This document shows positions 1 through 58,953 of a stretch of 58,953 bases of DNA, piece after piece. The notes beneath the pieces were generated by a model. It was given only the letters and a program-made list of their open reading frames with translations. It made no database searches and had not been told where the DNA came from. The translations under genes and the position numbers were made by a program. The stretch's first letter is position 1, and the number at the start of each line of letters is the position of its first letter. The stretch is taken from positions 1 to 58,953 of the IMG/VR virus record IMGVR_UViG_3300009788_000015. One strand, written 5' to 3'. The DNA is from a virus.

Positions 1-123
1 AACGTGCAGCCCGTTGTTGATCGCGCTGGTGTAGCCCTTCGACCACAGCAGCGTCTGCAGCGTCAGGGCGCCGAACTGAACCTTGCCGGCGAGCAGCGCC
101 GACGCGGAGTCGATCGTGAACAC
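1..123. repeat. Terminal direct repeat, left copy (circular contig overlap)
   Basis: These 123 bases are identical to the last 123 bases of the window. The major tail protein gene reads through both copies in the same frame, so joining the ends gives one uninterrupted gene. This is what an assembler produces for a circular or circularly permuted molecule (overlap of about k-mer length). A real 123-bp packaging repeat inside a tail gene would be unusual. The unique length is then 58,830 bp. Confidence 0.95.
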
Positions 124-468
124 CCCACCGGCGGCAACCGCGGGCGGCGGCAGCGCGCCGGTGCCCGAACGCAGGCTGAACTCGACGTTCGCGTACTCCG
201 CGAACATGAAGCCCTCGGCGAACAGCTGGAAGGCGTCGACGGTGAGGTCCGTCTCGTACTCGACGGTGCTGTCGAGGTCGGTGACCGTCCCCTCCTTGCG
301 CCCGCGGTCCTGGCTGATCGGCCGCCGGACCACCGTCGTGATGATCGCGCCGTAGGCGCCGATCGTGTCGAACTCGACAATCGTCCAAGCTGGAGTGCCC
401 GGGAGCACACCTATGCTCGCCTCGATTGCAACTCTGAGCCCGGTGAAGTTGGTTAGTACTCGCGCCAT
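1..468 (-). CDS. Major tail (tube) protein, N-terminal part (continues at the right end of the window)
   Basis: This is the first 156 codons of a gene that continues into the right end (57721-58953) once the repeated ends are joined; the whole product is about 525 aa. The start ATG at 468 follows a good ribosome site (GGAGGA, 7 nt spacing). The product begins MARVLTNFTG and is rich in beta-forming residues, as in siphovirus tail tube proteins. It lies between the tail terminator/gp10-type genes (left) and the G/GT chaperones (right), the standard place of the major tail protein. It should polymerise into the tube around the tape measure. It is truncated here only because the linear window was cut within the gene. 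Confidence 0.85.
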   Translation of the reverse strand, partial: MARVLTNFTGLRVAIEASIGVLPGTPAWTIVEFDTIGAYGAIITTVVRRPISQDRGRKEGTVTDLDSTVEYETDLTVDAFQLFAEGFMFAEYANVEFSLRSGTGALPPPAVAAGGVFTIDSASALLAGKVQFGALTLQTLLWSKGYTSAINNGLHV

Positions 469-507
469 CGGGTAGTCCTCCGGTTTCGTGCCAGCACGGC
501 GGGCAAG

Positions 508-516
508 ATCCTATCA
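508..516 (-). promoter_or_regulatory. Possible extended -10 promoter of the major tail gene
   Basis: On the leftward strand TGATAGGAT stands about 40 nt upstream of the major tail ATG, in a 76-bp gap between genes. TAGGAT fits a TANNNT -10 box with an upstream TG. No convincing -35 box is visible. A separate promoter for a highly expressed structural protein would make sense, but this is inference from a short motif. Confidence 0.35.
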
Positions 517-544
517 GCGCCGGTCCCCCGGGAACAGGGCTTAC

Positions 545-997
545 TCAGCCGCGCGCGAGCTCGCGCGATGTGGCGCGTACCGCAGTGGTTACGCCCGTCT
601 CGACGAACATCGCGGGCGCCTGCGCCGACGTCCCCTCGTTGAGGAACACCAGGTAGCGCACCGCGTTGACGATGAAGGTGGGGCCCTGCTTCAGCTTGTA
701 GCCCGCCGCCAGGGCGTCCAGGAGCTGCTTGTTCTTGCGGAAGAGGGCGTCGGCCTGCACCCTGGCGAGCCGCTCGCGCTGCTCTTCGGTGACGTCCCTC
801 GCCCTGGAGGCGGTGGACGTCGAGGGCCCCGGCTGCGGCTTGCCGATGCTCGGGACCCACCCGGCCCGCGCGAAGCCGAACCGGACGGGCGTTTCGATCG
901 TCAGGACCTGCCAGGTGCGCAGGGTCAGGCGGACCATCACCCGCTCGATGAACTTCGTGAACTCGCCGCTGACGCGCTTCCTACGCCTGCTGGCCAC
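545..997 (-). CDS. HK97 gp10-like tail completion/neck protein
   Basis: A 150-aa product. Its second half has the pattern seen in HK97 gp10-type proteins: a hydrophobic stretch, then YLVFLNEGTS and QAPAMFVETG. These proteins act at the head-tail interface or tail completion of siphoviruses. The N-terminus is strongly basic (MASRRRKR). It lies between the tail terminator and the major tail protein, in the usual connector order. The family assignment rests on the NEGTS/QAP motif and position. Confidence 0.75.
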   Translation of the reverse strand: MASRRRKRVSGEFTKFIERVMVRLTLRTWQVLTIETPVRFGFARAGWVPSIGKPQPGPSTSTASRARDVTEEQRERLARVQADALFRKNKQLLDALAAGYKLKQGPTFIVNAVRYLVFLNEGTSAQAPAMFVETGVTTAVRATSRELARG

Positions 998-1006
998 TGG
1001 AACGCC

Positions 1007-1447
1007 CTAACTCCGCTCCTCGTAGCGGAATCCGGCGACGAAGTTGGTCTGAAAGTGGGCGCCCTCCTGCCCCACCTCCCGCGGCACCGCGTCAAAGAAC
1101 CAGAGGTTCCCCACCCGCTTGTTGCGCACGGCCGCCTTGAGGACCTCCACGATGGCGTCTGAGAGCGTGTGGCCGTCCCCAGAGGGCGTGAAGACCTGCA
1201 CGACGACCTGGCCCTCGGTCTGGTGCTTGCGGACCCCAGGACCCCCCAGCGTCTCCTGCTCGGACGTGAAGGTCCTAACCGTGGTCCGGGCGTAGGTCTC
1301 GGCGTTCCCGTCCACGTCCTCGCCTGGCGGGTCCGCCTTCACGTCGTCCCACTGCATCTCGAACCCTGACGTCACGCCAGAGGCCAGCCAGGCGTCGTTG
1401 ACGACCCCGTTGACCGCGTCGCGGGCCTCGGTAGAGGTGAAGGTCAC
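1007..1447 (-). CDS. Tail terminator-like protein (DUF4128 type)
   Basis: A 146-aa product with the layout of phage tail terminator proteins: an N-terminal helix, then a beta-rich core containing QVVVQVFTPSGDG and a late FRYEERS strand. Such proteins cap the growing tail tube and provide the surface that joins the head. It overlaps the upstream gene by 4 nt and is followed by the gp10-like gene, so it is probably translationally coupled. The family call is from motif resemblance and gene order, not from an alignment. Confidence 0.7.
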   Translation of the reverse strand: MTFTSTEARDAVNGVVNDAWLASGVTSGFEMQWDDVKADPPGEDVDGNAETYARTTVRTFTSEQETLGGPGVRKHQTEGQVVVQVFTPSGDGHTLSDAIVEVLKAAVRNKRVGNLWFFDAVPREVGQEGAHFQTNFVAGFRYEERS

Positions 1448-1869
1448 AGCGCCAGCCCCAGGACGAAGATGAGGGAGGTGTCGCCCGGCTTCAGGTGCCC
1501 AACGGAGCGGATCTTGTAGACCTTGCTGCCGTCCCTGAGGGTGTCGGCCTGCTCGACGTCCTCGACGGTCCCCGGGGGCACCAGGTCCGTGACCGAGTTC
1601 ACCGCCAAGAGCCCGACCTCGTCGATCTTGACCCGAAGCGTCTCGTCGGCGTCGAACAGCACCTTGCCGAAGCCGGAGCCGCTCGCCGGGATGAAGGCCA
1701 CCTTGACGGGGCCGACGCCCCCCGCCGGCACCGGCGCGCTGAGGTCCGGGCCCCGGAACGGCTTGCCGGCGTCCTTCGGGACGCGGCTCTTCTTGAACAG
1801 CACGGCGTCCCGGCCGTTCTCCTCGATCAGCTCCTGGGCCACCTCCGCGAGCTCGACGAAGTCGACCAT
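1444..1869 (-). CDS. Putative head-closure (stopper) or head-tail joining protein
   Basis: A 141-aa product starting MVDFVELAEVAQELIEENGR, with the internal pattern VAFIPASGSGFGK and a C-terminal KPGDTSLIFVLG. Proteins of this appearance sit between the adaptor and the tail terminator in siphovirus genomes and close the portal channel. Its start overlaps the adaptor stop as TGATG, indicating coupled translation. The exact role (stopper versus other joining protein) is inferred from position only. Confidence 0.6.
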   Translation of the reverse strand: MVDFVELAEVAQELIEENGRDAVLFKKSRVPKDAGKPFRGPDLSAPVPAGGVGPVKVAFIPASGSGFGKVLFDADETLRVKIDEVGLLAVNSVTDLVPPGTVEDVEQADTLRDGSKVYKIRSVGHLKPGDTSLIFVLGLAL

Positions 1870-2768
1870 CAGCGCACCGCCTGCCCCGCCGGGAAGACGT
1901 AGTCCAGCAACAGGCGGTCCGCGGCCGGGTAGGGCCTGAGCACGACGCCCAGGTGACTGCCCTCGCTGTACTCCGTGTCGGTCTCGATGGGGCCCACCTT
2001 CTGCTTGAGCCGGACGATGGAACCGCCCCGGGCGTCCACTTTTGGGTCGGGGGCCAGGAGCGCGGCCCTAGCCCGGTCGGAGTACTCCGCCATGGCCTGT
2101 TTGAGCTTGAGCGGGACGCCGCTGACCCGGATGCCTGCCCGGTCGAACAGCCCGGACTGCGGGAAGCTCAGGGGCTGCGAGCCGCCGTCGTCACCGCCCG
2201 CGAAGGCCGTCAGGGTCGCGTTGCTGACCGTGCCCGCCAGGACGGTGGAGTCGCCGGAGGCCCCCGGGGCCGTCGCCACGAGCTCCACGGTGACCCCGGT
2301 GAGGGTGGCCGTGACGTCGCCGTTGGTCTGGGTCCCCTCGCCGTAGGTGACCCCGGCCTGGTCCACGTTCGCCGTCAGGGCGTCGAACAGGTTGGAGGCG
2401 TTCGCCGCGGCGTCCCCACCGATCAGGACCTCGTCGAAGACGGCCGGGGCGCTCAAGGCGGCGACAAAGGTGTAGACCTGGTCCCCCACCTGGAGGGTCT
2501 CGGCGGCCACAGGGACCCCCGTGAACAGGACCGACCCCTCGGCCTTCACGTCCTCGAGGGTGAACTCGCGCGTGCCCTTGAACCGCTGGCCCCACCGGGT
2601 CTCGATGTAGTCGGTGCCCGCGATTGCGGCCGCGTCCTGCACCGTGGCGCCGGCGGCGGTCCAGTCCGCGTCCCGGTTCCGGTCCGTCAGGTAGGCCAGC
2701 ACAAAGGACGTGGGGGCGTAGGCGTTGGCGTTTCGGATGCCCCTGCCCGTCTCGACGATGACTGCCAT
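1869..2768 (-). CDS. Head-tail adaptor (DnaT-like/gp6 type) with an inserted beta domain
   Basis: A 299-aa product. The N-terminus (1-65: GRGIRNANAYAPT... ETRWGQRFKG) and the C-terminus (190-299: FPQSGLFDRAG, QKVGPIETDTEYSEG, RPYPAADRLL) together match the short phage head-tail adaptor family usually annotated as putative DnaT-like/gp6-like. Between them lies an extra block of about 120 residues containing VGDQVYTF, VLIGGDAAANASNLFDAL and GVTYGEG, the pattern of a small beta domain found in many phage structural proteins. The typical family member is about 150-180 aa, so this one is enlarged by the insertion. A related block occurs in the protein at 6551-7369. Confidence 0.7.
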   Translation of the reverse strand: MAVIVETGRGIRNANAYAPTSFVLAYLTDRNRDADWTAAGATVQDAAAIAGTDYIETRWGQRFKGTREFTLEDVKAEGSVLFTGVPVAAETLQVGDQVYTFVAALSAPAVFDEVLIGGDAAANASNLFDALTANVDQAGVTYGEGTQTNGDVTATLTGVTVELVATAPGASGDSTVLAGTVSNATLTAFAGGDDGGSQPLSFPQSGLFDRAGIRVSGVPLKLKQAMAEYSDRARAALLAPDPKVDARGGSIVRLKQKVGPIETDTEYSEGSHLGVVLRPYPAADRLLLDYVFPAGQAVR

Positions 2769-2771
2769 GGC

Positions 2772-2870
2772 TCACTCGTTGGGTATGAGGAGGACTTCGA
2801 GGTTGACCGCGGCACAGCTCGACGCTGCGACGTCGAAGTCCTGCGCAAGTTGGTTGATCGTGCCTACCAC
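2772..2870 (-). CDS. Small hypothetical protein (32 aa) between adaptor and beta-helix genes
   Basis: A GTG-started frame fills the gap between two structural genes and ends 3 nt before the adaptor ATG. The product (MVGTINQLAQDF..., ending LLIPNE) has balanced amino-acid use, unlike out-of-frame readings here, which are Arg/Pro/Gly rich. The ribosome site is weak. It may be a short leader peptide coupling translation of the adaptor, or a tiny structural component. No family is recognised. Confidence 0.4.
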   Translation of the reverse strand: MVGTINQLAQDFDVAASSCAAVNLEVLLIPNE

Positions 2871-2871
2871 G

Positions 2872-4596
2872 TCACGCTTCGATTCCAGTGAAGTGCCTGG
2901 GCACCTGGCCGACGTAGATCGACAGGGGCCTGATCACCTCGAAGCCGTCCGGCGCGCCGGTCCTGAGGACGTCCGCCGGCAGGGCGCCGACTGCCGCCGA
3001 GGCGAAGGCGCCGTTGCTCGAGGCCGCCCAACCGTTCGGCATGGTCCCGCTCGAGGACTGCTTCGACGCGAGGGTCACTGACCCGCCCCACACCTGAAGT
3101 CGCCCGTCGCCGGGCCTGACGCTGAAGACGAGGTCGAAGACCTGCCCCACTGGCAGCTCGCCCGAACCCGTGCTGAACGCCGTGAGCGCGCCGTCCGCGC
3201 CCCCGTCCCCGGCTCGCAGCGAGATCGAGTCGTCGTCCACCCACGCCGCGATCGCCGTCGTCGCGTCGCCCAGCTCGAATATCAGCCCGCGGTGGACGCC
3301 CGAGTTGGCCGTGATCCGGATCGCCGTCTCGAGCGTGACCGGGCTCGTCCTCAGCGGAAAGCTCGTCGCCGGGAGCGGCGTGGTGGGGATGGCGAGGGCG
3401 TGCGTGCGGAACAACTCGGGCACGCCGCCGAGCGACCTGCGGCGTCGCCGCGAGTGAAAGTTGACGGCTCGCCTCCTGGCGTCTGCGGGCTGCGTGAACG
3501 GTTGCCGCGGAAAGTCCGAGCGCCCACCTGAGGTGGTGGGGTCAGGTGCGGGAGGTGCCGGAACGAAGACTGACAACTGGTGCGCGCCGGCGTCCCAGGG
3601 TCCATCGGCACCGCGAGCGACGCCGTCTATGTCGACCTCGATGAAGATGTTCTCCGGGAAGACCTCTCCAGTCAGGTTGTCCCCGAAGGCGACGGCCGCG
3701 TTGTCCGCCTGGGTCGGAGGGTCGAACAGGTGGAGGTCTTCCAAGCCCGCAGTCAGGTTCTCGAACATGACGCGATCGCCAACACCGCCAGCGCCGGCCT
3801 GGAATGCCGCACTTTCGATCTTGGTTCCAGGCAATCCCTCAGCCGTGCCCGAGGCGTCGCTGAGGACGTTCTTGTTGCAACCTGGGTCCCAGGGGTCGCC
3901 GGCGCCGTTGAGGCTGAGGACGTCAGCCGAAACGTTTCCAACGTGCAACAGGGAGTCGCGCAGGTCCACCGTGGTCGTCGTCGGACTGCCGATGTGAAGG
4001 GCCGAGAATGTGGCTCCGGCCCGTCCTACGTTCCAGACGACGTCGTTGTAGATCCGAACCGTGTGGCCCGTGCCTTCCAAGCGGATCCCGATTCGATTGC
4101 CGTTGTAGATCATGGTGTCGACGAGGTCGACGGTGCAGTCGTTCGTCCCAGCTTGGATGAAGAAGCCCATGCCTTGCTCGTGCAGGATGAGCTTGTCCAT
4201 GTGCAACCTGCAGCCAGAAGCAGCTGACGTGTTTATCCTGACGCACGGCCTCGAATTGCTGGGGACCGTGTCTGCCATCTCTAACCACGTTACGTGGACG
4301 TGTGCTAAACCCTGGATGATCAGCGGTACGTTGTTTGCCGTGATCAGTCGAGCACCGGTACCCGCGACGCCGTCGTGGCGTGCCGCCGCGTCCTCGACGT
4401 CCATCCAGATGTAGTGGTCGGCGTCGGTGTTCCAGCCCGCGAAGATGACTGCCGGGGCGGTGTGCAACTCGTCTTTGAATGCTGGCCGAATGACCTTGTC
4501 CGCGGCGACGAGGTCCGTCCGTTCCGCGCTCTCAAAGAGAGCGAACGTGGCGTAGTCTGCGACGGCCCCGATTGTCTTGGTCTCTACGGGTACCAC
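2872..4596 (-). CDS. Right-handed beta-helix protein with C-terminal lectin-like domain (virion fibre or decoration)
   Basis: A 574-aa product. Residues ~40-330 show repeated short strand/turn units with polar ladders (for example LIIQGLAHVHVTWLEM, DLVDTMIYNGNRIG, TVDLRDSLLHVGN), as in pectate-lyase/tailspike right-handed beta helices. A Pro/Arg-rich linker (~345-390) leads to a C-terminal beta-rich domain (~395-574; TLETAIRITANSGVHRG, VFDLVFSVRPGDGRL) resembling concanavalin/LamG jelly rolls. The role would be glycan binding or cleavage. It lies within the head/connector operon instead of with the tail fibres, so it may be a head fibre. No catalytic residues can be assigned. Confidence 0.65.
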   Translation of the reverse strand: MVPVETKTIGAVADYATFALFESAERTDLVAADKVIRPAFKDELHTAPAVIFAGWNTDADHYIWMDVEDAAARHDGVAGTGARLITANNVPLIIQGLAHVHVTWLEMADTVPSNSRPCVRINTSAASGCRLHMDKLILHEQGMGFFIQAGTNDCTVDLVDTMIYNGNRIGIRLEGTGHTVRIYNDVVWNVGRAGATFSALHIGSPTTTTVDLRDSLLHVGNVSADVLSLNGAGDPWDPGCNKNVLSDASGTAEGLPGTKIESAAFQAGAGGVGDRVMFENLTAGLEDLHLFDPPTQADNAAVAFGDNLTGEVFPENIFIEVDIDGVARGADGPWDAGAHQLSVFVPAPPAPDPTTSGGRSDFPRQPFTQPADARRRAVNFHSRRRRRSLGGVPELFRTHALAIPTTPLPATSFPLRTSPVTLETAIRITANSGVHRGLIFELGDATTAIAAWVDDDSISLRAGDGGADGALTAFSTGSGELPVGQVFDLVFSVRPGDGRLQVWGGSVTLASKQSSSGTMPNGWAASSNGAFASAAVGALPADVLRTGAPDGFEVIRPLSIYVGQVPRHFTGIEA

Positions 4597-4597
4597 G

Positions 4598-4945
4598 TCA
4601 TCCTCCCAAGGCGGGGTTGGGCTTGCGACGGAGTGCCGCAGAGTTGGCGACGACGATGGTGCGTTCCTGAGCGATCTCTGAGGCCTGCGCCGGCAGGAAG
4701 TTCACGCTCAATTTCGGTAGAGTTGGTCCCGGCTCGTCGACCGTCGACTCCATCAGGTCGTCGAAGTCCGACACGGCCCCTGCGAGAACGTGGATGCTGC
4801 GAAACTTAGGTTTCGGTCGGCTGTTCCACCCGACGACTGGGTCCTGGTTCTCGACGACGTCGAAGCCGGGGTAGGCGCCGTCGGCCAAGACCTCGAGGAC
4901 TGAATCCCCACGTCCTGGTATGTTGCTGAGGATGAGCTGTGGCAT
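4598..4945 (-). CDS. Hypothetical protein in head operon (115 aa)
   Basis: The start MPQLILSNIPG at 4945 has an excellent ribosome site (GAGGAGG, 6-7 nt spacing), so the in-frame extension upstream is not used. The product has a hydrophobic N-terminus followed by mixed sequence (RSIHVLAGAVSDFDDLME, KLSVNFLPAQASEIA). It sits 1 nt upstream of the beta-helix gene, suggesting co-expression and possibly a joint role. No family is recognised. Confidence 0.7.
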   Translation of the reverse strand: MPQLILSNIPGRGDSVLEVLADGAYPGFDVVENQDPVVGWNSRPKPKFRSIHVLAGAVSDFDDLMESTVDEPGPTLPKLSVNFLPAQASEIAQERTIVVANSAALRRKPNPALGG

Positions 4946-5049
4946 CAGGCGCCTCCTCGACGAAGGACGTGGGCCGCGGCCACGACGTTCGTCCACGCGC
5001 GACCTGCGGTCGACGACGCGAAGGCTTCCGCGGGTTGCGCCTGGACCAT
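4945..5049 (-). CDS. Small hypothetical protein (34 aa) overlapping the next start
   Basis: An ATG-started frame (MVQAQPAEAFASS..., ending HVLRRGGA) preceded by AGAGGTG. Its stop overlaps the ATG of the downstream gene as TGATG, the arrangement used throughout this leftward operon for coupled genes. It contains the ribosome site of that next gene. Length and composition give no function; it could be a translational coupler. Confidence 0.5.
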   Translation of the reverse strand: MVQAQPAEAFASSTAGRAWTNVVAAAHVLRRGGA

Positions 5050-5071
5050 CACCTCTTCACCTAGGTGGTCC

Positions 5072-5926
5072 TCAGGCCCCCGCGGCCACGGGGTAGGCCG
5101 GCCTCGCCGTGTCGCGCCCCGGCTTGCGCTGCCTCATGGCCGCGTCGATCTTCGACGGCCCCACGAGCTGCTCCTTGACGTCCTCGGCAGTCGTGCCCGC
5201 CTCGATGAACCGCTTCGCCCGCTCGGCCCGCACCATCCGGGCCCGCTGCTGCGCCTTGAGGTAGTCCTGGATGGTGCTCGCCTGCCTGGACTGGGCCCCG
5301 CCGCGGGTGAGCCTGTTCCTGGCCGTGGTCAGGAGCGCGCTGCGGCGGCCGATGTCCTTGAGCTGCTCGACGACGGCCTCGCGCCTCGCCGTGAGGATCG
5401 TCGCCTGGCGCCCGAACTCGTCGATGGCCCGATCGACCAAGGCGACGTCCTTGAAGACCTCGCCCGGGGCCATGGCCACCACCGGGTCGAGCGACTCCAC
5501 ATGGGCCGCCCGCCGCGCGTCCTCCACGGGGCTCTCGCCCTCCGCGGGATCCCCGTCTCCCGGCGGGGCCTCCGCGGGCGCTTCTTTGGTGGCGGGCTCC
5601 ACAGCTGGGGCCTCGGGGGCCGCAGGCGCCTCCGTTGGGGCCTCCGGCGCCTCGGGCGCATCCTCAGAGGGCGCCGGCGCGGGGGCCGCTGGGGCCTCCT
5701 CGGGGACCGCCCCAGGGGCCGCCCCGGGCGTGCCAACCGGGGCGAAGCCCCCGTCGCCGCTCTCGGCCCTCGTCCTGGTGAACCGCAGGGCCCCGTCGGT
5801 GATGTCCCGCCGGGTCACGGCGCCGCCCACCAGGGCGGACACTACGTCCACCCGGGGGAGGCCGTCGGACGTCCAGTGCTCGTCCTTGGTCGGGTCGAGC
5901 CGCGTTAGTGCCTTCTGCAAGTTCAT
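5072..5926 (-). CDS. Hypothetical head-region protein with acidic Pro/Ala-rich linker
   Basis: A 284-aa product starting MNLQKALTRLDPTKDEHWTS after a GGGAGGTGAGAGG ribosome site. Residues 1-60 form a compact conserved-looking domain (DGLPRVDVVSALVGGAVTRRDIT), residues ~70-150 are a low-complexity Pro/Ala/Glu linker, and residues ~150-284 are helical and charged (coiled-coil-like) with a basic end. Short N-terminal domains of this type accompany capsid genes of several phages without known function. It might be a minor head or assembly protein. The linker is visible in sequence; the role is not. Confidence 0.65.
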   Translation of the reverse strand: MNLQKALTRLDPTKDEHWTSDGLPRVDVVSALVGGAVTRRDITDGALRFTRTRAESGDGGFAPVGTPGAAPGAVPEEAPAAPAPAPSEDAPEAPEAPTEAPAAPEAPAVEPATKEAPAEAPPGDGDPAEGESPVEDARRAAHVESLDPVVAMAPGEVFKDVALVDRAIDEFGRQATILTARREAVVEQLKDIGRRSALLTTARNRLTRGGAQSRQASTIQDYLKAQQRARMVRAERAKRFIEAGTTAEDVKEQLVGPSKIDAAMRQRKPGRDTARPAYPVAAGA

Positions 5927-6022
5927 GCTGTACCTCTCACCTCCCGAGGTTGAACGGGGCCCGCTGGACACCCCGGGAGGGAGGTGCCCAGCGGTCGCGG
6001 TCGACCGCTGCTAGGTGAAGAA

Positions 6023-6544
6023 TCAGTCGTCGCCGAGCATCGCGAAGGAGATGAACAGGTCGCCGTTGACCGTCATGACGATGCCGTCGGCGCTGATGTC
6101 CGCGTCGTCGATCAACAGGTTGAGGTTGAGCTCCAGCGACCCGTCGGTGTTGTCGAAGATCTGGCCAGCCAGCGCCCCGTCGGCCTGGGCGCCGCGCGTT
6201 CGCGGCGAGGCCTCGGCCGTGGCCGCGGCCAGCGCGGTCGAGGGCACGACGTCCACGTCGCCCGCGGTCAACGTGCCATCCGACGCCGGCGTGGTGCCGA
6301 TGCCGAAGTCGCCCACCCAGTCGTCGTCGAGGCTCCCAGAGGTCGGCCCCGTGAACTGCATGTAGCCGACCGCGCCCAGGAGCAAGACGTTGCCCTCGGG
6401 GAAGTCGCCGACCTGCAGCGAACCGAAGCCCACGCCGGCCGCGCCGGCCACGGTCAGGGTCTTGGCGCGGACAAGGATCTTCTGCTTGATGATGACGTGG
6501 TCCTGCGTGGCCCCGGAGAGGGACCTCGGTAGTCCTTTACCCAT
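6023..6544 (-). CDS. Putative head-associated structural protein
   Basis: A 173-aa product (MGKGLPRSLSGATQDHVIIK...) rich in Gly, Ala, Asp and beta-branched residues, with no Cys, a composition common in capsid decoration and cement proteins. It is encoded two genes downstream of the major capsid protein and 6 nt after the stop of 6551-7369. The C-terminus (SADGIVMTVNGDLFISFAML) looks like paired beta strands. It probably decorates the head, by inference from position and composition. Confidence 0.6.
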   Translation of the reverse strand: MGKGLPRSLSGATQDHVIIKQKILVRAKTLTVAGAAGVGFGSLQVGDFPEGNVLLLGAVGYMQFTGPTSGSLDDDWVGDFGIGTTPASDGTLTAGDVDVVPSTALAAATAEASPRTRGAQADGALAGQIFDNTDGSLELNLNLLIDDADISADGIVMTVNGDLFISFAMLGDD

Positions 6545-6550
6545 GGCTAA

Positions 6551-7369
6551 TTAGCTCCTGTGAACGGCGACCCCGTCGATCGCGGCCTGCCAAAAGTTGG
6601 CGATGTTGTCCGCCGCGGGCAGCACGCGGGCGCCGGTGGCGGTGAGGAAGTTGAGCAGGACGTCCTCCAGGGACTCCGCCAGCGTGTCGACGGTCTGAAC
6701 CAGCGTATGGACGCCGGTGCCCGCGTCAGCGAGCGCGACGGCCGTGCCGGCTACCGCGTTGGCCTTCGACGTCGCGACCGAGAACGTGTTGTCGTCCAGC
6801 CTGATGATGAAGAGGTCGGCACCGTCGGCGCCGTTCTCGAGCAGTGTCGCGGCGCCAGCCCAGGCCCCGGCCGCCGCCTCGGCGACCGCAATCGCGTCGC
6901 CGATCGTCGCGTCGAGGGTCTTGGCCGAGACCGTGCAGACGGCACCAGCGGCGACTGCCCGCACGTTCGGGTTTCCCGTCATCGCGACGCCGTAGGCGGT
7001 GGCGGCTCCCGCGCCGAGGTTGATCGCCGCGGCCAGGTTCTCGGCGGCCGTCGCGGCGGCGGCGTTCACGTCGACCTCGCCGTCCGCAGTCGGGACGTCT
7101 CGCCACGTGTAGACCTTGCTGTCGATCGTGACGGTCTCGTCCTGGATGTCCGTGGACGGCGTGTAGGCCAGGCTCGAGTGGACCGCCGCCGTGATGCCCG
7201 ACGGCGGATCGGCGTTGGTGGTCTTGACCTTGTACGGCCCCGCCCCCGTGAGGAGGCCGTGCGCCGTCGCGGTCAGGATGTTGCCCGACGTCCGGGCGAA
7301 CTCCGTGACGGGCCCAAACGGCGCCTTCGCGCCGCCGAACGCCGTCTGGAAGAGTGCTTTGGTAGTCAT
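6551..7369 (-). CDS. Putative capsid decoration protein with duplicated phage beta domain
   Basis: A 272-aa product encoded directly downstream of the major capsid protein. Residues ~75-180 contain ETVTIDSKVYTW, NAAAATAAENLAAAI, TAYGVAM and AWAGAATLLENGADG, the same domain pattern inserted in the head-tail adaptor at 1869-2768. The C-terminus (LAESLEDVLLNFLTATG...) is helical. The likely role is an outer-surface head protein; the basis is position and the recurrent beta domain. Confidence 0.6.
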   Translation of the reverse strand: MTTKALFQTAFGGAKAPFGPVTEFARTSGNILTATAHGLLTGAGPYKVKTTNADPPSGITAAVHSSLAYTPSTDIQDETVTIDSKVYTWRDVPTADGEVDVNAAAATAAENLAAAINLGAGAATAYGVAMTGNPNVRAVAAGAVCTVSAKTLDATIGDAIAVAEAAAGAWAGAATLLENGADGADLFIIRLDDNTFSVATSKANAVAGTAVALADAGTGVHTLVQTVDTLAESLEDVLLNFLTATGARVLPAADNIANFWQAAIDGVAVHRS

Positions 7370-7375
7370 GGTGGA

Positions 7376-8434
7376 CTAGCTCTCCCTGGTGACCAGGCGG
7401 GCGAACTTGACCTGCTTCCGCTCGGGGAACACGCGGTTCCACGAGCCGGCGTTCTGCAGGTCGTTGGCGCCGGTGCCGTTGCCCGGGCCACCGTTCGGGG
7501 CCGTGCCCGTGTAGGCGTGGCCCACCGGGTGCTGCGACCACTGGATGCGGGAAAACAGGATCTCCTGCCCACCGCCGTTGCCGGCCTGCGGCTCGCGGTC
7601 GACCTCGGTCGGGACCTTCGCCCCCGCCACGCCCAGGCGGGTCGCGCCCGCGCCGAACAACCAGGTGTCGAAGACGCCGCCTGCGTTGGGCAGCCCGTCG
7701 TCGACGAGCACTTCGCGGCCAAGGAACGTCGGGATCTGGATCTCGCCCCGCGCGTCCGGGATGAAGTCGATCAGGTTGTTCTTCTGCATCCGGTTGAAGA
7801 CGATGCTGTGGACCATCACCAACGTCAGGCCCTCCATGCTGTCGCCCATCGTCACCGCCGCGTCGAGGAACGCCTCGGCGCTGAAGTTGGTGACGCCGTC
7901 GACGAAGGCGCCGCCACTGATGTCGTTCTGGTAGTCGCCGGCGTCGTTGGCGACGTTGTCGGCGATCACGCCGTTCCAGGTCGCGATGAAGATCGCCTGC
8001 AGACGCCGGGTCCAGTAGAAGGCGACCCGCGAGGCGATGGCGGCCATGGGGTCCTCGCCGGCCAGCGCGGCCGCGAGGTCGGCACTCGACCAACTGTTGT
8101 TGCGGTTGAGCCTGACGGCGATCTCCTGGTCGGTCTCGATCTTCAGCGGCGTCGAGTCCAGTCGGGTCGCCGGCGTGCCGGCGCCGAAGTTCGCGGCGAT
8201 AATGTCGGCGACGTCGTCGGTGGACACGTTGTCCGCGTCGTTGTCGAGGTCACGGAAGGACGGAACGTTGAAGGTCAGCCCACCACCGCCGAGCAACTGG
8301 TCGAGGAGGGCGTCTCGCGACAGGGCACCGGACTGCACGATCCGGGCCTTCTCCTCGGTGAGCTGCTGAACGTAGGGGGTGAAGACTTCGGGGACGACGA
8401 TGTCCGCTACTTGGGTCAGTGGACCTGCGGCCAT
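7376..8434 (-). CDS. Major capsid protein (HK97-fold expected)
   Basis: A 352-aa product of typical coat protein size, following the scaffold gene. Recognisable coat-like stretches include VPEVFTPYVQQLTEEKARI near the N-terminus (N-arm), GGGLTFNVPSFRDLDNDADN, a central alpha-rich segment with AFYWTRRLQAIF, and VHSIVFNRMQKNNLIDFIP, which matches the spine/P-domain region of phage coat proteins. The ribosome site (AGGAG) is good and the gene is preceded by a 203-bp non-coding stretch, the largest gap in the head operon. It should form the icosahedral shell with the scaffold at 8638-9534. Confidence 0.85.
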   Translation of the reverse strand: MAAGPLTQVADIVVPEVFTPYVQQLTEEKARIVQSGALSRDALLDQLLGGGGLTFNVPSFRDLDNDADNVSTDDVADIIAANFGAGTPATRLDSTPLKIETDQEIAVRLNRNNSWSSADLAAALAGEDPMAAIASRVAFYWTRRLQAIFIATWNGVIADNVANDAGDYQNDISGGAFVDGVTNFSAEAFLDAAVTMGDSMEGLTLVMVHSIVFNRMQKNNLIDFIPDARGEIQIPTFLGREVLVDDGLPNAGGVFDTWLFGAGATRLGVAGAKVPTEVDREPQAGNGGGQEILFSRIQWSQHPVGHAYTGTAPNGGPGNGTGANDLQNAGSWNRVFPERKQVKFARLVTRES

Positions 8435-8637
8435 GGTGTGGCTCCTGTTGGTTCGAGTTTGGGATGCGTAATTCCCGTCGAACCAAGCCCTACGGCCGGC
8501 CCGCCGTTGGAGACTCTTCCCGACTGTCGCCTACGCGAGCCGGGATCCCTCATCGCAGCGGGAGCGGGCCCGCGTGCCTACGCGGCGGACCCGTGGGGGA
8601 GACCATGCACCCCCGACGTCCAGAACACAAGCCCTTG
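8435..8637. other. Non-coding gap upstream of the major capsid gene
   Basis: No credible gene is visible here on either strand. A short inverted repeat (TGGGGG...CCCCCA type, around 8590-8612) could form a hairpin but has no T-run, so it is not a clear terminator. The stretch may hold a capsid promoter or mRNA processing site; no convincing -35/-10 pair was found. Confidence 0.5.
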
Positions 8638-9534
8638 TCAGGCCGTGGCTGCAGTCTTCGGCTTCGGCCGGGGTCCCCCGACCGTGGTCCCGGCGGCCTT
8701 TGCCATGGCGTCGGCGCGCTCCTTGCCGTGCTGGCGGACGAACGCGCCCTGCTTGGTCATGTTCCAGCGCCCCTCCTCCCCGTTCCACGGGTTGGCGCCC
8801 CCCGGGCCACCCCTGCCGGCGATCGAGTCCTTGGACCCACCCCCGACCGACTCGGGCCACCAATGCCTGCGCTTCTCCTGGATCTCCGTGAGCCAGGCCG
8901 TGGGGTCCAGGCCCGGGGTGATGCCGATGTTGTCGCGCGTCACGACCGCGCCGTCGTCCTCGCGGATCTCGAACACCCGGTCCCCGAGGAGCAGGGCGTC
9001 CTCCTGGGCGTCTGGCAGCACCTTGGAGGCCATCAGGGCCTTCCGGAGCGAGTCGTGGATGGTCCGGGTCTTGTCCGCCGCCTGGAACTTCGTGTTCTCC
9101 TCCAGGGCGACGTCGCGCTCCTTGGTCACGTCTTTCAACTTGCGTTCCACCGGGGCCAACTTGCTCTTGATGGTGCCCTCCACCCGGCGGTTGACGATCT
9201 CCTCGATCTGGGCCTCGTCGAGCTTGCCCTTGGAAGCCGCCTCGAGTTCAGGGATCCGGTCCAACTTCGTCGCCGTCTCGTCGTGCAGCTTCTTCCAGTC
9301 CTCGATCGGGGAGTCGGCGCCGACCGTGCCGTCCCCGAAAATGACCAGCTTCTCACGCAGGGTCGTCTTGTCGTTGGTGGCCTTACGCAGGCTCTCCTGG
9401 GATCGGTCGACGTCGGCCTGGGTCTTGACCCCCTGGATGCCGGTCAACTCAAACTTTCCGTTCTTCTCGGTGTAGAGGTCCTGGTATTGCTCGGGAATCT
9501 CGTCGAGCTTGTCGTGGACGTCCCTCAGAGCCAT
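8638..9534 (-). CDS. Capsid scaffolding protein
   Basis: A 298-aa highly charged, predominantly helical product upstream of the major capsid gene. Residues ~20-165 have coiled-coil heptads (QESLRKATNDKTTLREKL, VERKLKDVTKERDVALEE), typical of phage scaffolds. Residues ~165-225 form a folded segment (LLLGDRVFEIREDDGAVV, DPTAWLTEIQEKRRHWWP), followed by a Gly/Pro-rich region and a basic C-terminus, the usual coat-binding end. It should guide procapsid assembly and then leave the head. Composition, size and order (portal, MuF, scaffold, coat) support the call. Confidence 0.8.
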   Translation of the reverse strand: MALRDVHDKLDEIPEQYQDLYTEKNGKFELTGIQGVKTQADVDRSQESLRKATNDKTTLREKLVIFGDGTVGADSPIEDWKKLHDETATKLDRIPELEAASKGKLDEAQIEEIVNRRVEGTIKSKLAPVERKLKDVTKERDVALEENTKFQAADKTRTIHDSLRKALMASKVLPDAQEDALLLGDRVFEIREDDGAVVTRDNIGITPGLDPTAWLTEIQEKRRHWWPESVGGGSKDSIAGRGGPGGANPWNGEEGRWNMTKQGAFVRQHGKERADAMAKAAGTTVGGPRPKPKTAATA

Positions 9535-9594
9535 GCGTCACCTCCTGGGTTGTCTTCCTGCCGACTATCCCGTCGACCAGGAGCCAACTTGCTA

Positions 9595-10848
9595 TCACAG
9601 GAAGTCCTTCGGGTCCAGCCCGATAGCGCGGAATGCCGCGGCCTCGGTCTGGGCAAGCTGGTCCAGCGTGACCTCCTTGAAGGTCACCGGGTCAACGAAC
9701 TTGTCCAGCGTGAGGTTGCCGCGGCGGAACAGCGCACCCTTCGTCTTGCCCATCACGTCGTCCTGGAAGGCCGCGCTCTGCCTGCGCAGGAAGGTGGTGT
9801 AGTCAGTCTTCGCCGGGACGCGCCCGATGAGCTCACGCGTCCGCCGCCTCGCGAACTCGTCGAAAGCCCCCTTCGTGCCGCGCGGCAGGTTCGCACGGCG
9901 AGAACCGGTAATGCGCCCAAGGTCTTCCTGCGCGGCGAACTCGCGCACCAGGCCGCGCTCGGTGACGGGCTTCATCGGTCGGCGCCCAAGCGCCTCGGCG
10001 TCGAGGATGGCCACGCGCAGACTTCGCTCGTTGAAGTGCAGCGGCAAGACCGGGCCCTCGCCGATCGGGAACCGCCGGCCGTCCAGGCTCCGACAGATCG
10101 GCGTGGTGACGCCGTCCAGGGTGGCGACGAACAGCTCATCGTCAAAGTGTTCCCGGTTTGCCTTGTAGAACTCCGCGCGCGCACGGCTGGCGATCGCGTT
10201 GGTGGCCGTCCTGGCGATCGCCTCGGCCTGGCGCCTGGTGACCTCCGTGACGCCGTTGCGACCCCGCAGGTTGACCGAGCCCACGATCCTCCGGCTGATC
10301 TCCGGGATCGAGTCCCCCTGGACCAAGCCAATCTGAATCTGCGCCTCGATTCGGGCCAGGTCCGCCTGCGCTAGGTTCTTTGACCACTGGCGCATTACCT
10401 TGCCCTCGAAGGGCCTGGTCGTGACGATCGACCGCAGCAGTTCCGGCGCGGGCAGGGTGGTGGAGATCACCACCGGCACAACGGTCTCGGTGATGGCCGC
10501 CACGAAGGCCGGCTCGGCCAGGGCCAGCTTCACCATCTCATTCTGGAACAGCACCGCGACCTCAGCGTGAGACTTGCCGCGGATCTTCCGCACGTCCTTG
10601 AGGAGCTGCTGCAACCGGTGAACCTGGGCCGGCGTCTCCAGGCCGGTCTGTCCCCGCAGCCGGTCGCGGACCACCCGCCGGAGGTCGGACTCGGAGGCAT
10701 CGAGCAGCTCCTTGACCTTTCGCGCGACCGAGCGGTCGAACCGCAGGAGCCCGACCTGGTGTCGGATCATGGCGTCGAGGAACTCCTCGTTCGACGTCCT
10801 GATCGGCCCCGGCTGCTGCAGCTCGGGCTGTCGCTTCCGGCTGGCCAC
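9595..10848 (-). CDS. MuF-like minor head (head morphogenesis) protein
   Basis: A 417-aa product from a GTG start. The central region carries the phage Mu F/SPP1 gp7 signature: a helical block (QADLARIEAQIQIGLVQGDS), AEAIARTATN, then DGVTTPICRSLDGRRFPIGEGPV and PLHFNERS, where the C-R-x-L-D-G and H-x-N-x-R-S pattern is diagnostic. The family is packaged in small numbers in the head and may be ejected with DNA. The C-terminal ~140 aa (GRVPAKTDYTTFLRRQ...) is an ordinary extension, not a recognised toxin domain. It follows the portal gene, as usual. Confidence 0.85.
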   Translation of the reverse strand: MASRKRQPELQQPGPIRTSNEEFLDAMIRHQVGLLRFDRSVARKVKELLDASESDLRRVVRDRLRGQTGLETPAQVHRLQQLLKDVRKIRGKSHAEVAVLFQNEMVKLALAEPAFVAAITETVVPVVISTTLPAPELLRSIVTTRPFEGKVMRQWSKNLAQADLARIEAQIQIGLVQGDSIPEISRRIVGSVNLRGRNGVTEVTRRQAEAIARTATNAIASRARAEFYKANREHFDDELFVATLDGVTTPICRSLDGRRFPIGEGPVLPLHFNERSLRVAILDAEALGRRPMKPVTERGLVREFAAQEDLGRITGSRRANLPRGTKGAFDEFARRRTRELIGRVPAKTDYTTFLRRQSAAFQDDVMGKTKGALFRRGNLTLDKFVDPVTFKEVTLDQLAQTEAAAFRAIGLDPKDFL

Positions 10849-10902
10849 CTATTTGGGCTTCGGCTTCGGTCGCGGCCGTCTGATCTTGATGTGACTAGAC
10901 AC
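10849..10902 (-). CDS. Possible 17-aa basic Pro-rich peptide between portal and MuF genes
   Basis: A GTG frame begins inside the last codons of the portal gene and stops (TAG) directly against the GTG start of the MuF gene. The product is VSSHIKIRRPRPKPKPK, strongly basic with alternating Pro/Lys. The exact stop-start abutment suggests at least a translational coupling device. A real function for the peptide is unproven. Confidence 0.3.
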   Translation of the reverse strand: MSSHIKIRRPRPKPKPK

Positions 10903-12517
10903 CTTCGTCCTCCTCGCTCTCGTCGGGCTCGTCCTCTCCGTCCTCGTCCCCGTCTTCGTCCTCGCCATCACCTGGTGGGGGCTGGTCCCCGTCGTCCTCA
11001 GGCCCGTCCTCGGCCGTCGACCCGCCGCCGCCCAACTCGAGGCCGGCCTCCGCGACGATCTTGTCGACCTCCTCCTGGAACGACAGCTCCGTGAAGCCCC
11101 GGTCCTGCAACTGCTTGTGGATGCTCTCTAGGGAGATCGGCGCGCCGAGGCTCTTGGCGGTCATGAACTCCACGACCTGCTGACCGCTGATCTGGTCGTC
11201 GACGAAGTCCAAGTTGGGGGCCACGACGACCTGCTCGGGGTCCAATTTCAACCACTCGGCGACGATCTTCAAGAGCGACTCCAGGGCGAACGCGCCGGCG
11301 AGCGCGATCTGGTTGAGCGTCGCCGTCTTCGCTGCCACGCGCACGCGCAAGGCCTCGCCCGACTGCTGGTCGCCGCCGACGGTGTCGAGCAGTTGCCCGC
11401 CCTTCGCGCCCGCCCGGGTGTAGTCGTTCTCCAGCGACAGGCGCATCTCAGACAGCCCCGAGGAGTCAACGCCAATGAACTTCGCGTCGGCGCTCTGCGG
11501 GAGGTTGATGGACGCGCCCGCGCCCACGCGGTGTTCCTCGTCGTCCGTCGCGCCAATCACGACGAGGGTGTCCTGGCCCTGCAGGAACAGCGCCTGGCGG
11601 TAGTCCGCCTCGCCGCAGTAGATCGCGAGCGTGAGGTTCGACAGTCCGAGCAGCGGGGGGTCGTCCGGCTCCGGCGTGATGTCCTTGGTGTTGACGAACA
11701 CGAAGGGGATCTTGTTCAGCGTTTCCCCCCTGATCGAGGGGGTGATGAGCCGCGACGGCGTAAACGTGGTGTTGTTCTCGCGGAAGACGCCCATGCGGTA
11801 GACGCCCTCCCCCTCGGGCAGGTTCATCACCGGTTCTTCGCCCCCCTCCCCCGTGCCCGTGCCGCGCGCGTTGGGCCCCTGCACCGCGGCGACGGCCGCC
11901 TCGTCGGTCTCGTCCTTCAGCAGCAGCAGCACGCGGAACTTCTGCTGCTCCTCCCACTCGAAGTCGCCTATGCGCTCGTTCTCGGTCTCGTCGATCGAGA
12001 CGAAGTTGAGGTTCTGGACCTCGATGCCGTCACTGCGTCCCTCGTCCCAGTTGATGACGGTCTCGCCCTGGTTGATGACGAGGTAGGGCTTGTCCTTGCG
12101 CTCGCCCTTGTCGGCCACGTCGGCGAGCAGCCCGGCGCGCCCGGTGACCAGCTGTTCCTCGTTGATGCGCCGCAGGAACATCTGCAGCGACTCGTTGCGC
12201 GCCGTGGCGTCCTCGCGCATGAACTCCATCTTCTCGGGCAGCTCGATCGTCGCGGGCTTGTGATGCATCACGCCGAGCAACGCCTCGACCGCCTCACGCA
12301 CCAAGTCGGGGAATCGAGAGCGCTTGCGATAGGCGTCATACGCCTTGAACCCCTTCTGCTCGGGCCGTTCGAGGCCGTCCGCGATCATCCCCGCCGTCGC
12401 CGGCAGGTAGCGGAACGCCGCCTGCTTGACGATGCGCTCGCCCCGATACGTCTCGCGCATCTGCTGCAGGTCGGGCCGGTGCTCGTCGTAGAACGGGTGC
12501 TTGCTGTCGACTCCCAT
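10895..12517 (-). CDS. Portal protein (DUF4055 family)
   Basis: A 540-aa product starting MGVDSKHPFYDEHRPDL, followed by RETYRGERIVKQAAFRYLP and AVEALLGVMHHKPATIELP, the recognisable opening of the DUF4055 portal family. Later stretches (GRAGLLADVADKGE, NKIPFVFVNTKDITPEPDDPPLLGLSNL, YRQALFLQGQDTLVV) also fit. Portals form the dodecameric ring at the packaging vertex. The C-terminal ~40 aa is extremely acidic (runs of Glu/Asp). It lies directly downstream of the large terminase and a small membrane-type peptide gene. Confidence 0.9.
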   Translation of the reverse strand: MGVDSKHPFYDEHRPDLQQMRETYRGERIVKQAAFRYLPATAGMIADGLERPEQKGFKAYDAYRKRSRFPDLVREAVEALLGVMHHKPATIELPEKMEFMREDATARNESLQMFLRRINEEQLVTGRAGLLADVADKGERKDKPYLVINQGETVINWDEGRSDGIEVQNLNFVSIDETENERIGDFEWEEQQKFRVLLLLKDETDEAAVAAVQGPNARGTGTGEGGEEPVMNLPEGEGVYRMGVFRENNTTFTPSRLITPSIRGETLNKIPFVFVNTKDITPEPDDPPLLGLSNLTLAIYCGEADYRQALFLQGQDTLVVIGATDDEEHRVGAGASINLPQSADAKFIGVDSSGLSEMRLSLENDYTRAGAKGGQLLDTVGGDQQSGEALRVRVAAKTATLNQIALAGAFALESLLKIVAEWLKLDPEQVVVAPNLDFVDDQISGQQVVEFMTAKSLGAPISLESIHKQLQDRGFTELSFQEEVDKIVAEAGLELGGGGSTAEDGPEDDGDQPPPGDGEDEDGDEDGEDEPDESEEDEGV

Positions 12518-12520
12518 GGT

Positions 12521-12628
12521 TCAGTCCTCTCTCTTCCGCCTGTAGTAACGAAGCGCAGCGAGCACACCAGCGACGGCCACCACCACCCCGCATATGTGCT
12601 CGACATCGACGTGTATCCCTAAGACCAT
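12521..12628 (-). CDS. 35-aa single-span membrane peptide between terminase and portal
   Basis: An ATG frame whose start overlaps the large terminase stop (TGATG) and whose end carries the ribosome site of the portal gene. The product has one hydrophobic segment (CGVVVAVAGVLAALRYY) followed by a basic tail (RRKRED), a classic small type I/III membrane topology. This position is unusual for a membrane protein; it could be a holin-like or antiholin-like peptide or a membrane anchor during assembly. The gene is supported by overlap and composition, not by family. Confidence 0.55.
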   Translation of the reverse strand: MVLGIHVDVEHICGVVVAVAGVLAALRYYRRKRED

Positions 12629-14208
12629 CAGTACATCCCCACGGTCGAGCCGCTGCGCGCCTGCGTCCCGACGGCCCGCACGCGGTAGCGGACCTCGTCG
12701 CCGACGTGATCCTCCGCGTCGGTGTCCACGTCGTCCAGGTCGCGCTCGTCACGCGGCAGCGCTAGCACGGTGCGTAGGAACTGCCCGCACTCGCGCTCGA
12801 TGACGAACAGCCCGGGGAGTTCACGCGGCCCCTCCTTGTTGGGCTGCGCGTTGCGGATGAGCTTGCGCATCATCTCCCAGCCGAGCTTGCGCGAGCCCGG
12901 CCTCTTGTCCGCGGAGAGCCAGGAGACCCCCTTGTAGACCCGGCCCTCGATGCGGACAGGCTGCGCCATGTCGTGCGCGATGCACACGCCGTTCTCGACC
13001 ACGAAGATCGAGGAGTCGGCCGGCCCGGCCTTCACGCGGCAGTTCTCGCCCCTGCGCCAGCCCCACATCAGCTCCCTCTCGACGATCCCTTTGGCTATGT
13101 CGATTGCCAGCATCCGCAGGCCTTCGTTGGGCCTGCCCGTGAACCCGTACCACTCACGCACGCGGAACAGGTCGCCGCGCACCGTCGAGACCACGCGACC
13201 GTCGTCGAGGCGCAGGTCGGAGCCGTCGCTCTGCGCCCACCACCCGACCGAGAAGGGCCTGGAGCTACCCCAGTCGAACGCGCGGTCGAGCCGCCAGCTC
13301 GACGGCACCTGGAAGCTGGGCACGACGTTGCGCCGCTGGTCCCACACGTCGTCGAACATCCCGCCGGCGACGAAGTCCCACGACCCGTCGAGCCACGCGC
13401 GGGCCATGGCCTCGTTGGTCGCCGCGGCCGTGATGGTCTGCTTGTACTTCGGGTCGGCCTCGGTGAGGATCTTGTTCTCGTCGATGTGGCCGTGGATGGC
13501 GCAGCGAGGCGGCTCCTCGCGGCCGTCGATGTCGACGGGGCGCGCCCGCACCACCGTCTTCCACCACTGGCCGTGCAGGCCGAAGCGCTCCTTGACCCAG
13601 TTGTGCCCGACGCCGTAGGGGTTGGTCGTCGCGCGCACCATGCGGGGCACGCCCATCGTGCTCGACCGGCAGCAGGCGAACATGGACCGGTAGCACTCGT
13701 CGGTGTTCCAGCTGGTCAGCTCCTCCCAGCCCACGAAGGGGTACTCGTGGCCGTGATAGTTCCAGTAGTTCTCCGGGCGCGCCATGTGCCGCAGCAGCAG
13801 CATTTCGCCGTCCGGCCACTCCCACCGCATCCCCGAGCGGTTGAACTTGGCGCGGGGGAATATCTGGCGGAACCACTTCTCCGACTTAACCTGCACGTCG
13901 GCGAGCTGGGGGTAGGTCTGCCGGAAGATGACGCCGCGCCAGGCCGCGCCGTGCCCGGCGTCGACGTGCTGCGCGAACGCCATGAGCAGCCCGTCCGTCT
14001 TGCCCGGCCCGCGCGTGCCGTGGTAGAGCACCTCGAACAAGGGGCACTCCATGAACTCGGTCTGGCTGCCGGGCTGCGGCGCCCAGACGACCGGACGGCC
14101 GTCGACGACGCGGGGCCGCGACGGGAGCTCCTCCCCACGCGCCACCTCGAGCCGCGCGTCGAAGGCCTCCTGCTCCACCTCGGTGACCGTCGCGACGAGC
14201 TCGGTCAC
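12628..14208 (-). CDS. terL: Terminase large subunit (packaging ATPase/nuclease)
   Basis: A 526-aa product. The start is the GTG at 14208, overlapping the upstream stop (GTGA) with GGAGGG ahead of it. The ATPase domain has a Walker A-like GTRGPGKT at ~64-71, an arginine/adenine region (VIFRQTYPQLADVQVKSE) and a Walker B-like FVGWEEL. The C-terminal nuclease half includes RAFDWGSSRPFSVGWW and IFVVENGVCIAHDM. It cuts and pumps DNA into the procapsid with the small subunit at 14423-14941. Confidence 0.9.
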   Translation of the reverse strand: MTELVATVTEVEQEAFDARLEVARGEELPSRPRVVDGRPVVWAPQPGSQTEFMECPLFEVLYHGTRGPGKTDGLLMAFAQHVDAGHGAAWRGVIFRQTYPQLADVQVKSEKWFRQIFPRAKFNRSGMRWEWPDGEMLLLRHMARPENYWNYHGHEYPFVGWEELTSWNTDECYRSMFACCRSSTMGVPRMVRATTNPYGVGHNWVKERFGLHGQWWKTVVRARPVDIDGREEPPRCAIHGHIDENKILTEADPKYKQTITAAATNEAMARAWLDGSWDFVAGGMFDDVWDQRRNVVPSFQVPSSWRLDRAFDWGSSRPFSVGWWAQSDGSDLRLDDGRVVSTVRGDLFRVREWYGFTGRPNEGLRMLAIDIAKGIVERELMWGWRRGENCRVKAGPADSSIFVVENGVCIAHDMAQPVRIEGRVYKGVSWLSADKRPGSRKLGWEMMRKLIRNAQPNKEGPRELPGLFVIERECGQFLRTVLALPRDERDLDDVDTDAEDHVGDEVRYRVRAVGTQARSGSTVGMY

Positions 14209-14426
14209 GGCACCCTCCACCCCAGCAGCTTGACGTAGACGTGCCACCCGCACTTGTGAACGACGCTGGCGTTCACCAAGCCCTCGTCGGTCACCTCGTG
14301 GTCGAGCACCGACGTCTGGCTGCACGTGGGGCAGCAGAGGATCACGGCCTCTTCCCCCCAGAGCGCCCACTGCCCGGGGCCAGGCGTCGTGCCGTCCTCC
14401 GCCCTGGCCATCTCTACTCGGTTCAC
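14205..14426 (-). CDS. 73-aa Cys/His-rich (zinc-ribbon-like) protein between terminase subunits
   Basis: The frame begins with a GTG overlapping the small terminase stop (GTGA) and ends overlapping the large terminase GTG, so three genes are tightly coupled. The product contains CCPTCS and a later HKCGWH, four to five potential zinc ligands in a beta-ribbon-like context (EEAVILCCPTC ... VVHKCGWHVYV). A zinc ribbon next to the terminase could bind DNA or bridge the subunits. This is inference; no named family is recognised. Confidence 0.65.
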   Translation of the reverse strand: MNRVEMARAEDGTTPGPGQWALWGEEAVILCCPTCSQTSVLDHEVTDEGLVNASVVHKCGWHVYVKLLGWRVP

Positions 14427-14941
14427 CCGAGCAGCTCCTCGGCCTCCCTCTTCCCGCTGCCGTTGGCACCGGGGGCCGCGCGAGTGAGGTTCTTGACGCG
14501 CTGCTCCTCGATCCACTCCTCGGGCGTCCTCTGCGCCGGCGCCACCAGGACGCCCACCATGCTCGGCTCGACCTGGTGAATGAGCTTGTCTTCCTGTCGC
14601 CAACCGAACTGGCACTTCATGATGAACATCCCGCAGATGGCGGACTGGGGGTGCTTGTCGTCGGTGGCCTTCTTGAAGAGCGAGGCGGCGACCTTGGCCT
14701 TGACCTTCGAGCGGCCCGTCGCAAGCTCCTGCCGGAAGTGCTCCCGAAGGGTCTTGTCGGAGATCCCCTTGCCCGTTCGCGGGTTGAGGATGACGACCGC
14801 GACCTCCTCCTGAGTCATGCCCAACCCCGCCATCAGCTCGACCTGCTGGCGCTGCTCCGCCGTGGGCCGAAAGGGCGGCATGCCCTTCCACCGCCTGGCG
14901 CCCTGCTTCTTCGCCACCGCCTTCTTTCGACGCGCAACCAT
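14423..14941 (-). CDS. terS: Terminase small subunit-like DNA-binding protein
   Basis: A 172-aa product with a basic N-terminus (MVARRKKAVAKKQGARRWK), then a helix-turn-helix region FRPTAEQRQQVELMAGLGMTQEEVAVVI ... GISDKTLREHFRQELATG, the pattern of small terminase/packaging recognition proteins. The middle (KVAASLFKKATDDKHPQSAICGMFIMK) fits the oligomerisation part. It lies directly upstream of the large terminase. It should recognise the packaging site. The C-terminal residues EELLG recur at the ends of several other DNA-related proteins of this phage. Confidence 0.75.
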   Translation of the reverse strand: MVARRKKAVAKKQGARRWKGMPPFRPTAEQRQQVELMAGLGMTQEEVAVVILNPRTGKGISDKTLREHFRQELATGRSKVKAKVAASLFKKATDDKHPQSAICGMFIMKCQFGWRQEDKLIHQVEPSMVGVLVAPAQRTPEEWIEEQRVKNLTRAAPGANGSGKREAEELLG

Positions 14942-14956
14942 GCTCCACCTCCTCTG

Positions 14957-16597
14957 CTAGCCCAAGACGTCCTCGATGACGCCGCGTTCGTGGACAACTT
15001 CGTCGAAGGTTGTATCACCCTTTCCGTCCAGCGTCGCGGTCCTCCCCGTCTTCTCCTGCCACCGGCGCACCACGACGTCCACGTAGGTCGGCTCCAGCTC
15101 CAGGCCGTAGCACCTGCGCCCGAACAGCTGGGCGGCCATCAAGGTCGTCCCCGTGCCCAGGAACGGCTCCAGCACCAGCCCGCCCTCGGGGCACGAGCTC
15201 ACCACCGCGCGCGCGATCATCCTGGTCGGCTTCGGCGTGGCGTGGCCGTAGCGGTCCTCCTCGACGACCCGCCCGAACTGCCAGACGTCGGTCATGGAGT
15301 CGTGGGCGTTGTCGAAGTAGGACCGAGCCTCGCACACCTGGGCGTACAGTTCCTGGTGGTAGACGACACTTCCTTCCTTGACGTCCGAGAACTGGTCGAC
15401 GAGCTCGTCGTAGCCGATGGAGAAGGCACCACCCTTCGCCGCGGCGCGCAGCTTGTTGTAGTTGGTCCTCGTGATGAAGTGGAACTGAGACTTGCCGAAC
15501 CAGTGCCCGGCCATGCGGGTGCCGGTGATCCGGTTGACGTCCCCGGCCTTCCAGCCCGCAGCGTCGCGCTGCCCGACCATCCACCGGCGCAGGGGCTCGT
15601 AGCCCTCCCAGTATTCGTCCTTGTTCTGGTTGCCGAGGAACTGCTGGCCCCGCATGAGGAACAGGCACCGCTCCGTCTCGGGGCTGTAGCTGTGCTGCCC
15701 CTCACCAGACATGCCGAAGCCAGAGCCTTTGGCCCACACGACCTCGTTGCGCACGTGCAGCTCGTCGACCTCGCTGAGCCCCGCGGCGTACCACAGACGC
15801 CACAGGTCCGGCGCGTTGCCCCAGATATACAGCCCGCAGTTCTGGCGCGCGTAGCGCAGCGCGAGCTGCAGCCACTTGAGCTGGAAGGCGTCGAGCTTGT
15901 CGGCGTAGAGGTTGTCGTTGGCGATGCCGTCGGCCTCCTTACCCATGCCGTAGGGCGGGTCGGCGTGGACCAGGTCGGCGAGCTCCTCACCCATGAGCTT
16001 GCTCACGTGGGCGGCGGTGGTCGCGTCGCCGCACAACACGCGGTGGTTGTCGAGCAGCCAGAGGTCGCCCGAGCGCGTGACCGCCACCTCCTCGACCGAG
16101 GTGAACTCGTCGGCGCCCTCCAGGCCCTTGGGGTCGACCACGTCGGGCTCCAGCAGGCTGGCCAGCGTCGAGGCGTCGAAGCCGAGCAGGTCGACGTCGA
16201 AGTCGTCCAGCGTGTTGAGCTCCCCGACCTCGACCTTCAGCAGGTCGGTGTCCCACCCCGCGCTGATGGTGAGCTGGTTGTCGGCGATCACGTAGGCGTG
16301 CTTCTGCGCCTTCGTCCAGCCCCGCGCCACGACGCACGGCACCTCGTCGACGCCGAGCTTCAGCGCGGCGAGCACGCGGCCGTGGCCGGCAATGATCCCA
16401 TCCTCCTCGTCGACCAGCACCGGGGTCGTCCACCCCCACTCCTCGATCGACGCGGCGATCTGGGCGACCTGCCGGGGCGAGTGGACCCGCGCGTTGTGGG
16501 CGTAGGGCACCAGGTCAGCGACTCGGCGACGGTGGACCTCCTCGGCGGGCCACCCGTTGGACTTCGACACCGGGCGCCGCTTCACCTTGGCCTTCAT
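14957..16597 (-). CDS. ParB-like domain fused to N6/N4 DNA methyltransferase
   Basis: A 546-aa product. Residues ~20-110 are a ParB/sulfiredoxin-like domain (VADLVPYAHNARVHSPRQV, DGIIAGHGRVLAALKLG, with the typical GHGR). The remainder is an amino-methyltransferase: catalytic DPPYG at ~213-217, then a variable target-recognition region, and the SAM-binding EPFLGTGTT at ~478-486 followed by RRCYGLELEPTYVDVVV. Catalytic motif before SAM motif indicates the beta-class order. It probably modifies phage DNA to escape restriction, or marks DNA for packaging, as it neighbours the terminase. It ends IEDVLG. Confidence 0.85.
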   Translation of the reverse strand: MKAKVKRRPVSKSNGWPAEEVHRRRVADLVPYAHNARVHSPRQVAQIAASIEEWGWTTPVLVDEEDGIIAGHGRVLAALKLGVDEVPCVVARGWTKAQKHAYVIADNQLTISAGWDTDLLKVEVGELNTLDDFDVDLLGFDASTLASLLEPDVVDPKGLEGADEFTSVEEVAVTRSGDLWLLDNHRVLCGDATTAAHVSKLMGEELADLVHADPPYGMGKEADGIANDNLYADKLDAFQLKWLQLALRYARQNCGLYIWGNAPDLWRLWYAAGLSEVDELHVRNEVVWAKGSGFGMSGEGQHSYSPETERCLFLMRGQQFLGNQNKDEYWEGYEPLRRWMVGQRDAAGWKAGDVNRITGTRMAGHWFGKSQFHFITRTNYNKLRAAAKGGAFSIGYDELVDQFSDVKEGSVVYHQELYAQVCEARSYFDNAHDSMTDVWQFGRVVEEDRYGHATPKPTRMIARAVVSSCPEGGLVLEPFLGTGTTLMAAQLFGRRCYGLELEPTYVDVVVRRWQEKTGRTATLDGKGDTTFDEVVHERGVIEDVLG

Positions 16598-16635
16598 GCG
16601 GGCGGAGGCTATCCCACGTTAGCTCGGATTGCACG

Positions 16636-16914
16636 TTAGCGGTGATAGGGACAGCGGAAGGCGCAGAAGTCCAGCAGGGACCAGAGCAGGGACTCCGGCA
16701 CGTTGACGTCGTGTGGCCCTTTTCCAAAGTCGGCGTGGCACCTAATCGTGCGTAGCTGCCGACCCTTCCACATCACCGTCGGAAGAGCGGCTACCTCAAC
16801 CCCCCGCTCCTCCATGGTCCTACCGAGGATCGGCTCGACCTCCGCGAACGCCGCGCGCGCCCTAGCTAGGCAGCGTTCTTCGTGCAGGCCAACACTGCGT
16901 CCACGATGCCTCAT
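16636..16914 (-). CDS. Hypothetical protein (92 aa)
   Basis: The start overlaps the upstream stop as ATGA. The product has a helical N-terminal part (RARAAFAEVEPILGRTMEER), a strand-rich middle (TVMWKGRQLRTIRCHADFG) and a C-terminal CAFRCPYHR. The Cys/His placement (C-H ... C-x3-C-x2-H) might bind a metal. It is expressed with the Fis-like regulator directly upstream. No family is recognised. Confidence 0.65.
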   Translation of the reverse strand: MRHRGRSVGLHEERCLARARAAFAEVEPILGRTMEERGVEVAALPTVMWKGRQLRTIRCHADFGKGPHDVNVPESLLWSLLDFCAFRCPYHR

Positions 16915-17273
16915 ACGTACGCCGGCTCGCCCCGCCGACCCTCCATGATGTGTCTAGCCAGGATCAACCCGTTGGCCACGCCGTGGTCGTATACGTTGCC
17001 CCCTTCGCCCTTCGTGACCTGTGAAGCCGCCACCTCGGTGACCGCGCGGAGCCGGTCGAGTCTCTTCTTCAGGCGCAGTCGCATCGACTGTTCCCTGGCC
17101 CTCTCGGTCATCGCGGTCACGCGGAACTTCCTGTAGAGCGTGGAACGTGCGACGCCCAATAGCTTGGCAGCCTCCTTGAGGTCGCCCCTGGTGAGTTGAA
17201 TCGCGCGCGCCACGTGGTCGTCTGCGACTTCGTGTAGGGTCGGAAACTCGGCCTTCTCGCGCCGGTCATACAT
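16911..17273 (-). CDS. Fis-type helix-turn-helix DNA-binding protein
   Basis: A 120-aa product. Residues ~18-52 (DHVARAIQLTRGDLKEAAKLLGVARSTLYRKF, given here as consecutive short parts: an AIQLTRGD helix, AAKLLGVARSTLYRKF recognition unit) match the HTH found at the C-terminus of Fis and NtrC-type regulators. The rest is a basic helix (RLRLKKRLDRLRAV) and a short C-terminal domain. It is likely a phage transcription factor or DNA-architectural protein at the entry to the packaging operon. Its start overlaps the stop of the small upstream gene. Confidence 0.75.
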   Translation of the reverse strand: MYDRREKAEFPTLHEVADDHVARAIQLTRGDLKEAAKLLGVARSTLYRKFRVTAMTERAREQSMRLRLKKRLDRLRAVTEVAASQVTKGEGGNVYDHGVANGLILARHIMEGRRGEPAYV

Positions 17274-17424
17274 CTCTTCCTTGCTGCAGCTGCGAGCGCA
17301 CGCGCTTCCTCGCGACCCAGCAAAACGGCGTCCAGCGGTACCCCTGGATGTAGATACGCTCCCAGGAGAACCACCTCCCGCCCGCGCGAGACCACCTCCC
17401 CAGCCTCGGTAAGATCACCCTCAC
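17266..17424 (-). CDS. Small basic Trp/Arg-rich protein (52 aa)
   Basis: A GTG frame with GGAGG 8 nt upstream, beginning just after the previous gene and overlapping the Fis-like gene's ATG at its end. The product (MRVILPRLGRWSRAGGRWFS..., then YIQGYRWTPFCWVARKRV) is strongly basic and aromatic. A different overlapping frame is longer but gives an Ala/Arg-rich product, so this reading is preferred. The function is unknown; nucleic-acid or membrane-surface binding would suit its composition. Confidence 0.6.
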   Translation of the reverse strand: MRVILPRLGRWSRAGGRWFSWERIYIQGYRWTPFCWVARKRVRSQLQQGRDV

Positions 17425-17425
17425 G

Positions 17426-18139
17426 TCACTCGCCTCCCGGGATCAGCCCGTAGGCGTGCGTGGCCACGTAGCCCAGCTCGTTCTCCTCTGGCGCCTCGAC
17501 GACCAGCTGCACGTACATCGGGGCGGTGAGTCGGACCTGGCCGTGGACCTCCACGATGCCCGAGGTCGGCTGCCGGTGGAACCTGGGGCCGTAGTCCGTG
17601 ACCTGGAGCCCGGGGAAGGGCAGCACCACGTCGAAGGGGACCAGCTGCAGGACCGGTTCGTCGACGGTGTTCCAGTTCACCGGCTCCTCGAGGAGCGTGG
17701 GCGAGAACACCAGCCAGGCATCCCGCTCGGACACCCCCTCCTCGCCGCCGGTCGTGAACCAGATCGTCAACGTGGAGCTGCGCAGCACGTCGTCGCGCCG
17801 GGGCAGCAAGTGGACGATGACCTGCGGCGGCGGCTCGACGGTGGAGGTGCTCACCACTTGGTCCTCGGGAGGGAAGGCTCGGAGCTCATAAATCGGCTCG
17901 GCCATCGCGGGCGCGAGCTCGGCCCGCAGCACGCCCCGGGTGACCACGTCGGCGTCGACGGGCGGCGGCCTCCCCGCTGCCTGGTCGAGCAGCTCGCCGA
18001 GCGTCAGCGGCCGCTCCGGTTCAACCACCTGCTGAATGGGCGTGCAGGTGAAGGCCAGCGTCAACCAGATCACCGCCACCGTGGCCCAGAGCGTGCCGAA
18101 CAGCACCTTCGCCACGGCCCTCTCAGTTTGGTAGTTCAC
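17426..18139 (-). CDS. Membrane-anchored hypothetical protein (237 aa)
   Basis: The start is the GTG at 18139, overlapping the preceding stop (GTGA). After a short cytoplasmic head (NYQTERAVAKVLF) there is one hydrophobic segment (LWATVAVIWLTLAFTC) ending in a Cys that is not a good lipobox, so a signal anchor is more likely. The large external part is beta-rich (PQVIVHLLPRRDDVL, VNWNTVDEPVLQLVPFDV, APMYVQLVVEAPEE). It could be a superinfection-exclusion or envelope-acting protein. No family is recognised. Confidence 0.65.
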   Translation of the reverse strand: MNYQTERAVAKVLFGTLWATVAVIWLTLAFTCTPIQQVVEPERPLTLGELLDQAAGRPPPVDADVVTRGVLRAELAPAMAEPIYELRAFPPEDQVVSTSTVEPPPQVIVHLLPRRDDVLRSSTLTIWFTTGGEEGVSERDAWLVFSPTLLEEPVNWNTVDEPVLQLVPFDVVLPFPGLQVTDYGPRFHRQPTSGIVEVHGQVRLTAPMYVQLVVEAPEENELGYVATHAYGLIPGGE

Positions 18140-18261
18140 GACTCCTCCAACACCCGCACGTGCAGGGCCTCGTCCACCCGACGCCCGCGCTGCCGCCAAA
18201 GGCAGAACCACAGTTGACCGTCCTCGGTGCGGTACCTAGTCCACAGGGTCTTCCAGAACAT
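18136..18261 (-). CDS. Small hypothetical protein (41 aa)
   Basis: The start ATG follows AAAGGAG with 7 nt spacing; the stop overlaps the next GTG (GTGA). The product (MFWKTLWTRYRTEDGQLWF...) is aromatic and basic at the N-terminus, with balanced composition. It belongs to the chain of overlapping accessory genes 17.2-20.2 kb. No function can be assigned. Confidence 0.65.
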   Translation of the reverse strand: MFWKTLWTRYRTEDGQLWFCLWRQRGRRVDEALHVRVLEES

Positions 18262-18265
18262 CTGC

Positions 18266-18793
18266 CTACTCCTTTGGTTTGTGGTCGTGGTGGTCCGGGT
18301 GGACCATGTCGGATTCCTCGGCGCCTTCGTTCCCCTTGGCCTCCCCGTCTCTGGGCACAGCGAAGGCGGCCATGATCTCCACGCCGCGTTCGACGAGTTT
18401 CCGCGGCGTAACGTCCTGGTCGTCGAGCAGCCACTCCATACTCGCCACGGTGTGCTCGGCGGCCAGCCTGAAGCTGACGTCGAAGGCGTTGAACGCCTCG
18501 CTGGACAAGTGCTCGCCGACGACGCGCCTAGGAATCTCGAAGTAGGCGTGGCACACGTGCAGCAGCTCGTGCCGCAGCGTCTCCAGGACGTGGCCCGCGT
18601 CGTCGTGCTTCGCCGAGTCAAACCCCAGCGTCGCGCGAAAGTGCGGCACGTCCACCAGGCACGTGCCGATGTCGTCGTCAGCCAAGGCGCGGTAATGGAC
18701 ATTGACGTGCCACCGGCTCAGGCCCAGGGCCATCCGCATCTCGCGGACCGCCCCGTCGACGACCTTGCGAACCTGCGCGTCGCTCATGCTCAT
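18266..18793 (-). CDS. Zincin-like putative metallopeptidase (HExxH)
   Basis: A 175-aa product starting MSMSDAQVRKVVDG, overlapping the upstream stop as TGATG. Residues ~70-85 read LETLRHELLHVCHAYFE, containing the HExxH zinc-binding helix typical of small zincins. Upstream strands (HVNVHYRALADDDIGTC, FRATLGFD) fit the edge-strand arrangement of that fold. The C-terminal tail is acidic and His-rich. In phages such proteins may be peptidases, or have lost catalysis. A role in lysis or head maturation is possible but unsupported. Confidence 0.65.
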   Translation of the reverse strand: MSMSDAQVRKVVDGAVREMRMALGLSRWHVNVHYRALADDDIGTCLVDVPHFRATLGFDSAKHDDAGHVLETLRHELLHVCHAYFEIPRRVVGEHLSSEAFNAFDVSFRLAAEHTVASMEWLLDDQDVTPRKLVERGVEIMAAFAVPRDGEAKGNEGAEESDMVHPDHHDHKPKE

Positions 18794-19215
18794 CAGTCCA
18801 CCCTCTTGACCCGCAGGCCCATGAAGCACATGTCCAGTGCGAGGTCCTCTGTCACCGTGAAGTTCAGCAGGTTGCGCTCGCAAGCCCTGGTGACCTCGTC
18901 CTCGGTGAGCACAATCTCCGACACCCCCGCCCTGATCAAGCTTGCCGCGCGCTCGGAGAGCCGTTCGAGCTCTCCTCGAGCTTCAGGAAAGAGGGTCGCC
19001 TCCGGAAAACCACCGTACACAGACGTGTTGCTGAACCGATCGACGGACACGACGACTTCTGCAGAGCGCCTATCCGCGCACGTCGAGCACGGACACCGGC
19101 TCCACAACCACTCCCACCGCAGCTGCCACGCCTTCGGCATCGGCTCGTTCCACGGCCGGATCAGCTCAGAGGCCAAGGAGATGGCAGCGCAGAAGATCAA
19201 CATGGCCCAGATCAT
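18793..19215 (-). CDS. Membrane-anchored hypothetical protein (140 aa)
   Basis: The N-terminus (MIWAMLIFCAAISLASELI) is a single hydrophobic anchor, followed by a Trp-rich stretch and a CPCSTC cluster, then a soluble helical/beta region (GELERLSERAASLIRAGVSEIVLTEDEV). Start and stop both overlap neighbours (ATGA, TGATG). It might bind a metal through the Cys cluster. Family unknown. Confidence 0.65.
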   Translation of the reverse strand: MIWAMLIFCAAISLASELIRPWNEPMPKAWQLRWEWLWSRCPCSTCADRRSAEVVVSVDRFSNTSVYGGFPEATLFPEARGELERLSERAASLIRAGVSEIVLTEDEVTRACERNLLNFTVTEDLALDMCFMGLRVKRVD

Positions 19216-19424
19216 GGTGACAGCGCCGGCCGGGGGCGGGGCGGGGTCGACTGGCCGTGGTCCCGCGTCCCTGCCGGTTGGCTGCCCGACATCGTGCCCA
19301 ACGGCGGCGCGGAGTCAATAGGAGGCGGAACCTGCAAGGTTATAGGCCCAGGAACCCGCCGGCCGTCAGGGCTCTCGCCCTTGCCCCCTGACCAGCGGGC
19401 CCCAGGCACCCGCAATCGTCTCAC
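19212..19424 (-). CDS. Pro-rich hypothetical protein (70 aa), doubtful
   Basis: A GTG frame overlapping both the upstream stop (GTGA) and the downstream start (ATGA), which is the only strong argument for it. The product is rich in Pro, Gly and Arg (VPPPIDSAPPLGTMS, STPPRPRPALSP), a composition that also arises by chance in G+C-rich DNA. It may be a real disordered linker protein or only a spacer. Confidence 0.4.
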   Translation of the reverse strand: MRRLRVPGARWSGGKGESPDGRRVPGPITLQVPPPIDSAPPLGTMSGSQPAGTRDHGQSTPPRPRPALSP

Positions 19425-19621
19425 TCGCCGGGGTCGTCCACCAGCCCTTCGTTTTCGCTGCTAGGACCAGGCAGCGGAATCAGCTGCAGGCGGAGCCCCA
19501 GGGCCTCGGCGACGCCCCGCATGTGCGGCGCGTGCTCCACGCAGATGCCGGCCTCGTCCTCCCCCGGCCAGGTGAACCGATACGCGGCGACAGCGCCACA
19601 ACCCTGTTGGCTGCAGATCAC
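19421..19621 (-). CDS. Small Cys/His-containing protein (66 aa)
   Basis: GTG start overlapping the upstream stop (GTGA). The product begins MICSQQGCGAVAAYRFTWPG and continues ICVEHAPHMRGVAEALG; Cys3, Cys8, Cys27 and His30 could form a treble-clef-like zinc site. This is one of many short Cys-rich products of this phage. No specific function is evident. Confidence 0.65.
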   Translation of the reverse strand: MICSQQGCGAVAAYRFTWPGEDEAGICVEHAPHMRGVAEALGLRLQLIPLPGPSSENEGLVDDPGE

Positions 19622-20004
19622 GCGACCTCGACCCAGAGCGCGACCACGCCCTCGGCGACGCCCTGCAGGTCGCTCTTGCCGAGGTCCGTGATCGGGCCGA
19701 TATACACGGCGAGCTTTTCCTGCTCGCGGGCGTACGCCAGGTCGACCTCCTTGCGCGCCAAGAACTTCGACCGCTCGCGCACGTTGTGCATCGAGTCCAA
19801 CACGTCGAAGCCCGCTCGCTTCGCCGACTCCTGCCCAACCTCGAAGGCCTTGAAGCCCACGGGCGTGCGACAGTTGCCAGCGATGAACACAACCCAGAGC
19901 GCGGCGTTGTCCTTCGCCGGCCCGAGCGGCAACTTCGGCACGCTGAAGCCCGCGAGCATCGCGCTGGCGCCGGCGATGAGTCCACGCCTGGTGATCCTCT
20001 CCAC
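19618..20004 (-). CDS. Hypothetical protein with twin-arginine-like N-terminus (128 aa)
   Basis: The GTG at 20004 follows AAGGAGG, so a longer upstream reading is not needed. The product opens ERITRRGLIAGASAMLAGF: two Arg followed by Gly-Leu and a hydrophobic run, resembling a twin-arginine (Tat) signal. The mature part (ALWVVFIAGNCRTPVGFKAFEVGQE) is mixed alpha/beta. Export to the periplasm is possible; function unknown. Confidence 0.6.
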   Translation of the reverse strand: MERITRRGLIAGASAMLAGFSVPKLPLGPAKDNAALWVVFIAGNCRTPVGFKAFEVGQESAKRAGFDVLDSMHNVRERSKFLARKEVDLAYAREQEKLAVYIGPITDLGKSDLQGVAEGVVALWVEVA

Positions 20005-20005
20005 G

Positions 20006-20233
20006 TCAGTCCTCCTTGCCCGGCGCGTCGTCTCCCTCGCCAAGTTCGCGCACGAACCCAACCAGCAGCATCAGGCCCTTGCACGGGTCGGTGCCCACGT
20101 CGTGCGGCCTCGTGCAGGTGATGAGCACGCAGCCGTCGTGGGCTAGCTGCGCGGCGGGTTGCCTCGCCTGGCGTCTGGTGCGCCAGCCGCAGAGCTGGCA
20201 GTACCACTGGTTGAGGTATCGTTCGCTGGCCAT
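20006..20233 (-). CDS. Small zinc-ribbon-like protein (75 aa)
   Basis: The ATG at 20233 lies 8 nt after a promoter-like -10 box and has no clear ribosome site, so it may be translated from a very short leader. The product has YCQLCGWR and CVLITCTRPHD, i.e. two Cys pairs plus a His, in the layout of a zinc finger. The C-terminus is acidic. It starts the accessory run that leads down to the Fis-like gene. Confidence 0.6.
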   Translation of the reverse strand: MASERYLNQWYCQLCGWRTRRQARQPAAQLAHDGCVLITCTRPHDVGTDPCKGLMLLVGFVRELGEGDDAPGKED

Positions 20234-20241
20234 AGGTCGCA

Positions 20242-20270
20242 AGGATGCCAACTGGGCGCCCCGAGGTCAA
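20242..20270 (-). promoter_or_regulatory. Putative leftward promoter (TTGACC-17-CATCCT)
   Basis: On the minus strand TTGACC (20265-20270) and CATCCT (20242-20247) are 17 bp apart in the short gap after the RusA-HTH gene. The -35 box is near consensus, the -10 is weak. It would start transcription a few nt upstream of the ATG at 20233 and so drive the 16.6-20.2 kb genes. Confidence 0.35.
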
Positions 20271-20323
20271 ACCCGTTCGCCGGGGGCCGGTCTCCTCAGG
20301 CGCAGCGAACCGCCGCCGCTTCG

Positions 20324-21352
20324 TCACCCGAGCAGCTCCTCGACCTCGCGCAGGGACCTGGCCATGCGGCGCCACCACTCCAGGAGCACGTCGACGTTGC
20401 GGACCTCGCCCCGCTCGGCCTTGCCGATCCACCAGGCGGACAGCCCGGTCCACCCGGCCACCTCCCTGGGCGACAGCCCGGACCGCCGTCGAAGGACGAA
20501 CGCCTCCTCGTGCGCCTCCAGGCGCCGCAGGTTGGCCCGTGGTGGCCCCGATTCGCCCAGCTCCCACCGGTGGTACCGACCGGCCGCGACGCCGTACAGG
20601 GCGGCACACGCCCCCTGGGAGAGTCCTGCGCGGCGTCGGCTGACCTCCAGGGTCTCGCCCAGCGTCAGGTCATCAACAGTCAGGATCGGCTCCACGATCG
20701 TCGGATCCTTTTCTAATCGGTAGATCGCCACGTGGGCGCCAGGCTCCTGGCCCGGGTCGGCCCACAGCTTGAGCGGCGGCGCCCAGGCCACCTGCTGGTC
20801 GTCGCACCATACCAGGTGCGGGCAGCCGTCAAAGCCCCCGAGGGCGTCCACCAGCGCCTTGCCGAGGTTGTCCGCGTCGGGCTTGGAGGTGTGGAAGGTC
20901 GGGGCCCCGGCCTTGAGCTCCCGGTCCCGCCGCCCGGCGACGTGGTGCGACTTGGGCCGCCGGAACCTGAAGGTCATCTCGACGGCCACCGCGACACCGA
21001 GGGGGACCAGCCCGGTCACCCCGCCGCGGAGCAGGGCCAGCCGACACGCGGCCCGGGCGCCGTGCTTCCACGCGTCGGCCGAGTGGTCCCGGTGGATTCG
21101 ACCGTCCTGCCCCTTCCTCGCCCGGGGCTCGCCGGCGGGTTCGCCCTCGACTTCGAAGGCGGTGAAGTCGAGGTCGCGGGATTTGCTGGCCCTTTGGGGG
21201 GCCCCCCTACGGGGGGCACCCCCCCAGGGGCCACCAAACCTCATCCCGTGCGGCCCATCCGGCCTTTGCTGGCCCTTTTTGGTAACGCACTGTGCTACAT
21301 GGGTTTGTGACTTTGCTGGCCCATCCGGCCCTTTTGCTGGCCCACCCTTCAC
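20324..21352 (-). CDS. rusA: RusA-type Holliday-junction resolvase fused to two helix-turn-helix domains
   Basis: A 342-aa product. Residues ~90-205 match RusA: basic beta strands (GVAVAVEMTFRFRRPKSHH), TFHTSKPDADNLGKALVDALGG with KPDxDN at ~156, and VWCDDQQVAW, giving the three catalytic Asp. Residues ~215-330 are two XRE-type HTH units (RRRAGLSQGACAALYGVAAGRYHRWE and RRRSGLSPREVAGWTGLSAWWIGKAE), closely paralogous to the stand-alone protein at 44407-44766. RusA alone is ~120 aa, so this is a genuine fusion in one open frame. It probably resolves recombination intermediates and may bind a specific site or autoregulate. GTG start overlaps the RepA stop. Ends EELLG. Confidence 0.85.
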   Translation of the reverse strand: MKGGPAKGPDGPAKSQTHVAQCVTKKGQQRPDGPHGMRFGGPWGGAPRRGAPQRASKSRDLDFTAFEVEGEPAGEPRARKGQDGRIHRDHSADAWKHGARAACRLALLRGGVTGLVPLGVAVAVEMTFRFRRPKSHHVAGRRDRELKAGAPTFHTSKPDADNLGKALVDALGGFDGCPHLVWCDDQQVAWAPPLKLWADPGQEPGAHVAIYRLEKDPTIVEPILTVDDLTLGETLEVSRRRAGLSQGACAALYGVAAGRYHRWELGESGPPRANLRRLEAHEEAFVLRRRSGLSPREVAGWTGLSAWWIGKAERGEVRNVDVLLEWWRRMARSLREVEELLG

Positions 21353-21379
21353 GACAGTAGGTCCCCGATTTGCTGGCCC
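21182..21379. repeat. Five copies of TTTGCTGGCCC (candidate iterons)
   Basis: The exact 11-mer occurs at 21182-21192, 21265-21275, 21312-21322, 21333-21343 and 21369-21379, all in the same orientation, within the end of the RepA gene and the start of the RusA gene. It is read in three different codon phases (encoding GPAK, GQQ and RASK), so selection is on DNA, not protein. A second unit, GGCCCATCCGGCC, occurs twice. Iterons beside a RepA-type helicase suggest a replication origin or an operator. Confidence 0.6.
21196..21235. repeat. G/C-tract palindromes
   Basis: GGGGGGCCCCCC at 21196-21207 is a perfect 12-bp palindrome, followed within a few bases by further G6 and C7 runs that can pair with it. 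The tract lies inside the iteron cluster and inside the RusA coding sequence, where it encodes Gly/Pro/Arg. It could form hairpins or G-rich structures. Confidence 0.5.
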
Positions 21380-23412
21380 TCACCCGTGGGCCGGGCCGTA
21401 AGTCCTGGCTCCGTAAGGACGTAGCTCCGATTCTTGTCCTCGCCCGCCTTTGCGAGCCACCCGGCCACCACCGCCGCGTCCACCCGCCGCCGCGCCTGCT
21501 TCGGCGAGCAGCTGAGTAGCGACGCCAGCTCGGCGCGCGGGGTCACCAGTCCGACCCGCTCGCGGACCACGGCGAGCAGCCCGTCGTCCACCTCGGGGAA
21601 CATGTCGGCCACGCTGGCCTGCCGGTCGACGAACGTCACGGCCGTCACCGGGCGGCCCCGGTCGTCCTCGCCTAGCTGCACCGGCAGCAACACGCCCTCG
21701 ATCCTGTCCGGGCGGGCCCAGTCCTTGTGCTTGTGGGGGGTGGCGTAGGCGGCCGAGCCGCCGCCGGGCCTGGTGACCTCGAAGGAGGCGTCCAGGGCCG
21801 CGCCCATGGCCGAGCTGCCCCGGCCCCTACCCTTGTCGGCGTGCCCGGTGTGGTGGACCAGGAGCACCAGGGCGCCCGTCTCGCGGACCAGGGCGTCGAC
21901 CTGGTCGACGAAGGCGCCCATGTCCTCGCTCGAGTTCTCGTTGCCCGGCCCGAAGTTCCGCGCCTGGGTGTCCAACACGATCAGCGCCGGCGGCTCGCCC
22001 GGCTCGGCGTTCAGGACCGCCCGGACCTCCCGGGCCCACCTGGCCCGGTTCTCGGGCAGCAGCAGGGCCCCGGGCCGGGTGGACAGGTAGACCGGCAGGT
22101 CGTGGGGGCGCAGCGTGGGGTCCACCTGGTCGAGCTGGGCCTCGAACCGCCGGCCGAGGCCGTCGAGGCCCTCGCCAGCGACGTAGAACACCCGGCCGGG
22201 CCGGTCGAGCTCGTAGCCGTGCCAGTCCATTCCGGCGGCGACGTGGATCGCCAGGGACACGACCATGGCCGTCTTGCCCGAGCTCGGGTCGCCGAAGAAC
22301 TGGGCCATGCCCCTGGCCGGCAGCAGCCCGTGCAGCAGGAACTGGGCGCGGCGGCCGCGCTCGATGGCGTCGGCGAGCTGCAGGAACCAACCACCGGTGG
22401 GGGCGTCCTGCCTTTGTGGCGGCCGCCAACTTGGCAGGTCGAACCCGTCGTCGAAGGTGGCCCGCAGCCTGCCCGGGCCCTTGGCGTGGGTGCGGCAGAG
22501 GTCGGCCGTGACCCAGTCCTCGCGGCCGTAGCGGGCCGGGTCCCGGCTCTCCACCTCGCCCCGGCCGTAGGCGGTCTCGTGGATCAGGAACGATGCGGCC
22601 TCGGCGACGTGGTCCCTGGCCGCCCGCAGGACGGCCACCTCCAGCTCCTGGAAGCCCTCCGAGGCGGACGGGTGCCCCATGGCTTCCCAGTAACCGGCCG
22701 CCAGGTGGGCGATCCTACCGTTCTTGGGCAGCCGCTGGGCGACCTCGCCGCGCCGGGGTGGTGGGCCCTGGCCATCGGGCCGCGCCGCCCCGGACACCGC
22801 CCCGGCGTCCATCTGGGCCCCGTAGCGCTGCCGCAGCCAGCCCAGGCCGCCGGGCGCCGGCAGCGGCTCGGCCGAGGTGCCCTTGAGCTGGTCGCCGGTC
22901 ACGGTCACGTACTGGGCGGGCCCGCAGCCGAAGACCTGGATCTCGGGCGCCTTGTCGATGGGGCTATCCGCCGGCACCCGGATAATCGGCACCGGCGGCG
23001 GGAGCGCGGGGACGACCACGAACGTGCGCAGCCCGGTGCCGGACGGGCTGACCTCGGTGTAGCTGTTCAGGAAGGCGTCGAGGACGAACTGGGCCCAGGG
23101 CACCACCTGGCCGTCGAAGTAGCAGGCGTCCAGATCCAGCGCCAGCAGGAAGCCGTCCGGGACCTCGACGCCACCGGTGAAGACGAAGCCGCGGCCCCCG
23201 TCGGGGCCGCACTCCACGTTCTGCACGTTCTTGAACGTGCGGCGGTTTGCCTCGTCCTTCGTGCTGCCCGCCGGCTTCTTGGTGAGCCTGCCGCCCGCGT
23301 TCTGCTCCAGGCGCCACGTGGTCCAGCGCGGGATTCGCCGCAACATCTCGGGTATTTGGGCGCGCCGTGGGTCGTTGGACTCCCTACCGCGCGTCCCTTT
23401 GGTGTTTGGCAT
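21349..23412 (-). CDS. RepA-type replicative helicase with N-terminal primase-like region
   Basis: A 687-aa product starting MPNTKGTRGRESND at 23412. The N-terminal half (LALDLDACYFDGQVVPW, SPSGTGLRTFVV, EIQVFGCGPAQYVTVTG) resembles the primase/polymerase-like domain often fused to phage helicases. The C-terminal half is a RecA-fold ATPase: Walker A GDPSSGKT at ~372-379, VFYVAGEG, Walker B LIVLDTQARNF and VLLVHHTGHADKGRG, the RepA/hexameric helicase pattern. The last ~70 aa look like a winged helix (ELASLLSCSPKQARRRVDAAV). It overlaps the RusA gene (GTGA). Probably the origin-unwinding enzyme; the 11-mer repeats begin at its 3' end. Ends GDLLS. Confidence 0.85.
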   Translation of the reverse strand: MPNTKGTRGRESNDPRRAQIPEMLRRIPRWTTWRLEQNAGGRLTKKPAGSTKDEANRRTFKNVQNVECGPDGGRGFVFTGGVEVPDGFLLALDLDACYFDGQVVPWAQFVLDAFLNSYTEVSPSGTGLRTFVVVPALPPPVPIIRVPADSPIDKAPEIQVFGCGPAQYVTVTGDQLKGTSAEPLPAPGGLGWLRQRYGAQMDAGAVSGAARPDGQGPPPRRGEVAQRLPKNGRIAHLAAGYWEAMGHPSASEGFQELEVAVLRAARDHVAEAASFLIHETAYGRGEVESRDPARYGREDWVTADLCRTHAKGPGRLRATFDDGFDLPSWRPPQRQDAPTGGWFLQLADAIERGRRAQFLLHGLLPARGMAQFFGDPSSGKTAMVVSLAIHVAAGMDWHGYELDRPGRVFYVAGEGLDGLGRRFEAQLDQVDPTLRPHDLPVYLSTRPGALLLPENRARWAREVRAVLNAEPGEPPALIVLDTQARNFGPGNENSSEDMGAFVDQVDALVRETGALVLLVHHTGHADKGRGRGSSAMGAALDASFEVTRPGGGSAAYATPHKHKDWARPDRIEGVLLPVQLGEDDRGRPVTAVTFVDRQASVADMFPEVDDGLLAVVRERVGLVTPRAELASLLSCSPKQARRRVDAAVVAGWLAKAGEDKNRSYVLTEPGLTARPTGEGQQIGDLLS

Positions 23413-23558
23413 CGCCGCCCTGAATGCACCGGCGCGGTCGACCCGCCGGGGCGCCAATGCTGCCGTCGAGTGGGCGCCCGGGCAAGAGAGAAAAGCCAAC
23501 TGTTCCGTGGACCCGGCGCGGCCGCGCAGCTACCGTTTTTGGCCCACCTGCAGCCGCC
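23413..23558. promoter_or_regulatory. Divergent intergenic region (early control region)
   Basis: These 146 bp separate the leftward RepA gene from the rightward SNF2 helicase gene and are the only divergent junction of the two transcription blocks. They contain one GTTGGCTTTTC copy on the leftward strand (23490-23500). On the rightward strand a TACCGT box (~23531-23536) precedes the helicase ATG without a clear -35. Promoters in both directions are expected from the layout. Confidence 0.6.
23490..23500 (-). promoter_or_regulatory. GTTGGCTTTTC intergenic motif, copy 1
   Basis: One of five copies of GTTGGCTTT[T]C, all intergenic and all on the leftward strand. Here no good -10 box is found 17-18 bp downstream, so at this site it may be a protein-binding operator or a promoter needing an activator. 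It lies about 80 nt upstream of the RepA start. Confidence 0.45.
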
Positions 23559-24980
23559 ATGCTCGCCCTCTACCCATACCAAAAGACCGGCGCCGACTGG
23601 CTCGCCGAGCGCGCGCGGGGCTGCCTGTTCGACGAGATGGGGATGGGCAAGACCATCACCGCAATCCGTGGTGCTGGACAGGCCGGCGCCCACCACATCT
23701 TGGTATTGGTGCCGACGGTCGTGCTCTGGAACTGGGAGCGCGAGTTCAAGAGGTGGGCACCAGCGGCCGACGTCCAGGTGCTCGAATCGGGGCGCGACCA
23801 GGTCGTGGACCGCCCGCGGGCGGCGAAGAAGCTCGGCGTCCTCGGCCCGCAGCACGACGTCGTCGTCACCACCCACGGCCTGATCCTGCGGCCCGCGATC
23901 TTCTCGCAGCTCGTGGCGCGACGGTGGGATCTGCTGGTCGTCGACGAGTGCCACTTCTTCAGGGGCCCCGAGGCGAAGCGAACGAACCGGCTCTACAACC
24001 TCGAACGGCCGGCGGTCCCCGACGCCGGGCTAGACATGGAGGTGAAGGCGCTGGCGGACGCCGCATTCCGCGTCTGGCTGCTGTCCGGGACGCCGATGCC
24101 CAACCACGTCGGCGAGCTCTGGACCCATCTGCGCGGCCTGTTCCCCGAGCGAATCAGGAACGTCAAGCTCAAGCCCGCGAGCCACGCCGCGTTCCTCGAC
24201 GCCTACTGCGTCACGAGGGAGACGAAGTACGGGCCCAAGGTCGTCCACAACAAGAACCTGGGTCACTTGAGGAAGAGGCTGCGCGGCATCGTGCTGCGCC
24301 GGATGAAGAAGGACCACCTCAAGGACCTGCCGCCGATCCGCTACGAGCTCGTCACCCTCAAGCCGCGCAAGATGCCGTGGGAGCTGAAGGTCCTCGACGG
24401 CCGGCTGCGCCCCAAGCTCGTGGAGGCGGCGAAGGAGGGCCTCGGTGACGATGCCGGCCCCGACGCCGCCTGGCGCGCGCTCAGGGGCGAGGAGGACTTC
24501 ACGCGGCTGCGCCGCATGATCGGGCTGGCGAAGCTGGAGCCGGTGGTCGAGCTGCTGTCCATGGAGCTGGAGTCGCGCGCCTTGGACAAGGTCGTGCTCT
24601 TCGCGCATCACGTGGAGACGATCAGCATGGCGGCGGACGCGCTGGCGAAGTTCGGCGCGATCGTCATCACCGGGGCGACACCGGCGCGCCGGCGCCAGGA
24701 TCTGATCGACGCCTTCCAGCAGCGCCCGAGCGTGCGGGTCGCGGTGTGCAACATCGTGGCCGCCGGCACCGGCACGACGATGACGGCCGCCGCCGACGTG
24801 CTCTTCCTGGAGGCGTCGTTCGTGCCCGGCGAGAACGCGCAGGCCGCGCAGCGCGTCCATCGCATTGGCCAGGACGCCAAGGTGCGGGTGCGGTTCGTGG
24901 CGCTGGCCGGCACCAGCGACGAGGACCTGGTGCGCGCGCTGCGCAGGAAGACCGAGATGATCCGCGAGGTACTGAACTGA
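23559..24980 (+). CDS. SNF2-type DNA helicase/ATPase
   Basis: A 473-aa product starting MLALYPYQKTGADWLAERA. Helicase motifs in order: Q-like/motif I GCLFDEMGMGKTITA (Walker A at ~25-32), Ia LVLVPTVVLWNWEREF, II LLVVDECHFF (DECH), III WLLSGTPMPNHVGELW, IV KVVLFAHHVET, V NIVAAGTGTTMTAAADVLFLE, VI QAAQRVHRIGQ. This is the compact phage SNF2/SWI2 form, used as a replication or recombination translocase. It is the first gene of the rightward block. An in-frame upstream extension is Arg-rich and unlikely to be translated. Confidence 0.9.
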   Translation: MLALYPYQKTGADWLAERARGCLFDEMGMGKTITAIRGAGQAGAHHILVLVPTVVLWNWEREFKRWAPAADVQVLESGRDQVVDRPRAAKKLGVLGPQHDVVVTTHGLILRPAIFSQLVARRWDLLVVDECHFFRGPEAKRTNRLYNLERPAVPDAGLDMEVKALADAAFRVWLLSGTPMPNHVGELWTHLRGLFPERIRNVKLKPASHAAFLDAYCVTRETKYGPKVVHNKNLGHLRKRLRGIVLRRMKKDHLKDLPPIRYELVTLKPRKMPWELKVLDGRLRPKLVEAAKEGLGDDAGPDAAWRALRGEEDFTRLRRMIGLAKLEPVVELLSMELESRALDKVVLFAHHVETISMAADALAKFGAIVITGATPARRRQDLIDAFQQRPSVRVAVCNIVAAGTGTTMTAAADVLFLEASFVPGENAQAAQRVHRIGQDAKVRVRFVALAGTSDEDLVRALRRKTEMIREVLN

Positions 24981-25276
24981 TGGCCGCCGAAGAGTGCGCC
25001 AGGTGCTCCGTGTGCGACGAGGAGCTGCGCGGGAAGACCTGGATCGGGCTCAACCGCTTCGTGCTGGGCACGAAGCTCGGCACGTGCATGTCAGAACTGC
25101 ACGACGAGCACGGTGTGTGCCAGTGGCACCTGGGAGAGGTCCCCGCCGACGACCGCATGTCCGGCGCGTTGCTGTGCTGGCCAATCTGCGCCGCCACCTT
25201 CATCGGCATGCGGCTGGTAGAGGTGGAGCGTGAGTTCGAGCAACAGGGAAAGTCCCCCGAACCCAGAGGTGAATGA
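24980..25276 (+). CDS. Cys/His-rich hypothetical protein (98 aa)
   Basis: The ATG overlaps the helicase stop (TGATG). The N-terminus CARCSVCDEELRGKTW and a later CMSELHDEHGVCQWHLG supply Cys and His ligands for one or two zinc sites. The C-terminus is helical (GMRLVEVEREFEQQ). Coupling to the helicase suggests a replication-time role, but no family is recognised. Confidence 0.65.
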   Translation: MAAEECARCSVCDEELRGKTWIGLNRFVLGTKLGTCMSELHDEHGVCQWHLGEVPADDRMSGALLCWPICAATFIGMRLVEVEREFEQQGKSPEPRGE

Positions 25277-25677
25277 TGCAGACGCATCGAGACGACGACG
25301 CCCCCGACTCCGAGGCGTTGAAGAGGTTCCGCGAGGCCTTCGGCGACCAGCCGCATGTCCACGCGGACGAGCCCCGAAAGCTCCACGACGTGCTGCGGGA
25401 CCGCAGGCTCGCCGAGCTGAGGGACAAGGCGGCGAAGATGGTGGCGGCCGGCGAGAGCCAGATCACCGCCGGCGCGCCCGGGGAGGCGGAGGTGTTCTGC
25501 AGGTGCATCGGGCGGGTCACTGTGCGCAAGTTGCCGCGCGACCCGCTCTGCACGAGGATCTCCGTGGGCGGGATGCCCGGTGACGACTCGACCAACTACC
25601 TGGTCTACCGGGGCGATGGCGCCGAGGTCCGGCGCCTGCTCACCGAGGCGCTCGACTCCATGGGGGACCTGCCTTGA
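25273..25677 (+). CDS. Hypothetical protein (134 aa)
   Basis: Start ATGATG overlaps the previous stop. The N-terminal half is charged and helical (ALKRFREAFGDQPHVH, RRLAELRDKAAKMVAAGE); the second half is beta-rich (RVTVRKLPRDPLC, NYLVYRGDGAEVRRLLTEAL). It is part of a run of seven short, overlapping rightward genes. No function can be assigned. Confidence 0.65.
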   Translation: MMQTHRDDDAPDSEALKRFREAFGDQPHVHADEPRKLHDVLRDRRLAELRDKAAKMVAAGESQITAGAPGEAEVFCRCIGRVTVRKLPRDPLCTRISVGGMPGDDSTNYLVYRGDGAEVRRLLTEALDSMGDLP

Positions 25678-25904
25678 GCAAAGACGGCCCCATCTTCGAG
25701 AAGTTCAAGGTCGAGCGCACCGACGGCGGGCACCTCCCCGGCAGGAAGCACCACGGCTGCTTCTACTGGGTGCTCGACGTCACCCACGACCCGCACGCGC
25801 GCGCGGCGTTGGTCACCTACGAGATGGCGTGCCGCCTGACCCACCCGCAGCTGGCCGACGAACTGCGGCACTTGATCTGCGAGCTCGAAGGGGGATCGGA
25901 CTGA
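25674..25904 (+). CDS. Hypothetical protein (76 aa)
   Basis: TTG start overlapping the preceding stop (TTGA). The product contains GRKHHGCFYWVLDVTHDPHAR and TYEMACRLTHPQLADELRHLI; this HHGCxYWVLD pattern recurs in short genes of many phages, where it remains uncharacterised. Conserved His/Cys/Asp residues could bind metal. Confidence that it is a gene is good; function is unknown. Confidence 0.7.
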   Translation: MSKDGPIFEKFKVERTDGGHLPGRKHHGCFYWVLDVTHDPHARAALVTYEMACRLTHPQLADELRHLICELEGGSD

Positions 25905-26131
25905 TGCCACACCAGATACTGCTGAGCGACGCGGAAATTGAGTCCGGGCTGAACCGGGTCCAGCGCGCCGAAGCCCTGATCCTCCAGCTCCCCGCGGACC
26001 ACGACGGCCGCAACACGTGGCTGCTCAACTTCGGCGTGGACATAGAGGCCCGGAGGCGCCGGGGCATGCGCGGCATCTGCTGGGACCACATGCGACGGTG
26101 CGCCAAATCCTACGAGGAGCCAGAGCAGTGA
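25904..26131 (+). CDS. Hypothetical protein (75 aa)
   Basis: ATG overlapping the upstream stop (TGATG). The product (MPHQILLSDAEIESGLNRVQRAEALILQL...) is mainly helical with a basic cluster (EARRRRGMRGICWDHMRR). Its boundaries are set by overlaps on both sides. Function unknown. Confidence 0.65.
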   Translation: MPHQILLSDAEIESGLNRVQRAEALILQLPADHDGRNTWLLNFGVDIEARRRRGMRGICWDHMRRCAKSYEEPEQ

Positions 26132-26412
26132 GGCACCCCAAGGTGACGGAGCTGGCCGACGCGCTCATCGTGGTCGGCGACCTGATCGAGGAGCTGGTCA
26201 AGGAGAAGATCCAGGTCGACCTGCAGGTCTGGCACGACGGTGGCGGCACGTCGATGCTGCTGCGCGAGCTGAGCGGCGAGTTCGAACTGCGGGCGTCGAC
26301 CGTCTATACCGTCGAGCCCGAGGAAGTCGAGGAGCCTAAAGAGCCCGAGCCGTCAGTGGGCGAGGTGGTCCTGCAGGCCGACTTCGAGGTCCCACCGCAG
26401 GAGAAAGACTGA
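26128..26412 (+). CDS. Hypothetical acidic protein (94 aa)
   Basis: GTG start overlapping the previous stop (GTGA). Helical N-terminus (KVTELADALIVVGDLIEELVKEKIQ), then strands (DLQVWHDGGGTSMLL) and a Glu/Pro-rich linker (EPEEVEEPKEPEPSVGE). It may be a small protein-protein interaction module. No family recognised. Confidence 0.65.
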   Translation: MRHPKVTELADALIVVGDLIEELVKEKIQVDLQVWHDGGGTSMLLRELSGEFELRASTVYTVEPEEVEEPKEPEPSVGEVVLQADFEVPPQEKD

Positions 26413-26414
26413 CG

Positions 26415-26783
26415 ATGCGCGACCCCTACAAGCACGACGTCGCCGGCACCAGCTACATCAGGGGCGTCACCGACTTCAACTTCGAGGCGCTGTTCGTGGT
26501 GGTGGCGATGGTGGTGCCCAGCGGGGACTTCCGCGGCGCCATCAAGAGCATCGTGATGCACCCGACCGTCCTTGCGAGGTACCTCCTGCTGCGCCTGGAA
26601 GTGGAGGTCCCGGCGGTGGTCGCAGAGAAGGTCATGAGGGCGATCCAGGCCGACGCGGGGACGCTGCTCGGCATGCCGATCGTGGTGGACTCGAGCGCGC
26701 CCCGCCACGGGGACACCTACCACACCAAGGTCACGGCGCGCGACGGGCGCACCGGCGTCCTGGTGACGAGGGAGGGACGGTGA
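26415..26783 (+). CDS. Hypothetical protein (122 aa)
   Basis: ATG 2 nt after the previous stop. The product has a hydrophobic middle (EALFVVVAMVVPSG) and a helical segment (LARYLLLRLEVEVPAVVAEKVMRAIQAD), but no clear membrane span. It is one of the unassigned early genes. Confidence 0.65.
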   Translation: MRDPYKHDVAGTSYIRGVTDFNFEALFVVVAMVVPSGDFRGAIKSIVMHPTVLARYLLLRLEVEVPAVVAEKVMRAIQADAGTLLGMPIVVDSSAPRHGDTYHTKVTARDGRTGVLVTREGR

Positions 26784-27094
26784 TGGCCGACCTGACCGAA
26801 GACCAACGCGTGGAGCTCGTCGCCGCCCTGCGGCTGCTCGCGGACCACCATGAGGAGTCGGGCGCGATCACAGGCGGCAAGAAACTCGACGACGCCCGCA
26901 TGGTGGTCACCTGCAGCGTGACCCGATACGCCATGGCGATGTTCGTCCAAGGCCTCGCGCACGGCGGCTACGTCAAGGAGGGCGCCTACCAGGACGAGCT
27001 GCTGCAGCGCGCCAGGAACCTGTTCGCTGGCCGCGGTTTCGCCACCGACGCTGAAGTCCGGGAAGGCTCGGAGACACACGACCTACTCAGTTGA
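26783..27094 (+). CDS. Hypothetical protein sharing a C-terminal domain with the next gene
   Basis: A 103-aa product from the ATG overlapping the previous stop (an alternative GTG lies one codon earlier). Residues ~45-103 (YAMAMFVQGLAHGGYVKEG, DELLQRARNLFAGRGFATDAEV, ending HDLLS) align by eye with the C-terminus of 27114-27623 (IAMAKLFKRIVAEGYVRED, KELLDRARNMEHGRGFITDEEL, ending EDLLA). The two genes thus look like partial paralogues. The role of the shared module is unknown. Confidence 0.7.
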   Translation: MADLTEDQRVELVAALRLLADHHEESGAITGGKKLDDARMVVTCSVTRYAMAMFVQGLAHGGYVKEGAYQDELLQRARNLFAGRGFATDAEVREGSETHDLLS

Positions 27095-27113
27095 AACCCA
27101 CGCATCCTGACGC

Positions 27114-27623
27114 ATGACGCACCGCGAGAGCCAGACCCTCGCTTACCACCGCATCCGCGACAACGGACTGCTGTCCCGCCTGCGGTTCCTGGTCTACGAA
27201 GCGATCTACAAGCACCAGGGCGAGGACGGCGTGACGAGCGGCGAACTTGACCGCATCATCTCGCGAGACGTGAACGCGTGGACGCGCAGCGCATCGCCCC
27301 GCCTTGGGGAGCTCGTCGACCTGGGCACGATCGAAGAGCTGCCGTTGAGGCCCTGCCGGGAGACCGGGCAGACAGTCATCGCGTACCGCACGACCGGCGA
27401 GCTACCAAACCCCGATGGACTGCACAGGGTCCGGCCCTTCGACTCGAAGCGATGCGCAATCGCCATGGCCAAGCTGTTCAAGCGCATCGTCGCCGAGGGC
27501 TACGTGCGCGAGGACCACGAAAAAGAGCTACTGGACCGGGCCCGCAACATGGAACATGGGCGCGGCTTCATCACTGACGAAGAACTATGGCAACAACAAC
27601 AGGTAGAGGACCTCCTAGCATGA
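27114..27623 (+). CDS. Putative winged-helix protein (169 aa)
   Basis: Residues ~20-95 (RFLVYEAIYKHQGEDGVTSGEL, SASPRLGELVDLGTIEELP, QTVIAYRTTGELP) have the pattern of a winged helix: start helices, recognition helix after GELDR, then a beta wing. This fold is common in phage regulators and replication initiators. Residues ~110-169 are the module shared with the upstream gene. It may bind DNA near the recombination genes that follow. Confidence 0.65.
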   Translation: MTHRESQTLAYHRIRDNGLLSRLRFLVYEAIYKHQGEDGVTSGELDRIISRDVNAWTRSASPRLGELVDLGTIEELPLRPCRETGQTVIAYRTTGELPNPDGLHRVRPFDSKRCAIAMAKLFKRIVAEGYVREDHEKELLDRARNMEHGRGFITDEELWQQQQVEDLLA

Positions 27624-28030
27624 ACGTCACGATCAACATTGGCATCACGGCAGCGACCAACCTGGACCACCTAGCGCAGGCCATCGGCTACATGCGCAGC
27701 ATCGAGGAAGGCTGCGAGGTGGCGGCGACCGAGGCGCCCGAGCCCAAGAAGGACGACGTCGCCGCGAAGGCCGCGGCGAAGAAGGCGGCCGCCTCGAAGA
27801 GGCGGGCGGCCGCGAAGAAGACCGCCGAGATCGTGGACGACGACCCGCTCGGCGTCGGCGAAGACGCCGACGGCCCGACCCTCGACGAGGTCAAGGAGGC
27901 GGTGCGCGGCTTCATCGCCGACAACTCGGTCGAGGCCATGAAGGAGCTGCTCGGCGAGTTCGGGGCCAAGAAGCTGAGCGAGCTTGACGAGGCCAAATAC
28001 GGCGAGCTGGTGCAGCGCCTGGCGACGTGA
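27620..28030 (+). CDS. Hypothetical Lys/Ala-rich protein preceding the nuclease gene
   Basis: A 136-aa product starting MNVTINIGITAATNLDHLAQ, overlapping the upstream stop (ATGA). Residues ~40-75 are Lys/Ala-rich (AKAAAKKAAASKRRAAAKK), a histone-like basic tail, followed by an acidic linker and a helical C-terminus (EVKEAVRGFIADNSVEAMKELLGEF). Genes of this form often precede DUF2800/DUF2815 genes in phages, which suggests a role with DNA recombination proteins. Confidence 0.7.
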   Translation: MNVTINIGITAATNLDHLAQAIGYMRSIEEGCEVAATEAPEPKKDDVAAKAAAKKAAASKRRAAAKKTAEIVDDDPLGVGEDADGPTLDEVKEAVRGFIADNSVEAMKELLGEFGAKKLSELDEAKYGELVQRLAT

Positions 28031-29217
28031 GCGGCCACGCCGAGCTCGCACCGTCCGCATCCGAGCGGTGGACCCGGTGCCCGGGCAGCGTCGGGCTCTG
28101 CCGCGGCATCCCCGACGAGGGCTCGCCGGCGGCGCGCGAGGGCACCTTCGCCCACGCCGTCGCCGAGCGGTGCCTCAAGAGCGGCCTGCAGGCCGAGGCC
28201 ATGCTCGACAGCACCGATGGCGAGTTCACCTGCGACGGGGACATGGTCGGGCACGTCCAGACCTACATCGACGCCGTGCTCGACGTGGAGCCCGCGCGGG
28301 GCTGCGAGCCGGCGTTCGAGGTGAAGGTCACCCTAACTGGCGTGCGCAACGACATCCACGGCACCCTCGACGCAATGGTGCTGGCGCCGGGCAACGTCCT
28401 GCACGTGTTCGACCTCAAGTACGGCAGCGGCGTGTTCGTCGACGTCGAGGACAACCCCCAGCTCAAGATATACGCGCTCGGGGTTCTGCTGACCTTCGGG
28501 TCTCTGATGTCCAAGGTGGAGGAGGTCGTGCTGCACGTCGTGCAGCCGCGCCACCACCGCGGCGGGCACAGCCTGTGGACCGTGGGCGCGGTCGAGCTGC
28601 GCGCGTGGGGCTCGGTGGTGCTCAAGGAGGCGGCCAGGCTCACCGACGACCCGGCGGCGGCACTGCACGCCGGCGAGTGGTGCGGCTTCTGCCGCGCGAA
28701 GCCGATCTGCCCTGAGCTCAGGCGGGCGTCGCTGGAGCACGCGGGCCAGCTGTTCACCGACGAGACCATGGAGGCCCCCGCGAAGGTGCCCCCAAAGCCC
28801 GAGTCCCTCGGCCCCGAGGAGCTGGCCACGGCGCTGGCCGCCTTCCCGGTCATCGAGCAGTGGATCAGGGCCGAGCGCGAGCACGCCTACGGCCTCGCCG
28901 CGGGCGGCTCCGCGCCGCCCGGCTTCAAGCTCGTCGCCAAGGTCGGCAACCGCAGGTGGAAGGACGAGGCCGACGCCGCGGCGGCGCTGGAGATGTTCCT
29001 CCCGGACGGCAAGGAGCCGTGGCAGGAGCGCCGGCTCCTGTCACCGGCGCAGGCCGAGAAGCTGCTCGGAAAAGGCGACAAGAAGGTCGTCGCTGGGCTC
29101 ACCACCAAGCCCCATACTGGAAGCGTCCTGGTACCCGTGGCCGACAAACGCCCCGCGCTCGTGCGCGCGGACGTGTTCGACGACGGGGCCGCACTAACCA
29201 ACACTGACCAACCCTAA
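28027..29217 (+). CDS. DUF2800 family Cas4-like (PD-(D/E)xK) nuclease
   Basis: A 396-aa product with GTG start (GTGA overlap). Hallmarks of the family: HAELAPSASERWTRCPGSV at the N-terminus with the first Cys, GTFAHAVAERCL, an active-site region with GTLDAMVLAPGNVLHVFDLKYGSG (D...D-x-K), and a C-terminal CGFCRAKPICPEL Cys cluster expected to bind an iron-sulfur centre. It is probably the 5'-3' exonuclease partner of the ssDNA-binding protein encoded next, forming a phage recombination or replication-repair pair. Confidence 0.85.
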   Translation: MSGHAELAPSASERWTRCPGSVGLCRGIPDEGSPAAREGTFAHAVAERCLKSGLQAEAMLDSTDGEFTCDGDMVGHVQTYIDAVLDVEPARGCEPAFEVKVTLTGVRNDIHGTLDAMVLAPGNVLHVFDLKYGSGVFVDVEDNPQLKIYALGVLLTFGSLMSKVEEVVLHVVQPRHHRGGHSLWTVGAVELRAWGSVVLKEAARLTDDPAAALHAGEWCGFCRAKPICPELRRASLEHAGQLFTDETMEAPAKVPPKPESLGPEELATALAAFPVIEQWIRAEREHAYGLAAGGSAPPGFKLVAKVGNRRWKDEADAAAALEMFLPDGKEPWQERRLLSPAQAEKLLGKGDKKVVAGLTTKPHTGSVLVPVADKRPALVRADVFDDGAALTNTDQP

Positions 29218-29234
29218 AAGCTGAGGAAACTACC

Positions 29235-29825
29235 ATGGCAGAACTAGGACCCACTGAGATCGTCACGCCCCCGCTGCGTCTCGCGTTCCCCGCCCTCTTC
29301 GAGCCTAAGCCGGTCGCGAAGGGCAAGAGCGACGAGATGTACCAGGCGGTGCTGCTGCTCCCGCCCGACACCGACCTCAAGCCCTTCGCCGCGTGCATCA
29401 AGGCGGCGGCGCTGGAGAAGTTCGGCAAGCTGCCGCCGATGGCGGCGGACAAGAACCCCATCAAGAGCTGCGCGGGCAAGTCGCAGTTCGCGGGCTACGA
29501 CGAGGGGTGGCATTACATCAACACGAAGTCCAAGTTCGAGCCGACGGTCGTGGACCAGCGGCGGCAGTCGATCATCGACCCCAAGATGATCTTCGCCGGC
29601 TGCTGGTGTCGGTTCCACATCAACGCCTTCGCCTACGACCACCCCCAGGGCGGCAAGGGCGTCAGCTTCGGGCTCAACGCCGTGCAGCTGGTCCGCGAGG
29701 ACGAGCGGCTCGACGGGCGCAAGACCGCCGAGGAGGTGTTCGACCCCATCGAGGTCGAGGGCGACGAGGACGTGGCCTTCCAGGAGGCCGCCACCGAGAC
29801 CGACGCCGAGGCGCTGTTCGGCTAG
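29235..29825 (+). CDS. DUF2815 family single-stranded DNA-binding protein
   Basis: A 196-aa product. The family pattern is clear: early RLAFPALFEPKPV, then YQAVLLLPPDTDLK, IKSCAGKSQFAGYDEGWHYINTKSK, and FAGCWCRFHINAFAYDHPQGGKGVSFGLNAVQLV, an OB-like beta barrel. The C-terminus is acidic and ends AEALFG, as in ssDNA-binding proteins that use an acidic tail. The ribosome site (GAGG) is adequate. Its neighbours (DUF2800 nuclease, polymerase) fit a replication role. Confidence 0.85.
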   Translation: MAELGPTEIVTPPLRLAFPALFEPKPVAKGKSDEMYQAVLLLPPDTDLKPFAACIKAAALEKFGKLPPMAADKNPIKSCAGKSQFAGYDEGWHYINTKSKFEPTVVDQRRQSIIDPKMIFAGCWCRFHINAFAYDHPQGGKGVSFGLNAVQLVREDERLDGRKTAEEVFDPIEVEGDEDVAFQEAATETDAEALFG

Positions 29826-29838
29826 GAGCGTGCCGCAG

Positions 29839-30495
29839 ATGGGTCACGCCAAGATACGGCTCCTGCTCGACCAGGAGGCGGACCCTCCTGACCCGGCGCG
29901 ATACGTCGTCTGTTCTGGGTTGGTGCGGTCACGCCACCGCTGCCTCTGGGCGGTGGTGGACTCGCACGCTCAGTTGAGAGCCGCCGATGACTCGTATGAG
30001 GGGTTGGACCCGAAGGTCGGGCGCGCGCTGTTCGTGCCCCAGGTTGACCAACTCCAATTTGTCCGCCCCGACGGCACGGTCGTCGGGGCAGGCGTGGACG
30101 GGCTGGCCGAGTTCAGGCGCGAGGTCGCGGCGCAGATGCGGGGGCGAAACTCAGTGCCGGTGGACGTCGTCCGCGGCGATGGATTGCGTGAGACGATCAT
30201 GGCGCAGCCGGTGGGCGAGCACTTCGTCGTCTACCGCGGAGGTGATCCTCCCCGCGCGTGGCATGTAACTCACGTCGCGTCGGGCTTGGCCGCCCGCAGG
30301 GACTTGGGCACGAGGCTGCTGGCCGCGGCGATCGCGGTGGCGCTGCAGCGCATACCCATCCCGTGGGGGAAGGAGGAGCCACTGGCGCTCGAAAACACGA
30401 GCGTGGAGCTGGCGCTCCGGACGGGTCGCGCCGCAGGAATGACCGACTTGAAACTGCTGCGGGACGAGGCGGCGGTGGACGAGATGCTTCACTAG
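29839..30495 (+). CDS. Hypothetical protein (218 aa)
   Basis: ATG at 29839 chosen because AGGAG is 10 nt upstream; a GTG at 29830 lies too close to it. The product is mixed alpha/beta (YVVCSGLVRSRHRCLWAVVD, RALFVPQVDQLQFVRPDG, HFVVYRGGDPPRAW) with a helical C-terminus. It sits between the ssDNA-binding protein and the methyltransferase genes. Family not recognised. Confidence 0.65.
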   Translation: MGHAKIRLLLDQEADPPDPARYVVCSGLVRSRHRCLWAVVDSHAQLRAADDSYEGLDPKVGRALFVPQVDQLQFVRPDGTVVGAGVDGLAEFRREVAAQMRGRNSVPVDVVRGDGLRETIMAQPVGEHFVVYRGGDPPRAWHVTHVASGLAARRDLGTRLLAAAIAVALQRIPIPWGKEEPLALENTSVELALRTGRAAGMTDLKLLRDEAAVDEMLH

Positions 30496-30510
30496 CGAGG
30501 AGGTGGTAGC

Positions 30511-30732
30511 GTGCCCAAGGTGAAGTCAGACGACCCGGTGTATCGAATGCTGCACGACGACGAGCGCACCACGACGCCGACGGTGTTCGAGGAGGGCTGT
30601 TCCATCTGCGAGGATCCCGAGTTCGCGCGGATGGGGCTGCCTCTGTGCTACGCCTGCAGGTTCTGCAGCGGGCACGTGGCCGCCGACGACTGCGAGTGCG
30701 ACGAATGTGGCCGCGACCAGAGGGATGAATGA
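30511..30732 (+). CDS. Cys-rich zinc-finger-like protein (73 aa)
   Basis: GTG start after GAGGAGGT. The product has eight Cys in pairs (CSIC, CYACRFC, CECDEC) plus His, consistent with one or two zinc knuckles. The gene overlaps the methyltransferase start (ATGAATGA). It could act in DNA binding alongside replication. No family recognised. Confidence 0.7.
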   Translation: MPKVKSDDPVYRMLHDDERTTTPTVFEEGCSICEDPEFARMGLPLCYACRFCSGHVAADDCECDECGRDQRDE

Positions 30733-31720
30733 GCTGGCTCTATGTGCCGGGAACGGTGGCCTCTCGCTCGGACTACGCCTTGCTGTCGCAACGGCTCGCA
30801 CGGTCTGCGTGGTGGAGAGGGAAGCCTTCTGCTGCGCGGACCTGGCGCGCAAGATGTCGGCGGGCATCTTGGATTCGGCACCGCAACCTTCGATGGCCGC
30901 CCATGGCGTGGAGCAGTGGACCTCATCACTGCTGGCTTCCCGTGCCAGCCTTCCAGCGCGGCGGGCAAGGGCCTCGGCGTCGACGACCCGCGGTGGCTCT
31001 GGCCACAGGTCCAGCGCATCTGCGGGGAGGCGTCGCCCGGACTCGTCTTCCTCGAAAACGTCCCCGGGATCCGCACCAAGGGACTGGTCGAAGTCCTCGA
31101 AGGGCTTGCCGATCTCGGCTTCGATGCGTGGTGGGATTGTTTCAGCGCGGCCGAAGTCGGCGCGCCGCACCTCCGAAGGCGCTGGTTCTGCCTGGCTGCC
31201 CACCCCGAGCGCGCGGACCTACGGGACCTCTGGCAATGGGTGCCCGGGGGACGGCAGGGAGGCCTACGCGCACCGGGGGACGCCGAGCCTCAACACGATG
31301 GCGCGGACGGGGATGTGGCCATCTCCGAGTGCATCGGACGCCCTCGGGTCGAGGACCCTGCCACCGGGAACGACAGCGACGGGAGTAACGCCCGAAGGAA
31401 AGAAAAAGCAGGTCGGGTTGAACAACGCAGTGAGACTGTGGCCGACGCCGAAGGCGCGCGACTACAGGAGTGGCCGCTGTCGCCAGACGACGAGGCAACG
31501 GAACAGAGACCACTCGCCGGACCTGGAGAGGGTGGTTGGTGGTCTGCTGAACCCGACGTGGGTCGAGTGGCTGATGGGGTTGCCGACCGGGTGGACCGGC
31601 TCCGGTCCATCGGCAACGGGGTGGTCCCGCTGGTGGTCGCTCATGCGTTCAGAACTCTCGCGGCTCGGGCAGCTGGCGTGGATTGACCGCGAGCGCGAGA
31701 TAGAGGACATCCTGTCCTGA
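30725..31720 (+). pseudogene. C5 cytosine DNA methyltransferase, motifs split over two reading frames
   Basis: Frame A (ATG at 30725, stop 31720) encodes motif I (ELALCAGNGGLSLGL) up to GILDSAP at ~30890, and the C-terminal part from ~31195 (LPTPSARTYGTSGNG, LWPTPKARDYRSG, LNPTWVEWLMGLPTGWT). The middle with the catalytic loop GFPCQPSS, LVFLENVPG and AEVGAPHLRRRWFCLA lies in frame B (about 30888-31200), which also continues to a plausible ending (GWWSAEPDVGRV, VDRLRSIGNGVVP) at 31686. So at least one shift (-1 near 30885), and perhaps a compensating +1 near 31195, is needed. Several residues expected before ATFDGRPW seem missing, suggesting an out-of-frame deletion. It could be a pseudogene, an assembly error or frameshifted. 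The frame A stop overlaps the polymerase ATG. Confidence 0.75.
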
Positions 31721-33750
31721 TGGACCCGTTCAAGGGCGTGCTGTGCTTCGACTTCGAGACGAGCTCGGCGTGCGACATCAAGGCCGGCGCCTGGGCCTAC
31801 TCGGAGCACCCCACCACCATCGTGTACGTCGCGTGCATGGCCTACGCCGAGCGCGCGGGGCGCTACGACCACCGCGAGTGGTGGCCGGGCGGCCAGCTGG
31901 ACGCCGAGGTCGTCGACTTCATCCGCGCCGGTGGGATCCTGGTCGCGCACAACGTCGGGTTCGAGCGGTCAATCTGGGCGAACCTCCTGCTGGAGCAGGG
32001 TTGGCCTGGGACCGACGCGGGGCAGTGGTGCGACACCCAGAAGTTGGGCCTCGCGGTGAACCAACCGCTCGCGCTCGAAGGGCTCGCGCGGGCACTCGGG
32101 TGCCCGGTGCAGAAGGACAAGGAGGGGGCCAAGCTCATGAAGCGGATGGCTTCGCCCGTGGCCGACGGCGAGGGCGGCTGGGTCTACGACCGCGACCCCG
32201 ACCACCTCATGCGGCTGCACCAGTACTGCCGCGACGACGTCGCCGCGACGCTCGACTGCTACTTCCGGCTGCCGGCGCTGAGCGTGCGCGAGGCGCTGGT
32301 GGCGCGGGTGGACCAGCGGATCAACGAGCGCGGCGTCTACCTGGACCAGGACTTCGCGGCCAAGTGCCTGGGGGTCACGGCCGCGCGGTCGGCCGAGCTC
32401 GCCGACGAGGCGTTCGCCGCCACCGGGGGCTGGCTCTCCAACTCCACGGCCGCCCCGGCGCTGAAGGCGTGGCTCAAGTCGCAGGGCGTGGTGCTGCCCA
32501 AGGTGGTCCGCAAGAACGTCAGGGGGGAGCACAAGGCCAGCGAGTCCGTGGCCAAGGCCGTGGTCGTCGAGCTGCTGGGGGACCCCGACCTGCCCGCCGA
32601 GGTTCGCCAGGTCCTAGAAAACCGGGTCGAGGCCAACAAGGTGACCAGCCTGGCCAAGCTCAAGCGGGTGCCCACCATGGTTGGGACCGACGGGCGGCTG
32701 CGCCACGCGCTGCACTTCCACGGGGCCCACACGGGCCGCTGGACGTCCTCTGGGCTCCAAGTCCACAACCTGCCCAAGGACAACATGGAGCCCGGGGAGC
32801 GCGCCCTGGTGCGCCTGGTGCTGTCCTGCGGGGACCTGGACGGCCTGAAGCTCGCCACCGAGCGGCCGCTGGACGCCGTGAGCCAGTCACTGCGCTCGGT
32901 GATCGCCGCCCCGCCGGGGCGCGAGCTCGTCGCCGGCGACTTCTCGGGGATCGAGGCGCGGGTGATCGCGTGGCTCGCCGGCCAGGACGACATCCTGGCA
33001 GAGTTCGCGGCGGGCACCGACGTGTACGCGTACACGGCCGCGCGGATCGGCAGCACCAGCCGGCAGCTGGGCAAGGTGTGCGTGCTGGCGCTCGGCTATG
33101 GCATGGGCCCGCTGAAGTTTGCGTCCACGGCCGCGGCCGCGGGCATCCACCTGGAGAACAAGCAGGCGCGGGCGATCCAGCAGTTCTGGCGCCAGACCAA
33201 CCACTCGATCGTGGAGTTCTGGGCCCGCCTGGAGGAGGCCGCGCGCGACGCGATCGACAATCCTGGCACCGCGTTCCAGGTGGGGCTGGTCTACGTCATG
33301 GTCAAGGGCGACTGCCTGCTGCTGCGGCTGCCGTCCGGCCGGGCGCTGCGCTACTGGCGGCCGAGGATCGTCCCCGCCGTGAAGGAAGTCAAGACCATCA
33401 ATGAGGACGGCGAGGTCGTCACCGTCACGATGCACGTCGAGGAGGTCCGCTTCTTCACCATGGGCAAGGACAAGAAGTCCATGGCGCCCGAGTCGACCTA
33501 CGGCGGCAAGTTGGCGGAAAACGTGACCCAGGGCGCGGCGCGCGACCTGCTCGCCGACGCGCTGGTCCGGGTCGACGGCGTGGAGCCCTACGAGGTCGTC
33601 ATGCACGTCCACGATTCGATCGCGGCGGAGGTCCCCGAGGGTGGTGGCTCGGTGGACGAGTTCTGCGCGCTCATGGTGGACTCACCGCGGTGGGCCGACG
33701 GCTTGCCGGTCGCCGTGGACGGATATCGGGACGTGAGGTTCCGCGGCTAG
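31720..33750 (+). CDS. DNA polymerase, family A, with 3'-5' exonuclease
   Basis: A 676-aa product starting MDPFKGVLCFDFETSS. Exonuclease motifs: FDFET at 10-14, LVAHNVGFERSIW, and YCRDDVAATLDCYF. Polymerase motifs: A VAGDFSGIEARVIAWLAG (~404-421), B RQLGKVCVLALGYGMGPLKF, C VMHVHDSIAAEVP (His-Asp-Ser at ~629-631). There is no 5' nuclease domain, as in phage single-subunit enzymes. The Asp-Phe-Ser-Gly-Ile-Glu motif A is typical of phage versions. It should be the replicative polymerase with RepA, the SNF2 helicase and the ssDNA-binding protein. Confidence 0.95.
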   Translation: MDPFKGVLCFDFETSSACDIKAGAWAYSEHPTTIVYVACMAYAERAGRYDHREWWPGGQLDAEVVDFIRAGGILVAHNVGFERSIWANLLLEQGWPGTDAGQWCDTQKLGLAVNQPLALEGLARALGCPVQKDKEGAKLMKRMASPVADGEGGWVYDRDPDHLMRLHQYCRDDVAATLDCYFRLPALSVREALVARVDQRINERGVYLDQDFAAKCLGVTAARSAELADEAFAATGGWLSNSTAAPALKAWLKSQGVVLPKVVRKNVRGEHKASESVAKAVVVELLGDPDLPAEVRQVLENRVEANKVTSLAKLKRVPTMVGTDGRLRHALHFHGAHTGRWTSSGLQVHNLPKDNMEPGERALVRLVLSCGDLDGLKLATERPLDAVSQSLRSVIAAPPGRELVAGDFSGIEARVIAWLAGQDDILAEFAAGTDVYAYTAARIGSTSRQLGKVCVLALGYGMGPLKFASTAAAAGIHLENKQARAIQQFWRQTNHSIVEFWARLEEAARDAIDNPGTAFQVGLVYVMVKGDCLLLRLPSGRALRYWRPRIVPAVKEVKTINEDGEVVTVTMHVEEVRFFTMGKDKKSMAPESTYGGKLAENVTQGAARDLLADALVRVDGVEPYEVVMHVHDSIAAEVPEGGGSVDEFCALMVDSPRWADGLPVAVDGYRDVRFRG

Positions 33751-33932
33751 TGTGCGACAAGCGGCACCGTTTTGAGCTGCAGTTCGAGGCCGAGGCCAAG
33801 GCCGACGAGCTCGCCAGGGTGGTGCCGCCGCGCATGGTGGTCTACTGGTGCGAGGAGTGCGAGCGCTGGTGCCTCACGTCGAGGCGACGGCACCCACGCG
33901 ACCTGTTCGCGGACCTAGGGGAGGTGCGCTAG
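33750..33932 (+). CDS. Small Cys-containing protein (60 aa), last rightward gene
   Basis: GTG start overlapping the polymerase stop (TAGTG). The product has CDKRHRFEL near the start and VVYWCEECERWCLTSRRRHP, giving Cys ligands for a zinc knuckle. Its 3' end overlaps the last leftward gene by 18 nt on the opposite strand. No terminator is visible between the converging operons. Confidence 0.6.
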   Translation: MCDKRHRFELQFEAEAKADELARVVPPRMVVYWCEECERWCLTSRRRHPRDLFADLGEVR

Positions 33933-34163
33933 GCGCTCCTCGTCGAAGCTCCAGGCGACCTCGCCGCAGAAGGCGTGGTCGAGCTGCACCAGGTAGGTCC
34001 ACCGCGCGAACTCCGGCGAGTTGAGGAACCTGCCCTTGACCTGCGTGACCGTGCCGCGCACGCGGCACTTGGCGCGGGGGAGGCCGTAGACCTCGCCGAA
34101 GTCGTAGGACACGCGGTCGCCGCCCTGGAACTTGCTGGGCCTGGCCCGCAGCGGCGACATCAT
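33915..34163 (-). CDS. Hypothetical protein (82 aa), last gene of the leftward accessory block
   Basis: Start ATGATG overlaps the upstream stop. The product (RPSKFQGGDRVSYDFGEVYGL..., CRVRGTVTQVKGRFLNSPEF, YLVQLDHAFCGEVAWSF) looks like a small beta-barrel, perhaps SH3- or KOW-like. It overlaps tail-to-tail with the final rightward gene. No family recognised. Confidence 0.65.
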   Translation of the reverse strand: MMSPLRARPSKFQGGDRVSYDFGEVYGLPRAKCRVRGTVTQVKGRFLNSPEFARWTYLVQLDHAFCGEVAWSFDEERLAHLP

Positions 34164-34594
34164 CGAGGGGCGTCTCCGTCGTCGGGCCCCTCGTCGCCGG
34201 CCTTCTCGAGGAACCGCTGGAGCTCCGCGCCGAACTGGTCCGCGTCGTTGACGTCGCTGTTGGCGACCGAGGCGTCGAAGATCTCCCGCGCGCTCGCGTG
34301 CGCCGAGTACACCCCGCGCACGATCCAGCCGCCCGTGCCCAGGAGCCGGTTCTTGACGTTCTTGCAGAGCGCGCCCGGGTCGATCGACTGCCACTCCTCC
34401 TCCGTGATCGCGTAGAGGTCCCGGAAGACGGCGATGCGGCGGGCGTCGTCACCTGAGATGCAGTCGACGACGGCCATGCGGAACGCCTCCTGGATCAGCT
34501 TGCCAAGCAGGGGCTTCATCGACACCGACTCGGACGGCCTGTCGCCGTTGAAGAACTCGTCGCCGATCCAGTTCTTGCAGCTGTCCTCCGTCAC
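34160..34594 (-). CDS. Hypothetical protein (144 aa)
   Basis: GTG start overlapping the upstream stop (GTGA). Mostly helical: NWIGDEFFNGDRPSESVSM, LLGKLIQEAFRMAVVDCI, FRDLYAITEEEWQSIDPGALC. The C-terminus is acidic. Size and order give no clue to function. Confidence 0.65.
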   Translation of the reverse strand: MTEDSCKNWIGDEFFNGDRPSESVSMKPLLGKLIQEAFRMAVVDCISGDDARRIAVFRDLYAITEEEWQSIDPGALCKNVKNRLLGTGGWIVRGVYSAHASAREIFDASVANSDVNDADQFGAELQRFLEKAGDEGPDDGDAPR

Positions 34595-34938
34595 TGGTCG
34601 TCCAACTCCTGCGCCGCCAGCTCCAGCCCCTGCAGCCGCATCCGCATCTGGACCCACGCCACGAACGCCCAGCCGGCGACGTCCACGAGCTCGTCGAGGA
34701 TCTCCTCCGCCGTGCCCGGCCTGTGGAAGCTCTTGTCGCCGTAGTCAATCGCGCCCTGCTCCAGCCGCGCCTTGAGCAGCCCGACGAACTCGACCTGCAG
34801 GGCGGCGCCCTGCGCCTTGGCCTGGCACGCCGTGCAGGCGCCATGCTCGTCGACGCACTCGTCACAGACGGCCACGTGGCAGTCTCTGCACGCCCTTGTC
34901 CAGGGTCGAACTCCACAGACCACGCAGGGCTTGTTCAC
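34591..34938 (-). CDS. Zinc-finger (B-box-like) N-terminus with helical C-terminal domain (115 aa)
   Basis: GTG start overlapping the upstream stop (GTGA). Residues 4-40 hold CVVCGVRPWTRACRDCHVAVC, DECVDEHGACTAC: nine Cys and two His in a double zinc-finger spacing. The rest is helical (QVEFVGLLKARLEQGAID, EEILDELVDVAGWAFVAWVQMRM). The C-terminal segment resembles small phage proteins with a conserved EEILDELVDVAGWA block. Function unknown; metal binding is likely. Confidence 0.7.
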   Translation of the reverse strand: MNKPCVVCGVRPWTRACRDCHVAVCDECVDEHGACTACQAKAQGAALQVEFVGLLKARLEQGAIDYGDKSFHRPGTAEEILDELVDVAGWAFVAWVQMRMRLQGLELAAQELDDQ

Positions 34939-35498
34939 TCCTCCTTCCTCGCGACGTTCGACTCTCGCGACTTGATCGGCCCGACGCGGGTTTCGGCCTC
35001 GTCCGGCGGCTCGACGCACCTCTCGTGGTAGGAGCCCTCCGCGCCCTTGACGGCCTTGCTGTAGCCGAGGATGACGGGTCGCTTGCAGTGCGGGCAGCGG
35101 GGGTCGGTCGCGAGCACCTCGCTGGCGGTGGCGCGGGTGGCGTCGAACTCGGACTCGTACCTCTGAGTCCACGCCTCCACTCGGCGCGTCCACGCCTCAC
35201 CCCTTGATGAACCGAGCGAATTGCACAGTAAAAACATGGCGTCGTCGAGGAGTTTGTGAACCTCCATCCGCGCTGCGATCTCGAAGTCGTTCCGCGCCAG
35301 CAGGGCGGCGAAGGAGGTCGTCCTCGGTGGGTCGAACTTACCGAGTTGACCCTTCATGGTGATGTCCTCATCGCTATCTCCTTTGCGTGGTTTGAATCCC
35401 ATCTCGATCTCCTCCCTCGTCGGGTAGTCCTCCGGCCGCGGGCCGGGCAGCCCGTCGACGAACTTCTGCACGCGGTCGCGTTCTTCGTCGTCCTTCAA
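34935..35498 (-). CDS. Hypothetical protein with C-terminal zinc-knuckle (187 aa)
   Basis: Start taken as the TTG at 35498, which overlaps the upstream stop (TTGA); an in-frame start further upstream would overlap more. N-terminal charged region (DDEERDRVQKFVDGLPGPRPEDYPT), central helices (TTSFAALLARNDFEIAARMEVHKLLDDAMFLL), and a C-terminal CPHCKRPVILGYSKAVKG ... YHERC site for zinc. Family unknown. Confidence 0.6.
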   Translation of the reverse strand: MKDDEERDRVQKFVDGLPGPRPEDYPTREEIEMGFKPRKGDSDEDITMKGQLGKFDPPRTTSFAALLARNDFEIAARMEVHKLLDDAMFLLCNSLGSSRGEAWTRRVEAWTQRYESEFDATRATASEVLATDPRCPHCKRPVILGYSKAVKGAEGSYHERCVEPPDEAETRVGPIKSRESNVARKEE

Positions 35499-35740
35499 CG
35501 CCTCCCCCTCACCAGCGGCGGCGCGCCACGGCTGAAGGTCGCCCAAATCGCGAAGAACGCCGCTGCGGCTAGACCGCCAATCTGTGAACAGTCGAGCCCC
35601 GCGTTCCCCTCACCTGTCAGGCTGACCATGAAGATCGCGAGCAAAAGGACGACGATCATCCAGAGATCCGAGTTGTTGCTCCGGCGGGCACGCCTGACCC
35701 TTTGCCTGCTCCTGCGGATCCGCTCACGCTTGGTCAGCAT
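35495..35740 (-). CDS. Two-span membrane protein (81 aa), holin candidate
   Basis: ATG overlapping the upstream stop (TAATG). A strongly basic N-terminus (LTKRERIRRSRQRVRRARR) precedes two hydrophobic segments, LWMIVVLLLAIFMVSLTG and IGGLAAAAFFAIWATFS, and a short basic tail. Size and two spans fit class II/III holins, but the N-terminal charge and the lack of an adjacent endolysin make this uncertain. It could also be a general inner-membrane protein. Confidence 0.6.
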   Translation of the reverse strand: MLTKRERIRRSRQRVRRARRSNNSDLWMIVVLLLAIFMVSLTGEGNAGLDCSQIGGLAAAAFFAIWATFSRGAPPLVRGRR

Positions 35741-35985
35741 TACCACGCCTCCGCCCCATCGAGCGCGTCCATTTCCGCCTTCGAGTAGAGCCGGTAGGGC
35801 ACGTAGGGCTTCACGTCGTCAGGGCCGGTGCAGCCCACCAGCTCCATTGCCTGGACCCCGCCACCGGGGTTGACGCCGCGGCGGTGCGTGTTCTGGTGCG
35901 CCTCGGGAAAAGACGCGCCGTCGACGATGGTGCCGCCCAGGAAGCCCTCCTCCGACGAGAACGAGAACCACCACCACCGGCGCAT
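35740..35985 (-). CDS. Hypothetical protein (81 aa)
   Basis: ATG overlapping the upstream stop (TGATG). Begins MRRWWWFSFSSEEGFLGG, aromatic, followed by a polar stretch (FPEAHQNTHRRGVNPGGGVQAMELVG) and a C-terminal YRLYSKAEMDALDG. Resembles short phage proteins of unknown role. No membrane span. Confidence 0.65.
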   Translation of the reverse strand: MRRWWWFSFSSEEGFLGGTIVDGASFPEAHQNTHRRGVNPGGGVQAMELVGCTGPDDVKPYVPYRLYSKAEMDALDGAEAW

Positions 35986-36473
35986 CACGGCGCGACCTCC
36001 CTCCACGGGTCGGACTGCTCCGTCGACCAGCACGTCATCTCGACCATGTGTGGGTTGATCCTGTTGACCGGCATCCGGTCGTCGACCAGGTCGCTCGCGC
36101 GCTGCTGGACCTCGTAGGTCCTGCCGCATCCGGGGGCGAAGCACGGCACCCCGGACCACGCGAGCTCGTCGTCGGCCGTCCGCCAGCAGAGCCAGGGCAC
36201 GACGGGGTGGTCCGGGTGGCAGGCGGGCACCCAGCGCGCCGCCCAGGTCTGCAGCTCCATGAGGCGATCCCGGTTCGCCTCGACGCGCGTCGCGCAGTAG
36301 TCGTCGCCGACGTGGCACTGGTCTCCGCGGTGGGCCCCGCACGCCTTGCAGGCGATCCAGCGAGGCGAGCTCGGCCCGTCCCTGCGCCCGGTCGGGTTGT
36401 CGAGCTGGTGGCGTAGGTTCTCGGCCTGGACGCCCAGGACCTGCGAATCGAAGTACACGAGGCGGACCGTCAC
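35985..36473 (-). CDS. Cys/His-rich hypothetical protein (162 aa)
   Basis: GTG start overlapping the upstream stop (GTGA), replacing a much longer Arg-rich reading. Potential metal ligands occur in CKACGAHRGDQCH, GDDYCATR, CHPDHP, CW and CFAPGCGRTYE. The N-terminus VRLVYFDSQVLGVQAENLRHQ is alpha/beta. Likely a zinc protein expressed with the other Cys-rich accessory genes. Confidence 0.65.
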   Translation of the reverse strand: MTVRLVYFDSQVLGVQAENLRHQLDNPTGRRDGPSSPRWIACKACGAHRGDQCHVGDDYCATRVEANRDRLMELQTWAARWVPACHPDHPVVPWLCWRTADDELAWSGVPCFAPGCGRTYEVQQRASDLVDDRMPVNRINPHMVEMTCWSTEQSDPWREVAP

Positions 36474-36718
36474 CGCGCGAACTCCCGGCGCTGCGCCTCG
36501 TTGGGCGGCTCGACCTCGACGTCGCCGGGCGGCGAGGCGTCGACCAGGCAGGGGACGCACAGGAAGATGCACTCGTGCTCCGCTGCGAGGTCGAGCGACG
36601 CCGGCGTGATCCAGATGGGCTCGCGGCACTCCAGGCACCGGCGGGGCACGGAGCTCTCGACCGGGTGCTGAACCTGGCCGCAGAGGTGACCGCACATCGT
36701 GTTCGGCCCGTCGTTCAC
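36470..36718 (-). CDS. Cys-rich protein (82 aa)
   Basis: GTG at 36718 with GGAGG about 10 nt upstream. CGHLCG, RRCLECREPIWI, EHECIFLCVPCLVDA provide eight Cys in pairs, typical of a zinc ribbon pair. Acidic/Pro tail. Stop overlaps the next gene. No family recognised. Confidence 0.65.
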   Translation of the reverse strand: MNDGPNTMCGHLCGQVQHPVESSVPRRCLECREPIWITPASLDLAAEHECIFLCVPCLVDASPPGDVEVEPPNEAQRREFAR

Positions 36719-36777
36719 CGCGCGCGGTCCTCCGTGAAGCTCCAGCGTCGCAGGTCTTCTTCGGTGGCCAGCGGCAG
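36715..36777 (-). CDS. Possible 20-aa peptide with CTG start
   Basis: A short frame with AGGAGG 9 nt before a CTG codon ends in TGA overlapping the following GTG. The peptide (PLATEEDLRRWSFTEDRAR after the first residue) has normal composition, but non-standard CTG initiation makes it doubtful. It may be a coupling leader. Confidence 0.2.
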   Translation of the reverse strand: MPLATEEDLRRWSFTEDRAR

Positions 36778-36792
36778 CGCGAAGGCTTCCTC

Positions 36793-37371
36793 CTAGGTCA
36801 GCCCGGGGAACAGGTTCACTGCCCGCATCAGGAGGACCTCGTCGGTCTTCCCCTTGAGCACCGCGCCGGCGATCATCCGGCCCACGAGGTTGGTGGTCCA
36901 CTCCCACGCCTCGTCCTTGGTGCAGCCGTCGCGCCGGGAGACGTCGGCGATCGCGTCGTTGTAGAAGTCGGCCTGGTCGCGGTCGAGCCGCAGCAGGACC
37001 GTACGCGTCGTGGGCGCCGCCGCGTCCTCCTGCGGCAGCGCCATCTGGAGCACCACCGCCGTCACGCGCCCGCGCGGGCAGCCGGCGCGCGGCAGCCGCT
37101 TGACGTCCTTCGGCTTGAGGATCGGGAAGGTGAGCCGCATCCGGTGGAACGCCGAGGGTAGGGACTCAGCGGGCATCTTGCCGGCGAGCAGCGACACGAC
37201 GGCCTTCTCCACCACCACCGCCGCCTGCGGGACCGGCACCCCGGTGCGGACCAGCACCTCGACCAGGTCCTCGAACAGCTTGGACTGGCGGTCGTTCATC
37301 GAGAACAGCCGGACCTCCAGCCGGGCGCCCGGTCGCCTAGGCGTGGCCTTGAGCGCGATGGTCCGCCTCAC
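36793..37371 (-). CDS. Hypothetical protein (192 aa)
   Basis: GTG start overlapping the upstream stop (GTGA). N-terminus RRTIALKATPRRPGARLEVRLF, then SMNDRQSKLFEDLVEVLVRTGVP and VVVEKAVVSLLAGKMP, followed by strands (RVTAVVLQMALPQEDA, TRTVLLRLDRDQADFYNDAI). Its middle suggests an alpha/beta fold with possible regulatory role. No family recognised. Confidence 0.65.
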   Translation of the reverse strand: MRRTIALKATPRRPGARLEVRLFSMNDRQSKLFEDLVEVLVRTGVPVPQAAVVVEKAVVSLLAGKMPAESLPSAFHRMRLTFPILKPKDVKRLPRAGCPRGRVTAVVLQMALPQEDAAAPTTRTVLLRLDRDQADFYNDAIADVSRRDGCTKDEAWEWTTNLVGRMIAGAVLKGKTDEVLLMRAVNLFPGLT

Positions 37372-37499
37372 TCGAACCACCCCAACACGTAGCCCATGAT
37401 GGCGAAGGCGACCCCGAGGACCAGCGCGAGTTCGACGAAGCCCATCGCCGGGTGGAACCCGCGGCGGCGCCGTGCCCAGTCGCCGTCGTCCAGCGTCAC
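37368..37499 (-). CDS. 43-aa single-span membrane protein
   Basis: GTG start overlapping one stop and stop overlapping the next GTG. After a charged N-terminus (TLDDGDWARRRRGFHPA) comes one hydrophobic segment, FVELALVLGVAFAIMGYVLGWF. The overlaps on both sides and clean membrane segment support a real gene. Possible small holin, antiholin or membrane modulator. Confidence 0.6.
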   Translation of the reverse strand: MTLDDGDWARRRRGFHPAMGFVELALVLGVAFAIMGYVLGWFE

Positions 37500-37840
37500 G
37501 ACGCACCCCGCAGTGGCTCGAACACGTGGTCAGGTCCATGCTTCAGCTCGGTCGCGCCGCACAGCCGACACAGTGGCCACACGCCGTCGCGGTGGCGCCG
37601 CAGCATCACCAGGAGCCGGTTCACCTCGGGGCGGGACTTGAGGCGGAGCGCGATCTGGGCGCCATCGAACTCTCCTCCGAGTTCCAGCGCGAGGATCACC
37701 ATCTCGGGCTTGCCGCGGCCGTCTTCCTCGGGCGTCCACTCGTAGACGCCGTAGCCGTTGGACTCGAGGATCGCAGGCACGTCGCGCAGGTTCTTCCCCG
37801 AGAACTCCTCGTCGGGGACCGGGTTGGTGGGGTCCTTCAC
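37496..37840 (-). CDS. Hypothetical protein (114 aa)
   Basis: GTG start overlapping the upstream stop (GTGA). Mixed fold: NLRDVPAILESNGYGVYEWTPEEDG, PEMVILALELGGEFDGAQIALRL, and a CRLCGATELKHGPDH site. The early SGKNLRDVPAILESNGYG element is ordinary soluble sequence. Function unknown. Confidence 0.65.
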   Translation of the reverse strand: MKDPTNPVPDEEFSGKNLRDVPAILESNGYGVYEWTPEEDGRGKPEMVILALELGGEFDGAQIALRLKSRPEVNRLLVMLRRHRDGVWPLCRLCGATELKHGPDHVFEPLRGAS

Positions 37841-38193
37841 GCTTCCCCCATCCACCTGTTGGTGATGCTGACTATCTTCTCCCGGCACCAGGGGCAGCTG
37901 ACAACGCCGAGGTCGTCGGTGCTGCGGCCGTTCCGGCAGACGTCGTCCAGGTTCTTGACGCCGGCGTTCCACGCGAAGTGAACGTACCTGAGGTCGGAGG
38001 GCTTGGTGAGCGTGTGCGCGATCGTCTTGCAGGTCTCGTTGTCGCTGCAGTAGCGCGTGTTTATCATCATCGTGCCGGGGTCGAGCGCGTACTGTTCCGA
38101 CACGTCACACCTGGCGACGGCTATCTTGTCGTCCGGTTGGAGTGTGTTGCAGATGTTGCACGTCCAGTTCGAGGGGCAGTAGCTGCCGGTCAC
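37837..38193 (-). CDS. Cys-rich hypothetical protein (118 aa)
   Basis: GTG start overlapping the preceding stop (GTGA). Cys pairs YCPSNWTCNIC, RCDVSEQ, YCSDNETCKTI, VCRNGRS and SCPWCREK suggest two or more zinc sites. It is the second gene of the transcript that begins at the promoter at 38442-38470. No family recognised. Confidence 0.65.
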   Translation of the reverse strand: MTGSYCPSNWTCNICNTLQPDDKIAVARCDVSEQYALDPGTMMINTRYCSDNETCKTIAHTLTKPSDLRYVHFAWNAGVKNLDDVCRNGRSTDDLGVVSCPWCREKIVSITNRWMGEA

Positions 38194-38435
38194 TGCTGCT
38201 CCTTCAGGATGATCGTTATGGTCCGCACTCGCGGCCCGAGGTAGTCGCGGCGGATCTGGCCAGGTTCGAGGTCGGGCCATTTCAGCTCGTCGTTCACGTG
38301 CTCCACCTCCCAACGAAGGTCTTCGCATCTCGCCGGGTGTTTGTCGACGTCGAGCACCTTCAAGAACTGCGCCGCGCTCTTGGTGATTCGCCCCCACCGG
38401 GTCCTGAAACTCTCGACGGTCTCCGGCTTGGCCAT
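38190..38435 (-). CDS. Hypothetical protein (81 aa), probably leaderless mRNA
   Basis: The ATG lies 6 nt after a TACGGT -10 box (TTGGCT 17 bp further), and there is no ribosome site, so the transcript should begin at or next to the start codon. The product is charged and helical (VESFRTRWGRITKSAAQFLKV, RWEVEHVNDELKWPDLEPGQ) with a C-terminal strand (RVRTITIILKEQQ). It heads the 38.4-33.9 kb operon. Function unknown. Confidence 0.65.
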   Translation of the reverse strand: MAKPETVESFRTRWGRITKSAAQFLKVLDVDKHPARCEDLRWEVEHVNDELKWPDLEPGQIRRDYLGPRVRTITIILKEQQ

Positions 38436-38441
38436 GCCCAG

Positions 38442-38470
38442 ACCGTAGCCTTGGGTCGCACGAAAGCCAA
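38442..38470 (-). promoter_or_regulatory. Putative leftward promoter (TTGGCT-17-TACGGT)
   Basis: The GTTGGCTTTC motif (38462-38471) provides TTGGCT as -35, followed after 17 bp by TACGGT. It stands directly downstream of a Rho-independent terminator on the same strand and directly upstream of a gene start. The same arrangement occurs at 44042-44070. Confidence 0.6.
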
Positions 38471-38485
38471 CCCCGGGCGGGGGTC

Positions 38486-38519
38486 AAAAAAGGAGCCCCC
38501 CGGCGGGCCGCCGGGGGGC
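38486..38519 (-). terminator. Rho-independent terminator
   Basis: On the leftward strand a G+C-rich stem (GCCCCCCGGCGG paired with CCGCCGGGGGGC, 38495-38519) is followed by CTCC and six T (38486-38491). It ends the 41-38.6 kb transcript before the next promoter. Confidence 0.85.
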
Positions 38520-38637
38520 CCCAGGATCACCACGCGCGGGCTGGCCTTGCCTGTGCCAGCCCCCACCTGCACGTTCCTCCTGCAGTCGCTCGGGGCTCGA
38601 CTTCCACCGCGCCCCGGCCCCGACTATACACTGGGGG

Positions 38638-38934
38638 CTAGGCGACCGCGATCAGCCTCGCGGCCAGGGCGAGCCCCCCGTGGATCACGCCCAGTATTCG
38701 GGCATCGGTGGCGTCCGCCTGCTGGACCACCGCAATCCCCGCCTTCAGGGCGACGGCGTCGCGCTCGGCGCGGACCGCCTCCTGGAAGCCCGGGTCGTCC
38801 ACGAGCGTCGCCAGGTGGGCCGCCCGCTCCGCGGCGTACGCGGCGAGCTCGGCGGCCCCCTGCTGGAGGCTGGCGCCGGTCTCGGTGATCGCGTCTTGGA
38901 ACAGGGCCTTGAGGTCGTTGGTTACGTCTGTCAT
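38638..38934 (-). CDS. Hypothetical helical protein (98 aa)
   Basis: ATG overlapping the upstream lipoprotein stop (ATGA). The product (MTDVTNDLKALFQDAITETG...) is Ala-rich and helical, with an amphipathic middle (AAELAAYAAERAAHLATLV) and a moderately hydrophobic C-terminus (ILGVIHGGLALAARLIAVA). It could associate with the membrane beside the lipoprotein encoded by its neighbour. Between its stop and the terminator (38520-38637) no gene is evident. Confidence 0.6.
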   Translation of the reverse strand: MTDVTNDLKALFQDAITETGASLQQGAAELAAYAAERAAHLATLVDDPGFQEAVRAERDAVALKAGIAVVQQADATDARILGVIHGGLALAARLIAVA

Positions 38935-39314
38935 CGTCCGGTCAATTCCTGCATGGCCTCCGAGAACCTGTCTATCCGTTCGAGCAGCGAGGCGGAGACG
39001 CCCTCGCTGACCTCGCCCCTGTCGACGCGCACCTGCACGCCGAGCCGGGCGAGCGGCTCCACCATAGACCAATCAACGCCCTGGAGGAGCTGGTAGTCGT
39101 CGGCCTGGACGGCGCCTTCGATCTGGTCGATCGCGGCCGCGGCCGCCGGCGGGGGCGGTGCGCCGTCGAGGCCCGTGACGACGGACTCGTGGACGGCCGG
39201 CCAGGTCGACGCGACCTGCGGCCAGAGCGCGTGCTCGCGGGCCCGCGAACCGGCGCAGGCAGCGAGAACCAAGAGAACGACGGCAAACGAGGCGGCGCGA
39301 CTTCTCATGGGCAT
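38931..39314 (-). CDS. Putative lipoprotein (127 aa), outer-spanin candidate
   Basis: Start at 39314 chosen because GAAGGA is 5 nt upstream; other ATGs lie two codons away. A basic N-terminus (MRSRAASF) and hydrophobic run (VVLLVLAAC) end in a LAAC lipobox, followed by SRAREHALWPQVA. The mature part has a Pro/Ala linker and helices (SLLERIDRFSEAMQEL). A secreted lipoprotein in a phage often serves as outer-membrane spanin or as superinfection exclusion; a Gram-negative host would fit. Confidence 0.65.
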   Translation of the reverse strand: MPMRSRAASFAVVLLVLAACAGSRAREHALWPQVASTWPAVHESVVTGLDGAPPPPAAAAAIDQIEGAVQADDYQLLQGVDWSMVEPLARLGVQVRVDRGEVSEGVSASLLERIDRFSEAMQELTGR

Positions 39315-39336
39315 AATCATCCTTCGCGGAACGATC

Positions 39337-39346
39337 GAAAGCCAAC
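39337..39346 (-). promoter_or_regulatory. GTTGGCTTTC intergenic motif, copy upstream of the lipoprotein gene
   Basis: The motif stands between the 39348-39677 gene and the lipoprotein gene on the leftward strand. With TTGGCT as -35, an 18-bp spacer leads to GATGAT (4 of 6 matches to TATAAT), overlapping the possible start codons. Its position supports a promoter, but the -10 is less clear than at 38442 or 44042. Confidence 0.45.
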
Positions 39347-39347
39347 G

Positions 39348-39677
39348 CTATTCTCTCAACCTCTTCAGTGGATCCCAGTAGTCGATCTCGGCCTGGGTCG
39401 CGCGCGTCAGTTTGTCTGCCTCCTCAGGCGGGAACAGGCCGATCAGGTCGTGGTAGGTTTGGCCCCAGTCGTCGTTGAGCTTGACGCCGTTCAGGCCGTG
39501 TACGACGTATTCGTTGGCCTTTATCATCGCCTCCCAGACGGTGACGCTGACTCGTTGCATCAGGTCGTTGCAGAACCGCTCGTACTGCGACCGCTGATCC
39601 GCGTTCAGGCGGAGGGTCATGTGCTTCCCGTCGTACAAGACCACGTGCGCCGGCGTGTGCAGCCCGAGGATCGTCAC
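39348..39677 (-). CDS. Hypothetical protein (109 aa)
   Basis: GTG start overlapping the preceding stop (GTGA). Segments: GLHTPAHVVLYDGKHMTLRLNA, RFCNDLMQRVSVTVWEAMIKANEYVVHGL, YHDLIGLFPPEEADKLT. It is soluble, mixed alpha/beta. A Lys/Asp-rich C-terminus ends the operon segment before the next promoter motif. Function unknown. Confidence 0.65.
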   Translation of the reverse strand: MTILGLHTPAHVVLYDGKHMTLRLNADQRSQYERFCNDLMQRVSVTVWEAMIKANEYVVHGLNGVKLNDDWGQTYHDLIGLFPPEEADKLTRATQAEIDYWDPLKRLRE

Positions 39678-39865
39678 GAGCACAGCCTCTCGACGCGCTT
39701 CAGCAGCCTCCTGCGACGCCTGTGCCAGTCTGCGTATTCCACCATCGAGATCCCGAGGTGGTGCTCGGCCTCCTTGAGCAGCTTCGCCAGCTTCAGCAGG
39801 AGGTCTTGGACCTCCTCGATCGTGGCGACGAGATCGTCTCTCGTGGGCTGACGCCGCCTGCTCAC
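39674..39865 (-). CDS. Small coiled-coil protein (63 aa)
   Basis: GTG start overlapping the upstream stop (GTGA). The product is helical with heptads (DDLVATIEEVQDLLLKLAKLLKEAEHHL) and a very basic C-terminal part (WHRRRRRLLKRVERL). It may dimerise and bind nucleic acid. No family recognised. Confidence 0.65.
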   Translation of the reverse strand: MSRRRQPTRDDLVATIEEVQDLLLKLAKLLKEAEHHLGISMVEYADWHRRRRRLLKRVERLCS

Positions 39866-40599
39866 GATTCCAGGGCCCCCCGGCTCTGCGCCTCGTCCGC
39901 CGTGACGGGGTCGCCGCTCTCGGTGTTGCGCCAGTCGCCGTCGTCGCCCACCTCGGGGTCGCGCCAGTCGAAGCGGGCGAAGTCGGAGACCCGCACCAGG
40001 GCGGGCTTACCGTAGTAGGCGAAGTGCTCGGGCACGCCGATCCACTCGCGGAGCTCGTCGTGGTCGGGGCCCAGCAGCCACAGCAGGCCCTTGAAGTGCG
40101 ACATGGACTTCTGCGCGGAGATCCCGCGGCAGCCATTCGCCTTGCCCCACGCGAACTTCAGGTAGTCCCGGACCTGGCCCACCACCCCCTCGCGGGTCTT
40201 GAGACGCTCGGCCTCCCACCCCTCGGGCTCGTGCGGGGAGCCGTCGCGGAGGAACTGCTTGGCGTCCTCGAACGGCAGGGCCTCGAGGAGGCGGCTGCGT
40301 TCCACGCCGAACATGTCGAGCTCGGGAGAGCCCCCCAGTTCGCGGATCCTGGCGACGATCTGGGGGATGGTGCGGGGGAGGTTTTCCATTTTTCTGTCCT
40401 CGTTTGCGCGCTTGATGTTCAGGAGGTCGCGGCCGTTGGCCCTGCGCAGCGTCACCCACTGGCCGTCGCGGTGCTGGTAGCAGATCCAACCGTCGAGTTC
40501 GTGCCCGGGCTCGCGGACCCACAGCATCTCGCGCTGGGACCGCGAGTCGAAGTAGCGGACCCCGCTGGGCTGGAAGAGCCGCGCGCCGGGACCGCTCAC
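39862..40599 (-). CDS. Hypothetical protein (245 aa)
   Basis: GTG start at 40599 overlapping the preceding stop (GTGA). N-terminus RYFDSRSQREMLWVREPGHEL, ICYQHRDGQWVTLRRANG is beta-rich; the middle (TIPQIVARIRELGGSPELDMFG, KSMSHFKGLLWLLGPDHDELREWIG) is helical; the C-terminus is acidic. It may be a DNA-modification-associated or regulatory protein, but nothing diagnostic is visible. Confidence 0.65.
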   Translation of the reverse strand: MSGPGARLFQPSGVRYFDSRSQREMLWVREPGHELDGWICYQHRDGQWVTLRRANGRDLLNIKRANEDRKMENLPRTIPQIVARIRELGGSPELDMFGVERSRLLEALPFEDAKQFLRDGSPHEPEGWEAERLKTREGVVGQVRDYLKFAWGKANGCRGISAQKSMSHFKGLLWLLGPDHDELREWIGVPEHFAYYGKPALVRVSDFARFDWRDPEVGDDGDWRNTESGDPVTADEAQSRGALES

Positions 40600-40787
40600 G
40601 GCCGCCTCCTGCGCCTGGCCGACCAGGTGACCAGCAGGACCACGGCGACGAGCGCGAGGGCCCACAGGAACTCCGTGAAGGTCAGGGCGCCCGGGAACTC
40701 TGACTGGGCGAACATTGGGCCCGTGATCTTGGCCGAACGACGGCGGAAAGCCAAGTCCCACTCGCCCAACTTCGCGCTGTCGGTCAC
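40596..40787 (-). CDS. 63-aa single-span membrane protein
   Basis: GTG start overlapping the upstream stop. A soluble N-terminus (TDSAKLGEWDLAFRRRSAK) precedes FTEFLWALALVAVVLLVTWSA and a basic tail (RRRRRP), giving one clear membrane span with the positive end inside. Possible holin-like or membrane-remodelling peptide. Confidence 0.65.
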   Translation of the reverse strand: MTDSAKLGEWDLAFRRRSAKITGPMFAQSEFPGALTFTEFLWALALVAVVLLVTWSARRRRRP

Positions 40788-41056
40788 CTGCGCAGGTTCT
40801 GGATCTCCTCGACGCTGAGCCGCTCGAGGAAGTAGTTCATGTGCCTGCGGGCGCTGGCCTTCTGGTCCCGCGTCACGGCGTGGTCGCGGATGCTGACGAG
40901 GTCGTCGTATTGGCCCTGGTTCACCCCGGCGACCGTCTGCGAGGCGCTGCGGGAGTCCATCTCGGCCGCGACGAAGGCCCAGCAGCCGAAGAGCACCCCG
41001 ACGAAGGCCAGGGTGGTGAAGGCACGCTGGAGGCCGGTCGACTTGGGCTGGGTCAT
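40784..41056 (-). CDS. Membrane-anchored hypothetical protein (90 aa)
   Basis: ATG overlapping the upstream stop (ATGA). N-terminal anchor (RAFTTLAFVGVLFGCWAFVAAEM), then a soluble helical domain (GVNQGQYDDLVSIRDHAVT, HMNYFLERLSVEEIQNLRR). Signal-anchor topology with the helical domain outside is likely. This could be an inner-membrane spanin-type protein, but no partner is adjacent. Confidence 0.6.
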   Translation of the reverse strand: MTQPKSTGLQRAFTTLAFVGVLFGCWAFVAAEMDSRSASQTVAGVNQGQYDDLVSIRDHAVTRDQKASARRHMNYFLERLSVEEIQNLRR

Positions 41057-41160
41057 CGGGTCACCTCGCGCTTGCTGCACGGCCGGCACAGGACGTCCTC
41101 GGACAGGAACAGGCGACGGCCGCAGAAGTCGCACTGCCTCTCTGTTGTTGAGTTCTTCAT
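41053..41160 (-). CDS. 35-aa zinc-knuckle protein
   Basis: The product has CDFCGRRL and CRPCSKRE: two CxxC pairs 15 residues apart, a minimal zinc finger. The stop overlaps the next ATG (ATGA). There is no ribosome site, but a TAGGCT box lies 4 nt before the ATG, so the message may be leaderless. Confidence 0.6.
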   Translation of the reverse strand: MKNSTTERQCDFCGRRLFLSEDVLCRPCSKREVTR

Positions 41161-41164
41161 GCTG

Positions 41165-41170
41165 CAGCCT
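41165..41170 (-). promoter_or_regulatory. Possible -10 box (TAGGCT) of the small zinc-knuckle gene
   Basis: TAGGCT (TANNNT form) stands in the 75-bp gap between two leftward genes, 4 nt before an ATG lacking a ribosome site. No clear -35 is present. The likeness to the 38435 start suggests leaderless initiation. Confidence 0.3.
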
Positions 41171-41235
41171 ATCGTCCAGGATCGGCGACCGGCTTGAGGC
41201 CCCGCGCTTTGGGTCCCGACGCGGGACTCGGGGGT

Positions 41236-41574
41236 TCACGGAGGTCGCGGTGGGACGGGCCGGTCCGCCCCGGCCACTAACTGCTTGGTGAGCATCGACC
41301 ACTGGACGTGCTTCCAGTCTTCGACATCAATGATGACGAACGCCATCGCGGTCACCTCAGCCGTCCAGCCGGTGACCTTCTCATTCTCGTTGAAGTGCTC
41401 CCACCCTTCCATGAGCGACCACGCGCGCTCGGCGGTCAGGCCGACCGCGAGCAGCATCTGGTAAGCCCGCCGCGACGACCGGTGGCCCTGGATGGCACGG
41501 CCCAGCAGCGTGAAGAACGCGACCATCCCAGGCGCATACCGCGCCAGCGCGAGGACGTTCGTCGCGTTGCTCAC
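41236..41574 (-). CDS. Hypothetical protein (112 aa)
   Basis: GTG start just after the upstream stop. Helical N-terminus (NVLALARYAPGMVAFFTLLGRAI), RAYQMLLAVGLTAERAWSLMEGW, then strand-like (AEVTAMAFVIIDVEDW). The first helix is hydrophobic but interrupted by charges, so a membrane span is doubtful. It follows the 695-aa gene in the same transcript. Confidence 0.65.
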   Translation of the reverse strand: MSNATNVLALARYAPGMVAFFTLLGRAIQGHRSSRRAYQMLLAVGLTAERAWSLMEGWEHFNENEKVTGWTAEVTAMAFVIIDVEDWKHVQWSMLTKQLVAGADRPVPPRPP

Positions 41575-41575
41575 G

Positions 41576-43663
41576 TTAGGGGGCGACGGTCGCGACACAG
41601 GCCCACCACTCCGCCACCCGGCGGTCGCTCGCCTCCCGCCCGCCGGTGAAGTACCGCACGGCCGCCTTCGCCTTGTCCCGTAGCTCGTCCTGTCGTAGTA
41701 CCTCCGTCGCAATCAGCACCGCGCAGAACGCCCACCCCGTCGTGCCGCCGATCCCCGGGCTCACCACCATCTGCCGCGAGTCGCTCCTCACCAGCGAGAC
41801 GGCGAGCGGCCAGCCCCCGTCGAGCCAGACGACGTCGTCCGCCAGGAACCAGGCGCCCCTCTCCTGAAACAGCGCGAAGTCCACGACCGTGGTGCAGACC
41901 TGCCGGAGGCCGGCGAACGCCAGCGGACGCGCGGTAGCCTTCCACAGGTTGTAGGTCCCCACGGCGTAGAGCCCGTGCTCCCACACCGACCACCACTCGG
42001 CGAGCTCGCCCACCCTCGCGTGGCTTGGTGGGTAGTAGACCTGCTTGCGTGGGTCGGGCCCACCCTTCGCGATGACCTTCACCGGGCCCGGGGCATTGAG
42101 CAGCGACTTGTCGTGGACGACCTGGAGCTTCTCGTCGATCCGGTCCAGGAAGCGGCGGCGCGCCGTCCCGTCGTCCAGCAGCAGCACATACTGGGACCAC
42201 GCGCCGGACAGGCGGCCGACGGCCCGCGTGGCGCCCACCCGGCCGCGCAGCATCTTCTGGTCGGGGATCGACCGCATCTGGATGATCGACTCGGCGAGCG
42301 GGTCGTCCCACAGCGCCAGGACCGCGCACAGGGTGTTCTGCGACCGGTGCTGGTCGTCGTAGCCTGCGTAGCCGGTGGCGTCGAGGTTGGGGAAGCCGAA
42401 GCCCGAGGCGGTCTTGCCCAGCCGGTCGGGCGAGACGCCGGGGTGGTAGTGCGTGTAGTCGGACCAGGTCTGCCAGTCCGGGTGCGCGTCGGGGTCCAGC
42501 GGCACGAGCGTCCCCGCGGCGTCCGGCTCGAAGAACCCGGCGCCCGGCCGGTACACGTCGGCGTAGGCGGAGTAGGCCAGCATGTGCAGGGCCTTGGGCT
42601 CCCGGCCGACGACGACGTAGGTGCCCTTCGTGGCGCCGAAGTCCTCCTTGTCGCCGGCGGCGCTCGGCTGCCTGCCGATCCCGAACCTGCGCTCGTCGTA
42701 GAAGTCGCCCGCGCGTTCGAGCGTCTGTTCGAACCTGCCCCAATCCCACTTGAACTCCGGAATGACGAGCGGCGGCGTCTCTATCACACGCGGCAGGTTC
42801 TTCGCCGCGAGGAAGTTGCCGTCCCAGAGGTCGACACCGGAGCCGACGACGGGCCGCCCCGACAGCGCCGCGACCAGGCTGCGAATTGACCACGAGATCC
42901 AGCCCGTGTCGACCTCCAGGTCCAAGTCGATCGGCAGCGTGCTCGGGTTGGTCACGAAGGCGAGCATCTGCCCGGCGAAGTCGATGCCGGTGGCGTCCGC
43001 GAAGCTGCGCGGCCCGCTGACCACCGTGATCCAGTCTCGCCCCGCCGCGAACGGCTGCGCCATGCCCTTCGCCTTGGCGAAGGAGTCGACGTAGAGCTCG
43101 CCGGCCTTCAGCGCGACGCCGTCCACGCGGATGGCGTCGTTGGGGTCGGCGCGGTTGGACCACGTCAGCTTGCCCCAGCACTCGACGACCGGGTCGAGGT
43201 GGCAGAACTCGGCCCACCACTCGAACACCATCCCGAGTTCGTCGACCTGGCTGCGCAGGTAGAACCGCTGGTGGGCCGGGCTGCTGTCGACCATCTCGAG
43301 GACCTTGGGGGGCCCGCTGGCGTAGTCGACGCCATCCTTGCGGACGATCACCGAGGGGATCAGCTCCGCCGGGTCGTCCGCGACCCAGGGGTGCAGGGCA
43401 AAGGTCGGGTGGATCTCCGAGGGCGGCGGCGCCGAGAGCACCCCCTCCAGCCTCTCGCTGGCCCGGAGCTGGGTCAGCACCCGGTACATGGTGGATTGGT
43501 CCCGGATCGTGCGCCCGCGAACGGCCCGGAAGGTGCGACCGTCGATGGCCGTGAACGTCGCCTCCTCGCCGAGTTGGGCGGCGTCGACGGCCCGCTTGGG
43601 GAACCCGCAGCGGGCCCAGCGGTCGCGGGGGTGCGGGGCTAGGTTCTCGACGACCGCCTGCAT
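41576..43663 (-). CDS. Large unidentified protein (695 aa)
   Basis: A long soluble product (MQAVVENLAPHPRDRWARCG...) with dense aromatic content and no membrane span. Notable stretches: PTFALHPWVADDPAELIPSV, FYLRSQVDELGMVFEWWAEF, YHPGVSPDRLGKTASGFGFP, then GYDDQHRSQNTLCAVLALWDD and WWSVWEHGLYAVGTYNLW. Regular hydrophobic helices could build an alpha/alpha-barrel, as in some polysaccharide-active enzymes, but no active site can be named. It is preceded by a short basic gene and a strong-looking promoter. It is the largest protein of this phage with no assigned function. Confidence 0.75.
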   Translation of the reverse strand: MQAVVENLAPHPRDRWARCGFPKRAVDAAQLGEEATFTAIDGRTFRAVRGRTIRDQSTMYRVLTQLRASERLEGVLSAPPPSEIHPTFALHPWVADDPAELIPSVIVRKDGVDYASGPPKVLEMVDSSPAHQRFYLRSQVDELGMVFEWWAEFCHLDPVVECWGKLTWSNRADPNDAIRVDGVALKAGELYVDSFAKAKGMAQPFAAGRDWITVVSGPRSFADATGIDFAGQMLAFVTNPSTLPIDLDLEVDTGWISWSIRSLVAALSGRPVVGSGVDLWDGNFLAAKNLPRVIETPPLVIPEFKWDWGRFEQTLERAGDFYDERRFGIGRQPSAAGDKEDFGATKGTYVVVGREPKALHMLAYSAYADVYRPGAGFFEPDAAGTLVPLDPDAHPDWQTWSDYTHYHPGVSPDRLGKTASGFGFPNLDATGYAGYDDQHRSQNTLCAVLALWDDPLAESIIQMRSIPDQKMLRGRVGATRAVGRLSGAWSQYVLLLDDGTARRRFLDRIDEKLQVVHDKSLLNAPGPVKVIAKGGPDPRKQVYYPPSHARVGELAEWWSVWEHGLYAVGTYNLWKATARPLAFAGLRQVCTTVVDFALFQERGAWFLADDVVWLDGGWPLAVSLVRSDSRQMVVSPGIGGTTGWAFCAVLIATEVLRQDELRDKAKAAVRYFTGGREASDRRVAEWWACVATVAP

Positions 43664-43690
43664 CTTGGCCTTTTAGCGCGGCCGGGGCGC

Positions 43691-43918
43691 TCAGTCGAGG
43701 ATGCCGTCGCCCGGGGCGAAGTCCGTGGTTCCAGAACCCTGCGCTCCCGAGCCCGGGAGCGCCTGGGCCAACCTCGCCAGGACGAATTCCGCGGTGTCCT
43801 GGTCGACCTTTGTGAGCTGGTCGCAGAAGCGAATGAGCTCGCCGAGGGGCATCTTGGTGACGGCCCGAATTGCGACGTCCGCCGCGCGCCGCCGCGCCTT
43901 CTTCTTCGTTGCTGCCAT
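43691..43918 (-). CDS. Small basic protein (75 aa) with long mRNA leader
   Basis: Start MAATKKKARRRAADVAIRAV at 43918 (upstream reading is interrupted by the promoter region). Basic N-terminus, then helical (MPLGELIRFCDQLTKVDQDTAEFVLARLAQAL). It is the first gene behind the promoter at 44042-44070, with a ~115-nt leader. It may bind DNA or RNA; function unknown. Confidence 0.65.
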   Translation of the reverse strand: MAATKKKARRRAADVAIRAVTKMPLGELIRFCDQLTKVDQDTAEFVLARLAQALPGSGAQGSGTTDFAPGDGILD

Positions 43919-44041
43919 GGTCGTGGACCTCGCCGGATAAAATTGGCCCCGGGAGAGCTCAATCGGGAAAAGGGGAAGAAGGAGAGTCGAGCTTTTACGC
44001 CCCTGCGAGGAGGCAACCGGGGCCAAGGTGTGCTGCTTCGA
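43919..44041 (-). promoter_or_regulatory. Long mRNA leader upstream of 43691-43918
   Basis: About 115 nt separate the predicted transcription start near 44035 from the ATG. No ORF with a ribosome site is evident. Short inverted segments (CCCCGG/CCGGGG-type) and a TTTTAT box (~43938) near the ATG leave room for a second start or regulation. No riboswitch class is recognised. Confidence 0.35.
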
Positions 44042-44070
44042 AGCGTAGCTGGTCGTCACGTGAAAGCCAA
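44042..44070 (-). promoter_or_regulatory. Putative leftward promoter (TTGGCT-17-TACGCT)
   Basis: The GTTGGCTTTC motif at 44062-44071 gives TTGGCT, and TACGCT follows exactly 17 bp away. A terminator on the same strand lies immediately upstream. The arrangement copies that at 38442-38470. Confidence 0.6.
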
Positions 44071-44071
44071 C

Positions 44072-44111
44072 AAAAAGAGCCCCTGGCCGCGGGGCTTGCG
44101 ACCGGGGGCTC
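44072..44111 (-). terminator. Rho-independent terminator
   Basis: On the leftward strand GAGCCCC (44105-44111) pairs with GGGGCTC (44077-44083), enclosing a second GCCCC/GGGGC pairing, and is followed by five T (44072-44076). It stands directly before the next promoter and would end the short transcript started near 44224. Confidence 0.75.
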
Positions 44112-44224
44112 CTGGAACAGGTTCGCGGCCGGGACCGGGAGGCCCCGGCCGCTCGGGCGCGACCGCGCTGGCTGGGGAGCCGTGCTGGTGATCCGTCGGC
44201 TACCGCGGCGCGCTTCCTCTTGGC
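44072..44224 (-). ncRNA. Candidate small RNA (~150 nt)
   Basis: Between a promoter-like site (44231-44260) and a terminator there is no credible reading frame: the open frames lack a start with ribosome site. A strong internal hairpin (GCGGCCGGG pairing with CCCGGCCGC, ~44128-44155) is present. Promoter, structured body and terminator make a plausible stand-alone RNA. No known RNA family is recognised. Confidence 0.45.
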
Positions 44225-44230
44225 CGAGGG

Positions 44231-44260
44231 AACCTACAGCAGCAGGCAACGAAAAGCCAA
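44231..44260 (-). promoter_or_regulatory. Putative leftward promoter (TTGGCT-18-TAGGTT)
   Basis: The GTTGGCTTTTC copy at 44251-44261 supplies TTGGCT; TAGGTT follows after 18 bp. It lies in the 490-bp gap between the two-HTH gene and the small basic gene and precedes the candidate small RNA. Confidence 0.5.
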
Positions 44261-44406
44261 CACCCCGCCGGACCGGATCACAGGTGGCCACCAAGTCGCC
44301 ACCGGGGCGGTCCTGGTGGCCTCCTGCTGGCTCCCCCTGGGTTCCGGCCCCAGCTAGACGCCCCGGGCCAGGGGCCCGCACGGGGGCACCTGCGGCCCGT
44401 GGTGGG

Positions 44407-44766
44407 TCAGACCGTACTGGCCGCCGCCGAGGGCCGCCAGGGCCGGTTGACGGCGTTCCAGTGGTTGACGAGCCGCTCGCTGCTGCAGCGACCACGCTCC
44501 ATCTGGCAGAGCCACCAGCGCGAGACGCCCAGGACGTCGGCCAGGTCCACGAGGCTGATCCCCGCCCGTCGCCTGCGGATGAAGCACACCTCGTGCCGCC
44601 CAAGGGGTTCCAGGTGCCTCCCGGGTGCCTCGTCCTCGCCCGCCTCCCACCGGCGGAACCGATAGATTGTCACCTTGAGCCGGGCCGCGGCCTCGGGCTG
44701 TGACTGGTTGAACCGCCTCCGCTCTACCAGGAGGCGCTCGGCGGGCGTGAGGTCTTCGGCTTTCAC
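44407..44766 (-). CDS. Double helix-turn-helix regulator (119 aa), paralogue of the RusA C-terminus
   Basis: Two XRE-type HTH units in tandem: RRRFNQSQPEAAARLKVTIYRFRRWE (~17-42) and RRRRAGISLVDLADVLGVSRWWLCQME (~64-90). The same two-unit layout with matching spacing forms the last ~115 aa of the RusA fusion at 20324-21352. GTG start; a TAGGAT box (44777-44782) lies 10 nt upstream. It is the last recognisable gene before the promoter cluster at 44.0-44.3 kb and is the best candidate for a phage repressor or operon switch. Confidence 0.8.
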   Translation of the reverse strand: MKAEDLTPAERLLVERRRFNQSQPEAAARLKVTIYRFRRWEAGEDEAPGRHLEPLGRHEVCFIRRRRAGISLVDLADVLGVSRWWLCQMERGRCSSERLVNHWNAVNRPWRPSAAASTV

Positions 44767-44810
44767 GTCGGGTCAGATCCTACCGGGACCAACCGGGCAG
44801 CACACCTCCC

Positions 44811-45116
44811 TTATGCGCCCTGCCCCCGGCGCGCCACCGGGGGCAGCCGCTCGCGCATCGCCCGCAGCTCGGCCAGGACCTGCTCCTGGATCTGCTGGGT
44901 GACCTCCATCCGATAGACGAGCTTGCCGAACACCGTCACGCCTTCGAGCTCGAAGGCGGCGAAGGCGTCCACGGCCTTCTCCAGCGTCTTGATGAGCTTG
45001 GCGACCTCCTTGTCGCGCTGCTCGATCAGCCGGTCCGACCTGGACTGCATAGCCTTGACCAGCCAGACGAGGGCGGCCACCAGGGCCGACAGTACCGCGA
45101 GCAGCGCCTCGTTCAT
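44811..45116 (-). CDS. Membrane-anchored coiled-coil protein (101 aa)
   Basis: ATG at 45116, 9 nt after the tail-hub gene stop. N-terminal span ALLAVLSALVAALVWLVKAM, then charged helices with heptads (SDRLIEQRDKEVAKLIKTLEKAVDAF, QEQVLAELRAMRERLP). This layout is found in small phage proteins near tail or lysis genes, including hemolysin-XhlA-like and inner-spanin-like proteins. It is the last gene of the tail operon, where lysis genes often lie. Confidence 0.65.
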   Translation of the reverse strand: MNEALLAVLSALVAALVWLVKAMQSRSDRLIEQRDKEVAKLIKTLEKAVDAFAAFELEGVTVFGKLVYRMEVTQQIQEQVLAELRAMRERLPPVARRGQGA

Positions 45117-45124
45117 GTGGTCAC

Positions 45125-48070
45125 CTACGCTGACAGAGCCCCGTAGGCCACGTCGCTCGTCCCGTCGTCGACCTCGACGAAGTTCGGGTCGGGTGACTCG
45201 TTGACTGTGTGCCGAAGGCGGATCGTGTCGTTGATCGCCAGCACCCCCGTCGCGCCGGTCGTGCCACCAGCAGAGATGATGGTGGTGAAGCCGGCACCGT
45301 TGATGCTCACCTCGACGTCGCTGGTCGAATAGCCCGCACCGATCGTCACGTTGTGGACCGTGGCCGAGGCGACGACGTAGGTGTTGCTGAGGTCCGCCGC
45401 CCGCAGGTTGCCGCCCAGGTAGAACTGCGCCGTCCTCGCGCTGGTGGGGACCACGTCGTGGATCAGCTCGCTGCGGCCGACCAGGTCCGTCAGGAGCAGG
45501 ACGTCGTGGCGCACCTCGATCTGCACCCGGATCAGGGTCCCCGCGGCCGCGAAGGTGACGACTTGGGCCTGGGTCGGGGTCAGCGGACCGGTGCCCGTGA
45601 CCCACGCGCTCTGGAACGCGAGGTCGTTGGCGCCGAGCGGGTCCACGAACACGGAGACCCGGAACTCGGTGCTCGCGTCGGGCGCGTTGTCCTGGAGGAG
45701 CTCCTGCACCTCGTCGGTGGCGGTGAACCTCCTGCGGTGCCAGTCGACGTCGAAGCCGACGCCGTTCAGGCCGGCCCCGTCGCCCTCCAGGGCCGGGGTG
45801 TTGAACCTGGTCCCGCTGCCGTTGTAGAAGGCCGCCTGGGGCGGGTAGGGCCGCAGCGCCCTCTGGGCCATGGTCAGGGCGATCGTCGTCACGGACCCGG
45901 CGAAGGTCGCCGCCGACGACCGCATCCGCAGCTCGATGTCCACGTTGTTGGTGTCGGGGAAGATCGTGTCCGTGAGGCTGCCCCCGAGGAAGATCAGAAA
46001 CACGTCCGCGCCGCTCGCGTGGTTCTCCTGGGCCGTCTCGAAGATCCCGCGGTAGACGTTCTGCAGGTCCACGTTCGCGGCGTTGTCCGCCGCCGAGGTG
46101 GGCAGCATGAACTCCGTGCCGACCAGGATCAGGTGGACGAGGTTGACGCCGAGGTCCTGCAGCGTGGCCGCGTCGTCGAAGGCCGACTCGATCTCCGCCT
46201 GCGAGTCCGGCGTCGGCACCACCGTGATCGTCGCAGTCGGGATCGCCGTGCCGGCCCCCAGGGCCGCGTCGAGCTCGCCCACCTTGACGAAGGCCACCAC
46301 CGCGTCGTCGATCGCGGGCGCGAAGGCCCCGGCCGGCGCCCCCGAGGCGTTGCGCTGGCCGACGTCGAAGCCGATCTCGTTGAGCTGCCTGCGGACTGCC
46401 GCGAACACCTTGGACACGTTCGGGTCCCCGGCGAAGTCCGGGTCCCGGGTGATCAGTCCCCTGGGCGCCTCGAACGCGAGCTGCTCCGCGGCCGGGTACG
46501 CAGTCAGGGAGATGGCCGGCTCCACCCACTGCGTGGCGGCGGGGTCGCCGAAGGAGGGCGACAGGAACCGCCACACGTCCTCGATGCACTTCAGCGTCAT
46601 GTGGTTGTTGGTCAGGGTCCCATAGTCGATCTCGAGCACCCTCATCGGGTGCTTGACCAGGCCGTGCTCCTCGCTCGTCCAGGCGGCGACGCCGCCGATG
46701 ATCTGCGTGAAGAACTGCCTGCTCACGACGAACGTCGCGCGCTTCAACGGGCGGCCCTGCGCTCGGCCGTCCCTCCACGCGATGTTCGCCGCCAGGGCGG
46801 AGTCCTTGACGCCCGGGTAATCGACGATCGACGGGCTCCCGCGCGGGGCCGCGATGGACCCGCCGGCGAGCAGGACGGCGTTCGCCGAGTTCTGGTACGG
46901 GGCGTAGCTCTCCTTGTAGTCGTCCACGCGGTTGAAGTACTTGACCTGGAGCTGGTTGGTGGTGTCCTCCCAGGTGCCGGGCACGTATTCGCGCACCTCC
47001 TCGATCGTGTCGTCGTCCAGCTGCAGGATCGTGTTCACGTCGTAGCCCCAGACCGGGTCCGAGCGCGCCCGGACCAGCTGGACGGTCCACTTGCCCGTCG
47101 TGGGGTGCATGAACACGTGGCCGTCGATCTGGCGGCTGACCTCGTTGAGGATCTCCACGGCCTCCTTGGTCGTGTCGATCGGCATCGAGAACCCGTTGCC
47201 CTCCGCGATCATGGTGTCCGACGCCTGGACGAAGGTCGACCCAGGCCCGACGTCGATCTCTGCGTCGACCGCGCCGAAGCCCCACTCCGTGTTGGTGAGG
47301 ACCTCGTAGGCCCAGTTGATCGGGTTCACGTCCCCGTCGGACCCGACCAGGTTCTCGCCGGCCGACTGCCCGGAGAATGTCGCGAGCGTCCTCTCCACCT
47401 CGACGTCCCACTGCTCGGTGTTGGCGGAGTTCCCGAGGTCCGCGCCGCGGTCGGCCGCCGTCGCCAGGGCGTTCGTCAGGTCGCGCACCAGCAGGTAGCT
47501 GGTCCCGGTGTACCTGGGGGCCGTGGGCGTAGCGGCGGAGGTGACTCGCTGGCGCGCCGCCGTGTCCAGGAAGGCCGAGACGGACTGCGTGTCGCTCCCC
47601 GGGAAGAAGTCCACCGACGCCCGCACGCCGCCCGAGCCGAACTTGTCGCCGCCGAACAGCTCCGGCTCGTCGACGTCGACGCGGCCCTCGCCGGTGATCG
47701 TCCCGGCGAAGACCTCCTTGTCGCCGACGAGGATCTTCTTCAGGACCACGTCGGGGCCGATGCCGATGGCCAGCTGCAGGGCCAACCTGTATCGGTAGCC
47801 GGTGATGTGGCGCGTGGTCTTCTTGAAGATGATCCCCGACTTGACCTTCTCGACGATCGGCTCCTGGTCGAAGTCCGAGTAGTCGATCACGTTCAGGTTC
47901 TTGAGCTTGACGCGCCCGACGACGAGGGTGACGGGGCGCCCCTCCGTGGCCGTCGTAACCTGGATGTCCCCGAGCCCGGAGGGCCTCGCGTTCTCCACCT
48001 TCGGCTTGGGCGTGAGCAGGTCCTTCAGCACGAACACCGCCGCCAGGAACAGGATGGTGAAGAAGACCAC
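45125..48070 (-). CDS. Central tail hub/tip protein (host-specificity J-like)
   Basis: A 981-aa product. The first 20 residues are hydrophobic (FFTILFLAAVFVLKDLL). Then RPVTLVVGRVKLKNLNVIDYSDFDQEP and VKSGIIFKKTTRH ... YRYRLALQLAIGIGPD, INWAYEVLTNTEWGFG, FSMPIDTTKEAVEILNEVSRQIDG and IEEVREYVPGTWEDTTNQLQVKYFN fit the hub domain of siphovirus tail tips (lambda J/GTA hub type). The C-terminal ~450 aa is beta-rich and probably the receptor-facing part. It closes the tail operon after the DUF2163-like protein. Confidence 0.75.
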   Translation of the reverse strand: MVFFTILFLAAVFVLKDLLTPKPKVENARPSGLGDIQVTTATEGRPVTLVVGRVKLKNLNVIDYSDFDQEPIVEKVKSGIIFKKTTRHITGYRYRLALQLAIGIGPDVVLKKILVGDKEVFAGTITGEGRVDVDEPELFGGDKFGSGGVRASVDFFPGSDTQSVSAFLDTAARQRVTSAATPTAPRYTGTSYLLVRDLTNALATAADRGADLGNSANTEQWDVEVERTLATFSGQSAGENLVGSDGDVNPINWAYEVLTNTEWGFGAVDAEIDVGPGSTFVQASDTMIAEGNGFSMPIDTTKEAVEILNEVSRQIDGHVFMHPTTGKWTVQLVRARSDPVWGYDVNTILQLDDDTIEEVREYVPGTWEDTTNQLQVKYFNRVDDYKESYAPYQNSANAVLLAGGSIAAPRGSPSIVDYPGVKDSALAANIAWRDGRAQGRPLKRATFVVSRQFFTQIIGGVAAWTSEEHGLVKHPMRVLEIDYGTLTNNHMTLKCIEDVWRFLSPSFGDPAATQWVEPAISLTAYPAAEQLAFEAPRGLITRDPDFAGDPNVSKVFAAVRRQLNEIGFDVGQRNASGAPAGAFAPAIDDAVVAFVKVGELDAALGAGTAIPTATITVVPTPDSQAEIESAFDDAATLQDLGVNLVHLILVGTEFMLPTSAADNAANVDLQNVYRGIFETAQENHASGADVFLIFLGGSLTDTIFPDTNNVDIELRMRSSAATFAGSVTTIALTMAQRALRPYPPQAAFYNGSGTRFNTPALEGDGAGLNGVGFDVDWHRRRFTATDEVQELLQDNAPDASTEFRVSVFVDPLGANDLAFQSAWVTGTGPLTPTQAQVVTFAAAGTLIRVQIEVRHDVLLLTDLVGRSELIHDVVPTSARTAQFYLGGNLRAADLSNTYVVASATVHNVTIGAGYSTSDVEVSINGAGFTTIISAGGTTGATGVLAINDTIRLRHTVNESPDPNFVEVDDGTSDVAYGALSA

Positions 48071-48071
48071 G

Positions 48072-48902
48072 TCAGCCTCGGATTCCAGTCTGAAAAGGGT
48101 TTCTGTTGGGCACGTGCGCGTATCCGCCGAACTCGATCACGTTGTCGTACACCAGCGCGCAGTCGCCCTCGAGCAGGTGGTCGCACCCCGCGAAGACCTG
48201 AACGTCTTGCCCGAGGAAGCTGCCCGGGAAGGGGACGTCGAGGCTCAGAAGGTCGCCCGACTCCGCCAGGACGTGGCGGAAGTCGACCTCGCTGACGGGG
48301 CGGACGAAGCCGGAGATGAACTTGAGCGACGAGGCACCGACGCCGTCCACGGTGATCGTCGCCAGGTCGGGGTCCTCCGCGGTCACCTCGCCGACGATGT
48401 TGTGGAGCGCCGGGTTGACCTTGCAGAACTGGTCGTAGAGGAAGTGGTTGCACGACGACATGTACGTGCGCCTGGGGATCCTCTGGTTCAGCGCCGCCTC
48501 GAGCGTCCGCACGGCGACCTGCGCCATCGTGCCGCCGAGGACGAACTTCACGTTCTGCACCAGGCCGGTGAAGATCAGCACCGTGGTCAGCGACGGCGTC
48601 TCGTCCCTCTGGACGCGGAAGGCCCGCACGCTCGCGCGCACGCCCGGCGGGATGTCCCGGTACCGCCTCGCGAACTCGTTGTCCGCGCGCATGGTCACGG
48701 TGAGCGTGCGGTTCTTGCGCTCGGACCCCTGCACGATACTGCTGCGCGACAGGCCCGGCTCCGGCTCGAACGTGTCGACGCCGATGGTGATGGGCACGGC
48801 CGCGCTCGTGAGTCGGAAGGTGATCGTGCCGAGCGTGATCTCGTAGAGCTCCACCGGGCGCGAGCTATCGAAGCTGGTCTCCAGTTGTTCGAGCGTCGCC
48901 AT
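48072..48902 (-). CDS. DUF2163/BR0599-family tail tip protein
   Basis: A 276-aa product with the family's two Cys signatures: SCNHFLYDQFCKVN in the middle and FAGCDHLLEGDC ... NVIEFGGYAHVPNRNPF at the C-terminus. The N-terminus (ELYEITLGTITFRLTSAAVPI) is the conserved beta start. These proteins belong to the baseplate/tip complex of siphophages and gene transfer agents, beside the hub. The gene lies directly upstream of the hub. Confidence 0.85.
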   Translation of the reverse strand: MATLEQLETSFDSSRPVELYEITLGTITFRLTSAAVPITIGVDTFEPEPGLSRSSIVQGSERKNRTLTVTMRADNEFARRYRDIPPGVRASVRAFRVQRDETPSLTTVLIFTGLVQNVKFVLGGTMAQVAVRTLEAALNQRIPRRTYMSSCNHFLYDQFCKVNPALHNIVGEVTAEDPDLATITVDGVGASSLKFISGFVRPVSEVDFRHVLAESGDLLSLDVPFPGSFLGQDVQVFAGCDHLLEGDCALVYDNVIEFGGYAHVPNRNPFQTGIRG

Positions 48903-48903
48903 G

Positions 48904-50706
48904 TCAGTTGTCGTCGAAGACCCTCAGGAGTGGGGCCCGGACCCTGGCCAGGCCGTCTCGCTCGTGCAGCAGCTCGAGGTCGTCGGACTCGAACCTCACG
49001 AGCTCGTAGAACTCGATCCGCACGACCTCGGCCACGGTCCTGGCCGCCGGCCAGGTGTCGTCGAGCGTGAGCCGGTCGACCGTCGCGCTGACCTTCACGG
49101 AGCTGGTCACGTCCCGGACCAGCGACGAGTCGTCGGTGAAGGTAATCCGGAACTTGGTCATGGGCAGCCTGGACCTCACGAGGCGGGTGTAGTCCACGGA
49201 CTCCACGTCGATGGTGTTCGCGGCGGAGACCAGGTCGGCCACCGGGAGCAGGTCCTCGATGAAGGTGGGGATCCAGACGGCTTTCTGAGGCCCCTGGAGG
49301 CCGACCATCAGCCTGCGGAACTGGAGGATCTCCGCGCGGCTCCTCAGGACGAACCCCTTCTGGTGGAGTCGCTTGTTCCTGTCCCAGAGGCTGACCTGCA
49401 CCACCTTTCCCGTCTCGTTGTCGACCCTGAACAAGCGCCGGGTATACCGCTCGGGCATGTCTCCCTCGACCACGTTGCAGTCGTCGAGCAGCACGCGCCC
49501 GTTGAGCAGCGACCAGAAGCCGGGGGTGGTGTCGCCGGCGAGCGCGCCGGTGTCGTTGTCGTCGACCTCGAAGGAGACCTGGAACGACGCCAGCTCGTTC
49601 GGCGCGCGGCTGCCGACGACGGGCGCGACGATCCTGGCCGTCCGGAGCGGCATGATCTTGGTGCCCGCCGCGTACCCGTTGACCGACGCGTTCACGGCGG
49701 TGATCAGGGTGGGGCTCAGCGCCTGGATCTCCAGGACGTCGAAGGTGAAGGAGTCCTCGATCACCACCGCCAGGCCGCCGAGGCGCAGGTCCACGTCGTC
49801 GGCCCCGGCCACCGGGTAGGTCGTCGCCGCCGGCGAGACGGCCGCGGTCAGCGTCAGCTGCTCGTTCTTCAGGGGGAACCCGAACACGTTGTCCATCCAG
49901 TCGAAGAGCAGCGCCTGCATGCGCCTGCGGTCGGTCCCCTCGAGGAGGTAGGTCGGGAAGAACGACGCCCGCGGGTTGGGCCTGAGCGAGATGCGCTGCT
50001 CCTTGCCCGCGCGGAGCGGGATGATGTCGGACTTGAAGGACATCCTCTCGCGGAAGTCCACCTCGTAGTCGAACGGGATCAGCACGATCCGCGTGCCGGA
50101 CACCAGCAAGAAGACGTCGTTGGAGGTCACCGCGAAGGTGATGTCGGCGTCGAAGGTGGGCAGCCCGTCCTGCGTCGCCCTGACCTTGGTCTTCACGGGC
50201 ACGCCCAGCCCCGAGGTGAGTTGGTGGTTGAACGTCGAGGTGGGGTCCAGCAGCGAGTACAGGCTCGCGATCTCGACCGGCGGGGTGACGTTCGGCAGCT
50301 CCACGCCGGGGGTCGCGTTGTTGACGATGAGCGTGATCGTGCGGTCGTCGGCCCGGTAGGCGTTGAAGATCTCGTAGTCTTCGTCGACCTGCGTGATGAT
50401 GTTCCCGAACTCGATCTTGATCCGCGGGGTTATGTGGATGGCCTCGAACCAGTCGGCCCCGACGGTGGCCAACTTGAACGGGTGGACCTCTCCCAGGTCG
50501 TTCTCCGCGGCGGCCGGCGGTCCCGCGCCGCCGGCCTGCAGGTCGTCGCCGAAGGCCATGGGGACCTGGAGCGCGAGCAGGCTGTCGAACTCGGTGGCGA
50601 GGCCGGTCACCGGCGGCGCCGCGAACCCAGCCGTGCGCCCCGGGAGGAACACCTCCACGTCCGGCGCGAACCTCGGGTCGATGAGGGCTCCCGACAGCTC
50701 GACCAC
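48904..50706 (-). CDS. Tail tip/baseplate protein (600 aa)
   Basis: Large beta-rich product. Patterns TLIVNNATPGVELPNVTPPVEI, LVSGTRIVLIPFDYEVDFRERM, LNGRVLLDDCNVVEGDMPERYTRR and IPTFIEDLLPVADLVSAANT fit phage minor tail proteins that bridge tube and tip. It lies between a virion protein gene and the DUF2163-like gene with near-zero gaps. The exact family was not recognised; the tip role is by position. Confidence 0.65.
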   Translation of the reverse strand: MVELSGALIDPRFAPDVEVFLPGRTAGFAAPPVTGLATEFDSLLALQVPMAFGDDLQAGGAGPPAAAENDLGEVHPFKLATVGADWFEAIHITPRIKIEFGNIITQVDEDYEIFNAYRADDRTITLIVNNATPGVELPNVTPPVEIASLYSLLDPTSTFNHQLTSGLGVPVKTKVRATQDGLPTFDADITFAVTSNDVFLLVSGTRIVLIPFDYEVDFRERMSFKSDIIPLRAGKEQRISLRPNPRASFFPTYLLEGTDRRRMQALLFDWMDNVFGFPLKNEQLTLTAAVSPAATTYPVAGADDVDLRLGGLAVVIEDSFTFDVLEIQALSPTLITAVNASVNGYAAGTKIMPLRTARIVAPVVGSRAPNELASFQVSFEVDDNDTGALAGDTTPGFWSLLNGRVLLDDCNVVEGDMPERYTRRLFRVDNETGKVVQVSLWDRNKRLHQKGFVLRSRAEILQFRRLMVGLQGPQKAVWIPTFIEDLLPVADLVSAANTIDVESVDYTRLVRSRLPMTKFRITFTDDSSLVRDVTSSVKVSATVDRLTLDDTWPAARTVAEVVRIEFYELVRFESDDLELLHERDGLARVRAPLLRVFDDN

Positions 50707-51683
50707 TAGGCGACCCTCTTGTAGGCGACGAACTGGTGCCCGCTGGTGTTCAGGAGGGCACCGGAACTACCCTTGGTGAGGCTCGGAAATACTTGCCACG
50801 TGTCGCCGCCGACCGTGATCAGCGCGCCGGCGGTCCAGAACTCGCCGTTGAAGAGCCTGGTGTCCTTCATCCAACCCAGCGGGTGCGTGTCGCCCGTGAC
50901 CGGGGTGTCGACGAACCAGTTCAGGATCGGGACCATGGGCTGGAGGCCCTTCGACGTGTCCTGGCCGAAGCGACCGAAGGGCACCATCACCGGGCCGCCC
51001 CGAAAACCGCCCACTATCTTGGACCGAGCGTTGGAGGCCCGATCGGTGCCGAACGCCGAGTGCTGGCCCACGCAGACGCCCCACTTCGTGGTCCCGGGCA
51101 TGCCCTGCAGCCCCTCGATGTGCATCGTGGCGACGAAGTCCTCGATGTTGGCGAAGGCCGACAGGCCGTCGAGCAGGACGGACGATTCAGGAGAGACGGC
51201 CACGTTCGTGGTGACCCCGGTCTTGTGCTTGTATCCGTAGGCGTACTCGCCGCCCGTCCAGTCGCCGATCTTGTCGATGATCCCGAACCCACCGTGGATG
51301 TGGATGCCGTCGAGCCTCTGCACCACGAAGTGGAGGTAGTTGTCGTCCTCGAATCCCCACCACTGCACCGGGGTGTCGCTGATGGCCAGCTTTCGGCCGG
51401 CGACGAGCGTGGCTTCGCTGCCGCTGACGTTGCCGTTGCCGCTGTCGTCGGTGTGGTTGCCCGGGTCGGTGGCTGCCGACCATGCCAGGGCGTTGTATAT
51501 GGCCAAGCTGTTGGGGCTGGCCGTGTCCCAGCGAAAGGAGACGAAGACCGTGGACTTGCTCAGGGCGAACCTCCCTGTGCCCGCGTTGAACTCGTCCTGC
51601 GTCCAGCCGTTGGCGACCGCGAAGGCGTCGAGCTTCGTCGCGAAGTCGGCCATGGACGACAAGGTCTCGTTGATGAATGCCAT
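50706..51683 (-). CDS. Virion/tail protein (325 aa)
   Basis: Begins MAFINETLSSMADFATKLDAFAVANGW, a start common to phage tail proteins annotated between tape measure and tip. Beta-rich with many Trp and Gly (STVFVSFRWDTASPN, PVQWWGFEDDNYLHFVV, IHIHGGFGIIDKIGDWTGG). Probably a tail-tip or fibre subunit. No enzymatic motif is seen. Overlaps the 600-aa gene by 1 nt. Confidence 0.65.
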   Translation of the reverse strand: MAFINETLSSMADFATKLDAFAVANGWTQDEFNAGTGRFALSKSTVFVSFRWDTASPNSLAIYNALAWSAATDPGNHTDDSGNGNVSGSEATLVAGRKLAISDTPVQWWGFEDDNYLHFVVQRLDGIHIHGGFGIIDKIGDWTGGEYAYGYKHKTGVTTNVAVSPESSVLLDGLSAFANIEDFVATMHIEGLQGMPGTTKWGVCVGQHSAFGTDRASNARSKIVGGFRGGPVMVPFGRFGQDTSKGLQPMVPILNWFVDTPVTGDTHPLGWMKDTRLFNGEFWTAGALITVGGDTWQVFPSLTKGSSGALLNTSGHQFVAYKRVA

Positions 51684-51689
51684 TCGTTC

Positions 51690-53273
51690 CTACCCTTCCT
51701 GCATCGCGAAGAAGCTGTACCGCTCGGTCCTGTGCGCGTTTCGGAACACCGAAAAGCGGTCGCCGGCGATGGTGAACGTGTCCTCGACCGCGATCTTCGA
51801 CCCGTCGCCCTTCGTGCCGCTGATCCAGAAGACGTTGTCGAGCTCCAGGTGTATGTCGTTGTTCGGCCCGTTGGTCACGTCCGGACTGCGCACGAGCGTG
51901 ACGGGGATGGGGAGGAACAGGTCTCCTCCGGAGTTGGGCGTCGGAAGCATGAGCCGCGTGGCGACGCCGCCGGTGTTGAGCGCGATGCCGTCGTAGAACG
52001 CCATGTTCCCGACTTCCACGATCCTGTTGGCGTCCGTGGTGGGAACCACGTTCTCCTGCTGGCCCACGGGGTAGAGCGTGTGGTTCCGCAGGAGCGAGCC
52101 GTTGTTCGAGTTGGCGACCTCGACCCATGTCAGGTCCGTCACGCGGAAGAAGAAGCACGGCCCCACGCCGCCGGATGGCCGAATCGCCTCCGTGATGCCC
52201 GTGACGTTCAGGCCGGCAGCCTCGACGCTCGTGTTGAATCTTGCGCTGGATCCACCCGTGAACATCGGGTAGCGGTTCTCGGTGGTCGTCCCGAATGGGT
52301 TCCCGAGCCCGCCGTAGAAGGAGTGGTACGCAGTGACGGCCCCGCCGACGGTCTTGAAGTCCCCGGCCACCTTTCGTCCGTTTACGCTGAACCTGAAGTC
52401 CATCGCTGCGTCGAGCAGCAGCACGTGCGACCCCGTCGTCCCCGGCAACGCCGCGGGTCCGACTCCTGGTTGCGCGGCATAGGCCAGCGCTGGATTGTTG
52501 GCCGTGAATCCCGAGATCAGGAACCCCCAGCGGTCCGTGCTCGCGCTGACGCTGTCGCTGTAGCTGCGGAACCCGATGAAGGGCGCGTCACCACCGGCCA
52601 CGGTGCCGAGCAGGATGATCTCCTTCTCGTCCGTGACGCCGTCTGCCGTGAAGTCGTTGCTGTCGTGCAGGGTATCCCAGCCGGTGTCGGTCAGCGTCAG
52701 GTTGAACGTCGCACTCGAACCGGCGCCCCCGGTGGCGGCAATGCCGGTGGTCCCGACCAGGCCAGTCATGGTGGTGTCGATGGTCGCAGCGTCGTTGCCG
52801 GCGAAGGCTGCTGGGCCGATCCCTACGGTTGCAGCACCTGTGGCGGAGGGAGCCACCGAGTAGGCCCCGCCACCCTCGAAGAGGACCACGGTGTCGATGG
52901 CCCCACCGGTCTCGGCGGACACGCGGGCCTTACCCTTCTGCGTCGACGTCCCGCCCTGGACCTGGAGGACGTCGTCGACCGCGTACCCGGCTCCGGCCGC
53001 GTTGATGGTTACAGAGAGAAGCCTGTTCGAGAACGCTCCCATGTTGCGCAGCTTCGCCGAGGTGATCTCACCGCTGCCGCCGACGGTGATGACCTCGATC
53101 GTGCAGTCGAGGACGGCGCCCGCGTGCGAGATCGTGAGGATGTTGCCCACGACGTAGCCGGTGCCCGCCGCGTTGATGACGATCGCGGAGACGTGCTTGC
53201 TGGTGGAGAACTCGTGGAGCTTCACCAGCGCGTCCCTGTAGTCCGCCGCCGTAGTTCCTGCCTGCCACGCCAT
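51690..53273 (-). CDS. Tail fibre-like protein with AxGY repeats (527 aa)
   Basis: N-terminal region has two tandem units, INAAGTGYVVGNILTI and INAAGAGYAVDDVLQV, each followed by a similar strand set. Such GxGYxVGDxL units are common in phage fibre proteins. The rest is Gly/Thr-rich beta (FGFRSYSDSVSAS-like, NGRKVAGDFKTVGGAVTAY). Residues near the end (FSVFRNAHRTERYSFFAMQEG) resemble the end of fibre-type proteins. Likely contacts the host surface. Confidence 0.65.
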   Translation of the reverse strand: MAWQAGTTAADYRDALVKLHEFSTSKHVSAIVINAAGTGYVVGNILTISHAGAVLDCTIEVITVGGSGEITSAKLRNMGAFSNRLLSVTINAAGAGYAVDDVLQVQGGTSTQKGKARVSAETGGAIDTVVLFEGGGAYSVAPSATGAATVGIGPAAFAGNDAATIDTTMTGLVGTTGIAATGGAGSSATFNLTLTDTGWDTLHDSNDFTADGVTDEKEIILLGTVAGGDAPFIGFRSYSDSVSASTDRWGFLISGFTANNPALAYAAQPGVGPAALPGTTGSHVLLLDAAMDFRFSVNGRKVAGDFKTVGGAVTAYHSFYGGLGNPFGTTTENRYPMFTGGSSARFNTSVEAAGLNVTGITEAIRPSGGVGPCFFFRVTDLTWVEVANSNNGSLLRNHTLYPVGQQENVVPTTDANRIVEVGNMAFYDGIALNTGGVATRLMLPTPNSGGDLFLPIPVTLVRSPDVTNGPNNDIHLELDNVFWISGTKGDGSKIAVEDTFTIAGDRFSVFRNAHRTERYSFFAMQEG

Positions 53274-53277
53274 GCCT

Positions 53278-56058
53278 TTACCCCGCCAGGTCCAGGACCT
53301 GCTTTGCCTTGTCGCTGTTCGCCCCGAACTCCACGATGATGTCCTCCGTCACCTCGCCGCTCTTGACCACCTGGCGCACCATCTCGGTCGGGTCGGCCAC
53401 GATCGCAACGTTGACGTTCACGACGGGCGCCGGCTGCCGCACGTCGGCCGCGTTCGGCACGATGGTCCCCGTGCGGTTCGGCACGAAGAGCTCCTGCCCA
53501 CCCTCGTTCACCGGCAGCGGGGCCTGGCCCGGCTGCACCGTCTTGCCGAACTGCGCGCCGGCGTTGATGCCCCCGCCCAGGAGTCCGCCGACGCCGCCGG
53601 TCGCGGCCGACAGCGCCTGGACGATCAGCAGCCGGGCGATGATGCGGATCAGGTCGTCTAGGACCGCGGTCGCGAACTGATTGAACTCGAACTTGCCGGT
53701 CTTCGCGAACTCGACGATCGCGTCCGTCGCGCGGTCCGCGAACACGTTCACGACCTTCTCGCCGACCGCCGCGAAGTCCTCGGCCTCGATGGCGATCTTC
53801 GCGAACGCCCTGGTGAACCCGTCGCCGAGCTCGGTGGACGCCTGGAGCTGGCGGAGCCGCAGATCCTCCAGCGCAACGCCGATCTCGTCGGTGAGCGCCG
53901 GCTGCTGCCTCCGCAGTTCCAGGAGGTCCGCCTCCTGCTGGAGGAGCTGGGCGGTCACGTCGAGCTGCCTGCCCAGGCCCTCCACCCTGGCCTGCATCGC
54001 GGCCGCCTCGTTGAGCCGCCGCTGCCCGTCGAGTTTCTTCTCCAGGGCCACCAACTCGGCCTCGTCCAGCACGACACCCTGAGCCTTCAGTCGGTTCGCG
54101 ACGATGAGGGCGTCGCGCCTCGCGCCGTCGATCGTCGTGGCCCGGATCAGGAGTTCGTTCTCGCGCGCCTGAAGGCCCTCGTTGAGCTTCTTGACGGCCT
54201 GGCGCCTGCGGGCCGCCTGGGTCGCCTCCTCTTCTTGGGCGGTGAGGACCAGGAGTTGCGCCTTCTCAAAGAGGGTGAGCTCGCGCCCCTTCTCCTCGAT
54301 GGCAAGCTTCGCCCTCGCGAAGCTAAGGAGCCTGCCCTCCAGGCCGGCCGTCGCCTGCAGGGCCCTGTTGCGCTTCTCGATCGACACGACCTGCTGCGCG
54401 AACGGGTCCTCTGCCACCGCCTTCTTGGGCCTCGCGGCCTCAACCTCGGCGTTGAACTTCTCTTGGCTGATCTTCCCCCGGTCGAGCAACTCGTTCAGGT
54501 CTGCCTGCAGTTGGTTGAACTCCTTCTGGGGCGCTTTCAATCTCGCTAGGAGGTCTGCCTGGCGTTTGGTCGCTGCAGCGAGTTCGAGCTTTACGGCCGC
54601 GGCTGCTGCCGTAGCTCGTTCAACTTCCTTAGTTGCCACGACGTCTTTGCGCAACTTGCCGGTAATCGCGTCCAAAGTTGCCTCAAGCTTGGCGAGCTGA
54701 GCGAGCTGGGAGTCGCTCGCGCCAAAGCCTCTATCCTTCTGCAGGGCAAGGGCATCGTTGATCGCCTTGATCTCACGCTTCACGGCTTGGATCGCCGTGC
54801 CCGCCACGTTGAAGCTCCTGTCCAGCTCGTTCTCCTTGACGTTGCGGTTGAGGTCCTCCACGAGGCCATTGAGCTCCTTGTAAACTCGCACGACCTGCGT
54901 GATCGCCACCACACTGATTGCCAGTGCCGCGCTGAACTTGAGCTGCTGGATTGCGGCCGCCTTCGTCGCCACGGCGAGCTTTTCTGTCGCGAACCTCGCC
55001 GCCACCGCGCCGACGACGTACTTCGTCACCAAGATCGTTCCAAGGGACCCGACCACGATCGCCACCAACTCCAGGTTGTTGCCGAGCAGGGTGATTCCGC
55101 TGGCGAGTGTGGAGGACGCGCCCGTGGAGTCGTTGAACTTGCCGACCAGCACCGTCGCGTTGTTCCCCAGCACCGTGAACGACTGGCCGATCGTCGTTGA
55201 CGTCCTCTCGAACTGCGCGGCGGTCTCGACCGAGCCCTCCAAGAAGCCCTTGAAGAACTCCTTGGACGTGACCTCGCCCTTGATGATGAGCCCGCGCAGC
55301 TTGCTGACCGACCCTCCGGTCCGCTCGATCCCCCTGGCCGCGGCCTGCGCAATGGGGAAGGCGCCCTCCAGGATCGAGTTGAACTCCTCGGCGCGGACGA
55401 TGCCGGAGCCCAGGGCCTGCGAGAGCTGCAGGAGCGCGCCCGATGAGCTCGCCGCGGACGAGCCCTGCACCGCGAGCGCCTTGCCCACGCGCTCGGTGAA
55501 CAGCAGCAGTTCCGCCTGCGAGGCACCGAGCTCGTCCGCCGCGAGCGAGCCGCGCTGGTAGAGCTGCACGACGCTCCCGATCCCGGTCCTCGTCAGGTTG
55601 GCGATCCTGACCAGGTCGGTGAAGGTGTCGTTGAGCTCATCCTGGTCGGGGATAATCGTGCGCAGCCTGTTCTGCAGGATCTGGAACTCGTCGGAGAGCC
55701 TGACGACCTGCCGGATGACGAGCGCGATGCCGATGCCGGCGAACACGCGCCGAAGGGTGCTCCCCAGGACGCTCGCCTTCTTCTTCGACGCATCCAGTCC
55801 GTCGTTGAACTTCTTGATGCGCAGGTTGTCGATCCCGTCGTCGATCGTGCGCAGGCGCCCCGCCGCGATCTCGGCCTGGAGCTCGGTCCGCTCCAGGGTG
55901 TTGTTGATCCGCTGGAGCGCCGCGGTGGTGCCCCGGTCGCGGATCGACAGCGCGTCGGTCAGGGCCCTCTTGAGCTGGAGGGCCTCCTTCTCGGTCTTGT
56001 CCAGCGCGCGGTCGACCTTCTTCTGCTCGCCGACCGCCTTCCGCGGGTCTATGACCAC
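53278..56058 (-). CDS. Tail tape measure protein
   Basis: At least 926 aa. The TMP domain is recognisable: TFTDLVRIANLTRTGIGSVVQLYQRG, LGASQAELLLFTERVGKALAVQG, GALLQLSQALGSGIVRAEEFNSIL and LIIKGEVTSKEFFKGFLEG, followed by long coiled coils and hydrophobic segments (IALVIRQVVRL; LEVVAIVVGSLGTILVTKY-type). The listed GTG gives VVIDPRKAV, whereas the same frame continues upstream as IVTFRID before it, matching the usual beginning of such proteins, with an ATA codon at 56079 4 nt after GGGGGTGG. The true start is therefore uncertain. An inserted endonuclease gene lies just upstream. Confidence 0.85.
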   Translation of the reverse strand: MVIDPRKAVGEQKKVDRALDKTEKEALQLKRALTDALSIRDRGTTAALQRINNTLERTELQAEIAAGRLRTIDDGIDNLRIKKFNDGLDASKKKASVLGSTLRRVFAGIGIALVIRQVVRLSDEFQILQNRLRTIIPDQDELNDTFTDLVRIANLTRTGIGSVVQLYQRGSLAADELGASQAELLLFTERVGKALAVQGSSAASSSGALLQLSQALGSGIVRAEEFNSILEGAFPIAQAAARGIERTGGSVSKLRGLIIKGEVTSKEFFKGFLEGSVETAAQFERTSTTIGQSFTVLGNNATVLVGKFNDSTGASSTLASGITLLGNNLELVAIVVGSLGTILVTKYVVGAVAARFATEKLAVATKAAAIQQLKFSAALAISVVAITQVVRVYKELNGLVEDLNRNVKENELDRSFNVAGTAIQAVKREIKAINDALALQKDRGFGASDSQLAQLAKLEATLDAITGKLRKDVVATKEVERATAAAAAVKLELAAATKRQADLLARLKAPQKEFNQLQADLNELLDRGKISQEKFNAEVEAARPKKAVAEDPFAQQVVSIEKRNRALQATAGLEGRLLSFARAKLAIEEKGRELTLFEKAQLLVLTAQEEEATQAARRRQAVKKLNEGLQARENELLIRATTIDGARRDALIVANRLKAQGVVLDEAELVALEKKLDGQRRLNEAAAMQARVEGLGRQLDVTAQLLQQEADLLELRRQQPALTDEIGVALEDLRLRQLQASTELGDGFTRAFAKIAIEAEDFAAVGEKVVNVFADRATDAIVEFAKTGKFEFNQFATAVLDDLIRIIARLLIVQALSAATGGVGGLLGGGINAGAQFGKTVQPGQAPLPVNEGGQELFVPNRTGTIVPNAADVRQPAPVVNVNVAIVADPTEMVRQVVKSGEVTEDIIVEFGANSDKAKQVLDLAG

Positions 56059-56116
56059 GTCGATGCGAAAAGTTACTATTTTACCACCCCCCGAAACGAC
56101 GTGGTAGGATGCCGCC

Positions 56117-56737
56117 GTGGCAATCGTCTACTTGGTCAGCAATGAGGTCACGGGGCTGCACTACGTGGGCTGCACGACCAAGTCCCTGCGGACGCGCTGG
56201 ACGGAGCATGCTTGTGAAGCGAAGTCGAAGCGCACTAGCAGCCCACTGCATGCGGCCATCCGCGAACACGGCGTTGGCGCCTTTCGAATGCGTGTCCTGC
56301 ACCGGGGGGGTCTTAGAGCCATGGCGAAGCTCGAGGCCGCGTGCGTCGAACGCTTGGGGACCACGCACCCGAACGGTTACAACCTGACCACGGGCGGGGC
56401 CGAAGGAGTGCGCTACGTCGAGGAGTCCCGCCGCCGGATGTCGAAGTCGGCCGAGACGCGCGCGTCCAAAGAAGACAGAACGACGCAGCTCGCCGAGGCC
56501 TCTCGAAAACGCTGGCGGCGCCTCCAAACCAAGGAGGCGAGGCGCGTGTCGCTGCCCACCACCGCCGCGCGGAAGGACGCGGCCCGGAGGCGCAGAGACG
56601 TCGTCCTCACCGCTGATGACGTCTCCGTCATCCGCGCTGATTACACGCGCGGTGCGGTCTCCCAACGCACCCTCGCAGAACGATACGACGTATCCCAAGG
56701 AACCATCTCGAACGTCGTGCTGTTCAAGCACTGGTAA
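56117..56737 (+). CDS. GIY-YIG homing endonuclease
   Basis: A 206-aa product, GTG start, the only rightward gene in the tail operon. GIY-YIG core: VYLVSNEVTGLHYVGCTT (Y...YVG), KSLRTRWTEHAC with the conserved Arg, AKLEAACVERLG with Glu, and PNGYNLTTGG. Next come short basic repeats (RYVEESRRRMSKSAE) of modular DNA-binding type, and a C-terminal HTH (SQRTLAERYDVSQGTISNVV). It is a freestanding endonuclease likely inserted between the chaperone and tape measure genes, as often seen in phage tail operons. Confidence 0.9.
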   Translation: MAIVYLVSNEVTGLHYVGCTTKSLRTRWTEHACEAKSKRTSSPLHAAIREHGVGAFRMRVLHRGGLRAMAKLEAACVERLGTTHPNGYNLTTGGAEGVRYVEESRRRMSKSAETRASKEDRTTQLAEASRKRWRRLQTKEARRVSLPTTAARKDAARRRRDVVLTADDVSVIRADYTRGAVSQRTLAERYDVSQGTISNVVLFKHW

Positions 56738-56740
56738 CAC

Positions 56741-57187
56741 CTACCCTCGCCTCCTGGCTGCTGCCTGCCTTCGCTTTTGTAGTCCCGACACCGCGTCGGC
56801 TTTGCCCTTCTTCACGTCGCGCCTAGCCCGCCGCTCCTCCCTCTTGGTTTCCTTGTCCTGCTCCGAGCGGAGGTGGTCCCGGTAGTGCCCGTCGAGCACC
56901 AAGATCACCATCGCGAAGTAGTTGCACGTCCCCCTGGGGAGCCCGTGCTTGTGCCCGTAGTCCCACGCCTTGCTCCACGGGATCGGGCCGATCCCGTTTC
57001 CAGGGAAGGAGCGCTCCGTGCTCAAGCAGGAGAACGCCAACAGGTAGAAGTCGTCTCCCCTCCGGACCGGCGGCCGCTTGACGTACCACTCGGGGAGACG
57101 TCCACGAGTGCTGCGCTGGTACTGGCCGGACTCGATCGCCCACCCGTCTCGGGCCCAGCGCTCGCTCCAGAACAGCCGCCACTTCAG
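56741..57187 (-). CDS. Tail assembly chaperone, GT extension (translated by -1 frameshift)
   Basis: This 148-aa frame has no usable start near its beginning. It continues the G frame from the slippery GGGAAAC, one base back, giving GKLKWRLFWSERWARD. The segment IPWSKAWDYGHKHGLPRGTCNYFAMVIL and the basic C-terminus (EERRARRDVKKGK) look like the T part of phage chaperones. The fused product would be about 312 aa. GT and G together help the tape measure fold and recruit tube subunits. Confidence 0.8.
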   Translation of the reverse strand: MKWRLFWSERWARDGWAIESGQYQRSTRGRLPEWYVKRPPVRRGDDFYLLAFSCLSTERSFPGNGIGPIPWSKAWDYGHKHGLPRGTCNYFAMVILVLDGHYRDHLRSEQDKETKREERRARRDVKKGKADAVSGLQKRRQAAARRRG

Positions 57188-57678
57188 TTTCCCGCTACGA
57201 CACCCGCGTTCGGCTGACGCTGCTCGTCCAGGTCCTCCGGGCTCAGGAACCTCTCCGGGCGCATGCAGAACAGCCGCAACTTGTCGAAGATCCAGCGCGG
57301 CAGCGCCTTGACGAGCGCGCGGCGGTTCTCCGCGGTGTCCGGGACCTCCTTGCCGGTCTTCTTGTTCAGGACGCCGCCCATGCCCACCACCACGTACTTC
57401 GGGTAGAGGACCCGGTCTTCCTTGCGGTCCTCGTCCGCGTCCTCGTTGGTGAGCCTTCCGGCCAGCGCAATCGCCTGCTGGCGATTGCCGCTCATGCGGA
57501 GCGACGCGGCCTGGTAGTCCTCGTTCTCCGGCATCGCGGTCCGCACCGTCAGGTACGCCCCGGGCGAGACCCAGGGCATGTCGAAGCGCGCGGTCGCTTC
57601 GCTGATCTCGAGGTGCGAGAAGTCCGGCGTCCACACGTTGTTGGTCGCCTCCTGCGGAGGCGGTGTTGCCGTAGTCAT
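57184..57678 (-). CDS. Tail assembly chaperone G
   Basis: A 164-aa product starting MTTATPPPQEATNNVWTPDF. It ends GVVAGN directly at the slippery site with stop TGA next to it. Size, position between the major tail protein and tape measure, and the frameshift partner identify it as lambda gpG-like. The middle (KYVVVGMGGVLNKKTGKEVP, LVKALPRWIFDKLRLFCM) is mixed alpha/beta. It binds the tape measure and is not part of the finished tail. Confidence 0.8.
   Translation of the reverse strand: MTTATPPPQEATNNVWTPDFSHLEISEATARFDMPWVSPGAYLTVRTAMPENEDYQAASLRMSGNRQQAIALAGRLTNEDADEDRKEDRVLYPKYVVVGMGGVLNKKTGKEVPDTAENRRALVKALPRWIFDKLRLFCMRPERFLSPEDLDEQRQPNAGVVAGN
57187..57193 (-). other. Programmed -1 ribosomal frameshift site (GGGAAAC)
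   Basis: On the leftward strand the heptamer G-GGA-AAC is read in the G frame just before TGA (57184-57186). Slipping back one base gives GGG-AAA and opens the T frame. This X-XXY-YYZ form is the same class as the lambda GGGAAAG site. Confidence 0.8.
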
Positions 57679-57720
57679 GTCGGTCGTCCTCTTGAAGTCT
57701 CTTCTTGCCCGCTACGGGCG

Positions 57721-58953
57721 CTAGGCTGCCAGCACGCCGGGCACGGCCGGGAACAGCGAGATCCCGATGTCGTAGCCGAACGTGGCGGACGTGAAGGACG
57801 AGCCGGTGACGTTGACGAGCACCGACTGGTCCACGGGGAACTCGCGGCCACCCCCGCCCAGCGTCAGCTCGGGCATGTCGAGGGCGATCGCCCCGTCCTC
57901 GTTGGAGAGGATGGCGGCGAAGGTCACGGTCGTGTTGTTCTTAATCGCGTTGATGATGCTCTTGTTGGTGAACAGCATCTGCCCCTCAAGGTTGACCTCG
58001 AAGAGGCCCGCGTTCACGAACACCGCGCCCCGGGTGCCGAGGCACTTCTCGGGCGAGACGTTGTTCAGGAAGTTTATCGTGAGCGACTTGAAGCACACGT
58101 CGGAGATCAGGGAGATCACGTCGGTCGTGATGCTGATGATGTCCGAGCTGGTGTTGAACGCGGTCTTCTTCAGCGGCGCGACGGCGGTCGCGGCGCCCGT
58201 CTTCCTGCTCGCCGTGATGTCGTCGCTGTTCGTCCCAATGAAGTTCATGCCCATCGTCGACTTGTCGGTCAGCGGCAGGTTGAACGCCATCTCGTTGACG
58301 AAGTTGCCGATCGCGTACTCGAACTCGTCGACGCCGGCGCCGCCCAGGTCGGGATAGCTCACCTCAAACTGGTAGGAGCGCTCGAGGAACCGGGCGTCGT
58401 CCGCGTCGGCCGTCACCACCACGTTGCGCAGGAACCGGCCGTACATCACGTCGATGGTCTCGGGCGTGTGCGGCCCAGCGGTGCCGAGGGTCACGTCCAG
58501 CTTGTCGAGCGTCAGGGTGGTCGCGTCGAGCGCGCTGACCCTAGCGAAGCCGAAGACGTCGTCGGTGCCGGCGTCGTCGTAGGCGTTCTGCACGTCGCCG
58601 CTGGCGTCCGGGCTGCCGATGTGGATGTACTGACCGACCAGGATGCCGACCGTCGTCCAGTCGACGTCGGCCGCGGAGACCAGGGTCGCCGTCGAGCCGG
58701 TGATCGTCAGGGTCAGGTCGTCGGTGCGGATGCCAGCGACCTCCAGCGTGGCGTTGGTGGGTGGGGTCTCGTCCACCAGGACGGTGGTGACGTCGACGCT
58801 GGTGTCCGTCGAGGCCACGTCTGCCGCGAGAACGTGCAGCCCGTTGTTGATCGCGCTGGTGTAGCCCTTCGACCACAGCAGCGTCTGCAGCGTCAGGGCG
58901 CCGAACTGAACCTTGCCGGCGAGCAGCGCCGACGCGGAGTCGATCGTGAACAC
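57721..58953 (-). CDS. Major tail (tube) protein, C-terminal part (continues from the left end)
   Basis: 410 codons to the stop at 57721, in frame with the left-end part once the ends are joined; whole product ~525 aa. The middle (STDTSVDVTTVLVDE, PTNATLEVAGIRTDDLTLTI) has Ig-like repeat character, and residues around EFEYAIGNFVNEMAFNL and PELTLGGGGREFPVDQSVLVNV form the conserved tube end. It lies directly upstream of the chaperone genes in the transcription order. The size, larger than a ~250-aa basic tube protein, suggests an inserted decorating domain. Confidence 0.85.
   Translation of the reverse strand: MFTIDSASALLAGKVQFGALTLQTLLWSKGYTSAINNGLHVLAADVASTDTSVDVTTVLVDETPPTNATLEVAGIRTDDLTLTITGSTATLVSAADVDWTTVGILVGQYIHIGSPDASGDVQNAYDDAGTDDVFGFARVSALDATTLTLDKLDVTLGTAGPHTPETIDVMYGRFLRNVVVTADADDARFLERSYQFEVSYPDLGGAGVDEFEYAIGNFVNEMAFNLPLTDKSTMGMNFIGTNSDDITASRKTGAATAVAPLKKTAFNTSSDIISITTDVISLISDVCFKSLTINFLNNVSPEKCLGTRGAVFVNAGLFEVNLEGQMLFTNKSIINAIKNNTTVTFAAILSNEDGAIALDMPELTLGGGGREFPVDQSVLVNVTGSSFTSATFGYDIGISLFPAVPGVLAA
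58831..58953. repeat. Terminal direct repeat, right copy (circular contig overlap)
   Basis: Exact duplicate of 1-123. It encodes part of the major tail protein in the same frame as the left copy. It should be counted once when the genome is closed. Confidence 0.95.

Follow-up and report, generated by a model that had tools for sequence, protein, structure and literature searches.

A cluster of short direct repeats in the viral DNA that we analysed (58,953 nucleotides in all, hereafter the window) appears to be the replication origin of the phage, with a probability that we put at roughly 87%. It would be an iteron origin, joined to the 3′ end of a replication gene, repA. At the level of sequence, this reading is supported by the repeats, by a spacer and a hairpin, by the gene order, by a layout that is kept across RepA genes with differing iterons, and by a rule that, in DnaD/O-like initiators carrying this repeat, relates a protein residue to the iteron. 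As in iteron origins generally, there are several direct repeats that are unique in the replicon, they lie beside and partly inside an initiator gene, and an AT-rich region is present. The elements of the putative origin and the genes that adjoin it are the following (positions in the window).

20324–21244, minus strand: RusA-like resolvase fused to HTH_31; the ORF opens at 21352, and coding signal is absent upstream of 21244
21182–21192, minus strand: iteron 5, exact copy and one outer arm of the hairpin
21193–21227, no strand: GC-rich hairpin between opposed iterons, from DNA folding; relatives have equivalent hairpins
21228–21238, plus strand: inverted near-iteron GGGCCACCAAA, with one mismatch; other outer arm of the hairpin
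21265–21275, minus strand: iteron 4, exact copy
21276–21311, no strand: AT-rich spacer between iterons 3 and 4, candidate DNA unwinding element
21312–21322, minus strand: iteron 3, 21 bp (2.0 turns) from iteron 2
21333–21343, minus strand: iteron 2, immediately past the repA stop
21349–23412, minus strand: repA, encoding a primase/polymerase-like N-terminus, a hexameric helicase of the RSF1010-RepA type (AAA_25) and a C-terminal winged helix
21369–21379, minus strand: iteron 1 (GGGCCAGCAAA), within the last codons of repA
21415–21585, minus strand: C-terminal winged-helix segment (RepA residues 610–666, AlphaFold2), proposed reader of the iterons
21466–21504, minus strand: recognition helix (residues 637–649, with S636 just before it); K638 takes the specificity position of its motif S-P-K-Q-A-R

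The 11-mer TTTGCTGGCCC, whose coding-strand form is GGGCCAGCAAA, was found in five exact copies within 198 bp (21182–21379), all in a single orientation (+) and starting at 21182, 21265, 21312, 21333 and 21369, just as a previous sequence-only reading of this DNA had described. An exact count over the whole 58,953-base record gave 0 copies outside the cluster, so the scattered further copies that the same reading had named as evidence against an origin are absent. The maximum number of copies of any 11-mer per 200 bp was five in the cluster, versus two in the remaining window and two in 100 Markov surrogates. With 5 + 1 copies the array is sparse; it starts 28 bp ahead of the repA stop and reaches ~167 bp beyond it, one copy lying in the last repA codons and four past the stop. 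A text search of the literature for TTTGCTGGCCC returned only unrelated papers among the matches listed.

Counted in the frame of repA, the copies stand in codon phases 2, 2, 2, 1 and 0, and the three phases reported previously are therefore real. Coding constraint, which had already been judged unable to account for the repeats, indeed offers no explanation, since three frames are used, copies continue past the repA stop, and coding signal is absent there. The cluster had also been placed across the 3′ end of repA and the 5′ end of rusA; the first half of this description holds, but the second concerns DNA that is probably non-coding. Third-position GC was 0.56 in the first 36 codons of the RusA ORF, versus 0.90 in the body of RusA and 0.94 in RepA, and the sole alternative in-frame start is the ATG at 21244. 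The reading frame that runs from here into RusA no longer shows the codon bias seen on either side, so that what was taken for the rusA 5′ end probably encodes no protein and is instead a cis element. The RusA gene product matched Pfam RusA (E 2.8e-11) and HTH_31 (E 4.8e-11); over 20324–21352, the RusA-like resolvase is joined to a pair of HTH_31 stretches, which is an uncommon combination of domains. Elsewhere in the phage, at 14957–16597, a ParB-like nuclease/partition domain is fused to an N6/N4 DNA methyltransferase (PHROG 620 and 498).

The C/G palindrome at 21196–21235, rightly assigned to the cluster beforehand, gave a minus-strand DNA fold of −33.4 kcal/mol (z = −3.05). The iterons flanking the hairpin are in divergent, not convergent, order and, as this orientation is opposite to the usual one, we regard the window hairpin as a variant. 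The 36-bp spacer at 21276–21311 has 44% GC in a phage of 68% GC and ranks 89th lowest among 58,917 windows of 36 bp, i.e., in the lowest 0.2%. The cumulative GC skew, suggested earlier as a check, reached its minimum near 22 kb, a position compatible with an origin; however, gene direction switches there, and for this reason we excluded the minimum as evidence.

The helicase domain of RepA matched Pfam AAA_25 (E 9.7e-32), and residues 7–179 matched PHROG primase/polymerase families (E ~1e-11). RSF1010 RepA was the sole PDB family found by sequence (1g8y family, E 1.1e-10) and also the top fold match (Foldseek rank 1, E 1.4e-7). The global AlphaFold model of the protein was poor (mean pLDDT 53.5). 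Since the C-terminal domain folded by itself only at low confidence (mean pLDDT 42), we used the alignment-based AlphaFold2 model, where the winged helix at residues 610–666 has the predicted order H-E-H-H-E-E and a local pLDDT of ~73–81. This winged helix is the RepA segment encoded immediately before the array, and its predicted recognition helix opens with SPKQAR. Among the other replication genes of the phage are its own DNA polymerase, an exonuclease and a Gp2.5-like SSB; a profile search of all window ORFs found no DnaD-like (phrog_2514-type) initiator (best E 2.5).

A single-protein search for close relatives of RepA returned none, and tblastn with its C-terminal 133 residues against phages gave no match. 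An alignment-based search yielded 80 viral loci with RepA relatives, and the repA stop could be placed in 77 of them; a three-sequence alignment worked for the search, and a seven-sequence alignment was too diverse for patterns. Within −100 to +250 of the repA stop, 61 of these 77 loci have an 8-mer present 5–16 times; among other windows taken from these loci, 17 of 2839 do. Many of the 77 are near kin, so the independent lineages number about a dozen. With such an array at the repA stop in 61 of 77 relatives, iterons beside RepA acting as an origin, the explanation offered at the outset, are the best-supported reading of the cluster. Twelve loci scored only 2, and in eight of these (L127, L131, L132, L134, L142, L178, L186 and L191) an 8-mer was repeated 8–13 times in another window; in these, the origin may lie elsewhere or the stop may have been called at a different point.

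The iterons proved to be lineage-specific among RepA relatives (GTACCGAA, CATCCGAA, AAGTGCGC, ACGCTAAA and others), and remote relatives retain an array at the same place with diverged sequence. Named relatives with an array include the Rhizobium phages 16-3 and RHph_X2_25 (GCGTGACA) and Caenibius p1 (TTGCGGAAG); arrays also occur in a Klebsiella plasmid and in Roseobacter phage CRP-406. In the two Rhizobium phages (L118, 4042–4410, and L121, 4018–4400, respectively), ~15 GCGTGACA iterons in both orientations occupy the gap after a repA-like gene, making this array an origin candidate in a cultured model phage. The nearest relative of the window (L122), 31% identical over most of RepA, carries a TGGGCA/TGCCCA array after repA, with a hairpin between opposed copies, and its SNF2 and repA genes are arranged divergently, as in the window. 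The SNF2-type helicase gene thus stands back to back with repA in both (window 21349–24980; L122 2502–6175) at only 31% RepA identity, and the two genes may form a replication unit that has been conserved.

A hairpin between opposed iterons was found in 57 of 71 arrays at a shuffle p ≤ 0.06, this being the p of the best pair, uncorrected for the choice of pair; the window is counted among the 57, with p = 0.06. The stems differ in sequence between relatives yet still pair (e.g., AACGTATCTACAGATACGTT, AACGTGTCTATAGACACGTT and AAAGGGTATATAAACCCTT).

Across RepA proteins, after trimming of the residues encoded by the iterons, similarity of the winged helix tracked similarity of the iterons beyond what helicase similarity would give (partial rank correlation 0.30, 0 of 500 permutations). 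The AAA domain likewise correlates with the iterons (partial 0.20), meaning that shared ancestry accounts for part of the effect.

When 2.9 million viral contigs were scanned for pairs of TTTGCTGGCCC copies lying close together, 12 loci were returned, eight of which are true arrays with many head-to-tail copies 11–12 bp apart; the reversed motif, used as a control in the same scan, returned 0 contigs. Three close copies were present in seven contigs, all within the eight true arrays. Many two-copy matches turned out, on reading, to be ordinary coding repeats and were set aside. The phages with the motif, which are unrelated to that of the window, span 40–61% GC, and arrays of TTTGCTGGCCC also occur in genome contigs of Hyphomicrobium, a Chloroflexota and a Geobacter. 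The arrays sit inside genes whose products are DnaD-like or lambda-O-like initiators; on contigs that include the part encoding the winged helix, the array follows that part immediately. The initiators matched phrog_2514 (E 1.6e-34, in L011) and phrog_345 (E 1.6e-27); the Geobacter gene is interrupted by stop codons. Matches to phrog_2514 in bacterial genomes gave few usable arrays. Bacterial contigs also contain, beside TTTGCTGGCCC, arrays of TTTGCTGCCCC, TTTGCCTGCCCC or TTCAGCGGCCCC (L092, 253–414; L111, ~886–988; L097, 4087–4368), and that of L092 adjoins an MsrB-like gene.

In DnaD/O-like initiators, residue X of the motif [ST]-x-X-x-[VI]-R pairs with the first bases of the iteron core: GGCCA when X is K, GACCA or GACAA when X is R, and AACCA or AACAA when X is Q. 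This rule (K-GG, R-GA, Q-AA) held in 34 of 35 distinct helices, a level reached by 0 of 20,000 label permutations; related helices are not independent, but the residue switches fall between near neighbours, in several backgrounds. The rule was first noted on 31 loci and then checked on a second, partly overlapping locus set. The sole exception, L305, has CCGACAAGC repeats and is probably no true exception, because the automatic classifier scored it on a neighbouring AACA. Helices outside the motif break the rule, as does SRAKLR with GCGGCCAACAA in L052 and L080.

The second place of the recognition-helix motif seems to matter too. In L202–L232 and L263–L342, E at this place goes with C at the next base (GACCA), and several of P, I, L and V go with A (GACAA). 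We also observed W at X with CGCCA (L290), and S before Y-R with TGAACA.

The RepA of the window, with K in SPKQAR and GGGCCAGCAAA as iteron, fits the rule; it is the one RepA with a helix of this form, and a match at K is by itself about a one-in-three event. The profile similarity between RepA and the DnaD-like helices is weak (probability 36%), yet above that of two RepA proteins with unrelated iterons. We tentatively propose, at odds that we would set slightly below even, that a single winged-helix code is common to two unrelated initiator classes, with X of [ST]-x-X-x-[VIA]-R setting the first two core bases (K-GG, R-GA, Q-AA) both in DnaD/O-like loaders and in the C-terminal domain of a helicase-primase, and that RepA phages have their origin tied to the 3′ end of repA as a compact module, in which opposed iterons of the array enclose a hairpin. 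If this is true, origin specificity could be read off the protein sequence.

Three other explanations of the repeats were considered. They could be operators, through which a repressor, either RepA itself or the RusA-fused HTH, would control rusA transcription or translation. The repeats do surround the rusA start, RusA does have an HTH_31 domain, and iteron-binding initiators are often self-regulating. Nevertheless, we consider this improbable, given that arrays also follow repA in relatives with a different next gene, that the same 11-mer lies inside initiator genes, and that the helix–iteron rule points to a winged helix and not to an HTH of the Cro/C1 type. Far less plausible is that the DNA repeat simply follows from GPAK/GQQ repeats encoded by the ORFs. 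These ORFs can be read through the repeats, and similar GQQ/RASK/GPAK stretches occur in DnaD-like proteins, but the frame and codon-position data contradict such an origin of the repeats (three frames, with copies beyond the repA stop where coding signal is absent), and a head-to-tail spacing of 11 bp cannot hold a frame. Finally, the repeats might reflect chance or the duplication of low-complexity, GC-rich DNA, or they might be incidental to a terminator. This would suit the GC-rich region and a hairpin that could pass as a terminator, but is equally hard to credit and was rejected on the surrogate counts (two copies at most), the lack of a T run after the hairpin on either strand, and the presence of the same motif in other phages across 40–61% GC.

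For the iteron origin, we regard the winged helix at the C-terminus of RepA as a likelier reader than the HTH fused to RusA, since its coding segment immediately precedes the array and it has the lysine that this iteron would call for. In the mechanism that we envisage, the winged helix would bind the GGGCCAGCAAA iterons, and several RepA molecules gathered on the array would melt the AT-rich spacer. The helicase ring could then assemble on the strand exposed at the opened spacer, and the primase-like domain of RepA would start synthesis, perhaps at the hairpin. The role of the hairpin is the least certain step: acting on the opened strand, it might be a primase start site like ssiA/ssiB, or else a structural mark like the pRN1 stem-loop.

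Where replication begins is not known for most environmental phages. Should the rule hold, the origins of many phages with RepA helicases and with DnaD/O-like initiators could be located from sequence alone, and the specificity of an initiator could be predicted from one helix residue. It would also mean that a domain for reading origins has either passed between phage replication proteins of very different kinds or arisen in them by convergence.

Origins with iterons are familiar, but the one-polypeptide layout, the hairpin module and the helix–iteron code look new. A short noncoding origin element in a replication module is found in Streptococcus thermophilus phages as the phi Sfi21 PER (PMC6356513), which, by its description, is similar in kind but belongs to an unrelated host group. 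PLE RepA and the Odn nuclease exemplify two different proteins sharing one iteron specificity (PMC8263062); PLE RepA, however, is of the RepA_N family and has semi-palindromic iterons of ~30 bp, unlike the 11-mer iterons of the window. In lambda, the iterons lie within O, the gene of their reader (PMC7466680), and here too they are in or at an initiator gene, with the same 11-mer recurring in DnaD/O-like genes. Unlike the lambda O and DnaD-like origins, the window has no DnaD-like protein, its proposed reader forms one chain with a helicase, and the gene carries the array at its 3′ end.

P4 alpha combines a primase, a helicase and a winged-helix iteron-binding domain in one chain and acts on origin repeats (PMC4234260). 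The phage RepA joins corresponding parts, as far as the descriptions can be compared, but P4 uses a Toprim primase. The pRN1 ORF904 and phage BIP-1 systems pair a multidomain replication protein, ending in a winged helix, with a cis element that follows its gene immediately (PMC4234260), and the phage RepA resembles them in both respects. ORF904 of pRN1, like P4 alpha, unites a primase and a helicase with a winged helix. The helicase of pRN1, however, is of the SF3 type and its stem-loop is 100 nt long, with no iterons present, whereas the phage has a helicase of the RSF1010-RepA type, iterons and a short GC hairpin. At the oriV of RSF1010 (IncQ), RepC binds the iterons, RepA unwinds the DNA and exposes ssiA/ssiB, and RepB′ primes there (PMC4234260). 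The phage shares with RSF1010 the RepA-type helicase, the iterons and the stem-loops beside them; it differs in holding the helicase, primase-like and DNA-binding parts in one chain and in having the array on the 3′ end of that chain's own gene. Set against the description of RSF1010 oriV, the proposed mechanism would thus have a single chain do what RSF1010 divides among RepC, RepA and RepB′.
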